From positions 1 to 34,857 of the forward strand of contig CACYSU010000020.1 of NCBI GenBank assembly GCA_902777205.1: a stretch of 34,857 bases of DNA, read 5' to 3'. The stretch is from an uncultured Rhodospirillales bacterium (GTDB taxonomy: Bacteria; Pseudomonadota; Alphaproteobacteria; CAAGCB01; CAG-977). Under the pieces are notes generated by a model that saw only the letters and a list, made by a program, of their open reading frames with translations, searched no databases and was not told where the DNA came from. Of the stretch, positions 1 to 34,857 are shown in pieces; within the stretch, counting starts at the first letter, position 1, and each line of letters opens with the position of its first letter. The translations under genes were made by a program, and so were the position numbers.

Positions 1-2
1 TG

Positions 3-365
3 CCGGAAAGCGAATTGCGCGCGACGATCGACGCACTGCTGAACGACGGCATCGACCCCGCCGTTTTGCTGTATATGGCGGTGGAGGACGACCACCTGCC
101 CGCCGTCAAATATCTGCGCGAATTGGGCGCCGATCCCGCGTTAATTGTCACGGACGGCAAAAATCCGGTGTCGCTGGCGATTGATTTGGACAAATGGGAA
201 ATCGTCGAATATTTCCTGAGCAAGGATTTCAACCGTTCCATGATTTTCGCGGGGATTGAAGCGCTCAGCCCGCTGATGATCGACTATCTGGAAAGCAAGT
301 ACGTCAAAGTGCCGCACGAATTGAAAAACGGCGACGATCTGGATTGGGTGAACCAGATCAACTAA
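3..365 (+). CDS. Ankyrin-repeat protein, C-terminal fragment (5' end outside window)
   Basis: The reading frame is open to the left edge, so this is only the last 120 or so residues of a longer protein. The visible part reads like ankyrin helices: segments such as LLYMAVEDDHLPAVKYLREL and VSLAIDLDKWEIVEYFLSK have the A-x-x-x-x-x-x-V-x-x-L spacing of the repeat's two helices, and GADPALIVTDGKNP looks like the connecting loop. Ankyrin repeats bind proteins; the partner cannot be inferred. The stop codon TAA at 363-365 overlaps the stop of the convergent gene on the other strand by 4 bases. The upstream domain content is unknown. Confidence 0.6.
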   Translation, partial: PESELRATIDALLNDGIDPAVLLYMAVEDDHLPAVKYLRELGADPALIVTDGKNPVSLAIDLDKWEIVEYFLSKDFNRSMIFAGIEALSPLMIDYLESKYVKVPHELKNGDDLDWVNQIN

Positions 366-1873
366 TCCTGCAAAACATCGTCGATGAAATCATCCCACCG
401 CTGCGCCCAGCGGTTCATCATCTCTTCGCGTTCGGGTTCCGTGACGGCGCTGTATTTGATGGAATTGACGCAGAATTTTTTCAATTCGGCCAACGACATA
501 TCCCAATACACGGCCGCGATGAAAAAATCGTACGACAACCCGTTGTTGCCGAACAGCAACGGATCGTCCGACCCGATGACGACGGGAATGCCGCGGCGGA
601 CGTATTCAATGGCGGGGTGGTCGCGCCAATCTTTGACATATCCCAGCGAATGGTTGCTGACCGGCGCGATTTCCAGCGGGATCCGCTCTTCGGCGAATTT
701 GTTTGCCAATTCCGGAAAGCGGTACAGGTTCGTTCCGTGTCCGACGCGGTTCGATTTCAACAGATAGGCGTCAACGACGTTATAGGAATTCTGACGGCTG
801 CTTTCCCCCGCGTGCAGGTACAGGTCGCGCAGGTATCCCTGATTATACAAAACCTCGAAATCCGCCGTCATCCGCGAAAACTGCCACGCGGCGTCCTCTT
901 GTCCCGCCATATCCGTGCCGACGATCAGATCGACGGGATTTTCCGGATCGAAATCGTCTTTGATCCGTTTTTTCAGATCCAGCATATTGTAGTATTCCGT
1001 CAGGATCATATTGCCGCGCGAATGTCTTTTTTTCGACATGGTGTAAATGATTTTCAAGGAAAAATCGGGATGTTTCCTTTTAAATGCCAGATAAGCGTCT
1101 TTCAGCGCCTGTTCCTGCGTCACGTTCTGATAGCGTTTGTTGCCGAACGGACGGAACCGCATCCGCAATTCCAGATGATCAATATTGTCGTCAACGGCGT
1201 CCTGAAACGCGGCCGTTAAGAAAGCTTTGTAGATTTCCGGTTCGGAATTGATGAACGGCACCACTCTGGCATGGGCGGAACGCAGACGCCCCCACGCCTT
1301 TTCACCGCCGCGATGAATTTGCAGCAGTTTCAGCAGCTCTTTTTTGGGCAGGTCTTTTTTCGCCGCCTGATGAAACGGGACGAAACCGTCGGGAACGTGC
1401 TTCGGGTTGAAAACTGCCAGCTTTCCCAGCTCTTTCCCCTGCTCTCTTTCGTTTTTGTCTTTCCCTTTCGGCAGATAGACGTACAGGTTTTTCGTCCGCG
1501 CGGCCAAATCGTACAGCTTTTCGACCGGCGCGGCCATCGGCGCGTGCAAATGCAGGTTCGCGCCTTTGGGCATTTTGCGGATCAACGCGAACAGGGGCGA
1601 TTTTTCAATTTCGGGTTTCAGCTGTAAAAAAGGCGTCGTCCCGTCCGGATGTTTGTCGCGGAAATCGCTGATGTATTTCTGCACGATGTCGTTGACGCGT
1701 CCTTCGCGGCTGGTCAGATACTCGCCCGCATTTTTGTTTTCCGCCAACAACAGCTGGCGTTTCACCGTCCTGAAATGCTCGAACGGAACCGTTCTTTCCG
1801 CTTCCTTTTTACAAGAAACCGTGAATGTCAGGGTGACGATCAAAAGGAGGGAAAGAATTTTTTTCATAAACAC
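362..1873 (-). CDS. Adenosine deaminase-like lipoprotein (ADA/ADGF family)
   Basis: 503 residues from GTG 1873, or 501 from ATG 1867. The N-terminus is a signal peptide ending in TVSC, with Cys21 as a likely but non-ideal lipobox cysteine. The metal-dependent deaminase signature is complete: HLH at 108-110, HAGE at 354-357, H379 in RVGHG and SDDP at 435-438. This arrangement, with a long insertion-rich N-terminal part, matches the secreted ADGF/CECR1-like branch rather than the short cytosolic enzyme. The expected reaction is deamination of adenosine or a similar aminopurine nucleoside in the periplasm, feeding purine salvage. It starts 11-17 bases after the sufT stop and ends the minus-strand SUF gene string, so it may be co-transcribed. 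The substrate is inferred from the family. Confidence 0.85.
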   Translation of the reverse strand: MFMKKILSLLLIVTLTFTVSCKKEAERTVPFEHFRTVKRQLLLAENKNAGEYLTSREGRVNDIVQKYISDFRDKHPDGTTPFLQLKPEIEKSPLFALIRKMPKGANLHLHAPMAAPVEKLYDLAARTKNLYVYLPKGKDKNEREQGKELGKLAVFNPKHVPDGFVPFHQAAKKDLPKKELLKLLQIHRGGEKAWGRLRSAHARVVPFINSEPEIYKAFLTAAFQDAVDDNIDHLELRMRFRPFGNKRYQNVTQEQALKDAYLAFKRKHPDFSLKIIYTMSKKRHSRGNMILTEYYNMLDLKKRIKDDFDPENPVDLIVGTDMAGQEDAAWQFSRMTADFEVLYNQGYLRDLYLHAGESSRQNSYNVVDAYLLKSNRVGHGTNLYRFPELANKFAEERIPLEIAPVSNHSLGYVKDWRDHPAIEYVRRGIPVVIGSDDPLLFGNNGLSYDFFIAAVYWDMSLAELKKFCVNSIKYSAVTEPEREEMMNRWAQRWDDFIDDVLQD

Positions 1874-1884
1874 CGTGCCGGTTG

Positions 1885-2532
1885 TTAAAACATATTCAAT
1901 GCCAGTTTAGCGTCATCCGTCATTTTGTCAATCGTCCACGCCGGTTCCCACACCAGCGTGACGGTGACTTTGCCGACCCCGTCCACCTTTGAAACGGCTT
2001 CGGCGGCCTGTTTCGGCATCAATCCCGCGACGGGACAGGACGGCGCGGTCACGGTCATGTCGATTTCGACATCGCCGTTTTTCAGCCGATCCAGTCGGTA
2101 GATCAGCCCCAAATCGTACACGTTCAGCATCAATTCGGGGTCTTCGACCGTTTTGATCGCCGCGACGATGTCGTCCATTTTGGCCTGTGCGGCGTCGGGC
2201 GGCAGCTCCGTTCCCTCCACCACGACGTATTCGTCGCCGAAATTGACCGCCGGAGCGTCGGGCATATTTCCGCCCCACAGCAGCTGTTCAAAATCGCTGA
2301 AATCCTCTTCGGACAGCGGGGAAGCGTTTTCGTCGCCGCCGGTTTTCGCGGGCGCGTCGGCCGGAACGGATTCCGCGGCGGGTTCGGCGTTTTCCGTCGC
2401 AGGCGCGACGGGCGCGGGCAGAGGAATTTCAATCGTTCCCGTGAAATTTTCCAGCTTTTTCAATTCCTCCTGCACCAAAGCGGGCAGATTGGAAACCGCT
2501 TCGTTTTGTTTTGAAACCTTTTCATCGTCCAT
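1885..2532 (-). CDS. sufT: SufT-like Fe-S assembly protein (MIP18/DUF59 family) with N-terminal extension
   Basis: 215 residues from ATG 2532. An ATG two codons upstream (2538) lies only 2 bases from the AAAGGA ribosome site, whereas 2532 has 8 bases of spacing, so the downstream start is preferred. The C-terminal 100 residues are a MIP18/DUF59 domain: EDPELMLNVYDLGLIY, then TAPSCPVAGLMP with the conserved cysteine, then TLVWEPAW. Such proteins help mature Fe-S proteins. The N-terminal half is a Pro/Ala/Glu-rich, probably disordered linker not found in short SufT proteins. It lies 25 bases after sufS in the SUF operon, which supports the role. A longer open frame upstream to 2769 overlaps sufS and has no support. 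Confidence 0.85.
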   Translation of the reverse strand: MDDEKVSKQNEAVSNLPALVQEELKKLENFTGTIEIPLPAPVAPATENAEPAAESVPADAPAKTGGDENASPLSEEDFSDFEQLLWGGNMPDAPAVNFGDEYVVVEGTELPPDAAQAKMDDIVAAIKTVEDPELMLNVYDLGLIYRLDRLKNGDVEIDMTVTAPSCPVAGLMPKQAAEAVSKVDGVGKVTVTLVWEPAWTIDKMTDDAKLALNMF

Positions 2533-2557
2533 GGTCATTTTCCTTTCGCAATGAAAA

Positions 2558-3778
2558 TCAACCGAAAAACCGTTTGGCCTTGGCGACCGCCGCGACGAAT
2601 TTTTCAACGTCATCCGCCGTGTTGTAAACGCCCAAAGACGCGCGGACGGAAACGGAAACGCCGAACCGTTTGTGCAAAGGCTGGGCGCAATGATGCCCCG
2701 TGCGGACGGCGACCGCCTCTTGATCCAGCACCATGGCGATGTCCTGCGGGTGGGCGAAATCGGTGACAAAGCTGACGACGGCGGCTTTGTTTTTCGATGT
2801 GCCGATCACACGCACGCCGTCGATCGCGGCGATTTGATCCTGCATCATTTTACCCAAAGCGCGTTCGTGCGCGTCAATGGCGTCCATGCCGATCCGTTCG
2901 ACGTAATCGACCGCCAATCCCAACCCGACCGCCTGCATGATCGCGGGGGTGCCGGCTTCAAACCGCGCGGGCGGTTCCGCCCAAGTGCTGCCCGAAAACG
3001 ACACGGTTTTGATCATGTCGCCGCCGCCCTCGAACGGGGGCATGGTTTCCAAAACGGGCAGACGGCCGTACAAAACGCCGATCCCCGTCGGACCGTACAG
3101 CTTGTGACCGGAAAAGGCGTAAAAATCGCATCCGATGTCCCGCACGTCAACGGGCAGATGCGTCGCCCCCTGACACCCGTCGATCAAAACGACAGCACCC
3201 GCCTTGTGCGCCGCCGCCGTGATCTCTTTTACAGGGAAGACCGTTCCCAAAACGTTGGAAACGTGCGCGACGGAAACCAGCTTCGTTTTTTCGTTCAACA
3301 GTTTTAAGTACGCGCCGAAATCGAAATCGCCGTTGTCGTCAACGGGCGCGACGTTGATTTTAAACCCGACGCGGCTTTGCAAAATCTGCCACGGCACGAT
3401 GTTGGAATGATGTTCCGCCTGCGACAGGATGATTTCGTCGCCCGCCCGCAAATTCGCCGCGCCCCAAGCATATGCGGCCAGATTGATCGAATCCGTCGCC
3501 CCGCGCGTGAACACGATTTCCTTGTCCGACGCGGCGTTGATGAAGTGTTGAACCTTTTTGCGGGCGTTTTCAAAATTGACCGTCGCCTTTTCGGACAATT
3601 CGTACACGCCGCGGTGAACGTTCGCGTATTCGTTCAAATACAGGCGTTTCATTTCGTCAATGACGCACAGCGGTTTTTGCGCCGACGCCGCGCTGTCCAA
3701 AAACACCAGCGGTTTGCCGTGAACACTCAGCGACAGGGCGGGAAAATCGGCGCGTATTTTTTCAACGTCAAAGCTCAT
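2558..3778 (-). CDS. sufS: Cysteine desulfurase SufS
   Basis: 406 residues, full length for group II cysteine desulfurases. The enzyme uses PLP to take sulfur from L-cysteine, leaving a persulfide for Fe-S cluster building on SufBCD. Visible landmarks are the PLP pocket AEHHSN (121-126), the Schiff-base lysine K226 in FSGHKLYGPTG and the catalytic C364 in RTGHHCAQPL. The start codon overlaps the sufD stop as ATGA, which implies translational coupling. No sufE or sufU partner is visible in the window, so the sulfur relay protein must be elsewhere or absent. Confidence 0.95.
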   Translation of the reverse strand: MSFDVEKIRADFPALSLSVHGKPLVFLDSAASAQKPLCVIDEMKRLYLNEYANVHRGVYELSEKATVNFENARKKVQHFINAASDKEIVFTRGATDSINLAAYAWGAANLRAGDEIILSQAEHHSNIVPWQILQSRVGFKINVAPVDDNGDFDFGAYLKLLNEKTKLVSVAHVSNVLGTVFPVKEITAAAHKAGAVVLIDGCQGATHLPVDVRDIGCDFYAFSGHKLYGPTGIGVLYGRLPVLETMPPFEGGGDMIKTVSFSGSTWAEPPARFEAGTPAIMQAVGLGLAVDYVERIGMDAIDAHERALGKMMQDQIAAIDGVRVIGTSKNKAAVVSFVTDFAHPQDIAMVLDQEAVAVRTGHHCAQPLHKRFGVSVSVRASLGVYNTADDVEKFVAAVAKAKRFFG

Positions 3779-4494
3779 TTCTTCAATCCCTCGTCCGCCA
3801 GACGTTCAAATTCCGCGCGGACGGATTCATCCTCGATCCCGTCCAGCACTTCGTTCAAAAACGCCGTCGTCAGCAGCGCGCGCGCGTCGGTTTCGTCAAT
3901 GCCGCGGGTGCGCATATAGTACAGCTGATCCTGATTTAACGTGCCGATCGCCGACCCGTGGGCGCATTTCACGTCGTCGGCGTAGATTTCCAGCCGCGGC
4001 ACGGCTTCAACCGTCGCATCGCGGGACAACAACAAAGCGCGGTGTTGCTGCGCGCCGTCGATTTCCTTTTTATCATACGGGATCAGGATGCCGCCTTGAA
4101 ACGCGGCGTGACCGCGCCCGCCGACCGCGCCTTTGACCAGCTGGGCGGAAACGGTTTTGTCCGCGTTGTGCCGGACATCCGACGCGATCACCGATTTTTC
4201 GTCGCCGGACAGGATATAGACGACATCGCTGCGGCAATTCGCCCCCTCGCCCGCCAAATCGAACGACATCGACAAATCGCCGTTTCCCAGATGCAGCGTG
4301 ACCAGTTCGTAGGCGGCGTTTTCCCCGATCCTGACCGTCAAAGCGTTGTCCGCGCCCCCGTGCAGGCGGTAATGTTTGACGCGCGCCCCCGCCTTGACGT
4401 CGATTTCCAACCTGTCCGCCAATTCCCGTTCGATGAAAACGGCGTTTTCGTTTTCCGCGACCGTCAGGCGTTCCCGTTTAACCAGCGTTTCCAT
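3775..4494 (-). CDS. sufD: SufD, shortened scaffold subunit of SufBCD
   Basis: 239 residues, whereas characterised SufD proteins are about 420. The C-terminal part that pairs with SufB and contacts SufC is present: the beta-helix-like body, then CAHGSAIGTLNQDQLYYMRT and RALLTTAFLNEVLDGI, the conserved end of the SufB/SufD family. The usual N-terminal helical domain is missing. The frame starts at ATG 4494, one base after the sufC stop, with a GAGG site inside sufC, so the shortness is a gene property and not a misplaced start. The protein should form the SufB-SufC2-SufD scaffold on which clusters are assembled. Confidence 0.85.
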   Translation of the reverse strand: METLVKRERLTVAENENAVFIERELADRLEIDVKAGARVKHYRLHGGADNALTVRIGENAAYELVTLHLGNGDLSMSFDLAGEGANCRSDVVYILSGDEKSVIASDVRHNADKTVSAQLVKGAVGGRGHAAFQGGILIPYDKKEIDGAQQHRALLLSRDATVEAVPRLEIYADDVKCAHGSAIGTLNQDQLYYMRTRGIDETDARALLTTAFLNEVLDGIEDESVRAEFERLADEGLKK

Positions 4495-4495
4495 T

Positions 4496-5260
4496 TTACG
4501 CGACCGCCTCTTTCACAAAGCCGGCAAAACCGTTCTTATCCACTTCATCCAACAATTCGACGCCGCCGTCGGCGACGACGCGCCCGTTCGCCAGAACGTG
4601 AACCTTGTCCGGCATGATCTGTTCGCGGATGAATTTGATGTTGTGCGAAATGACCAAGAACGACCGTTCCGGCGACCGCATGATTTTGACGCCGTTGCCC
4701 GCGACCTTGACCGCGTCAACGTCCATGCCGGAATCCATTTCGTCCAAAATGCAGAAATCCGGTTCCAGCATCGCCATTTGGAACGTTTCCAGCCGTTTCT
4801 TTTCCCCGCCGGAAAACCCGACGTTGACGGGACGTTTCAGCATTTCGTCCGACACGTTCAGCGCCTGCGCCCTGACCTTGATCCGCTTCATAAACCCGAC
4901 GGCGTCCAGCTCTTTTTCCCCCGCGGCCTTGCGTCGGGCGTTCAGCGCGTATTTCATAAACGTCGCCATGGACACGCCGGGGATTTCGACCGGACTTTGA
5001 AAAGCCAGAAAAACGCCCAGACGCGCGCGTTCCTCGACATTCAGTTTCAGCAGGTCTTCGCCCTTGAACGTCACGGATCCGCCGGTGACTTCGTAATGCG
5101 GATTGCCGCACAGCACGTTTGAAAGCGTGCTTTTCCCCGACCCGTTCGGCCCCATGATGACGTGAACTTCGCCCGCGTCGATCGACAGCGACAGACCGTT
5201 CAAAATGGTTTTGTCACCGGCTTTGGCGCGCAGATCGTTGATTTCCAGCCAAGCTGTCAT
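4496..5260 (-). CDS. sufC: Fe-S assembly ATPase SufC
   Basis: 254 residues, normal for SufC, a soluble ABC-type ATPase that drives conformational change of the SufBCD scaffold. Walker A is GPNGSGKST (37-45), the ABC signature SGGEKK is at 150-155, Walker B is FCILDEMDSG (169-178) and the H-loop is VISHN near 205. LAFQSPVEIPGV is the Q-loop region typical of SufC. An AAGGAG ribosome site lies just upstream of ATG 5260, in the 16-base gap after sufB. Confidence 0.96.
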   Translation of the reverse strand: MTAWLEINDLRAKAGDKTILNGLSLSIDAGEVHVIMGPNGSGKSTLSNVLCGNPHYEVTGGSVTFKGEDLLKLNVEERARLGVFLAFQSPVEIPGVSMATFMKYALNARRKAAGEKELDAVGFMKRIKVRAQALNVSDEMLKRPVNVGFSGGEKKRLETFQMAMLEPDFCILDEMDSGMDVDAVKVAGNGVKIMRSPERSFLVISHNIKFIREQIMPDKVHVLANGRVVADGGVELLDEVDKNGFAGFVKEAVA

Positions 5261-5276
5261 AATCGTATTCTCCTTT

Positions 5277-6710
5277 TTAACCGACGCTGCCTTCCAACGT
5301 CACGGCGACCAGACGCGTCGCTTCGACGGCGAATTCCATCGGCAGTTTTTGCATGACGTCCTTGCAGAACCCGTTGACGATCAAAGACACGGATTCTTCG
5401 GCGTTCAATCCCCGCTGACGACAGTAGAACAGCTGTTCGTCGCTGATTTTCGACGTTGTCGCTTCGTGTTCGACGGACGCCGTCGGATTGGAACTGAGCA
5501 TACAGGGCAGCGTGTGCGCCCCGCATTGCGACCCGATCAGCAAGCTGTCGCATTGTGAAAAATTGCGGGCGTTTTCGGCGTTTTTGCCCATTTTGACCAA
5601 CCCGCGATAGGTGTTTTGCGATTTTCCGGCGGAAATCCCCTTTGACACGATGGTCGAAGACGTGTTTTTCCCCAGATGGATCATCTTCGTTCCCGTGTCC
5701 GCCTGCTGATAATTGTTCGTGATCGCGACGGAATAAAACTCGCCGACCGAATTGTCGCCCATTAAAACGCAGGACGGATATTTCCACGTCACCGCGGACC
5801 CCGTTTCGACCTGCGTCCACGACAGCTTTGAATTCACGCCGCGGCACAGTCCGCGTTTCGTCACAAAGTTGTAAATGCCGCCCTTGCCGTCCTTGTCCCC
5901 CGGATACCAGTTCTGAACGGTCGAGTATTTGACCTCGGCGTCGTTCATGACGATGATTTCAACGATCGCCGCGTGCAGCTGGTTTTCGTCGCGCTGCGGG
6001 GCGGTGCATCCCTCCAGATAGCTGACATAGGAATTGTCGTCGGCGATGATCATCGTGCGCTCGAACTGTCCCGATTTTTTCGCGTTGATGCGGAAATAGG
6101 TGGACAGTTCCATCGGGCAGCGCACTCCTTTGGGAATATAGACGAACGTCCCGTCCGTGAACACCGCGGAATTCAGGCAGGCGAAAAAGTTGTCCGTATA
6201 TGGCACGACCGACCCCAGATACTTTTTCACCAGATCGGGGTGGTTTTGCACGGCTTCGGAAATCGACGAAAAGATGATGCCCTGCTTGGCCAGCCGGTCG
6301 CGGAACGTCGTCGCGACGGAAACGCTGTCGAACACGGCGTCAACGGCGACGCCGGCCAGCACTTCGCGTTCGTGCAAAGGCACGCCCAGCTTTTCATAGG
6401 TTTTCATCAGCTCCGGATCTATTTCCGTTTTCTTGTCCGTTTTCGGCGCGGCGTAATAATAAATGTCCTGATAGTCGATCGGCGGATATTCGACCTTCGC
6501 CCACCGCGGTTCCGTCATGGTCAGCCAGTGGCGGTAGGCTTTCAACCGGAAATCCAGCAGCCATTCGGGTTCGTTTTTCTTGGCCGAAATATAGCGGATG
6601 ATGTCTTCGTTCAGCCCTTTCGGCGCCGTTTCCGCGTCGATGTCCGTTTCAAACCCGTAATGGTACGTGTCCGAAACGGCTTCCAAAGCCGAAACCTTGT
6701 CCTGCGTCAT
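5277..6710 (-). CDS. sufB: Fe-S assembly scaffold SufB
   Basis: 477 residues from ATG 6710, chosen because GGAGGAA sits 5 bases upstream; the open frame runs 19 codons further to 6767 without a comparable site. Sequence blocks typical of SufB are present: [35 protein letters not shown] and [20 protein letters not shown] near the C-terminus. SufB is the core subunit on which the nascent [Fe-S] cluster forms, acting with SufC and SufD in the cytosol. It is the first gene of the minus-strand SUF operon. No IscR, RirA or other regulator gene lies beside it, and I could not identify a convincing iron-response operator in the upstream 130 bases. Confidence 0.96.
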
Positions 6711-6852
6711 TCCCGTTCCTCCGATCAAGGGGGTAAAATAACCTGATTCGCGCGGATCGTACAACACTTTTCCGCGCCTAGTGTTATATAGTCCATGTCT
6801 TTAAAAAAAGCACCTTTTTTTTCCGAACCGGACGATTGGTGTCACAAAAATG

Positions 6853-6864
6853 AAACGATCGTTT
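6853..6864. promoter_or_regulatory. Perfect 12-bp palindrome between divergent sufB and PAS/GGDEF genes
   Basis: AAACGATCGTTT is a perfect palindrome in the 230-base divergent intergenic region. It lies upstream of a weak plus-strand promoter candidate (TTGCGT at 6873-6878, TAAAAT at 6897-6902). It could be an operator for either transcript, but one 12-base palindrome in an AT-richer spacer is weak evidence. Confidence 0.25.
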
Positions 6865-6941
6865 GAAAAATGTTGCGTACGTCACTTAAAAAATGATAAA
6901 ATTCAACAACATAAAATATCCAAGCGTTTATGGGGTGGAAA

Positions 6942-8018
6942 ATGCAAACAGAATCGTTTTTACCGGCGTCCGTCGCCGTGGTTTTGTGTGTTGTTTTGGC
7001 GGCCGGATTGGTTTTCGCCGTGTGCCGCGTGTTCAATTTGCGCGCGAAACGGGCGGCGTTGAAAGAAAAGGTCGTCGAGCTGCAAAACGCGCTGATTCTG
7101 TGCCAGAAAGAGCTGGAGGATATGAAAAAGGAAAAGCATCGCCAGATGGATCCCTACTCCTCCAAAAACACGAAAAGCCTGTTTGTCTGTCTGGACAAGG
7201 ACGGCGTCATCCGCTCCATCAACGATTACGCCTGCGAACTGTTCGGATACGACCGTGAAGAGCTGGTCGGCAAAAACATCATCGGTTCCATTGTTCCGGC
7301 CAAGGATTCGCACGGGCAGACTTTGACGAATCTGGTCGAACGCATCAAAAACAACCCGCGCCTGTATCTGGACAACGAAAACGAAAGCGTTTGCAAAGAC
7401 GGGCGGAAATGCTGGATTTCATGGACGAACCGGATCGTGTACGCCCCCGACGGTTCGCTGCAGGAAATCCGTTCCGTCGGTTTCGACATCACGCCGCGCA
7501 AACAAATGGAAGAGGAATTGCGCCAAATGACCGTCATCGACCCCGTGACGGGTGTTTTGAACCGCCGCCAGTTCTTGGAGGACGGGGCGAAGGAAATGAA
7601 GCGCGCGCGCCGTTACAAACGCGATTTGTCCGTTTTGCTGATGACGATCGACCGGTTTGAATCGCTGAACACGGAACACGGCCCCGCTTTCGGCGACGAA
7701 GCGATTCGCGTCGCCGTGACGGCGTGCCAGAATTCGATCCGCGATTCGGATTATCTGGGGCGGCTGGCCGACATCGAATTCGCCATTTTGCTGCCGGAAA
7801 CCCCGCTGGAGGGGGCGAAGATCGTCGCCGAACGCATCCGCGGCGAAGTCATGCATTCCGATTTGATGGTCGAAAACGTCAAAATCGCCGTCACGACCAG
7901 CATCAGCATCGCCGCGCGCACGGACGCCGACGAAACGATCGACTCCGTTTTGCTGCGCGCGTTCAACTCCCTGCGCACCAGCAAGGCGCGCCAAAACAAC
8001 ATCGCCGTCGCCGAATGA
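6942..8018 (+). CDS. Membrane PAS protein with degenerate GGDEF domain
   Basis: 358 residues from ATG 6942, which has GGGGTGG just upstream; an in-frame ATG at 6930 overlaps that site and is less likely. Order: one N-terminal membrane helix (8-28), a short coiled coil (35-68), a PAS domain (about 76-188, with YACELFGYDREELVGKN and the FDITPRKQ end), then a GGDEF-fold domain (195-350). The diguanylate cyclase signature is lost: the position of GGDEF reads ADIEF (276-280), and the first metal aspartate is T235 in LLMTIDRFE. The fold markers DPVTGVLNRR and FGDEAIR remain. It is therefore probably a non-catalytic sensor or effector and not a c-di-GMP synthase. The PAS ligand is unknown. It forms a single-gene unit ending at a strong terminator. 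Confidence 0.85.
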   Translation: MQTESFLPASVAVVLCVVLAAGLVFAVCRVFNLRAKRAALKEKVVELQNALILCQKELEDMKKEKHRQMDPYSSKNTKSLFVCLDKDGVIRSINDYACELFGYDREELVGKNIIGSIVPAKDSHGQTLTNLVERIKNNPRLYLDNENESVCKDGRKCWISWTNRIVYAPDGSLQEIRSVGFDITPRKQMEEELRQMTVIDPVTGVLNRRQFLEDGAKEMKRARRYKRDLSVLLMTIDRFESLNTEHGPAFGDEAIRVAVTACQNSIRDSDYLGRLADIEFAILLPETPLEGAKIVAERIRGEVMHSDLMVENVKIAVTTSISIAARTDADETIDSVLLRAFNSLRTSKARQNNIAVAE

Positions 8019-8043
8019 CGCGATTTTCACCCGAACATCAAAG

Positions 8044-8068
8044 CCGGACGCCATGTCCGGTTTTTTTT
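8044..8068 (+). terminator. Rho-independent terminator after the PAS/GGDEF gene
   Basis: CCGGAC (8044-8049), a 5-base loop and GTCCGG (8055-8060) are followed by eight T residues. It lies 26 bases past the stop codon. Confidence 0.85.
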
Positions 8069-8324
8069 GTGCATATTTACGGATTTCAAAGAAAACATAA
8101 AAGCCGTTCTTCATACTTTACAGTATGAACGAACGTTGCTTGATTGCCTATGTATTCAGTATATCCCCCTTTGGTAAACAAACCTTTAACCGCCAAACGG
8201 GCTTCAGCCGCCGTGTTTTTTGTCCACCGCATCCCCGCGCGCCACTGAAAACAATATTTTATTCTGGACAAAAAGACAAAACAGGCCTAAACTGCCCGTA
8301 AACATTCGGAAAGGACGGTTTTTC
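8069..8324. repeat. Gene-free segment with two inverted repeats upstream of the HNH-like gene
   Basis: No convincing gene is seen here. Two inverted repeats stand out. The first is TTCATACT/AGTATGAA (8110-8117 and 8122-8129), extended by GTTC (8106-8109) and GAAC (8131-8134) with one bulged base, a 12-bp stem with a TTAC loop. The second is TTTTTGTCCA (8217-8226) and TGGACAAAAA (8265-8274), a perfect 10-bp pair 38 bases apart. A 61-codon minus-strand frame (8086-8271) crosses the segment; it has no recognisable domain and no clear ribosome site. The segment could be an operator region or a genomic repeat. Confidence 0.4.
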
Positions 8325-9026
8325 ATGGAATACATTCACGCCAAACGCAAACACAAGAGCAAAGGGGCTTCCGCTTTTCAGGAAAACGCCGGCGTCGTCA
8401 AACGCGATATGGAGGTCGTTTTCAAATGGGTTCCCGTGCAGGGCGTCCGCCTGTCCGCCGCGGCGAACCGCGCGGTGTACGAGGAATACAAAGAGGAACG
8501 CCCCCGTTTGTTAAAGGAAACCGTCTATAATCCCGACGGATCGGAAAACAAGGAGGGCATCTCCCGCCTGCGTCAGGCCGGATTGAACGACAAGGCCATT
8601 TACGAAGTCATCGGCAAGGGCAGAACGCCGAACGGGTACAACTATCACCACCTGTTCCCGCGCGCGATCAGCGGTTCGTTCAAAAACGGCGTGCAGATCG
8701 GCGATGAAAAGCTGTATTCCATTCACGATTGGCGCTGCATGATGCCGCTGTCCAACGCGAACAGATGCGACATCCACAAAAACGTCCACGCCGCGATGGA
8801 CGAACGCAACGGCGCCCTGCCCGAACGCGAAGGCGCCAAGATGACGTACGACATCGCCATGCCTTTGACGGCCAAGGAATATGAAATGTACAAACAGAAT
8901 CCCGCGTCCGTCAAAGCCGAACTGCTGATCGTCACGGCCAATTCGTATCAAACGGTTGACCAGCGCGGCAAAGGCGGCAATGCGCTGGCTATGGCGGCCG
9001 TCAAAATGAAAGCTTTACAGCGCTGA
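8325..9026 (+). CDS. Putative HNH/beta-beta-alpha-metal nuclease-like protein
   Basis: 233 residues from ATG 8325, preceded by AAGGA with 9 bases of spacing; the open frame continues upstream to 8220 but only this start has a ribosome site. The central part resembles an HNH-type metal finger: YHHLFPRA (His108-His109), then MMPLSNANRCDI supplying the asparagine, then HKNVH (His151, His155). The N-terminal 60 residues are basic and the C-terminus is Ala/Lys-rich. No signal peptide, restriction-specificity domain or RuvC domain is visible. It could be a small DNase, a toxin-type nuclease or a structural relative with another job. It is a single-gene unit with its own terminator and is flanked by unusual repeats on both sides. 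Confidence 0.55.
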   Translation: MEYIHAKRKHKSKGASAFQENAGVVKRDMEVVFKWVPVQGVRLSAAANRAVYEEYKEERPRLLKETVYNPDGSENKEGISRLRQAGLNDKAIYEVIGKGRTPNGYNYHHLFPRAISGSFKNGVQIGDEKLYSIHDWRCMMPLSNANRCDIHKNVHAAMDERNGALPEREGAKMTYDIAMPLTAKEYEMYKQNPASVKAELLIVTANSYQTVDQRGKGGNALAMAAVKMKALQR

Positions 9027-9046
9027 TATTTTTTCATTCTTTTGAC

Positions 9047-9074
9047 AAAGGCGATCCATCCGGATCGCCTTTTT
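9047..9074 (+). terminator. Rho-independent terminator after the HNH-like gene
   Basis: GGCGATCC (9050-9057), a 4-base loop and GGATCGCC (9062-9069) are followed by five T residues. It is a clean 8-bp GC-rich stem about 20 bases past the stop. Confidence 0.85.
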
Positions 9075-9109
9075 GCTTGCCTGATTTTTTTATCGGGGAT
9101 AATATGTAA

Positions 9110-9310
9110 CCGCGTTTGTGAAATGACGAACGCAGGGCGTCAGAAACCCTTTTGAGATAGTCGCCTTGTGTATGGCGACTGATAAATCATACGCCGAATC
9201 TGTCCTTAATCGGGCGGATTTCGGTGAATAAGGCTGTACGCTGAATAAGCCGAGCCGTCTTATCTCAAACGGTTTCTGAAAATCCGCCCACCTGCAAAGG
9301 TGGGTATTTT
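9110..9310 (+). ncRNA. Candidate structured RNA or repeat element with a four-way-junction fold
   Basis: The 300-base gap between two genes folds by inspection into a closed multi-branch structure. P1: TCAGAAACC (9140-9148) pairs with 9271-9279 and TTTGAGATA (9151-9159) with 9261-9269, giving 18 bp with a CT/C internal loop. P2: GTCGCC/GGCGAC (9160-9165, 9174-9179). P3: 9194-9205 with 9212-9224, 12 bp with one bulge and two G-U pairs. P4: a short GGCT/AGCC helix (9232-9235, 9248-9251). A terminator-like hairpin CCCACC/GGTGGG (9287-9304) with TATTTT follows, and a possible -10 GATAAT lies at 9098-9103. It may be a small RNA, a leader of the gene at 9334, or a MITE-like repeat. It matches no family I know. 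Confidence 0.5.
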
Positions 9311-9333
9311 CATACAAGGAAAGGATTTCAGAA

Positions 9334-9672
9334 ATGAAAAAATTGTTAAAACCGCTTTTATTCATCGTTTGCGCGCTCTGTTTTGCCCAAGCAGCAAAAG
9401 CGGATACATATGTCAGCGGTTATTACCGCAGGAACGGAACATACGTCGCGCCGCATTACCGTTCCGACGCGAACAACACCAAACGCGACAACTGGTCAAC
9501 TGTGGGAAACGTCAATCCCTACACGGGACGGGCGGGTACAAAAACCTATGACAGCTACAACAACTACGGTAACAGCTACAGCAACTACGGCGGACGTTCT
9601 TCGGGATATTCGCAAATCGGCAGTTTTTCGGGCAACGGAAACAGTTTGCGCCGATCCAACCGCCTTTATTGA
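9334..9672 (+). CDS. Small secreted protein with Tyr/Asn/Ser-rich tail
   Basis: 112 residues with a clear signal peptide (MKKLLKPLLFIVCALCFAQA, cut near AKA-DT). The mature part starts with YVSGYYRRNGTYVAPHYRS and contains NVNPYTGRAGT. This short pattern is known to me from many small exported bacterial proteins of unknown function that carry YxRxNGTxVxPHxR and GNVNPYTG. The rest is a Tyr/Asn/Gly/Ser-rich low-complexity tail. A tandem AAGGAAAGGA ribosome site precedes ATG 9334. The location is periplasmic or extracellular; the function is unknown. It lies just downstream of the structured segment at 9135-9304, which may act as its leader. Confidence 0.75.
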   Translation: MKKLLKPLLFIVCALCFAQAAKADTYVSGYYRRNGTYVAPHYRSDANNTKRDNWSTVGNVNPYTGRAGTKTYDSYNNYGNSYSNYGGRSSGYSQIGSFSGNGNSLRRSNRLY

Positions 9673-9681
9673 TTATACGGC

Positions 9682-9709
9682 AAAAGCCCCCGAAAAATCG
9701 GGGGCTTTT
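9682..9709. terminator. Bidirectional terminator between convergent genes
   Basis: AAAAGCCCCCGA (9682-9693), a 4-A loop and TCGGGGGCTTTT (9698-9709) form a symmetric stem with T runs on both strands. It lies between the secreted protein gene (plus) and the TolC-like gene (minus) and probably serves both. Confidence 0.9.
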
Positions 9710-9717
9710 CATTTTGT

Positions 9718-11766
9718 TTATTTCTTTTTCGGCAAAGGCAAAGGCGACACCTTGACGCGTTCGGGGAACATATCAATCTGGCGGATGTCTTTGTAATCCT
9801 CACATTCCTCGGATTCCGTGCAGCGCTGGATGACCGTCACGCGCGAATCCGGTTCCGCGCCGCGAATGTCCATAATCGTTTTATAGCCGCGCATCACTTG
9901 GATCGTGATCAGGATGTACGCGCTCATTTTCTTGCGGTTGCGGGGGTTGATGCGGATTTCGTAAATCCCCTCGGCCTGCGCGGGCGGTTTTCCGGACAGC
10001 GTGATCGTTTTGGAATCAAAGAACATCCACGGCAGCAGCGGACGCCCGTCGCGCATGGTCGCCGTATATGCGACCGGTTCGCCCAAATCGGCTTCGGCGA
10101 ACGTGTCAGCCGGAACGATCATGACAAAGCGCGCGTCTTCCGTAACCCGCTGCATCGGCAGGCTGGCGTTGATGAAAACGGGCGGGCGGCGCATCGGCAC
10201 GGGCGGCAGACGGGGATAATCCTCGTTCGTAAAGCGTCCCATGTTCCACGCCGTCATCACGCGTTCCAACGCGCGCGAAATCGCCCCGACATCGTTGGAC
10301 GCGAAATCTTCGGGCAGCGGGTCGAGCCCCAGCGTGACAAAAACCGCGCCGGTCGCGTCCTGCAATTCGGCGAAGTTCATCGCCGTTCTTAATTTGGCGA
10401 ACAGCGCGCGGGCGGCGGACGCGACCTTGTCGGCTTCGGCGACCACGTCCGTTTCGGCGTTTTCGGACGCCTGCTGCGCCAGTTTTTGAGCAACGTCGGA
10501 AATTTCAACGCTGAGCTGATAGGTTTCCTTCGCCCCCTGATAACGTCCCCAACCGACGTGGGTTTGCGTCAAAACCGTCATGGCGATCACCTGCCGGTTC
10601 AGGTTGTCCACGGCTTCTTTCACCTCGCCGCGCGACAGAATCTGCTGCATCCGCGCGGGGTTCAACAAATTCCACCCCAGCTGGGCGGCCGCCTGCAGCC
10701 ACGAATTGTTCGACAGGAAATCGTCGCTGTCGTAATTGGCCGACACCGAAACGTTCAGCCCCGGCAACAGTTTCAGCAACGCCTTTTTCGCCGCCAGCCG
10801 CGTGTTTTGCAGCTTGTAATCCTCTTCGCGCAATTCCGGCCGGTTCATCAGCGCCAACCATTCCAGCCTGTCCAGACTGGCGCGGATTTCCGGCAGGACA
10901 AGGTTGCCGTCCTCGGCGCCGACCAGCCGGTAGCGCGTCCCCGGTTTCAAATTCATCAGCGACGCCAGATATTCGCGCGACAGCATCAGCTCTTTTTTCA
11001 TCTCGCTCAAATCGCGCATCGTTTCCATCAGCCCCATCTGGTAATTCAGCAGGGCGGAAGATTTGGACGGCCGTTCCTTTTCCATCGCGCGCAGGTTTTC
11101 CAGAACGAACGTCGCCTCTTCCATCAAATCGTCCACCTCGGGGGTCAGCCGTTCGGCCGCCAAAGCGCGCCAATACGCGGCGCGCACGTCCTGCAGCAGC
11201 GCCTGCACCTGTTTGCGGCGCTGTTCCTTGGCGATCAAAATGTTGTTGGCGTCCTGTTTCGCCTGATAATAGCTGACGCCGAAATCCAGAACGTTCCAGC
11301 TGATCTTGGCGTTCGCGATGCCGCTTGATTTCGCGCCGTACGCCCGCGCGTCGTTATCCGTCACGCCGTTCTGCATGGATTTGGACACGACGGCTTCGTA
11401 TTCGGTGCGCGCCGAATACCCCGCGCCGGCGGAAACCTGCGGCAGCATATCCAGCGATGTCAGGTTGTACTGCTTTGTCGCCAAAGCGGTCTGCATCATT
11501 TTCAAACGGACGTTCAGGTTGTATTTCAACGCCCGCGCCATAACGTCGTACAGCGTCATGGGCTTGACAATTCTTTGCGATTGCTGGTCTTGGAACATTT
11601 CGCGCACGTCGCGATCGACGCGGACGGCGCGTTCCCAATCGCTGAGCGGTTCGGGTTCGACGGAACACGCGCCAAGGATCAGCGCCGCCGCGGCCGCCGT
11701 TAAAAAGGACGTTCTTTTCCACATTTTCTTTTGCGCCGAAAAGCCGAGAGGGAGTTTGTTTTTCAT
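9718..11766 (-). CDS. TolC-family outer-membrane lipoprotein with C-terminal cadherin-like domain
   Basis: 682 residues, much longer than the roughly 450-500 of TolC/OprM channels. The start at ATG 11766 overlaps the upstream stop as ATGA and has AAGGA 6 bases away. The lipobox LILGAC gives Cys34. Residues 70-490 are a TolC-type outer-membrane factor with two helical repeats: MTLYDVMARALKYN, RPELREEDYKLQNTRLAAKK, then the second half with LGWNLLNPARM. The tail, about 555-655, reads like a dystroglycan-type cadherin or putative-Ig (CADG/He_PIG) fold: PVAYTATMRDGRPLLPWMFF, TLSGKPP and GIYEIRINP. Outer-membrane factors form export channels across the outer membrane. No inner-membrane pump or adaptor gene is next to it. 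The tail might bind peptidoglycan, a partner or a surface ligand. Confidence 0.8.
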   Translation of the reverse strand: MKNKLPLGFSAQKKMWKRTSFLTAAAAALILGACSVEPEPLSDWERAVRVDRDVREMFQDQQSQRIVKPMTLYDVMARALKYNLNVRLKMMQTALATKQYNLTSLDMLPQVSAGAGYSARTEYEAVVSKSMQNGVTDNDARAYGAKSSGIANAKISWNVLDFGVSYYQAKQDANNILIAKEQRRKQVQALLQDVRAAYWRALAAERLTPEVDDLMEEATFVLENLRAMEKERPSKSSALLNYQMGLMETMRDLSEMKKELMLSREYLASLMNLKPGTRYRLVGAEDGNLVLPEIRASLDRLEWLALMNRPELREEDYKLQNTRLAAKKALLKLLPGLNVSVSANYDSDDFLSNNSWLQAAAQLGWNLLNPARMQQILSRGEVKEAVDNLNRQVIAMTVLTQTHVGWGRYQGAKETYQLSVEISDVAQKLAQQASENAETDVVAEADKVASAARALFAKLRTAMNFAELQDATGAVFVTLGLDPLPEDFASNDVGAISRALERVMTAWNMGRFTNEDYPRLPPVPMRRPPVFINASLPMQRVTEDARFVMIVPADTFAEADLGEPVAYTATMRDGRPLLPWMFFDSKTITLSGKPPAQAEGIYEIRINPRNRKKMSAYILITIQVMRGYKTIMDIRGAEPDSRVTVIQRCTESEECEDYKDIRQIDMFPERVKVSPLPLPKKK

Positions 11767-12743
11767 TTTGCGTCCTTAACCTTGTCGCTTGTCAAAAAAT
11801 CGTTCAGCCGTTCCAGCAGCGCCTTTCTTCTGACATCCGGATCTGACGAGTAAATCTGGCCTTTTTTCCCGTGCCTGTCAAGCAAAGAGAACACCTTGAC
11901 CTTTTGTTCCGCGCCGCGCCGCCGCACGCCGTACAGGGCGTCTTCGTCGCTGTGAGCCATGGAAACGCCGGACGCCATGTCGATGATGTCGTCGATCAGC
12001 AAAGACATCAGCACTTCCTCCGTTTCCTGCGCCTGACGCGTTTCGCCCGCCTCCCATTGGTTGATATTCTGCGCCGCGTCCAGCGTTTGATCAGAAAAAT
12101 CGCCCTCGTCAATCGCTTTAAAGGTGGCAAACGACCGTTTTTCCGTAACGGCCATATCGTCCGTCGCGTAATCGGCGGCGACATCCGCCGCGGCCGTTTC
12201 CGGCAGGGCTTTCCAGAACGCCTCCCACAACATCAGACGTTCGGGCAGACGGTTGGCGTTTTTCTGTTCCAAACCGGCCTGAAAGCGCGCGTAACGATTG
12301 TCCTGATAGGCCAAATCGGAAACCGTGTTTTCCTCCGCCTGTTTGACGACAAAGATCATTTCGTTCAAATCGCCGGTCAGGTACGCCCATTCGGAGCTGG
12401 GGTTTTCTTCGGTGATCCGGCGGAAATCGCGCAAGCTTTCCTCGTTGTCCATCTGGATGCTCAGCGTGTTGATCTGTTCCAGCGTCGGCGCGTGCAAAAT
12501 GAACGCGTCCAGAAAAGCGTCGCGGAAAGCGTCCGATTTCATATCGGTTTCCCAAATCTGCGGCACGGGGCGGTTTTGCAGCCACGGGCGGCTGAACACC
12601 TTGGCCGTTGAATACGCGTTGTCCGCCGGATTCAAAAAAACGCCGGCGCCCGCCCGTTTCATCGGCGTCACGCCCGAAAAAACAGCAGCCGAAAAGGCAA
12701 ACAGCAGGAAAGGCAGGCTTTTTTTTGCGATCAAATCCGTCAA
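11763..12743 (-). CDS. Exported protein of unknown function, partner of the TolC-like gene
   Basis: 326 residues from a TTG codon at 12743; no ATG fits the signal peptide (KKSLPFLLFAFSAAVFSG). The mature protein is acidic and mostly helical, with no conserved motif I recognise. Its stop codon overlaps the TolC-like start (ATGA), so the two proteins are probably made in ratio and work together at the envelope, for example as a periplasmic component of an export channel. That role is inferred from coupling only. The start is uncertain because the ribosome site is weak. Confidence 0.65.
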   Translation of the reverse strand: MTDLIAKKSLPFLLFAFSAAVFSGVTPMKRAGAGVFLNPADNAYSTAKVFSRPWLQNRPVPQIWETDMKSDAFRDAFLDAFILHAPTLEQINTLSIQMDNEESLRDFRRITEENPSSEWAYLTGDLNEMIFVVKQAEENTVSDLAYQDNRYARFQAGLEQKNANRLPERLMLWEAFWKALPETAAADVAADYATDDMAVTEKRSFATFKAIDEGDFSDQTLDAAQNINQWEAGETRQAQETEEVLMSLLIDDIIDMASGVSMAHSDEDALYGVRRRGAEQKVKVFSLLDRHGKKGQIYSSDPDVRRKALLERLNDFLTSDKVKDAK

Positions 12744-12762
12744 CTTTCAAAAAACGCGTTTC

Positions 12763-12784
12763 ATCTGAAAATATTTTTTCAGAT
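12763..12784. promoter_or_regulatory. 9-bp inverted repeat, possible operator between divergent transcripts
   Basis: ATCTGAAAA (12763-12771), the loop TATT and TTTTCAGAT (12776-12784) form a perfect AT-rich dyad in the 103-base gap between the minus-strand export operon and plus-strand hydF. A plus-strand -10 candidate TATAAG is at 12801-12806 and a minus-strand TATTAT at 12788-12783 overlaps the dyad edge. The position fits a shared operator. The -35 boxes are weak. Confidence 0.35.
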
Positions 12785-12846
12785 AATAGCTAAAAAAAGG
12801 TATAAGAAAAAGGAAAATTGGATTCTTTAATTCGGAGGGTACGACC

Positions 12847-14034
12847 ATGGCTGAAACGGCACCGCGCGGCGAACGGCTGAACATCGGATTGTTCGGCAGA
12901 CGAAACGTCGGAAAATCTTCGTTATTGAACGCGTTGTGCGGACAATCGGTGTCCATCGTGTCCGACACGGCGGGAACGACGACGGACGCCGTTTCCAAAA
13001 TTTACGAACTGATCCCCGTCGGCCCCGTCACTTTTTTCGACACGGCGGGCATCGACGACACCGGTGATATCGGCGAATTGCGCGTTCAGGCGACGCGCAA
13101 AGTGATGAACAAGGCCGACATCGCCCTGTTGGTGACGGACGAAACGGGCGTCGGCGCGTATGAAAAAACGCTGATCGACACGATGACGGCGTTGAAAATC
13201 CCGTTCATTCTGGTCGTCAACAAAAGCGACAGAGCACGCCCCGAAACCGGCGCCGTCCCCTGCCCCGTCCTGTCCGTTTGCGCGAAAACCGGCGAAAACA
13301 TCGAAGAATTGAAACAGCTGATCAAAGACACCGTCCCCGATCATTTGAAAAACGCGCCCGCTTTGGTGCGCGATTTGATACGGGCGGGACAAACCGTCGT
13401 CTGCGTCGCGCCGATCGACACTTCCGCGCCCAAAGGCCGCCTGATCCTGCCGCAAGTGCAGGTCATCCGCGACATTCTGGACGCGCGCGCCTACGCTTAC
13501 GTCGTGCAAAACGATCAGGACTTTTTAAACGTGAACGCCGGATTGAAAACGCCGCCCGCTTTGGTGGTCACGGATTCCCAGCTGATCAAATCCGTGGCGG
13601 CCGCCGTTCCGGACGACATCCCTCTGACGACTTTTTCAACGCTGTTCGCGCGGTACAAGGGCGATTTGAAGATTCTGCTGGACGGCGCGCGGAAATTGCG
13701 CGAATTGCGGGACGGCGACGCCGTTTTGATCGCCGAAGCCTGTTCCCACCATGTGCAGGACGACGACATCGCGCGCGTGAAAATGCCCGCGCTGATTAAA
13801 AAGGCGACCGGCAGGGATATCCGCTTTGAATGGTCGGCCGGCGTCGATTTCCCGGCCGATTTGCGCCGGTTCAAGGTCGTCATCCATTGCGGCGGGTGTA
13901 TGCTGTCGCGTTTGGAAACGCTGCGCCGGCTGAACGAATGTGTGCGCTGCGGCGTTCCCGTTACGAATTTCGGAATGGCTCTGTCCGCGATGCAGGGCGT
14001 CCTTGACCGCGTTGTCCGGCCGTTCGGGGTGTGA
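12847..14034 (+). CDS. hydF: [FeFe]-hydrogenase maturation GTPase HydF
   Basis: 395 residues, normal for HydF. HydF is the GTPase scaffold on which HydE and HydG build the H-cluster 2Fe precursor before transfer to HydA. The N-terminal GTPase domain shows G1 GRRNVGKSS (17-25), G2 TAGTT (41-45), G3 DTAG (65-68) and G4 NKSD (125-128). The C-terminal cluster-binding domain shows EACSHHVQDDDIARVKMP (C299, H301, H302) and HCGGC (H347, C348, C351), the three cysteines needed for the [4Fe-4S] cluster. GGAGGG precedes ATG 12847. hydE, hydG and hydA are not in the window. Its presence implies an [FeFe] hydrogenase and anaerobic hydrogen metabolism. Confidence 0.95.
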   Translation: MAETAPRGERLNIGLFGRRNVGKSSLLNALCGQSVSIVSDTAGTTTDAVSKIYELIPVGPVTFFDTAGIDDTGDIGELRVQATRKVMNKADIALLVTDETGVGAYEKTLIDTMTALKIPFILVVNKSDRARPETGAVPCPVLSVCAKTGENIEELKQLIKDTVPDHLKNAPALVRDLIRAGQTVVCVAPIDTSAPKGRLILPQVQVIRDILDARAYAYVVQNDQDFLNVNAGLKTPPALVVTDSQLIKSVAAAVPDDIPLTTFSTLFARYKGDLKILLDGARKLRELRDGDAVLIAEACSHHVQDDDIARVKMPALIKKATGRDIRFEWSAGVDFPADLRRFKVVIHCGGCMLSRLETLRRLNECVRCGVPVTNFGMALSAMQGVLDRVVRPFGV

Positions 14035-14035
14035 T

Positions 14036-14302
14036 ATGAAAACCGCGATTTTCTTTCTTTTTCCCCTGTTGACCGCCGGATGCGCGCTGTTTTCAACGCC
14101 GCAGCGGCCGTTTTACGAAAAAGAGTACGCCCTGCCCGTCGAAGCGCGCGAATGGGCGAAAACCGCGCCGCTGAAAGATTTGTGCCAAGGGACGAAAAAC
14201 TGGCGCCACGAACACATCCGCGACGCCGCTTTGAACGAAATCCACGCCCGCGGCATCGACACGCGTGAATGTTACCGCACCGGCATGGAATTGACACCGT
14301 AG
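14036..14302 (+). CDS. Small lipoprotein of unknown function
   Basis: 88 residues with signal peptide MKTAIFFLFPLLTAGC; LTAGC is a good lipobox (Cys16). The mature part has two further cysteines (in LCQGT and RECY) around a helical stretch, RDAALNEIHARGI. Short lipoproteins with this Cys-helix-Cys layout are common in Alphaproteobacteria. The start lies 1 base after the hydF stop, with a GGGGTG site inside the end of hydF, so it is co-translated with hydF. No role in hydrogenase maturation is evident from the sequence. Confidence 0.75.
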   Translation: MKTAIFFLFPLLTAGCALFSTPQRPFYEKEYALPVEAREWAKTAPLKDLCQGTKNWRHEHIRDAALNEIHARGIDTRECYRTGMELTP

Positions 14303-14316
14303 GAGGAAACACCGCT

Positions 14317-14559
14317 ATGTCTTGGTTGGACGAAGCGCGCCAAAAAGCGGCGCAGATGCAGAAAAACGAAGTCGGAACGGGATTTTCGCCGGACACGCCC
14401 GACGGCCGCGAACGGCTGGAACGCCGGTTGAAAATGTTGTACGACAACGCGACGGAACGCGAAATCGCCAAAGCGGTTGACGACGCGATCGACCGTTTTT
14501 CCGCCCCGTTTGACGAAAAGGCCTTTATGGATTTTTTGCGCGTAAAATTGGAAGATTGA
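14317..14559 (+). CDS. Small cytosolic helical protein of unknown function
   Basis: 80 residues from ATG 14317, which has a strong AGGAGGA site. It is charged and predicted helical (MSWLDEARQKAAQMQKNE at the start, AVDDAIDRFSAPFDEKAF near the end), without signal peptide or known motif. It lies 14 bases after the lipoprotein gene and is probably the third gene of the hydF unit. Confidence 0.7.
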   Translation: MSWLDEARQKAAQMQKNEVGTGFSPDTPDGRERLERRLKMLYDNATEREIAKAVDDAIDRFSAPFDEKAFMDFLRVKLED

Positions 14560-14632
14560 CGAGAATCCTGTATTGATTTTTTCCGCAAGATGTTGGAAAA
14601 TATAGCGTTTGCAATCAGGAGGGGGTTGTCAA

Positions 14633-15787
14633 ATGGGTACTCTGTCAGATCTGTTTTCCGGAAAAAAACATAAAGAGGCTTTGGATCATCTGAAAAACAA
14701 AGCGGCACTCTTGACCGTTGCGGGCGCGACTTTGTTTGTAACGGCCGGCGCGTCAAGATCGGGCGGATACAGCGACGTTCGAGAACCCGTTAAAAAAGAG
14801 GCCGTTCAAAAAAAGGATTTGCCGCAAACGCGAACGGATTCCGTCGTAGCGAAATTCAACGACTACCGTTTGAAACACGCCGCTGAACGGATGATGAAAA
14901 CGCCGACGGGTTCTGCCGTCCTCAAAGAATTGACGAAAAAGGAGATCCCCGTCGAAGTCACGTCGGAAATCAGCCCCGATCTGGGCGGAGCATACTATCC
15001 GGATATGAAAAAGATCCTGATCAACCCCGAATGTTCGGACGATCTGATCGCATCCATTTTGGTGCACGAAGGGTCGCACGCCCTGCAAGCCGCGAACGGA
15101 TGCCGGTTGGGGCCGCATTTGAACGCGCAATCCTATTTCACCATGAACAAGGCGATGGAAGCGGACGCAATGAAAAATCAACTCTTCGCCGCCGCCGAAT
15201 TGAAATCGGCGGGGGACGCATCCGTTTACGACGCTTTTGCCCGCGAACACGGGAAACTTGTCAAATCATACGAAGGATTTTGCAAACAATTCGGCGAACA
15301 GCGGGATTCCGTCGCAAAGCACACAATGCTGGCTTATTACAATAACCGCGCATATATCAAAACATACGAAAACCGGTATGTTGACGCTTTGAACGCGTTT
15401 TTCAAAGCCGGCAAAAAAAAGGAAAACGGCACGGTCGGGCTGTTCCATTTCGACTATCCCGCCGCGGAAATCATCAACCGCGTCTGCCGGTTGGACGGCA
15501 AATGCTATATGGCCGCCGCGGATACGGTTTTTCTGCAGGACAGCGCGCGCAACTATGTGTCGAAAAGCACCTATAACAGTTTGGAAAAGCTGTCGAAAAA
15601 ACACGCGGAAACCCTGCCGCCCTCCTCCGCCCTTGCAAAGCCCGACACGTCGTATCAAAAATTTTATGTCGTCGATTTGAACGGCAAAGTCCTGCGCGCG
15701 CCCGAAAAAAGCGTTCCGTCGGAACAAAAACATTCCGCCGTTTCCCAAACGACCGTCGCCGGAATGATTAAAAACGGCGGGCGTTGA
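14633..15787 (+). CDS. Putative membrane-anchored zinc metallopeptidase (HExxH)
   Basis: 384 residues from ATG 14633, preceded by AGGAGGGGG. A single hydrophobic stretch (24-40) near the N-terminus may be a signal anchor. The likely active site is LVHEGSHALQ (H145, E146, H149), with E176 in MNKAMEADAM as the probable third zinc ligand, a gluzincin-like spacing. The layout, an HExGSH motif followed by an NxAxExDA helix, resembles a family of bacterial putative metallopeptidases of unknown substrate. The C-terminal 100 residues contain no recognised domain. It is separated from the upstream gene by 73 bases and may have its own promoter. Confidence 0.7.
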   Translation: MGTLSDLFSGKKHKEALDHLKNKAALLTVAGATLFVTAGASRSGGYSDVREPVKKEAVQKKDLPQTRTDSVVAKFNDYRLKHAAERMMKTPTGSAVLKELTKKEIPVEVTSEISPDLGGAYYPDMKKILINPECSDDLIASILVHEGSHALQAANGCRLGPHLNAQSYFTMNKAMEADAMKNQLFAAAELKSAGDASVYDAFAREHGKLVKSYEGFCKQFGEQRDSVAKHTMLAYYNNRAYIKTYENRYVDALNAFFKAGKKKENGTVGLFHFDYPAAEIINRVCRLDGKCYMAAADTVFLQDSARNYVSKSTYNSLEKLSKKHAETLPPSSALAKPDTSYQKFYVVDLNGKVLRAPEKSVPSEQKHSAVSQTTVAGMIKNGGR

Positions 15788-15810
15788 TTTTTCCCGAACC
15801 GGATTTAGAA

Positions 15811-15836
15811 AGAGCCGCTGTTTGTTCAGCGGCTCT
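15811..15836. terminator. Hairpin terminator between convergent genes
   Basis: AGAGCCGCTG (15811-15820), a 6-base loop and CAGCGGCTCT (15827-15836) form a perfect 10-bp stem. The T tract is poor on the plus strand and slightly better on the minus strand. It lies between stop codons of convergent genes. Confidence 0.7.
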
Positions 15837-15843
15837 GTTCATT

Positions 15844-16395
15844 TCACCCCGCGACGCAGCAACATCCGTCGGCGGACAGCTTCATATCGTCCGGACAGGA
15901 AATGACCGTGCCCGTTTTTCCGGAATCAACGGTGACGCATTTTCCGTTTTTCAGTGTGTAGCCGCTTTTGCACGCCGTGCAGACCGACGACGACGAACAC
16001 GCGGAACAGTTGGCGGGACAAGTGACGGAAGCGGTCGTTTTGCGTTCACATCTATAGTATGAAATTGATGTGTAACTGCTTCCGTCATAGCTGCTTGTCG
16101 TGGCTTTTTTCAATTCATATCCGCTGTTGCAGGAATCGCACGAACCAAGTGTGCTGTTTGCATAGGAATGAATTTCCCCTTTCTCTTCGTCCCAGTATTG
16201 ACAAGTCGTCCAATAACGGACGCCGCTGCAGGATGAACATCCGCTTGGGCAGGAAACGCAACGCTCGGCACTAAAACCGCTGTTGTCACCGCAAGATTCA
16301 GCCGCCGAATAATACTGTCCCGAACTGCACGACAGCGCCTTTGCTTCCGCCGCGAACAGTAAAAACAGGCTGAATATCAATAAAAATCTTTTCAT
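15844..16395 (-). CDS. Secreted cysteine-rich protein (20 Cys)
   Basis: 183 residues from ATG 16395, with GGAGGGA immediately upstream; the open frame runs further to 16584 but that part overlaps the structured segment and lacks a start site. The signal peptide is MKRFLLIFSLFLLFAAEAKA. The mature protein of about 160 residues holds 20 cysteines in CxxC and CxxxC clusters, such as CVSCPSGCSSCSG, CDSCNSGYEL and CTACKSGYTLKNGKC. These resemble the furin-like or EGF-like cysteine repeats of eukaryotic surface proteins. Ten disulfides are possible, which implies export and a Dsb-type oxidation system. The function is unknown; a surface or adhesion role is a guess from the repeat type. Confidence 0.75.
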   Translation of the reverse strand: MKRFLLIFSLFLLFAAEAKALSCSSGQYYSAAESCGDNSGFSAERCVSCPSGCSSCSGVRYWTTCQYWDEEKGEIHSYANSTLGSCDSCNSGYELKKATTSSYDGSSYTSISYYRCERKTTASVTCPANCSACSSSSVCTACKSGYTLKNGKCVTVDSGKTGTVISCPDDMKLSADGCCCVAG

Positions 16396-16419
16396 AGCTC
16401 CCTCCTTTTTCAGGCAAAA

Positions 16420-16444
16420 GAAAAACCGCCTGAAACAAGCGGTT
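16420..16444 (-). terminator. Rho-independent terminator of the candidate RNA
   Basis: On the minus strand AACCGC (16444-16439), a 9-base loop and GCGGTT (16429-16424) run into a T tract. It ends the gene-free segment and lies 25 bases before the Cys-rich gene's start. It cannot belong to serS, which has its own terminator 300 bases upstream. Confidence 0.75.
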
Positions 16445-16700
16445 CGGGGAGTTAGAACAATCAACTGTTGCGGTGATTCCCTTTGACCTTTAAAGCGGCA
16501 CCGCGAACGGCGCGCTTCTGAACATACGCCAAAAGCTCCCCGTTCCACCAAAGGAAATCGGGGATAATGTCCCGCCTCCGCCAATCTCGCGGAAACGGTA
16601 ACGGCGCCCTATCGCGGCACCGGCAACAGTAAAGAGCTGTTCTAAGGCTCCGCACCTCTTTTTCAGGTACTTGGCGCACCGGAACATCCGATACGCTTGG
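16436..16700 (-). ncRNA. Candidate rod-like noncoding RNA
   Basis: This segment lies between two minus-strand terminators and has no credible protein. Minus-strand nested helices found by eye: CAAGCG/CGCTTG (16699-16694, 16441-16436); TCGG/CCGA (16691-16688, 16447-16444); side hairpin GTACCT/AGGTGC (16670-16665, 16657-16652); GGAG/CTCC (16651-16648, 16451-16448); TTAGAACA/TGTTCTAA (16645-16638, 16459-16452); ACTGTTG/CAACAGT (16630-16624, 16470-16464); an 11-bp helix 16622-16612 with 16506-16496. The apical domain has two more hairpins. The outermost helix begins where the promoter at 16734-16705 would start transcription. Size, about 265 nt, and a rod joining both ends are loosely like 6S RNA, but I do not recognise 6S, RNase P, tmRNA or SRP signatures. 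Confidence 0.6.
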
Positions 16701-16704
16701 ATTA

Positions 16705-16734
16705 AGGATAGCCGTTCACCGCCGCGTTTGGCAA
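16705..16734 (-). promoter_or_regulatory. Possible promoter of the candidate RNA
   Basis: TTGCCA (16734-16729) and TATCCT (16710-16705) are separated by 18 bases on the minus strand. Transcription would start near 16698, at the first base pairs of the RNA's closing helix. The boxes are imperfect; the match of position with structure is the main support. Confidence 0.35.
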
Positions 16735-16749
16735 GATGTTTTTACAAGC

Positions 16750-16780
16750 AAAAACGCCCCGCTGTCGTCAACGGGGCGTT
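16750..16780 (-). terminator. Rho-independent terminator of serS and its operon
   Basis: AACGCCCCG (minus 16780-16772) and CGGGGCGTT (16761-16753), with a 10-base loop and a T run, lie 18 bases past the serS stop. It should end the whole dgt-to-serS transcript. Confidence 0.85.
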
Positions 16781-16797
16781 TTCATATTCGATGAACG

Positions 16798-18075
16798 TTA
16801 TTTTTTCGCGGCGATGACCGTTTGACCGTTCATGTATTTCCGCAGTGCTTCGGGGATCAGAACCGATCCGTCCGCCTGCTGATAGTTTTCCATCACGGCG
16901 ATCATGCAGCGGCCGACCGCGACGCCCGACCCGTTCAGGGTGTGGACGAAACGCGTGCCTTTCTGCGCCTTGCTTTTGCAGCGGGCGTCCATACGGCGCG
17001 CCTGAAAATCCCAGCAGTTGGAAACGCTGGAAATTTCGCGGTATTTGTTCTGACCGGGCATCCAGACTTCCAAATCGTGGGTTTTGCGGGACGAAAATCC
17101 CATATCGCCCGCGGACAGGCACATCACGCGGTACGGCAGGTTCAGGCCTTTCAGCACGTCTTCGGCGCAGTTGGTCATATATTCGTGTTCTTCCCACGAT
17201 TTTTCCGGCGTGGTGATCGCGACCATTTCCACTTTGTAAAACTGGTGCTGGCGGATCATGCCGCGCGTGTCCTTGCCGGCCGCGCCCGCTTCGGAACGGA
17301 AGCACGGGGTCAGCGCCGTCAAACGCAGCGGCAGGCTGTCTTCGTCCAACGCCTTGCCCGCGACAAAGTTCGTCAGGCTGACTTCCGCCGTCGGGATCAG
17401 CCAGTAATCGTCCGTCGTGTGATACAGGTCTTCGGCGAATTTGGGCAGCTGCGCCGTGCCGTACATCGCGGAGCTGTTGACCATCAAAGGCACTTCCATT
17501 TCGGTGTAGCCGTGCTTTTCACGGTGCATATCCAGCATATACTGCGCCAAAGCGCGTTCCAAACGCGCCAGATCGCCCAGCAGATAAACAAAACGCGCAC
17601 CGGACACTTTGGCAGCCTGATCGAAATCCATCAATCCCAGTTTGGCGCCGATTTCGTCGTGTTCCAACGGTTTGAAATCGAATTCGCGCGGTTCGCCCCA
17701 GCGGCGAATCTCGCGGTTCGTCGTGTCGTCCAATCCGTCGGGGATATCGTCGGCGGGACGGTTCGGCAACGTTTTCAGAACGGCGTCGATCTTGTCGCAC
17801 AACGCGCAAACGTCTTCTTCGGCGTCGGCCATGCCGCGTTTCAGCGCGCCGACTTCGTGCATCAGGACATCCGCGTCGCCGCCGGCCTTTTTCACTTCGG
17901 CGACCTGACGGGACAATTCGTTGCGGCGCGACTGCATTTCCTGCAAATCGGTCTGCGCGGCGCGGTATTTGCGGTCCAGTTCCAAAACTTCGGCGGAACG
18001 GGGCTGCTGCCCGCGGCGTTCCAACCCCTTGTCAAACAATTCGGGATTTTCCCTGATCCATTTAATGTCGTACAT
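16798..18075 (-). CDS. serS: Seryl-tRNA synthetase
   Basis: 425 residues, normal for bacterial SerRS. The N-terminal tRNA-binding coiled coil (about 30-100) is followed by the class II catalytic core: motif 2 [20 protein letters not shown] and motif 3 [20 protein letters not shown]. It charges tRNA-Ser in the cytosol. AGGAGA precedes ATG 18075. It is the last gene of the minus-strand operon, 28 bases after tatC. Confidence 0.97.
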
Positions 18076-18103
18076 GGTATCTCCTAGCAGAAAGAAAATT
18101 TAC

Positions 18104-18916
18104 TTACTTATAGCCCTGATCTTTTTTGTTTTCAAGCGATTGAATGTACCAAACGGAACTTTCGTACAAAAACAAAAGCGGCAGCGCCAAGGCAAACTGG
18201 CTGACGATGTCGGGCGGCGTCAAAACCGCGGCGGCGACAAAGATGAAAACGATCGCGTAACGCCGGAAATCCCGCAGGTTTTGCGCGCAAATCACCCCCA
18301 TGCGCCCCAAAACCGCCAGCACGACCGGCAGCTGGAAACTGAACCCGAACGCCAGAATCAGGCCGGTCAAAAAGGACAGGTATTCACTCAGCCGCGCTTC
18401 CAAAACGACCGGCAGAGCGTTGTTCGCGGCCGCCAGCTGTTGAAACGACAGCAGGAATTTAAACGCGACGGGCATCAGGCCGAAAAACACGAACACCCCG
18501 CCCGCGACGAACAAAACGGGGGACACGATGAAAAAGGGTCGGATCGCGCCGCGTTCGGACGGATAAAGCCCCGGCGCGATAAACCGCCACGCCTGAAACG
18601 CCGCGAACGGAAACGTCAGAACAACGGCGGCGAAAGCCGACAGTTTCAAATGCGTGACGAACCCTTCGGCCAAACCGGTGAAAATCAGCCTTTGCGACCC
18701 GCCCGTCTGTTCCATCGCGCGCGCCAAAGGATACATCAAAACATCCAATATCCGGCCGGCGAACGGGTAACAGCACAAAAAGGCGGCGACGAAAAACAAA
18801 AACGATTTCAGTACGCGCGAACGCAGTTCGGTCAAATGGCCGACCCACGTCATCATTTTTTCGGGATCCGATTTTTCACCGATGCGCGCGTCGGGCGGGA
18901 AAACTTCATTTTCCAT
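18104..18916 (-). CDS. tatC: Twin-arginine translocase subunit TatC
   Basis: 270 residues from ATG 18916; in-frame alternatives are ATG 18928 and GTG 18940. All three overlap the end of tatB. TatC is the multi-spanning receptor of the Tat pathway, which exports folded proteins with RR signal peptides. Visible TatC features: HLTELRSRVLKS before the first helix, then FTGLAEGFVTHLKLS, PFAAFQAWRFIAPGLYPSER and the later periplasmic loop before TPPDIVSQ. Six membrane segments can be counted. It sits directly after tatB, as expected. Confidence 0.95.
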   Translation of the reverse strand: MENEVFPPDARIGEKSDPEKMMTWVGHLTELRSRVLKSFLFFVAAFLCCYPFAGRILDVLMYPLARAMEQTGGSQRLIFTGLAEGFVTHLKLSAFAAVVLTFPFAAFQAWRFIAPGLYPSERGAIRPFFIVSPVLFVAGGVFVFFGLMPVAFKFLLSFQQLAAANNALPVVLEARLSEYLSFLTGLILAFGFSFQLPVVLAVLGRMGVICAQNLRDFRRYAIVFIFVAAAVLTPPDIVSQFALALPLLFLYESSVWYIQSLENKKDQGYK

Positions 18917-19166
18917 CCGTTTTTTCATCCTTTTCTTCACGCTTTTCCGCCAAAGTTTCGTTCAGCTTCGCTTCGGCTTTCGCGGCGATCCGGTCGGCAT
19001 CATACATAGTATCATCAATGACTTGCGACACGTTTCTAGCAAACCGGTTTAACTTTCTGTACACGCGGCCGCACACGCGCAAAACCTGCGGCAGCTGTTG
19101 GGGGCCGACCACCAGCAGCGCGACGAACAGGATGACGACAAATTCCGTCGAACTGATGCCGAACAC
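18906..19166 (-). CDS. tatB: Sec-independent translocase subunit TatB
   Basis: 86 residues from a GTG start at 19166. The N-terminal membrane helix (MFGISSTEFVVILFVALLVV), the GPQQLP hinge and the long charged amphipathic helix are typical of TatB. With TatC it forms the signal-peptide receptor. GGACG near the end of tatA can serve as a ribosome site. The C-terminal tail is a short Lys/Glu stretch. Confidence 0.92.
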   Translation of the reverse strand: MFGISSTEFVVILFVALLVVGPQQLPQVLRVCGRVYRKLNRFARNVSQVIDDTMYDADRIAAKAEAKLNETLAEKREEKDEKTDGK

Positions 19167-19169
19167 GGA

Positions 19170-19355
19170 TCAGGCGTCCTTGGACGGATCGTTTTCGGCG
19201 GGTTTGTTTTCCGGTTCCTTGTCCTCGTTCAGCCCCTTTTTAAACGAGCTGACGCTTTTGCCCAAATCCTCGGCCAAAGCGGGCAGTTTGCCGCGGCCGA
19301 ACAGCACCAAAACGATCAGCAGAATGACCAACAGCTGGAAAAAACCGATACTCAT
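19170..19355 (-). CDS. tatA: TatA reading frame with its own internal start inside the S2P fusion
   Basis: The last 61 codons of the 293-codon frame are a complete TatA: MSIGFFQLLVILLIVLVLFG, the hinge RGKLPALAEDL, the FKKGL amphipathic helix and an acidic tail. TatA oligomers form the export pore of the Tat system. ATG 19355 (codon 233 of the long frame) has AAGGAG 8 bases upstream, so free TatA can be made from this internal start. The gene order TatA-TatB-TatC and the spacing of 3 bases to tatB support a functional TatA. The protein may therefore exist both free and as the tail of the protease. Confidence 0.85.
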   Translation of the reverse strand: MSIGFFQLLVILLIVLVLFGRGKLPALAEDLGKSVSSFKKGLNEDKEPENKPAENDPSKDA

Positions 19356-20051
19356 GCCTTTTTCTCCTTGTATCAAACCGAACAATCCGGCGAAAAAATA
19401 GGTCAGCTTTTGAACGCTGAACGCCAGAAAACGGGAAACGAACGCGAAATCCCTTCCCGTATAGTCACCCAAAAGCGGCAAAAAAATCAACAGCAAAGCG
19501 ATGACGCCGAACCCGTATTTTTCCGTGCGCGCAAACCGGATCGCTTGGCGCATCGGCAAAATCCCCGTCAATATCCGCCCGCCGTCCAACGGCAAAACGG
19601 GAAGCAGGTTGAATGTCATCAGCGAAAAATTGAACAGAACCGCATTCAGCAGCATCCGGACAACCGCGGGCGCGGCCGAAAAGGCGGCGTTTTGCATCAC
19701 ACCCAGCGCGGCCAGAGCCGCCAAAGCCAAAACGAAATTCATCGCGGGTCCCGCCATGGCGACCCAAACCATATCCCTTTTCGGATTTTTCAGGCGGGAA
19801 AAATCGACCGGAACGGGTTTCGCCCATCCGAAAACAAACGGCGAATGTGACAACACCAAAGTCAGTGGAAACAACACCGTTCCGACGGGCTCAACGTGCC
19901 GCAGCGGATTTGGCGTCAGCCGCCCCGCGTCCCGTGCCGTCGGATCGCCGAAACGCAACGCGGCGAACCCGTGCGCCATTTCGTGCAGGACGACGCCCAA
20001 AACGACGGGAACCGCCCATTCCAATGTTGACAGCAGCGCGGCCGCGTCCAT
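19170..20051 (-). CDS. Site-2 protease (M50) in frame with TatA
   Basis: 293 residues. Residues 1-230 are a short M50 site-2 protease: HEMAHG (H23, E24, H27), a central membrane helix pair and FNLLPVLPLDGGRIL with the zinc-binding D156, the full family signature. Such proteases cut substrates within the membrane. No stop codon separates it from TatA (from M233), so a fused protein with a C-terminal TatA is encoded. The start ATG directly follows the nagZ stop (TAAATG). In related operons I expect scpA and scpB at this position; they are absent. Whether the fusion is made, or mostly separate products from two starts, cannot be told from sequence. Confidence 0.85.
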   Translation of the reverse strand: MDAAALLSTLEWAVPVVLGVVLHEMAHGFAALRFGDPTARDAGRLTPNPLRHVEPVGTVLFPLTLVLSHSPFVFGWAKPVPVDFSRLKNPKRDMVWVAMAGPAMNFVLALAALAALGVMQNAAFSAAPAVVRMLLNAVLFNFSLMTFNLLPVLPLDGGRILTGILPMRQAIRFARTEKYGFGVIALLLIFLPLLGDYTGRDFAFVSRFLAFSVQKLTYFFAGLFGLIQGEKGMSIGFFQLLVILLIVLVLFGRGKLPALAEDLGKSVSSFKKGLNEDKEPENKPAENDPSKDA

Positions 20052-21083
20052 TTACGCCACTTTTCCCAACAGCCAGCTTCTGGCCGCTTCGTAATCGAAA
20101 TCCGCCGCGTGTTCGACGGCCTGCTTGCGCATTTCCTGCCCGCGGACGAAACGTTCCATCGCGCGCGCGGACAGCGGTTCGACGGCCGAAGCGATCATGT
20201 CCATTTCGTCCATGTCGCCGTTGCAATGCAAAACGGCGTCGCATCCGGCGGCCAGAGCCTCCGTCGTCAAATCGGACAGCGTGCCGGACAGCGCTTTCAT
20301 CGACAAATCGTCGCAGATCAGGAAACCTTTGAACCCGATTTCGCCGCGGATCACGTCCTGAATGACCTTTTCGGACAGCGACGCGGGTTTGTGTTCGTCA
20401 AGGGCGGTGTACAAAACGTGCGCCGTCATCCCCCACGGGGCGGACGCCAAGTATTTAAACGGCTGGAAATCCGTCTGTCGCAGCGTTTCCAGATCGGCGT
20501 TGACGACCGGCAGTTCAAAATGACTGTCAACGATCGCGCGGCCGTGTCCGGGCATATGCTTGACGACCGGCAGGACGCCCTCTTCCATCAGCCCTTCGCA
20601 AATGGCCGCGCCCAAGGCGCCGACCGTGTGCGGGTTGCGGGCGAACGTCCGGTCGCCCAAAATCTTTTCGTTCGATCCTTCGACGGGAACGTCCAACACA
20701 GGAGCGCAATCGACGTTGATGCCGATTTGGCGCAGATCACGCCCCATCAGACGCGCCGTGCCGTGCGCCGCTTTCAACGCGGCCAAAGCGCCGTGTTCGT
20801 ACATATCGCCGTACATCTGCACGGGCGGATATTTCTGCCAATAGGACGATTTCAACCGCGAAACGCGGCCGCCTTCCTGATCAATCAAAACGGGGGCGTC
20901 GTCGCGGCCGACCGTTTCACGCAAAGACTGCACCAGCGTTTTCAGCTGCTCCGGCGTCGCGATGTTGCGTGAAAACAAAATGAAGCCAAGCGGATTGACG
21001 CGCTCGAAAAACTCTTTTTCCTCGTCGGTCAGAGCCAAACCGGAACAGCCGAACACTACGGCTGAAGGATATTCATTTAACAA
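20052..21083 (-). CDS. nagZ: Beta-N-acetylhexosaminidase NagZ (GH3)
   Basis: 343 residues, normal for NagZ. It removes GlcNAc from muropeptides during cell-wall recycling in the cytosol. Motifs are KHMPGHGRAIVDSHFELP, with the catalytic His of the mobile loop, and LICDDLSMKAL, where the Asp of DDLSM is the nucleophile. DQEGGRVSRLK and GDRTFARNP are further GH3 blocks. The start overlaps the SPOR gene by 11 bases. Confidence 0.95.
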   Translation of the reverse strand: MLNEYPSAVVFGCSGLALTDEEKEFFERVNPLGFILFSRNIATPEQLKTLVQSLRETVGRDDAPVLIDQEGGRVSRLKSSYWQKYPPVQMYGDMYEHGALAALKAAHGTARLMGRDLRQIGINVDCAPVLDVPVEGSNEKILGDRTFARNPHTVGALGAAICEGLMEEGVLPVVKHMPGHGRAIVDSHFELPVVNADLETLRQTDFQPFKYLASAPWGMTAHVLYTALDEHKPASLSEKVIQDVIRGEIGFKGFLICDDLSMKALSGTLSDLTTEALAAGCDAVLHCNGDMDEMDMIASAVEPLSARAMERFVRGQEMRKQAVEHAADFDYEAARSWLLGKVA

Positions 21084-21957
21084 CGAAACACTCCTGCTTT
21101 TTCTTTTTCAGTTGATCGCACAACGCCTTCGCGTCGTCCCGTTTGTCGAAACGCCCGACGCGCAAACGGTAAAACGTGCCGTTCGTCACGACCGTTTTGG
21201 ATATGGCGTGCGGCATGGACGCGATGATTTCCTTGTGTTTTTTCGACAAACGCTTCCATTCGCTTTCCGCGGCCTGTTCGGTGCGGGCGGAAACCAGCTG
21301 GACGGCATAGGAAACGGCGGGCTGAACCGGCTTTGTTTCCGGCAACGGCGTTTTTTCAGCCTTCTTTTCCGCCGGTTTTTCGATCTGTTTTTCCGCCGGT
21401 TTTTCTTTTTCCGCAACGATAGGTTCAGGTTCGGGCGTCACCGTTGCGGCGGCGGTTTCCTTAAACATCACCTCGACCGGCGTGCCGTCCTCTTCATACA
21501 CGACGGCCGTGGCGGGCGCGGACGTTTCCTGCGCCGCCAGATCCGTCACCAACGCGGCGATGGCGTCCGGTTCCTGTTCCTGCGCGGGCGAAACGGGCTT
21601 TTCCGCGGGGGGCAGCAGCCGTTCGACCGGCAATTCCGTATTGCTTTGGCGCAAACGTTCATACACCAGCTTGTCACGGTTCGGAACCTCCATCCCCCCC
21701 GGCGTGTCGGGTTTCATGCCGTCCATCGACCGGTCGGCGCGAATGACGGGCAAATCGCCGCTGTCCGCCCCGTAATAAACGGAAACGTATTTGCCGAACG
21801 TCAGGCATCCGACGCCCGCGGCGATCAGCACGCCGATCGAAACGCCGATCAGGATCGCGGGGCGTTTTTTGCGCTGTTCCATTCTTTCTTCGCGAAACGA
21901 GGAAAGGATGTCTTCCTGCGACGTGTCCGTTTCATCCGTTTCCGGCGTTTGAATCAT
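21073..21957 (-). CDS. SPOR-domain membrane protein
   Basis: 294 residues. Order: a short cytosolic N-terminus (1-33), one membrane helix (RPAILIGVSIGVLIAAGVGC), a long Pro/Glu/Lys-rich periplasmic linker, and a C-terminal SPOR domain (about 213-292) with YAVQLVSARTEQAAESEWKR and FYRLRVGRFDKRDDAKALCD. SPOR domains bind denuded septal peptidoglycan, so a division-site role is likely. Its stop and start overlap nagZ and abut argS (TAAATG), the order usual in Alphaproteobacteria. Confidence 0.9.
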   Translation of the reverse strand: MIQTPETDETDTSQEDILSSFREERMEQRKKRPAILIGVSIGVLIAAGVGCLTFGKYVSVYYGADSGDLPVIRADRSMDGMKPDTPGGMEVPNRDKLVYERLRQSNTELPVERLLPPAEKPVSPAQEQEPDAIAALVTDLAAQETSAPATAVVYEEDGTPVEVMFKETAAATVTPEPEPIVAEKEKPAEKQIEKPAEKKAEKTPLPETKPVQPAVSYAVQLVSARTEQAAESEWKRLSKKHKEIIASMPHAISKTVVTNGTFYRLRVGRFDKRDDAKALCDQLKKKKQECFVVK

Positions 21958-23709
21958 TTACATCTCCTGTGCGGGAACGACGCCGAAAACGGCCAGTCCC
22001 GATTGAACGACAAGGGCGGCCGCCTCGACCAAAGCCAGACGCGCCATGGACAGCTCCGGTTTGCCGGATTCCAAAAAGCGCAGCTCCGTATTGTCGCGCC
22101 CTTTGTTCCACAACCCGTGGAACGCCGCGGCCGTATCGTTCAGATAGTACGCGATGCGGTGCGGTTCGTGCGCCGCCGCCGCGATTTCGATCTGACGCGG
22201 AAAATCGGCCAGCTGGCGGATTAAAGCGATTTCCGCTTCGTCTGTCAACAACGAAAAATCGGCGCCGGCCAAAGCGGACAGGCTCAAATCCCGATCGGGG
22301 AACATTTCCGCGGCGCGGCGGCGGACGGAACAGGCGCGCGCATAGGCGTAGTTCACATAGAAAACGGGGTTGTCCTTGGACTGTTCCTTGACCTTTTCCA
22401 CGTCGAAATCCAGATGCGCGTCGTTTTTGCGCGTCAGCATGATAAAGCGCATCACGTCCTTTCCGACCGCATCCACCATGTCGCGCAAAGTCACAAACCG
22501 CCCCGCGCGTTTCGACATTTTCATCGGTTCGCCGTCGCACATCAGGTTGACCATCTGGCACAGTTTGACATCCAGCTTGCCTTTGCCGTCGGTCAGCGCC
22601 TTGATCGCGGCGGTCATGCGCTTGACGTATCCGGCGTGATCCGCGCCCCAAACGTCGATCATATCGGTAAACCCGCGGCGGTATTTGTCCAGATGATACG
22701 CCATGTCGGACGCGAAATAAGTCTGAAAACCGTTGGATTTTTTCAAAGCGCGGTCAACGTCGTCACCGAACAGCGTCGCTTTGAACAGCGTTTGGGGATG
22801 CGGTTCGTAATCTTCGACGATTTTGCCTTTGGGCGGTTCCAAAACGCCTTCGTAAATCAAGCCCTTGGCGCGCAAAAATTCGATGACCTCGTCGATTTTG
22901 CCGGATTCGACCAAAGCGCGTTCGGATGAAAACACGTCGAATTTGATGCCCAAAGCGGCCAGATCGGCGCGGATCATATCCATCATTCTGTCAATGGCGA
23001 ACGTGCGGAACTCTTTCAGCCATTCGGATTCGGGCTTGTCCAGCCACTTGTCGCCGTCGCGTTCGGCCAACGCCTTTCCGACGGGGATCAGATAATCGCC
23101 GGGGTACAGGCCTTCGGGGATTTTGCCGATGTCTTCGCCCAGCGCCTCTTTATACCGCAGGTACGCCGACCGCGCCAGCACGTCAACCTGCGCGCCCGCG
23201 TCATTGATATAGTATTCGCGGGTCACGTCATAGCCCGCCTTTTCCAGCAAAGACGCCAAAGCGTCGCCGAACACCGCCCCGCGGCTGTGTCCGATGTGCA
23301 TGGGGCCCGTCGGGTTGGCGGAAACGAATTCGACGTTTTTCTTCCGCCCTTTGCCCATATCCGAATCGCCGTATTTTTCCCCCTGCGACAGGATGTCTTT
23401 CAAACAGGCGTCCCAGAACACCTTTGACAGGCGCATATTCACAAATCCGGGGCCGGCGATTTCAACGGCGTCAACGATCGGCAGGCTTTGCAGCTCGGCC
23501 GCCAGAATTTCGGCGAATTCGCGCGGTTTCATCCCCGCCTGCCCCGCCAGCACCATGGCGGCGTTCGTCGCGGCGTCCCCGTGGGCGGCGTCGCGCGGCG
23601 GTTCGGCGACCAAACGCGCCGTGTTCAATCCGGACGGCAGCTTTCCCGCCTGTTCCAAATGTTCCAGCGCGTCGATAATGTTGTTTCTGATCTGTGTAAA
23701 GATGTTCAT
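21958..23709 (-). CDS. argS: Arginyl-tRNA synthetase
   Basis: 583 residues, full length. Class I motifs: [20 protein letters not shown] carries the HIGH box, and [11 protein letters not shown] carries KMSKS-like residues. The N-terminal Arg-S domain and the C-terminal DALR-type anticodon-binding domain are both present. It charges tRNA-Arg in the cytosol. It starts 1 base after the dgt stop with AGGATTTAGG upstream. Confidence 0.97.
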
Positions 23710-23710
23710 C

Positions 23711-24889
23711 CTAAATCCTCACCTGCGGGTCGAACAGCCGCGTGTGCAAATCAATGGCGGACGCGTCGGTCAATCCGGCGACAAAGTCGGCGATCAGCCG
23801 CGCCTTTTGCCTTTGTCCGTCGGCGGTCGGCGGACACAGCCGTGCCATTTCCTGCCATTGCGGCGGTAAAATGTTGTTTTCGGAAAACAGCAGGGAAAAC
23901 AAATCCTTGACGATCCTTTTGCCCTTGCTGGTCATCCGGTTGATTTTGTAATGACGATACATATTCGGAAACAGAAAAGCTTTCAAGCTTTGCATTTGTT
24001 TTTTCATATTTTCCGAAAACGCGATCACGGGTTTGCCCAGCGCGCGGATGTCCTCGACGCTCGCGGGGTTCAGGGCGTCCAGATTGGCCTGCGATGTCGC
24101 GGCAACATCCAAAATCATATCGTTGATCATGCGCCGGACGGTTTCCGCGACGATGCGGGAATGTTCCACCGTCGGGTATTCGCGCGACACCTGTTCATAG
24201 TGACGTTTGAAAAAATCGACGTTTTGCGCCATATCCTCGACGGTGATCAGCCCCGTTTTCAACCCGTCGTCCGTGTCGTGGTTGGAATAGGCGATGTCGT
24301 CGGCCAGCGAAGCGATCTGCGCCTCCGCCCCCGGAAAGCCGTCCAGCTCCAGATCCTGAAGCGCGTTGTATTCCGCGATTTCCAACGGCAAAGGCGGCAT
24401 CCCCGCGCCGACCAGCGGGCCGTTGTGCTTGACCAATCCCTCCAGCGTTTCCCAAGACAGGTTGATCCCGTCGAAACGCGGATATTTCCGTTCCAGCTTT
24501 GTCACGATTTTCAGCGAATGGGCGTTGTGGTCGAAACCGCCGTATTCCTGCATACATTCGTTCAGTGCCATTTCCCCCGCGTGGCCGAACGGCGTGTGCC
24601 CCAAATCGTGCGCCAACGCCAGCGCTTCGCCCAAATCCTTGTTCAGCCGCAGCATCCGGCACAGCGAACGGGTGATTTGCGACACCTCCAGCGAATGGGT
24701 CAATCGGGTGCGCAGGCTGGTTCCTTCGTGATAAACGAACACCTGCGTTTTGGATTCCAGCCGGCGGAACGCTTCGGAATGGATGATCCGGTCGCGGTCG
24801 CGTTGAAAACACGTGCGGTACGGCGCTTCCTTTTCCGGATACAAACGTCCGCGCGTTTTTTCGGCCAAAGTGGCGTAAGGGGCTAACAT
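23711..24889 (-). CDS. dgt: Deoxyguanosinetriphosphate triphosphohydrolase-like HD protein
   Basis: 392 residues, similar to the dGTPase-like proteins of Alphaproteobacteria. HD-domain metal ligands: [12 protein letters not shown] (His), [15 protein letters not shown] (His-Asp and two further His) and [11 protein letters not shown] (Asp). [11 protein letters not shown] is the usual N-terminal block. It hydrolyses dNTPs to nucleoside and triphosphate, which helps control dNTP pools. AGGTG precedes ATG 24889. It is the first gene of the long minus-strand operon and has its own -10 box. Confidence 0.92.
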
Positions 24890-24921
24890 TCAAAACACCT
24901 GTTCAAAAAGATTTACGGGGC

Positions 24922-24950
24922 ATTATAGCAAAACCGGATGAAAAATCCAT
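24922..24950 (-). promoter_or_regulatory. Likely promoter of the dgt-to-serS operon
   Basis: A perfect -10 box TATAAT is read on the minus strand at 24927-24922, 33 bases before the dgt start codon. The -35 region is poor (no TTGACA within 16-18 bases). It sits in the only 62-base gap between dgt and the gene before it. Confidence 0.5.
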
Positions 24951-24951
24951 G

Positions 24952-26364
24952 TCATTTTGTCGCGGCGGATTTTTTTGCGCCGCCGTCCTTTTTGCCGAAG
25001 AATCCTTTGATCGCGTCGCGGATCTTTCCGAATTTTTCCCGATAATGGATTTTATCGTTCAAATCGTCAAGGATCATGGACACCCAGTCGCCGACCCAAT
25101 GATCCGTCCTGAACGTCCGCCGTTTCATATCCGGATCGTCGGCGGGATCGGGCAGATTGTATTTCGCGCGGAATTCGTCGGACAGCTGTTTCGGCGATTT
25201 CATCTTTTCCAGCAGCTGCTTTTGGCGCATATAGCGTTTCTTGTCCGCCAGAACGGCTTTATATTTGACGACTTCCATTTCCAACCGCATTTTTTCCGCC
25301 GTATCCATTGTTTCTAAAATCCGGCCGATAGTTTCGTCCGAAAGCGGCAGCATTTGTTTGATGGTCTTTGTCGCATCTTTGTCGATATACTCTTCCATGG
25401 ATTTTCTCGTATCGTCGTCAAGATACTTTTCCGCAATGTCAAACAGATCCTGTTTGTTCCTTTCCGTTTTTTTAAACATTTCAGATATTTGAGGAACAAT
25501 CGACTTTTCGGCGACGGCGGACGGCGGCGTTCCGGATTGATCCCGCGGCTCGACCGACGCGACCGCCGGTTGGATTTTTTGCGGCTGACGTATTTCAACA
25601 GGCGGTTCGGCACACGCGATTTTACGCGTTTGCGGCGGCGCAGCAGCCGCGCGTTCCGGCGGCATCAATCGGGCGTTCTCGGGGACGGAGGCGGCCTTTT
25701 GCCGCAACGCCGCCAGCTTTTGCCGTTTTTCTTCGGCCTTTCGGGCGGCTGCCTCTTCCCGTTGTCGGCGGGCAAGGAGTTCTTTTTCCCTCATTGCCCC
25801 TGCTTGTTCAGCTTGATAGCGGTAATTTTCATCTCCGTCGATAAAAGCGTTTTGCCGTCTAGCTTCATCATACACCCCTTCCATCACTTTGTACGCAATA
25901 TACATCGCCCCGTTTGAACAGGTGTTTTTTTTCACATACGCCAAAGCGGCGGCGGCGGCGGATTGTGCGTATTTTTGATACACGTTTTTATACAAGGCGA
26001 CGTGCGTCAATTCATGTTTCATAACGCTGTCGAATTCGATTTTGTCATTTAGTTCCCTTATCCATTGTTCTATTTGAACCACGAAATCAAGCGACAATTT
26101 TATCTTCAGCACTTTTCTTGAACAATCAATGCTGATGTCATAGTCGAGAGACAATGGAACCGTGCACCCGGAGACTTGTCCATAGCCTGACCCGCCGTTT
26201 TTGCTTTTTTCCCTGTCCTTGCGACATTCCGTTTTCGGGACGATTTCGTACCTGATTTTCGGTTTTCCGGTGATTTCGGCGCGCATCGGGGCGGCCGCCG
26301 CGCGTCCGGCGGAAAAGCAGCCGACGATCAACGCCGCGGCGAAAACAACGGCCTTTCGATTCAT
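24952..26364 (-). CDS. Exported putative zinc metalloprotease with long C-terminal coiled region
   Basis: 470 residues from ATG 26364, which overlaps the preceding stop as ATGA and follows a GGAGG site; an upstream in-frame start at 26385 lies inside the preceding gene. The signal peptide ends near RAAAAP. The N-terminal domain has MKHELTHVALYKNVY (H117, E118, H121), a gluzincin-like HExxH. From about 195 the protein becomes a Lys/Glu/Ala-rich coiled coil, then a Pro-rich linker, then a charged helical tail. It is a longer paralogue of the upstream gene: both share a GCT motif before a beta-strand region and then HELTH. The substrate is unknown. Confidence 0.75.
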   Translation of the reverse strand: MNRKAVVFAAALIVGCFSAGRAAAAPMRAEITGKPKIRYEIVPKTECRKDREKSKNGGSGYGQVSGCTVPLSLDYDISIDCSRKVLKIKLSLDFVVQIEQWIRELNDKIEFDSVMKHELTHVALYKNVYQKYAQSAAAAALAYVKKNTCSNGAMYIAYKVMEGVYDEARRQNAFIDGDENYRYQAEQAGAMREKELLARRQREEAAARKAEEKRQKLAALRQKAASVPENARLMPPERAAAAPPQTRKIACAEPPVEIRQPQKIQPAVASVEPRDQSGTPPSAVAEKSIVPQISEMFKKTERNKQDLFDIAEKYLDDDTRKSMEEYIDKDATKTIKQMLPLSDETIGRILETMDTAEKMRLEMEVVKYKAVLADKKRYMRQKQLLEKMKSPKQLSDEFRAKYNLPDPADDPDMKRRTFRTDHWVGDWVSMILDDLNDKIHYREKFGKIRDAIKGFFGKKDGGAKKSAATK

Positions 26365-26945
26365 TTCCGTTTTTCCTCCGGACATTGGCGGCTGACGTGA
26401 ATGTACGCCCCGTCAGTGTCCATCAGCGCGTTTTTTTGGCTGTCGTCGGCCATCATACGCTTCAAACCGGCCGATGTCGCCTTGTCCACCGCGCCCATCG
26501 CCCTGTTCAGCGTCAAGGGCGGCCGCATTTTATCCAACACGGCCAGCACGGATTTGGCGATTTCGGGGGCGTGGTGTTTCAACACGCGGCGATGCAAATT
26601 CAAATGCGTCAGCTCGTGTTTCAACGTGGCATTGAATTGACACGACCCTTTTTCCAATTCCGTGGATATTTCCACTTCGACGTTTTCCAACCCGACCAGC
26701 AGTTCCAATCCGGCCAAAGTCCCGTCCGGCGCGACCGCGACATTGCCGTACCCCACATAGAAATGAACACGGGTGCACCCCAGATTTTCGCCGTGCGCCC
26801 CCGAACATTCGAAATTTTTGTTTTTATAAACGTAACGCGGCGTCCCTTCGTCGATTTTAACGGAAACGACGGGTTTGACCGCCGCGGCGTCCCCGCCGGC
26901 CGGATGCAAAGCCAACACCATTCCCAACCAAAACGCCCGTTTCAT
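26361..26945 (-). CDS. Exported putative zinc metalloprotease, short paralogue
   Basis: 194 residues with a signal peptide (MKRAFWLGMVLALHPAGGDA). The catalytic motif is LKHELTHLNLHRRV (H110, E111, H114). The region before it, NLGCTRVHFYVGYGNVAVAP and VEVEISTELEKGSC, parallels the longer gene downstream, so the two are tandem duplicates that diverged. GGAGGG precedes ATG 26945. It probably acts in the periplasm. No family name can be assigned with certainty; a DUF922-like relationship is possible. Confidence 0.75.
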   Translation of the reverse strand: MKRAFWLGMVLALHPAGGDAAAVKPVVSVKIDEGTPRYVYKNKNFECSGAHGENLGCTRVHFYVGYGNVAVAPDGTLAGLELLVGLENVEVEISTELEKGSCQFNATLKHELTHLNLHRRVLKHHAPEIAKSVLAVLDKMRPPLTLNRAMGAVDKATSAGLKRMMADDSQKNALMDTDGAYIHVSRQCPEEKRK

Positions 26946-26968
26946 TTTCCCTCCGCGTTCCTTTTCAC

Positions 26969-26997
26969 ATTAAACCAAAGGTTTTGAAAAAAAACAA
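26969..26997 (-). promoter_or_regulatory. Possible promoter of the tandem metalloprotease genes
   Basis: TTGTTT (minus 26997-26992) and TTTAAT (26974-26969) are separated by 17 bases, and start 24 bases before the start codon. Spacing is ideal, boxes are moderate. Confidence 0.4.
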
Positions 26998-27056
26998 TCC
27001 TTTCATTTTCCTGTGGATTCGCTTTGATTTTTCCTGTATAAAGGAAATAATTTTGA

Positions 27057-27938
27057 ATGTTCCACAGGTCGTTTGACAAGGATATGAATCAGGATTCCCA
27101 TACAAAGCCTCCGCCCCGCCCCGATTGTCGGCGGACGGACGACGTTTGCGTTTCCACTTGGAACATCAATTCGATCAACGCGCATATGCCCGCTTTGTCC
27201 GAGTATCTGCGCCAAAACAGCCCCGACATCCTGATGCTGCAGGAAATCAAAACGGAAACGGACGGCTTTCCTTTTCTGGAATTGGCCGCGGCCGGATACA
27301 ACGCGGCGATCGCCGGACAGAAAAGCTATAACGGCGTCGCGATTCTGGCCAAGGAAAAGATCGAGGTTGTGCGCGACAAACTGCCCGACGCCCCCGATGG
27401 CGGAGATCAGGCGCGTTTTATCGAATCGTTCTGTCCCGCCCTGCGGTCCCGTTTCATCAGCGTTTACGTCCCCAACGGCCAGCCGCCGGCGAACGATCCG
27501 GAATCGTCCGACCGGCTGGAATACAAGCTGGCATGGATGGACGCGCTGGCCGCCTATGCCGCAAAGCTGGCAAATCAGGACACGCCGTTCGTCATCGGCG
27601 GCGATTTTAACGTCATTGAATACGACGGTGACGTTTACGATCCGGCGGAATTCAAAAACTCCGCCTTTACCGTTTCATCCGTCCGCGAACGTTTCCGCGC
27701 CTTTTATTACACGGGGCTGACGGACGCTTTGCGGCGGTTTGCCCCGACCGGCGCGTATTCCTATTGGGATTACCGCGGCGGCGCGTTTGAAAAAAACAAC
27801 GGCATTCTGCTTGACCACCTGTTTTTATCCCCCGTCTGGGCGGACAGACTGGTGTCGGCGGTCGTTGACGACGGATTCAGGGGAGTGCCGAAATCATCGG
27901 ATCACGCTCCCGTTTCCTGTCGGCTGTCTTCACTTTAA
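27057..27938 (+). CDS. xth: Exodeoxyribonuclease III family (XthA/ExoA)
   Basis: 293 residues from ATG 27057, which has AAAGGA about 11 bases upstream; ATG 27084 is an alternative that removes nine residues. The endonuclease/exonuclease/phosphatase fold motifs are all present: WNINSINA, DILMLQEIKTE (metal Glu), YNGVAILAK, VIGGDFNV (Asp, Asn), LDHLFLSP and SSDHAPVSC (Asp-His). The family cuts DNA at abasic sites and trims 3' ends in base excision repair. An extra 30 residues, DMNQDSHTKPPPRPDCRRTD, precede the domain and look disordered. Confidence 0.92.
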   Translation: MFHRSFDKDMNQDSHTKPPPRPDCRRTDDVCVSTWNINSINAHMPALSEYLRQNSPDILMLQEIKTETDGFPFLELAAAGYNAAIAGQKSYNGVAILAKEKIEVVRDKLPDAPDGGDQARFIESFCPALRSRFISVYVPNGQPPANDPESSDRLEYKLAWMDALAAYAAKLANQDTPFVIGGDFNVIEYDGDVYDPAEFKNSAFTVSSVRERFRAFYYTGLTDALRRFAPTGAYSYWDYRGGAFEKNNGILLDHLFLSPVWADRLVSAVVDDGFRGVPKSSDHAPVSCRLSSL

Positions 27939-27950
27939 CCAGAGGAAAAT

Positions 27951-29297
27951 ATGGATTCTTCTTCGTCATATACTGCTTTAAAACTGTTCGCGGCATTGTT
28001 TTTCGTCGCCGTCAACGCCTTTTTCGTGGCCGCCGAATTTTCAATTGTGAAAATCCGCCGTTCCAGATTGGAGGAAATCGAAGCGCACGGCAATAAAAAA
28101 GCCAAGCTGGCCATCAAGGTCACGTCGGCTTTGGATTCATACCTCAGCGCGACGCAGCTGGGCATCACGCTGGCGTCGCTGGCTTTGGGCTGGATCGGCG
28201 AACCCGCTTTGGCTGTCATCATCGACCCGCTGTTCGGCCCGTGGCTGAAAAACGACCCGATTTTGATGCATTCGGTCAGCATCGCAACGGCGTTCACTTT
28301 GATCACGCTGATGCACGTCGTGTTCGGCGAACTGGTGCCGAAATCCATCGCGATCCAGAAAACCGAAACGGCCGTGATGTGGGTCGTCCGCCCGCTGTAC
28401 CTGTTCGCGCAAGTGTTCCGTCCGGTCATCTGGGTGTTCGACCATCTGGCAGCCTGCGCGCTGAAAATCATCGGCATCCACCCCGCGCACGAAAGCGATC
28501 TGGTTCATTCCGAAGAGGAAATCAAGCTGATCGCGGGCGCGTCCCAACGCGGCGGCATCATTGATAAAACCGAAAGCGAAATCATCAAAAACGCCGTTGA
28601 CTTTTCCGACAAAATCGCGCGCGAAATCATGGTGCCGCGTCAGGATATGGAATGTCTGTATCTGGAAAACACGTTCGACGAAAACTTTGACATCGTCAAG
28701 GAAAGCAACCACACGCGCTATCCCGTTTGCGACGAGGACAAGGACAACATCGTCGGCATGGTTCATCTGCGCGACCTGTTGATGAAAGAGGGCGAAAAGG
28801 ACATCAAAAAGATGCTGCGCGAAGTCCTGTTCGTCCCCGAAAGCCTGTCGGTGTCCGAAGTCCTGCACACCATGAAACGCCGCCGCATCCACATGGCGAT
28901 CGTCGTTGACGAATACGGCGGCACGTCCGGCCTGATTTCCATGGAAGACGTGCTGGAAGAACTGGTCGGCGACATTCAGGACGAACACGACACGACCGAC
29001 GAAGTGTACGAAAAACGGCTGGACGACGGAACGTTCGAGTTTCTGGGCATGACGCTGCTGGACGAAGCGTTGGAATACATGGGGCTGCGTCCTTTGGACG
29101 AACACGAGGAAGACACCATCGGCGGCTATGTGTTCGGATTGCTGGCGCGCAAACCCAAAGTCGGCGATGTCGTCGATTGCCCGCTGTGCCGGTTTGAAAT
29201 TCTGGAAATCGACGGTTTCCGCGTCAAGAAAGTCAAGGCTTTCATCAAAAAGGCCGAAGACGAAACCGATGACGAAGCCGAGGAAAAGGCCGGCTGA
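27951..29297 (+). CDS. CorC/HlyC-type membrane protein (CNNM + CBS + CorC_HlyC)
   Basis: 448 residues. Order: a CNNM/DUF21 transmembrane domain (about 1-190) with FFVAAEFSIVKIRRSRLEEI and TQLGITLASLALGWIGEP, a CBS pair (about 205-335) with REIMVPRQDMECL and VVDEYGGTSGLISMEDVLEE, and a CorC_HlyC domain (about 350-435). Such proteins are linked to Mg2+ or Co2+ efflux; the older name hemolysin is misleading. AGAGGAAAAT precedes the start, 12 bases after the nuclease gene, so the two are co-transcribed. Confidence 0.9.
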   Translation: MDSSSSYTALKLFAALFFVAVNAFFVAAEFSIVKIRRSRLEEIEAHGNKKAKLAIKVTSALDSYLSATQLGITLASLALGWIGEPALAVIIDPLFGPWLKNDPILMHSVSIATAFTLITLMHVVFGELVPKSIAIQKTETAVMWVVRPLYLFAQVFRPVIWVFDHLAACALKIIGIHPAHESDLVHSEEEIKLIAGASQRGGIIDKTESEIIKNAVDFSDKIAREIMVPRQDMECLYLENTFDENFDIVKESNHTRYPVCDEDKDNIVGMVHLRDLLMKEGEKDIKKMLREVLFVPESLSVSEVLHTMKRRRIHMAIVVDEYGGTSGLISMEDVLEELVGDIQDEHDTTDEVYEKRLDDGTFEFLGMTLLDEALEYMGLRPLDEHEEDTIGGYVFGLLARKPKVGDVVDCPLCRFEILEIDGFRVKKVKAFIKKAEDETDDEAEEKAG

Positions 29298-29315
29298 ACA
29301 AAGTGAAGAAACGGA

Positions 29316-29353
29316 AAAGGGGCTCGCCGCGCGGCAAGCCCCTTTCCTTTTGT
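29316..29353. terminator. Bidirectional terminator between convergent genes
   Basis: AAAGGGGCT (29316-29324) pairs with AGCCCCTTT (29337-29345), with an inner GCCG/CGGC extension, followed by a T-rich tail. It lies between the CorC-type gene and the metallophosphoesterase gene. Confidence 0.85.
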
Positions 29354-29364
29354 CCGCGATCACG

Positions 29365-30456
29365 TCATTTCGCGGGCGTCAGCTTGATCAGCGTGATTTC
29401 GGACGGCGCCAGAAAACGCATCTGCGGCCCCCACTGCCCCGCCCCGCGCGTGACGTAAACGCCGTCGTATTTTCCGGCGAAATATTTGTTCGCCAGCTTG
29501 GTTAAAACGTGGAACGGGAAAATCTGGCCGCCGTGCGTATGGCCGGAAACGGTCAGGTCGGCTTTGTCGAAAAAGGCCGGCGTATGCGACATCATCAGCC
29601 GGAACTGCGAATCCGCGCTGTTTTCAAACGCTTTGTCCGCGTCGGTTTTCACGCCGGAACGCGCGCCCGACGGATCGGGAACACCGGCGACGAACAAAGA
29701 CGGGGAAACGGCGGCGCCGCTGTTTTCAAGGAATGTGAACCCCGCTTGTTTCAACGCTTCCGTCGTTTTCGCGTACCCGACGTAAAATTCGTGATTGCCC
29801 GTGACGAAATAAACGCCGGATTTGGCTTTCAATCCGGTCAGCAGTCCGGTCAAATCCCGTATTTTTTCAACGTCGTCGTCCAAAATGTCGCCGTCCAGCA
29901 AAACGACATCGGGATTTAACGCGTTCGCGCGCGAAACGATCCCTTTGATCTTTTCCGGCGAAACGGTTCTGTGGATATGCAGATCGCTGAGCAAGACGAC
30001 ATTCTGCGCCGTTTTGATTTTATCGGAAACGATTTCGACCGTTTTGACGGCCGGCACTTTCAATCCGCCGTACAAAGCCCACGCGGACGCGACAAGCGCG
30101 ACGGCGGCCGTCGCCGCGTTCAACCGAAGCGTCCAGCCCCGATCCAACGGGGAAACGGCGACGCCCGTTTTATACAGAACCGCCCAAACCGCGTCCCGCG
30201 CGACCGTGAACGTCAGCAGGATGATGCAGAAAATGTAAATGAACCACACCGCCGCGCGCCACACCGGATACGCGCCGCCGAAAACGTTTTCAAACGAATC
30301 GTCCGACAACAGCGGCATACACCCCAAAACCAACGCGGCGACGAACAGCCCCGCCGCCTTTACCGTCGTCATATCCGGACAGTACGCGTACCTGAACAGC
30401 AAGGGAAATGTCACCAGACACCCCAGAAACGAAGTGGTGATCACGCATGAAATCAT
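29365..30456 (-). CDS. Membrane-anchored metallophosphoesterase
   Basis: 363 residues. Three or four hydrophobic helices (1-130) precede a calcineurin-like phosphoesterase domain with all five motifs: SDLHIH, LDGDILDD, TGNHEFY, MSHTP and SGHTHGGQIF. These bind two metals. The layout, N-terminal membrane helices then catalytic domain, matches the YkuE/YaeI-like group; some members act on lipid-linked phosphates. The substrate is not known here. GGAGG precedes ATG 30456. It is a single-gene unit facing the terminator at 29316-29353. Confidence 0.88.
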   Translation of the reverse strand: MISCVITTSFLGCLVTFPLLFRYAYCPDMTTVKAAGLFVAALVLGCMPLLSDDSFENVFGGAYPVWRAAVWFIYIFCIILLTFTVARDAVWAVLYKTGVAVSPLDRGWTLRLNAATAAVALVASAWALYGGLKVPAVKTVEIVSDKIKTAQNVVLLSDLHIHRTVSPEKIKGIVSRANALNPDVVLLDGDILDDDVEKIRDLTGLLTGLKAKSGVYFVTGNHEFYVGYAKTTEALKQAGFTFLENSGAAVSPSLFVAGVPDPSGARSGVKTDADKAFENSADSQFRLMMSHTPAFFDKADLTVSGHTHGGQIFPFHVLTKLANKYFAGKYDGVYVTRGAGQWGPQMRFLAPSEITLIKLTPAK

Positions 30457-30519
30457 AAAGCCTCCGCTTTGTTTGAAATGAACCCGAATTCATTTATATC
30501 TTTTAAAGCTGACTTTAAG

Positions 30520-31851
30520 TCAATATCTTTTTTGGATCAGGAAATACGCGATCATCGCTAAAAACGTCGCCGTTTCCGAAACGGGCATCGCCAGCCAAAT
30601 TCCCGCCGTTCCGGCCAATACCGGCATGAAATAAAACGCCGGCAGCAAAAAGGCGCCCCCGCGCAGCACGGCGAACACCGTCGCCGGCGCCAGCCTTTCG
30701 ACGCTTTGGAAATAGCCGATGCCGGTCAAATTCAAAATAAAGCACGCGAACCCCGCCGCGAAATACGGGAAGCCCTCCGCCGCCAGCCGCGCCGCGGGTT
30801 CGGACGGATCAAGGAACAATCCGACGGCAGACGCGGGGAACAAAGCGAACACGCCCGTCGCCAGCGTGCCGAAAAAAACGGCGGTCGTCAGAGCGACTTT
30901 TTCAGCCTCGATCGTCCTTTGGCGGTTGTTCAATCCGTAATTGAAGCTGATAACCGGCTGGGCGGATTGCGCGATCGCGTTGCCGACCATGAACACAAAC
31001 GGCATATAATAACAGCACACGCCGAACGCGGCCACGCCGTCATCCCCCAAATAGCGCATAAAGACTTGGTTTCCGACGAACATCAGCATCGCCATGGTCG
31101 CTTCGCCCATCAAAGCCGATGAACCGATCCGGCACTGGCTCCAAATATTTTCAAAAAACAGGTGAAAGCCCCTCACCCCGATTTTCAGCGGATAGAACTG
31201 CACGTTCTTTGCGAAAAACTGCAAATACGCGACGGCGATGATTCCGCCCGCGAACACAGACAGCGACGAAGCGAACGCCGCCCCCATGACGCCCCATTGA
31301 AAGGGAAAGATGAACAGCCAATCCAGAAACGCGTTCAAAACGGCCGGAATGATGTTGCACCACATTGCCAGTTTCGGCGCGCCGTCCAGCCGGATGTAAA
31401 ACATGGACGCGATGCCGCAAACCTGAAAAACCAAAGCGGGCACGAACCACACCAGATACGTTACGACCATATCCCGCAAATGTTCGGACGCGCCCAGCAT
31501 CGCCGCCGTTTCATTCGGAAACATCAAAACGGCGGCGACAAAAGCCGTCGCGATCGCCGCGGCGAACAGCATGGATTGCGTGACATTGAAACGCGCCCGT
31601 TTGATTTTTCCTTTGGACAGGGCGATCGACGCGATCACGGAACCACCGATCTCCGTCATCAGCGACAATCCCGTGAAAAACATCAAAAGCGGCACGCAAA
31701 TGTTGACCGCCGCGATGCCGTCGCCGCCGATGCCGCGGCCGACGAAAATCCCGTCCGCCGCCGTCACGGCGCAGGTACTCAACATTCCGGCCAATGTCGG
31801 AAAAAAGATTTTTCCGAACAAAACGGTGATTTTTTCCTTTCCAAAATCCAT
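30520..31851 (-). CDS. MATE family efflux transporter
   Basis: 443 residues from ATG 31851, which has AAGGTG 5 bases upstream; an in-frame start at 31872 would lie within the terminator's T tract. About 12 membrane segments can be counted in two related halves. Typical blocks are FFPTLAGMLSTCAVTAADGI, ADGIFVGRGIGGDGIAAVNI and QSAQPVISFNYG in the second half. MATE proteins export drugs or metabolites with Na+ or H+. A strong hairpin terminator sits directly before the ribosome site, so expression is probably controlled by read-through. Confidence 0.92.
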   Translation of the reverse strand: MDFGKEKITVLFGKIFFPTLAGMLSTCAVTAADGIFVGRGIGGDGIAAVNICVPLLMFFTGLSLMTEIGGSVIASIALSKGKIKRARFNVTQSMLFAAAIATAFVAAVLMFPNETAAMLGASEHLRDMVVTYLVWFVPALVFQVCGIASMFYIRLDGAPKLAMWCNIIPAVLNAFLDWLFIFPFQWGVMGAAFASSLSVFAGGIIAVAYLQFFAKNVQFYPLKIGVRGFHLFFENIWSQCRIGSSALMGEATMAMLMFVGNQVFMRYLGDDGVAAFGVCCYYMPFVFMVGNAIAQSAQPVISFNYGLNNRQRTIEAEKVALTTAVFFGTLATGVFALFPASAVGLFLDPSEPAARLAAEGFPYFAAGFACFILNLTGIGYFQSVERLAPATVFAVLRGGAFLLPAFYFMPVLAGTAGIWLAMPVSETATFLAMIAYFLIQKRY

Positions 31852-31870
31852 CTTTTCACCTTTTTGACAC

Positions 31871-31920
31871 AAAAAAACCGGATAAAATGATTGGTTTTAC
31901 CCAGTCATCTTATCCGGTTT
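31871..31920 (-). promoter_or_regulatory. Terminator in the MATE leader, likely transcription attenuator
   Basis: On the minus strand AAACCGGATAAGATGA (31920-31905), a 14-base loop and TCATTTTATCCGGTTT (31890-31875) pair over 16 bp with one G-U, then a T run. It ends 20 bases before the MATE start codon, leaving no room for another promoter downstream. The leader before it holds CCTC-TTCG-GAGG (minus 31935-31924), a UUCG-capped hairpin, and GGTTT that could instead pair with the AAACC of the terminator arm, an antiterminator-type switch. Confidence 0.65.
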
Positions 31921-31960
31921 CAAACCTCCGAAGAGGATTACAAAACTTGTTGCACCGCCG

Positions 31961-31988
31961 CTTATACAGGATTGAAAAGCGATGTCAA
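31961..31988 (-). promoter_or_regulatory. Sigma-70-type promoter of the MATE gene
   Basis: TTGACA (minus 31988-31983) and TATAAG (31966-31961) with 16-base spacing, placed 3 bases after the stop of the acetyltransferase gene. Transcription would start near 31954 and cross a 35-base leader before reaching the terminator. Confidence 0.7.
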
Positions 31989-31991
31989 GCG

Positions 31992-32552
31992 TTAGTTTTC
32001 GGTTTTCTTAATCACTTTGCACGGGTTGCCCGCGGCGATGACGTTGGCGGGAATGTCCTTTGTCACAACGCTGCCCGCCCCGATGACGCTGTTGTCGCCG
32101 ATTGTCACGCCCTGCAAAATCACGACCGCGCCGCCGATCCAAACGTCTTTGCCGATCGTGATCGGCTTGGCCTTTTCAACGCCCGTCCGCCTTTGTTTCG
32201 CGTCGATCGGATGGTTGACCGTGTAAAACTGCGCGTGCGGTCCGATCAGCGTGTGTTCGCCGATGCGGACATACCCCGCGTCCAAAAACACCGCCCCCGT
32301 GTTCAGGTAAACGCCGTCGTCCAGAAAAACGTGACTGCCGTAATCGCAATAAACGGGCGGGACGACCGTCACCCCCGTTCCGACCGCGCCGAACATTTGT
32401 TTCATCAATTCCGCGCGGCGTTCCCGTTCCGAAACGCCGGTCGCGTTGTATTCTTTCAGCAACTCTTGAATCCGGACGTAATAGCCGGACAGTTCATCCG
32501 ATGTCGCGTCGAACCATTCGCCCGCGCGCTGTTTTTCATATTCCGTTGTCAT
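31992..32552 (-). CDS. Maltose/galactoside O-acetyltransferase family
   Basis: 186 residues, the size of Maa, LacA and NodL. The N-terminal Maa domain (YEKQRAGEWFDATSDEL) is followed by a left-handed beta-helix of hexapeptide repeats: YGSHVFLDDGVYLN, VRIGEHTLIGPHAQFYTVNH with the catalytic His, and VWIGGAVVILQGVTIGDNSV. It transfers acetyl from acetyl-CoA to a sugar or lipo-oligosaccharide. The start overlaps the preceding stop as ATGA. Confidence 0.9.
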   Translation of the reverse strand: MTTEYEKQRAGEWFDATSDELSGYYVRIQELLKEYNATGVSERERRAELMKQMFGAVGTGVTVVPPVYCDYGSHVFLDDGVYLNTGAVFLDAGYVRIGEHTLIGPHAQFYTVNHPIDAKQRRTGVEKAKPITIGKDVWIGGAVVILQGVTIGDNSVIGAGSVVTKDIPANVIAAGNPCKVIKKTEN

Positions 32553-33484
32553 TCAAAATAACGGTACAGGACGTTTTCCGTTTCCTCTTGTTCGACGGGA
32601 TCGTCCTTGTCCACGGCCGCCGGCGCCGTTCCCAGCGTATATACGATCGCGCCCAGCCGTTCGCCGTCCAGCCCGTTCAAAGCCATGGCGCCGCCCGTCA
32701 GGTTCAGTTCCGGCAAAGAAAACGTTTCCGAACCGTCGGATATTTTCAACAGCTTTTTCTGCTGTTTTTTCGCCAAAGGCCGGCTGCTGCCGATCGAAGT
32801 CAGAAAAGCCAGATCCTCGGCCGTGCACCAACCGGAAAATTTCGTTTTTTCCGGTTCGCGGCGGCGCATTTTGAACCACGCCATTTTCTTCAGCCCCGTC
32901 TTGTCCAAAGCGGTATAGACGCGCACCTTGCCGAATTGCGACAACGCGTCGGGAACGTTTTTGACCATGCGGGGCAGTTTTTTGGACATTTTCAGATATC
33001 CGGTCTTTTCCCCGTCAATCTTCATCAAAACGCTGTAAACGACATCCTGCGACGGCAGACGTTCCCAGAAACACGCCGACGGGGAATCGGCCGCGTCCCC
33101 GTCCAAACGCATCCGGCCGCGGTAGTTTTTATCGTTCACGCGGACGAAAAAGCGGGTGTTCGGGTGATAAAAAACGAAATCCGTGTCGTAATCCTTGGCC
33201 AAAGCCGTCGCGTATTTCGACGCCGCGGCGGCGACGGCGCGGGTGTTTCTGTCCTGCGCCGCCGTCATAAAAGCCGGATCGGCGAAAATGTTTTCACGGG
33301 CGAACCGTTTCAATCCGGCGCACGTCCGCGCCTCTTCCGACCGGACGAAATCGCGCATGGCGTCGGACGGCGTTTGCTGTTCAACCGCCGACGCGACGGG
33401 CGTTTCCACCTTTATCACCTCTTGCGCGCGCGCGGAAAACGCGAACGCCAAGCAAACCGCCAGAAGACTCCCGTACATTTTCAT
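32549..33484 (-). CDS. Exported protein of unknown function
   Basis: 311 residues with a signal peptide (MKMYGSLLAVCLAFAFSARA). The mature protein is basic in the middle, with CFWERLPSQDVVYSVLMKID and SGWCTAEDLAFL, and no family I recognise. Two mature cysteines could form a disulfide. It lies 16 bases after valS and overlaps the acetyltransferase, so all three are probably co-transcribed. AGGA precedes ATG 33484. Confidence 0.7.
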   Translation of the reverse strand: MKMYGSLLAVCLAFAFSARAQEVIKVETPVASAVEQQTPSDAMRDFVRSEEARTCAGLKRFARENIFADPAFMTAAQDRNTRAVAAAASKYATALAKDYDTDFVFYHPNTRFFVRVNDKNYRGRMRLDGDAADSPSACFWERLPSQDVVYSVLMKIDGEKTGYLKMSKKLPRMVKNVPDALSQFGKVRVYTALDKTGLKKMAWFKMRRREPEKTKFSGWCTAEDLAFLTSIGSSRPLAKKQQKKLLKISDGSETFSLPELNLTGGAMALNGLDGERLGAIVYTLGTAPAAVDKDDPVEQEETENVLYRYFE

Positions 33485-33500
33485 GCGCTTTTCCTTTCGA

Positions 33501-34856
33501 TTACAAGGATTTCAGCCGTTCCAAAGCTCCGCCAATGTTCGTCAGCGCGGCTTTGACGTCCTCCAAACGCTTTTTCTGTTCCTCGACCACCGCGGCGGGC
33601 GCCTTGGCGACGAAAGATTCGTTGCTTAAACGGCCGGACAGCGAAGAAATCGTTTTTTCCAGATTGGCCTTTTCCTTGTTCAGGCGTTCCGTTTCCTTGG
33701 CAACGTCGATCACGCCCGCCAAAGGCAGCAGAATTTCGGCCGTGCCGAACACCGCCTGCGCCGCGCCCTTTTCGTCGTCGGCGGAATGTGAAATTTCCGC
33801 CTTTTCCAAACGAGCCAAGGTTTTGATCAGCGTGTCGAACTTTTCCAACCGCTTGGCTTCGGCGTCGGACGCCTTGCCCAGCAGCATCGTGATTTTCGCC
33901 GACGGGGCGATGTTCATTTCGGAACGCAGCGAACGCACCGCCGCGACCAAATCGACCACCCAGTCCAAATCCGTTTCGGCCGCCGGATCAACCAGACCGC
34001 GCAGATTGCCCCAATCCGTGACGATCAGCATTTTGTCGTGGTCGCCCTTGCTCCACAGCTCTTCGGTCACGAACGGCATGATCGGGTGCAGCATGATCAA
34101 AATGCGTTCCAGCACCCACGCCGCCGTCGCGCGCGTTTCGGCCTTTGCCGCTTCATCGTCGCCGAAGAACAGCGGTTTCGCGAATTCCAGATACCAGTCG
34201 CAGAACGTGCCCCAGACAAACTGGTACGCCGCGTTCGCCGCTTCGTTGAACTTGTATTCGTCAAAAGCGGTCGTGACCTTGCCGTGCGCCTGCGCCGCCT
34301 TGGACACGATCCATTTGTTCAGCGGATTTTCAACCGATTTCGGATCAAAATCCTTGACCGCCTTGCACTCGTTCATTTCGCAGAAACGCGCGGCGTTCCA
34401 CAGTTTCGTCACGAAATTGCGGTATCCTTCGACGCGCGATTCGCTCATCAAAACGTCGCGTCCCTGCGCCGCCATGGCCGCCAGAGTGAAGCGCATCGCG
34501 TCAACGCCGTACTTGTCCGCCAAAATCAGCGGGTCGATGACGTTGCCTTTCGATTTCGACATCTTGCGTCCCTGTTCGTCGCGCACCAAAGCGTGGATAT
34601 AGACGGTTTTGAACGGCACGTCTTTCATAAAGTGCAGCCCCAGCATCACCATGCGGGCGACCCAGAAGAAAATGATGTCAAAGCCGGTCACCAGAACGTT
34701 CGTCGGGTAATAACGGCGCAATTCCTTGGTGTCGTCCGGCCACCCCAGCGTCGAAAACGGCCAGATGCCCGAAGAAAACCATGTGTCGAACACGTCCGGA
34801 TCCTGTTTCAAATCGACGTGTTTGCCATAGTGTTTGTCCGCCTCCGCCTGCGCCAA
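33501..34856 (-). CDS. valS: Valyl-tRNA synthetase, C-terminal part (5' end outside window)
   Basis: The frame is open to the right edge; about 450 of the usual 850-950 residues are present. Visible are DTWFSSGIWPFSTLGW, the KMSKS loop GRKMSKSKGNVIDP, the anticodon-binding helical domain, and the C-terminal coiled-coil arm from ETERLNKEKANLEKTISSL to the end. It charges tRNA-Val. The editing domain and HIGH box lie outside the window. Confidence 0.96.
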   Translation of the reverse strand: MAQAEADKHYGKHVDLKQDPDVFDTWFSSGIWPFSTLGWPDDTKELRRYYPTNVLVTGFDIIFFWVARMVMLGLHFMKDVPFKTVYIHALVRDEQGRKMSKSKGNVIDPLILADKYGVDAMRFTLAAMAAQGRDVLMSESRVEGYRNFVTKLWNAARFCEMNECKAVKDFDPKSVENPLNKWIVSKAAQAHGKVTTAFDEYKFNEAANAAYQFVWGTFCDWYLEFAKPLFFGDDEAAKAETRATAAWVLERILIMLHPIMPFVTEELWSKGDHDKMLIVTDWGNLRGLVDPAAETDLDWVVDLVAAVRSLRSEMNIAPSAKITMLLGKASDAEAKRLEKFDTLIKTLARLEKAEISHSADDEKGAAQAVFGTAEILLPLAGVIDVAKETERLNKEKANLEKTISSLSGRLSNESFVAKAPAAVVEEQKKRLEDVKAALTNIGGALERLKSL

Positions 34857-34857
34857 A

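Follow-up and report, generated by a model that had tools for sequence, protein, structure and literature searches.

Metabolite riboswitches and candidate riboswitch classes (i.e., the Cis-reg and riboswitch entries of Rfam) are located in 5' untranslated regions and contain a large core in which helices covary and unpaired bases are near-invariant. Their terminal strand can pair into the core or into a terminator/Shine-Dalgarno hairpin, and many copies occur per genome. The RNA described here is alike in these respects, although its terminal-strand exchange is a prediction; it differs in matching no Rfam family and in having a regulon of mobile-element, restriction-modification, and surface genes instead of one metabolic pathway. 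The put RNA, EAR, and LoaP elements, compared here at the sequence level by the Rfam scan, also resemble it as structured leaders that precede horizontally acquired operons and have a terminator downstream. These elements are simpler hairpins, whereas our leader RNA has a multi-pseudoknot core, a predicted terminal-strand exchange, and many single short target genes. The 6S RNA (RF00013) is likewise long, mostly helical, and of similar length, but the leader RNA is multicopy (at least 15 copies in 1.94 Mb), lies in a cis leader position, and has a pseudoknotted core. The ornate large RNAs OLE, GOLLD, and ROOL are free-standing (PMC12286853); they share with the leader RNA a complex fold, an unexplained purpose, and a partial occurrence in mobile DNA and rumen bacteria, but the leader RNA is much shorter, belongs to an mRNA, and does not match their Rfam families.

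We analyzed a stretch of 34,857 nucleotides (here called the window) from an uncultured Rhodospirillales bacterium. Positions 16440 to 16700 of its minus strand are likely (a probability of about 0.7) to represent a copy of a new and widespread alphaproteobacterial cis-regulatory RNA that forms a riboswitch-like 5' leader. It is nearly certain that the element is a cis-acting structured leader. Judged from sequence comparison, it is probably a switch that turns the gene behind it on or off; we regard it as a candidate riboswitch and do not claim proven status.

Structure and covariation of the leader RNA

The minus strand of positions 16420 to 16740 folds with a minimum free energy of -143.7 kcal/mol, compared with -110.3 ± 4.6 kcal/mol for shuffled sequences (z = -7.2; 0 of 100 shuffles). 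This agrees with the strong fold proposed in an earlier, sequence-only reading of this DNA, and three of the helices named there (i.e., GGAG/CTCC, an 8-bp helix that corresponds to strands b and b' in Table 1, and a long hairpin, corresponding to h5, whose stem tolerates G-U pairs) are present and show conservation and covariation among relatives. The nested pairs from which a rod-like shape was deduced do exist, but they form part of a fold whose core contains several pseudoknots. The proposed pairing of the two ends (CAAGCG/CGCTTG) did not hold, as the 3' CGCTTG arm of most copies sits in a terminator-like hairpin (CCGC..GCGG), and a separate hairpin is formed by the 5' segment. The same reading saw no protein here; stop codons indeed occur in all three frames in 54 of 57 copies, core lengths fall into all classes modulo 3, and the broken frames rule out a protein-coding interpretation.

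TABLE 1 Coordinates of the two leader RNA copies and their associated signals and genes in the window
Feature	Position	Strand	Basis or remark
Predicted sigma-70-like promoter	16705..16734	-	-35 TTGCCA 16729-16734, 18-nt spacer, -10 TATCCT 16705-16710
5' hairpin GCGTATCGGATGTTCCGGTGCGC, first hairpin of the leader; sequence varies between copies	16674..16696	-	MFE fold, alignment
Hairpin GTACCTGAAAAAGAGGTGC ahead of the core	16652..16670	-	Fold, alignment, RNAalifold
Conserved leader RNA core (covariance model R1 positions 1-202)	16444..16652	-	R1, 147.5 bits
Strand a (TTAGAACA), loop of 5' hairpin h1; long-range partner a' (TGTTCTAA)	16638..16645	-	
Strand b (ACTGTTGC), long-range helix with b'	16623..16630	-	Covaries
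Hairpin h3; loop pairs with the linker ahead of h4 (pseudoknot c-c')	16602..16623	-	
Optional hairpin CCGTTTCCGC..GCGGAGGCGG, missing from compact relatives	16572..16598	-	
Hairpin h4, TCCCCGA..ACGGGGAG; 3' strand also complementary to the terminal strand	16536..16564	-	
Hairpin h5, near-invariant internal loop GUAUGUUCAG / UUUAAAG	16481..16535	-	Invariant columns
Strand b' (GCAACAGT)	16464..16471	-	
Strand a' (TGTTCTAA)	16452..16459	-	
Terminal (putative switch) strand CTCCCCGA, complementary to 5' GGAG, h4 3' strand, and Shine-Dalgarno region	16444..16451	-	
Terminator-like hairpin GAACCGCTTGTTTCAGGCGGTTTTTC in the core-to-start-codon interval	16420..16445	-	
Shine-Dalgarno AAGGAGGGAG and downstream gene (start 16395) for a 183-aa Cys-rich secreted protein	15844..16407	-	
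Second, divergent leader RNA copy	9118..9292	+	R2, 19.6 bits, E 0.006; R1, 8.9 bits only
Terminal strand AUCCGCCC of the second copy; pairs 8/8 with h4 3' strand GGGCGGAU (9212-9219)	9282..9289	+	
Terminator-like hairpin CCCACC..GGTGGG and T-run of the second copy	9287..9313	+	Read from sequence
112-aa secreted-protein gene behind the second copy	9334..9672	+	

Family comparison gave a core of roughly 170 to 220 nt, in which the elements are ordered from 5' to 3' as h1 (GGAG and CUCU around strand a), strand b, h3 (with loop c), c', h4, h5, h6 around b', a', and the terminal strand CUCCCCGA. The internal loop of h5 is near-invariant (GUAUGUYCAG/UAAAG). Across 102 copies, 96.2% of the cells of the nested model were paired (80.5% after shuffling) and 578 were double-change cells (149 after shuffling; 0 of 500 shuffles reached this level), the alignment being fitted to the model, which somewhat favors the pairing figures. 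Sliding this alignment by one column reduced pairing to 51 to 54%, and an unsupervised covariation ranking placed helix-consistent pairs at the top with almost no exceptions. Among the individual elements, high levels of pairing accompanied by double-change cells were observed for a-a' (96% in 95 copies; 160 cells), h3 (96%; 142 cells), and the two h5 stems (94 to 96%; 154 and 113 cells). In the set of compact, plasmid-type copies, the pseudoknotted structure (i.e., a-a', b-b', c-c', and the hairpins) was paired at 90.3% (77.1% after shuffling) with 83 double-change cells (29 after shuffling); its c-c' pseudoknot was paired at 89.6%, and both sides had changed in five of the six pairs. Helix h6 received moderate support (75.9% paired; null maximum, 73.1%), and the local pairing of h4 (96.4%; null mean, 95.3%; null maximum, 96.1%), which competes with the terminal strand, is too conserved for covariation proof. 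The comparisons show a shared core of covarying helices, several pseudoknots, and near-invariant internal-loop nucleotides, i.e., the aptamer-like core with near-invariant unpaired nucleotides by which a riboswitch class is recognized.

G.U cells outnumbered A.C cells by 308 to 29. This excess fixes the strand and argues that the molecule acts as RNA and against a structure formed at the level of single-stranded DNA. Recent copies of a transposon or MITE were also rejected as an identity, as the other copies are partial and 71 to 96% identical, contain compensatory changes, and have no shared flanking repeats that we could see. Scans at Rfam gathering thresholds gave no match in the window, in 12 class-level loci, or in 6 plasmid/phage loci, and lax scans of Rfam 15 (up to an E value of 10 in the window region) gave nothing meaningful. 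The suggestion of a conserved functional RNA, possibly new, is thus borne out by covariation over about 100 homologues and by the lack of an Rfam 15 family; the reported absence of tmRNA signatures likewise agrees with the lack of any tRNA or tmRNA match in the region. We found no description of the leader RNA in the open-licence literature. The results from Rfam 15 and the searchable open literature suggest that this RNA is undescribed.

Position upstream of genes

An ATG with a Shine-Dalgarno-like site and an open frame of at least 60 aa starts within 80 nt of the core end in 93 of 129 copies, while only 207 of 2,580 random positions in the same loci (8%) satisfy this test; location in the 5' leader of a downstream gene is a further feature by which a riboswitch class is recognized. 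Relatives are consistently found 25 to 70 nt upstream of a start codon. A promoter-like TTG..TAnnnT precedes 47 of 57 family copies (122 of 570 shuffles), and a terminator-like hairpin is present between the core and the start in 55 of 93 copies (81 of 465 shuffles). In some copies, the U-run is merged with the Shine-Dalgarno-to-ATG gap. Taken together, the position of the ATG and Shine-Dalgarno site, the upstream promoter-like signals, and the downstream terminator-like signals identify the element as an mRNA leader. The window copy is the 5' leader of the Cys-rich secreted-protein gene, whose start is located 48 nt past the core, and the element is therefore no orphan with its own transcription unit after serS, as had been supposed. 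Two paralogues in the same genome (L070 and L068:5983; 56 to 61% identical to the window protein) are each preceded by the leader RNA, and the three Cys-rich proteins constitute a small paralogous family with a common leader.

The second copy in the window (z = -7.4 for its fold) has all of the helices but different letters. Relatives of the 112-aa protein behind it occur in two other families (32% and 48% identity over the aligned parts; E values, 2e-10 and 2e-11), also behind R2-type leaders. Since this gene-RNA pairing recurs independently in other families, the weak model score of the second copy is credible. Pfam gave no useful function for the two window proteins behind leaders; the Furin-like Cys-rich match of the first (15847-16395) was below threshold.

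Alternative partners of the terminal strand and possible mechanisms

The terminal strand CUCCCCGA has three potential pairing partners: the 5' GGAG, the h4 3' strand (UCGGGGAG), and the Shine-Dalgarno region. Pairing with the h4 3' strand is 8/8 in most copies, including altered versions (i.e., UCGGGGUG/CACCCCGA, UCGGGAAG/CUUCCCGA, and UUGGGGAU/AUCCCCGA), and complementarity is kept where both sides are wholly rewritten, as in the second window copy (GGGCGGAU/AUCCGCCC) and in G000:C2:156181 (ACCGGAAG/CUUCCGGU, read from sequence). Pairing energies between the terminal strand and the Shine-Dalgarno region averaged -8.58 kcal/mol, compared with -8.03 ± 0.15 kcal/mol for re-dealt partners (0 of 200); in the window's family alone, the true partners were weakly better (-8.71 and -8.40 ± 0.19, respectively). 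In several methyltransferase leaders, the terminator includes both the terminal strand and the Shine-Dalgarno site (e.g., CUCCCCGAGCCGC..GGCGGUUCACGGGGAUUUUUUUUAUG). Read from the sequences, this arrangement has the anatomy of an expression platform that would operate as follows.

The core would fold while the leader is being transcribed. In one state, the last strand CUCCCCGA would be held by the core (i.e., by the 5' GGAG or the h4 3' strand), and the gene would be readable. In the other state, the strand would be released into a terminator or an anti-Shine-Dalgarno hairpin, and transcription or translation would stop. The factor that tips the balance may be a small ligand, a protein, or the polymerase itself. 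Because the targets lie on plasmids, phage contigs, and chromosomes of many families, the partner of the RNA must be something that nearly all Alphaproteobacteria have.

The main rival to such a switch is a protein- or polymerase-responsive leader that acts by attenuation or processive antitermination without a small ligand, as the put RNA, EAR, and LoaP-like elements do; we consider this unlikely, but the strongest of the alternatives. The folded RNA would modify the polymerase or recruit a factor, which would lead to readthrough of the leader terminator and of long acquired operons. A terminator-like hairpin straight after the core (55/93 copies) is consistent with this scenario, as are the long, horizontally acquired genes among the targets (i.e., restriction enzymes, glycosyltransferases, autotransporter-like proteins, and conjugation regulators) and the many hosts, which imply a universal partner. 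However, many targets are single short genes (e.g., TraM of 102 aa and small secreted proteins), 38 of the 93 copies examined have no recognizable terminator-like hairpin, and no known antitermination element was matched in the Rfam scan. In addition, the terminal-strand exchange suggests direct control of the terminator or the Shine-Dalgarno site.

An independent trans-acting small RNA (6S-like or new), with a dedicated promoter and with the terminator at its 3' end, is improbable. Promoter-like and terminator-like signals do flank the RNA, and attenuation could let a short transcript accumulate; but an ATG and Shine-Dalgarno site follow at a rate 9 times that of random positions, about 15 divergent copies are present per genome, and some copies have the merged U-runs described above. 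The 6S RNA, which the sequence-only reading named as the nearest known possibility, can be set aside: RF00013 gave no match even at E values of up to 10, and the 15 copies per genome are leaders of diverse genes. Least probable of all is a constitutive 5' untranslated region that stabilizes the mRNA or aids translation and does not switch, since simple protection would require neither the near-invariant h5 internal-loop bases nor the alternative partners conserved for the terminal strand, even if compact pseudoknotted 5' structures can block ribonucleases and the target genes have no obvious common signal.

Distribution among genomes, plasmids, and viral contigs

When the host genome was searched by BLAST with the window segment, 13 matches were obtained including the segment itself, the others being partial stretches with 71 to 96% identity. 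Covariance model R1, built from 24 copies, detected 15 copies in the 1.94-Mb host genome; it also matched 11 of 12 genomes from the host's family and 26 of 385 sampled Alphaproteobacteria, including 4- to 5-Mb genomes with a shorter core. The exact core pattern was found on 33 contigs in named genomes, nearly all of them metagenome-assembled genomes (MAGs) of gut or rumen Alphaproteobacteria. Contigs labeled Gastranaerophilales and Erysipelotrichaceae that bear this pattern are probably mis-binned alphaproteobacterial DNA in MAGs. Covariance model R2 was built from 13 compact copies, none of them from the window's family; it matched 53 of 385 class genomes (43 genera) and 27 of 398 phylum genomes (8 outside the class). 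As R2 nevertheless recovers the window core at 16444..16652 (E value of 8e-4 genome-wide; 29 bits and E value of 3.9e-5 in a smaller search), the long and compact forms belong to one superfamily.

BLAST searches with a compact copy identified 269 plasmids, mostly from Agrobacterium and Rhizobium (223 were typed as conjugative), and a traM-type copy identified 365 plasmids. The window copy as a query matched no plasmid, and its core pattern matched no viral contig. The compact core pattern was present on six viral contigs (seven copies), with an ORF 68 to 76 nt behind each core. One of these contigs carries compact cores at 7550 and 10469, i.e., 2.9 kb apart, each followed after about 75 nt by an ORF with a signal-peptide-like start.

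Genes downstream of the leader RNA

Pfam searches of 115 downstream proteins identified HTH_3 regulators (8 proteins), EcoRI-type adenine methyltransferases (6), GT2 glycosyltransferases (6), acyltransferases (5), PilS-type pilins (3), and RovC_DNA-bd proteins (3; this family also matches proteins annotated DUF2285), together with restriction enzymes, porins, and PEGA proteins; PADLOC added type II, IIG, and III methyltransferases. The downstream genes are accessory ones (i.e., conjugation antiactivators, XRE regulators, methyltransferases and restriction enzymes, pilins, and outer-membrane and surface-modifying proteins) and have no common metabolic theme that would indicate a ligand.

On Ti, At (pAt), Rhizobium, and Bradyrhizobium plasmids, including pTiA6, the leader RNA is located just upstream of traM, whose product is the TraR antiactivator. 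On the Ketogulonicigenium plasmid pYP1, the gene behind it is a lone-DUF2285 (QseM-like) one that has DUF2285/DUF6499 (FseA-like) genes as neighbors, and a QseM-like gene also follows it in Paracoccus. The leader was present at the QseM-like genes L247 and L249 and absent at five other QseM-like DUF2285 genes (L250 to L254) and two diverged TraM genes (L258 and L259) that were tested; the association with TraM and QseM is therefore frequent but not obligatory. TraM and QseM are members of different Pfam families, and both are antiactivators of quorum-sensing-controlled transfer (PMC10359603, PMC7856919).

A broader reading, which we offer tentatively as the less likely outcome, is that of a class-wide switch that serves the mobile and accessory genome specifically. 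It would have spread with plasmids, phage-like contigs, restriction-modification systems, and surface-modification genes, would make incoming genes responsive to a universal signal of the Alphaproteobacteria, and would place the unrelated antiactivators TraM and QseM-like proteins under the same control. Should the switch prove real, one of the best-studied bacterial classes contains a large multi-pseudoknot regulatory RNA that has been missed even before the Ti-plasmid traM, the quorum-sensing control of which has been studied for decades. Conjugation, DNA modification, and cell-surface genes would then be subject to an additional layer of RNA control. Which universal signal the leaders read is a testable question. 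A bistable switch on qseM transcription has been published (PMC10359603), and the contribution of the leader RNA to it, where the leader is present, can now be asked.

Sequences adjacent to leader copies

In three copies (G000:C23:1-89, G000:C6:97510-97598, and one on G006:C19), a common sequence beginning with TATGGTTTTAAAGCG directly follows the terminal strand. It is identical over 89 nt in the two copies of the host's own genome, each of which is located at a contig end, and the junction resembles the boundary of a repeated or integrated element that makes use of the 3' end of the RNA. A weak copy (G000:C1:41222-41376, minus strand) is followed at a distance of about 150 nt by an apparent tyrosine-recombinase/integrase gene. 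In another genome (G026), a cobalamin riboswitch (L159:4814-5028; Rfam, 117 bits) is found about 0.6 kb downstream of a leader RNA copy. Elsewhere in the window, the ORF at 12847-14034 (plus strand) reads like a HydF-type GTPase of [FeFe]-hydrogenase maturation, which is unusual for an alphaproteobacterium and fits an anaerobic gut lifestyle.

Follow-up and report, generated by a model that had tools for sequence, protein, structure and literature searches.

An open reading frame joining an M50 site-2 protease to TatA in a single alphaproteobacterial genus, with a predicted internal start for free TatA

In Escherichia coli, infB and clpB contain in-frame internal starts, so that each gene gives a long and a short product. 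A second precedent concerns TatA itself: in Providencia stuartii this protein carries an 8-residue N-terminal extension, which blocks contact with TatC and the formation of large assemblies until the rhomboid protease AarA removes it (Fritsch et al., 2012; PMC3712462). The locus described here lies in a window of 34,857 nucleotides, the whole stretch of DNA analysed, from an uncultured Rhodospirillales bacterium (contig CACYSU010000020.1). Like infB and clpB, it has one frame and two starts, and the short form is the C-terminal part of the long one; unlike theirs, the short form belongs to a different protein family, encoded by a separate gene in relatives, and its start is predicted. With the Providencia system this locus shares a TatA with an N-terminal extension and an intramembrane protease linked to TatA, but the extension there is 8 residues long and the protease a separate serine rhomboid, whereas at this locus the extension consists of an entire M50 metalloprotease (PMC3712462). 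Providencia TatA is not known to have an internal start, and one is predicted here. A preliminary description of this DNA knew of no literature connecting an intramembrane protease with TatA, which was wrong in the wider sense, as AarA activates TatA.

The protease and a complete TatA are encoded in one uninterrupted frame (Table 1), in which Pfam recognizes Peptidase_M50 and, at residues 235–286, TatA_B_E. The junction reads GGT TTG ATA (end of the protease), CAA GGA GAA AAA GGC (linker) and ATG AGT (start of TatA). The preliminary description had stated that the protease frame has no stop before TatA and runs through it, and that TatA has its own ATG with AAGGAG eight bases upstream; both statements are correct, and the frame is open in the same way in four further species. 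As is evident from the frame itself, every ribosome that completes the protease must continue into TatA.

Table 1. Coordinates of the features discussed, as positions in the window
Feature	Position	Strand	Remarks
serS	16798..18075	-	downstream neighbour, conserved gene order
tatC	18104..18940	-	278 codons; overlaps tatB
tatB	18906..19166	-	86 codons; GTG start
Fused M50 site-2 protease–TatA frame	19170..20051	-	293 codons
tatA	19170..19355	-	61 codons; own ATG (19355-19353); the genome's only tatA
Linker QGEKG, protease to TatA	19356..19370	-	five codons
AAGGAG Shine-Dalgarno of the internal tatA start	19364..19369	-	8 bases from ATG
Former stop codon site	19368..19370	-	CAA in window, G005 and G006; GAA in G001 and G003; TAA stop in G004
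M50 site-2 protease part	19371..20051	-	227 codons; as long as in relatives with separate genes, which stop here
Asp-Gly of LDGG motif, residues 156-157	19581..19586	-	D156 and G157 the same in all 26 aligned sequences
HEMAH zinc-binding motif, residues 23-27	19971..19985	-	H23, E24 and H27 the same in all 26 aligned sequences
nagZ-like glycosyl hydrolase family 3	20052..21083	-	stop codon immediately before M50 start
SPOR-domain protein	21073..21957	-	
argS	21958..23709	-	

By its motifs, its sequence profile and its modelled fold, the protease part is an intact M50 site-2 protease, of which activity is predicted. It matches PF02163 (E 1.3e-15), and HEMAH, the instance of the HExxH motif, lies within model helix 3–33, the first core helix. 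The model aligns with RseP (7w6x; Z 10.5, rmsd 3.7, 166 residues) and with mjS2P (3b4r; Z 10.4, rmsd 4.3, 164 residues); the fold assignment is based on the sequence profile and this second structural alignment, not on Foldseek alone, which by itself found 3b4r at an E of only 0.011. In one fused relative, G003 (L151, near 4169), the M50 frame meets no stop for some 200 bases on the upstream side of its first aligned codon and reaches into nagZ; the start codon is uncertain.

The TatA part passes the NCBIfam model TIGR01411 (tatAE) with 62–67 bits against a cut-off of 53.9, and also matches PF02416. It has the features of the family, a short N-terminal transmembrane helix, an FG hinge (within LFGRGKLP) and an amphipathic helix; the AlphaFold model places its helices at 237–251 and 256–276 with a low pLDDT of 53–62. 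Genes tatB and tatC follow directly, and all five fused species have one TatA and one TatB per genome. A second tatA that would make the fusion dispensable was found neither in the genome nor in the genus, so TatA must come from the fused gene. How the TatA helix would sit in the membrane depends on the end of the protease, which can be aligned with RseP up to residue ~196 and is followed in the model by a further helix at 204–223. The RseP chain ends outside, and the last helix of mjS2P crosses the membrane. If helix 204–223 spans the membrane, the TatA segment would begin on the wrong side, as N-out, C-in is expected for TatA; insertion energies, computed with parameters that fail even on the core helix TM1, were ambiguous.

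The sample of the window's order comprises a single family, represented by 12 genomes in three genera (G000, the window's own, to G011). Within the window's genus the frame is also open through TatA in G001, G003, G005 and G006, and the bases at the former stop differ: CAAGGAGA in the window and G006, CAAAGAGA in G005, GAAGGGGA in G001 and GAAAAGGA in G003. A further member of the genus, G004, has TAAGGAGG, with a TAA stop exactly at the junction that overlaps a perfect Shine-Dalgarno (SD) sequence. Six species of the genus thus allow a judgement: five, among them the window's own, are fused and one is separate (G002, whose contig ends inside tatC, was left out of the count), so that relatives do not all have separate genes. 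Outside the genus, G008 has a TAG stop that also overlaps the SD, G007 a TGA stop in another frame and G009 separate genes, and G011 lacks a protease at the corresponding place. In G144, of another alphaproteobacterial family (L159, about 4839–5700), M50 lies directly before tatA and a TGA stop overlaps the SD GGAG. The separate genes of G004, G008 and G144 encode the same proteins in the same order with a stop overlapping the tatA SD, and it is this stop that is missing here. Judging from these alignments, the fusion arose when a stop codon was lost within one genus. In a tree of five concatenated proteins G004 falls among the fused species with modest support (72–81), which implies that the stop was either lost twice, once to C and once to G, or lost once and later regained.

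The gene order in the family is argS-SPOR-nagZ-M50-tatA-tatB-tatC-serS. A distant alphaproteobacterium, G273, has nagZ-M50-scpA-scpB-tatA-tatB (genes identified from their translations), and a search of the window's family (12 genomes) gave no match to ScpA (PF02616). The condensin partners ScpAB thus seem to have been lost throughout the family, and loss of scpA and scpB probably put the protease beside tatA. Beside serS in the window (15844–16584, minus strand) lies a gene whose cysteine-rich product has, at an internal Met, a probable signal peptide (MKRFLLIFSLFLLFAAEAKA). Matches to the twin-arginine signal model PF10518 exceed its cut-off in G001, G002 and G008; G000 has no match, so that this model reveals no Tat substrates in the window's own genome. 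In G010, which is ~96% complete, neither the M50 protein nor any of TatA, TatB and TatC was matched, and the Tat system may be lost there.

The fused species diverge by 0.7–1.0 substitutions per fourfold site. In simulated drift, with assumed branch lengths comparable to this divergence, 36–43% of runs ended with no stop among the five linker codons of any of the five species, and selection for read-through is therefore unsupported. Linker length is constant across the five species, but linker residues vary (QGEKG, QGDGV, QREGI, EGESI and EKESI); together with the drift result, this variation means that no advantage is required to explain how long the fusion has lasted, and its persistence shows that it does no serious harm. 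No other frame covering both domains was present among the matches listed for 385 genomes of the class, nor, at a strict threshold, in 398 genomes of the phylum, two samples that overlap in part. In a scan of 84,980 species genomes, a congener (L015) was the sole fused locus among the best 80; L076, whose match extended over residues 1–281, proved to be a separate M50 gene, a stop codon and then an unrelated gene. A plasmid search added nothing. A fusion elsewhere is possible.

The internal start of tatA appears credible. AAGGAG is not rare in itself (8 occurrences in the window, 7 expected), but when scored against the anti-Shine-Dalgarno, the window's internal SD has an energy that just 2.4% of internal in-frame ATGs in this genome equal (1682 sampled, from the window and 15 further stretches of 20 kb). 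The internal SDs of the five fused species, at −8.5 kcal/mol in the window, −9.2 in G006, −8.3 in G005, −9.3 in G001 and −7.3 in G003, fall in the top 2–4% of that background, and the TatA Met codon is kept in all five. At the protease start the SD is weaker: the window scores −6.3, the ATGs of G001, G005 and G006 score −3.3 to −3.8, and the aligned ATG of G003 scores −1.7, the values outside the window being less certain because the start codons are. A strong internal SD, a kept Met and a weaker SD at the protease start suggest that free TatA is favoured and that the fused protein is made in smaller amount. A simple consensus scan, which says little for this organism, found no promoter between M50 and tatA, and a weak terminator-like stem at 19420–19403 is within chance. 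The idea, already put forward in the preliminary description, that one gene yields both a fused and a free product is consistent with all of this: both are expected from the sequence, given the fusion in five species and the credible internal start.

Our preferred reading, to which we assign a probability of about 0.6, is that the Tat system works with free TatA made from the internal start, the fusion being a minor, tolerated product. A point mutation would have removed the stop between the two adjacent genes, a stop that overlapped the downstream SD and was in frame with tatA; with the in-frame ATG and the strong SD kept, ribosomes would also initiate there and yield a normal 61-residue TatA, which would work in the translocase with TatB and TatC. 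The protease with a TatA tail would be present in fewer copies and tolerated, probably without a Tat function. Two observations count against this reading: the SDs of the fused species are all weaker than that of unfused G004 (−12.8), as if free initiation mattered less in them, or merely because the overlapping bases changed, and the fusion has lasted over the whole divergence given above, even though one back mutation would be enough to bring the stop back. The weaker SDs, together with a single tatA gene and the lack of a stop, would also suit a fused protein that is the only TatA and does both jobs, the internal start being idle; we give this a very small chance, because none of the five species has lost the SD or the Met, TatA normally forms large assemblies and, in Providencia, an N-terminal extension inactivates TatA (PMC3712462). 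That an assembly or sequencing error conceals a stop or a frameshift, the outcome that would have undone the preliminary description, might be suspected from the genomes of the genus, which are in many contigs and at least one of which is a metagenome assembly. Yet five species agree on an open junction with different bases, and one of them is also represented by a public metagenome-assembled genome from roe deer rumen; such an error is excluded on this ground, its probability being close to nil.

A working fusion, whose TatA tail would tether the protease to Tat complexes, where it would cleave signal peptides or failed parts of the translocase, we consider unlikely. It would account for the retention of the fusion in five species of the genus, for the intact catalytic motifs (in the window and G001), for the full length of both parts and for the constant length of the linker; however, linker residues are not conserved, retention fits drift, neither the other genera of the family nor the class and phylum samples (~400 genomes each) showed the fusion, insertion energies leave the orientation of the TatA helix ambiguous, and extended TatA fails to bind TatC in Providencia (PMC3712462). 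Since 8 residues suffice to inactivate Providencia TatA, a working extension of 232 residues would, by analogy, not be expected. The proposal of the preliminary description that the TatA tail places the protease at the Tat pore is thus unsupported, as the junction fits drift and the Providencia extension blocks TatA–TatC contact; a Tat-pore function is possible, and it is doubtful that in this one genus a fused protein, made alongside free TatA, carries an intramembrane metalloprotease to the Tat translocase. We see only a small chance that the fusion is a precursor, cut near the junction by its own site-2 protease part, a rhomboid or another protease to release active TatA. The protease does sit on the same chain as TatA, but the linker has no conserved cleavage motif, the internal start makes cutting unnecessary, and site-2 proteases mostly cut helices oriented opposite to TatA. 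The direct precedent for such a precursor is the activation of N-terminally extended TatA by AarA in Providencia (PMC3712462).

With free TatA from the internal start as the preferred reading, the locus would be a snapshot of the birth of a gene fusion, in which neighbouring genes were lost (scpA and scpB, probably), an SD-overlapping stop was lost, and the downstream gene survived on an internal start. Nature has here also set up an experiment on whether a large N-terminal partner is tolerated by TatA; Providencia TatA suggests, by analogy, that it should not be. If the fusion works, an M50 protease would be tied to the Tat system.
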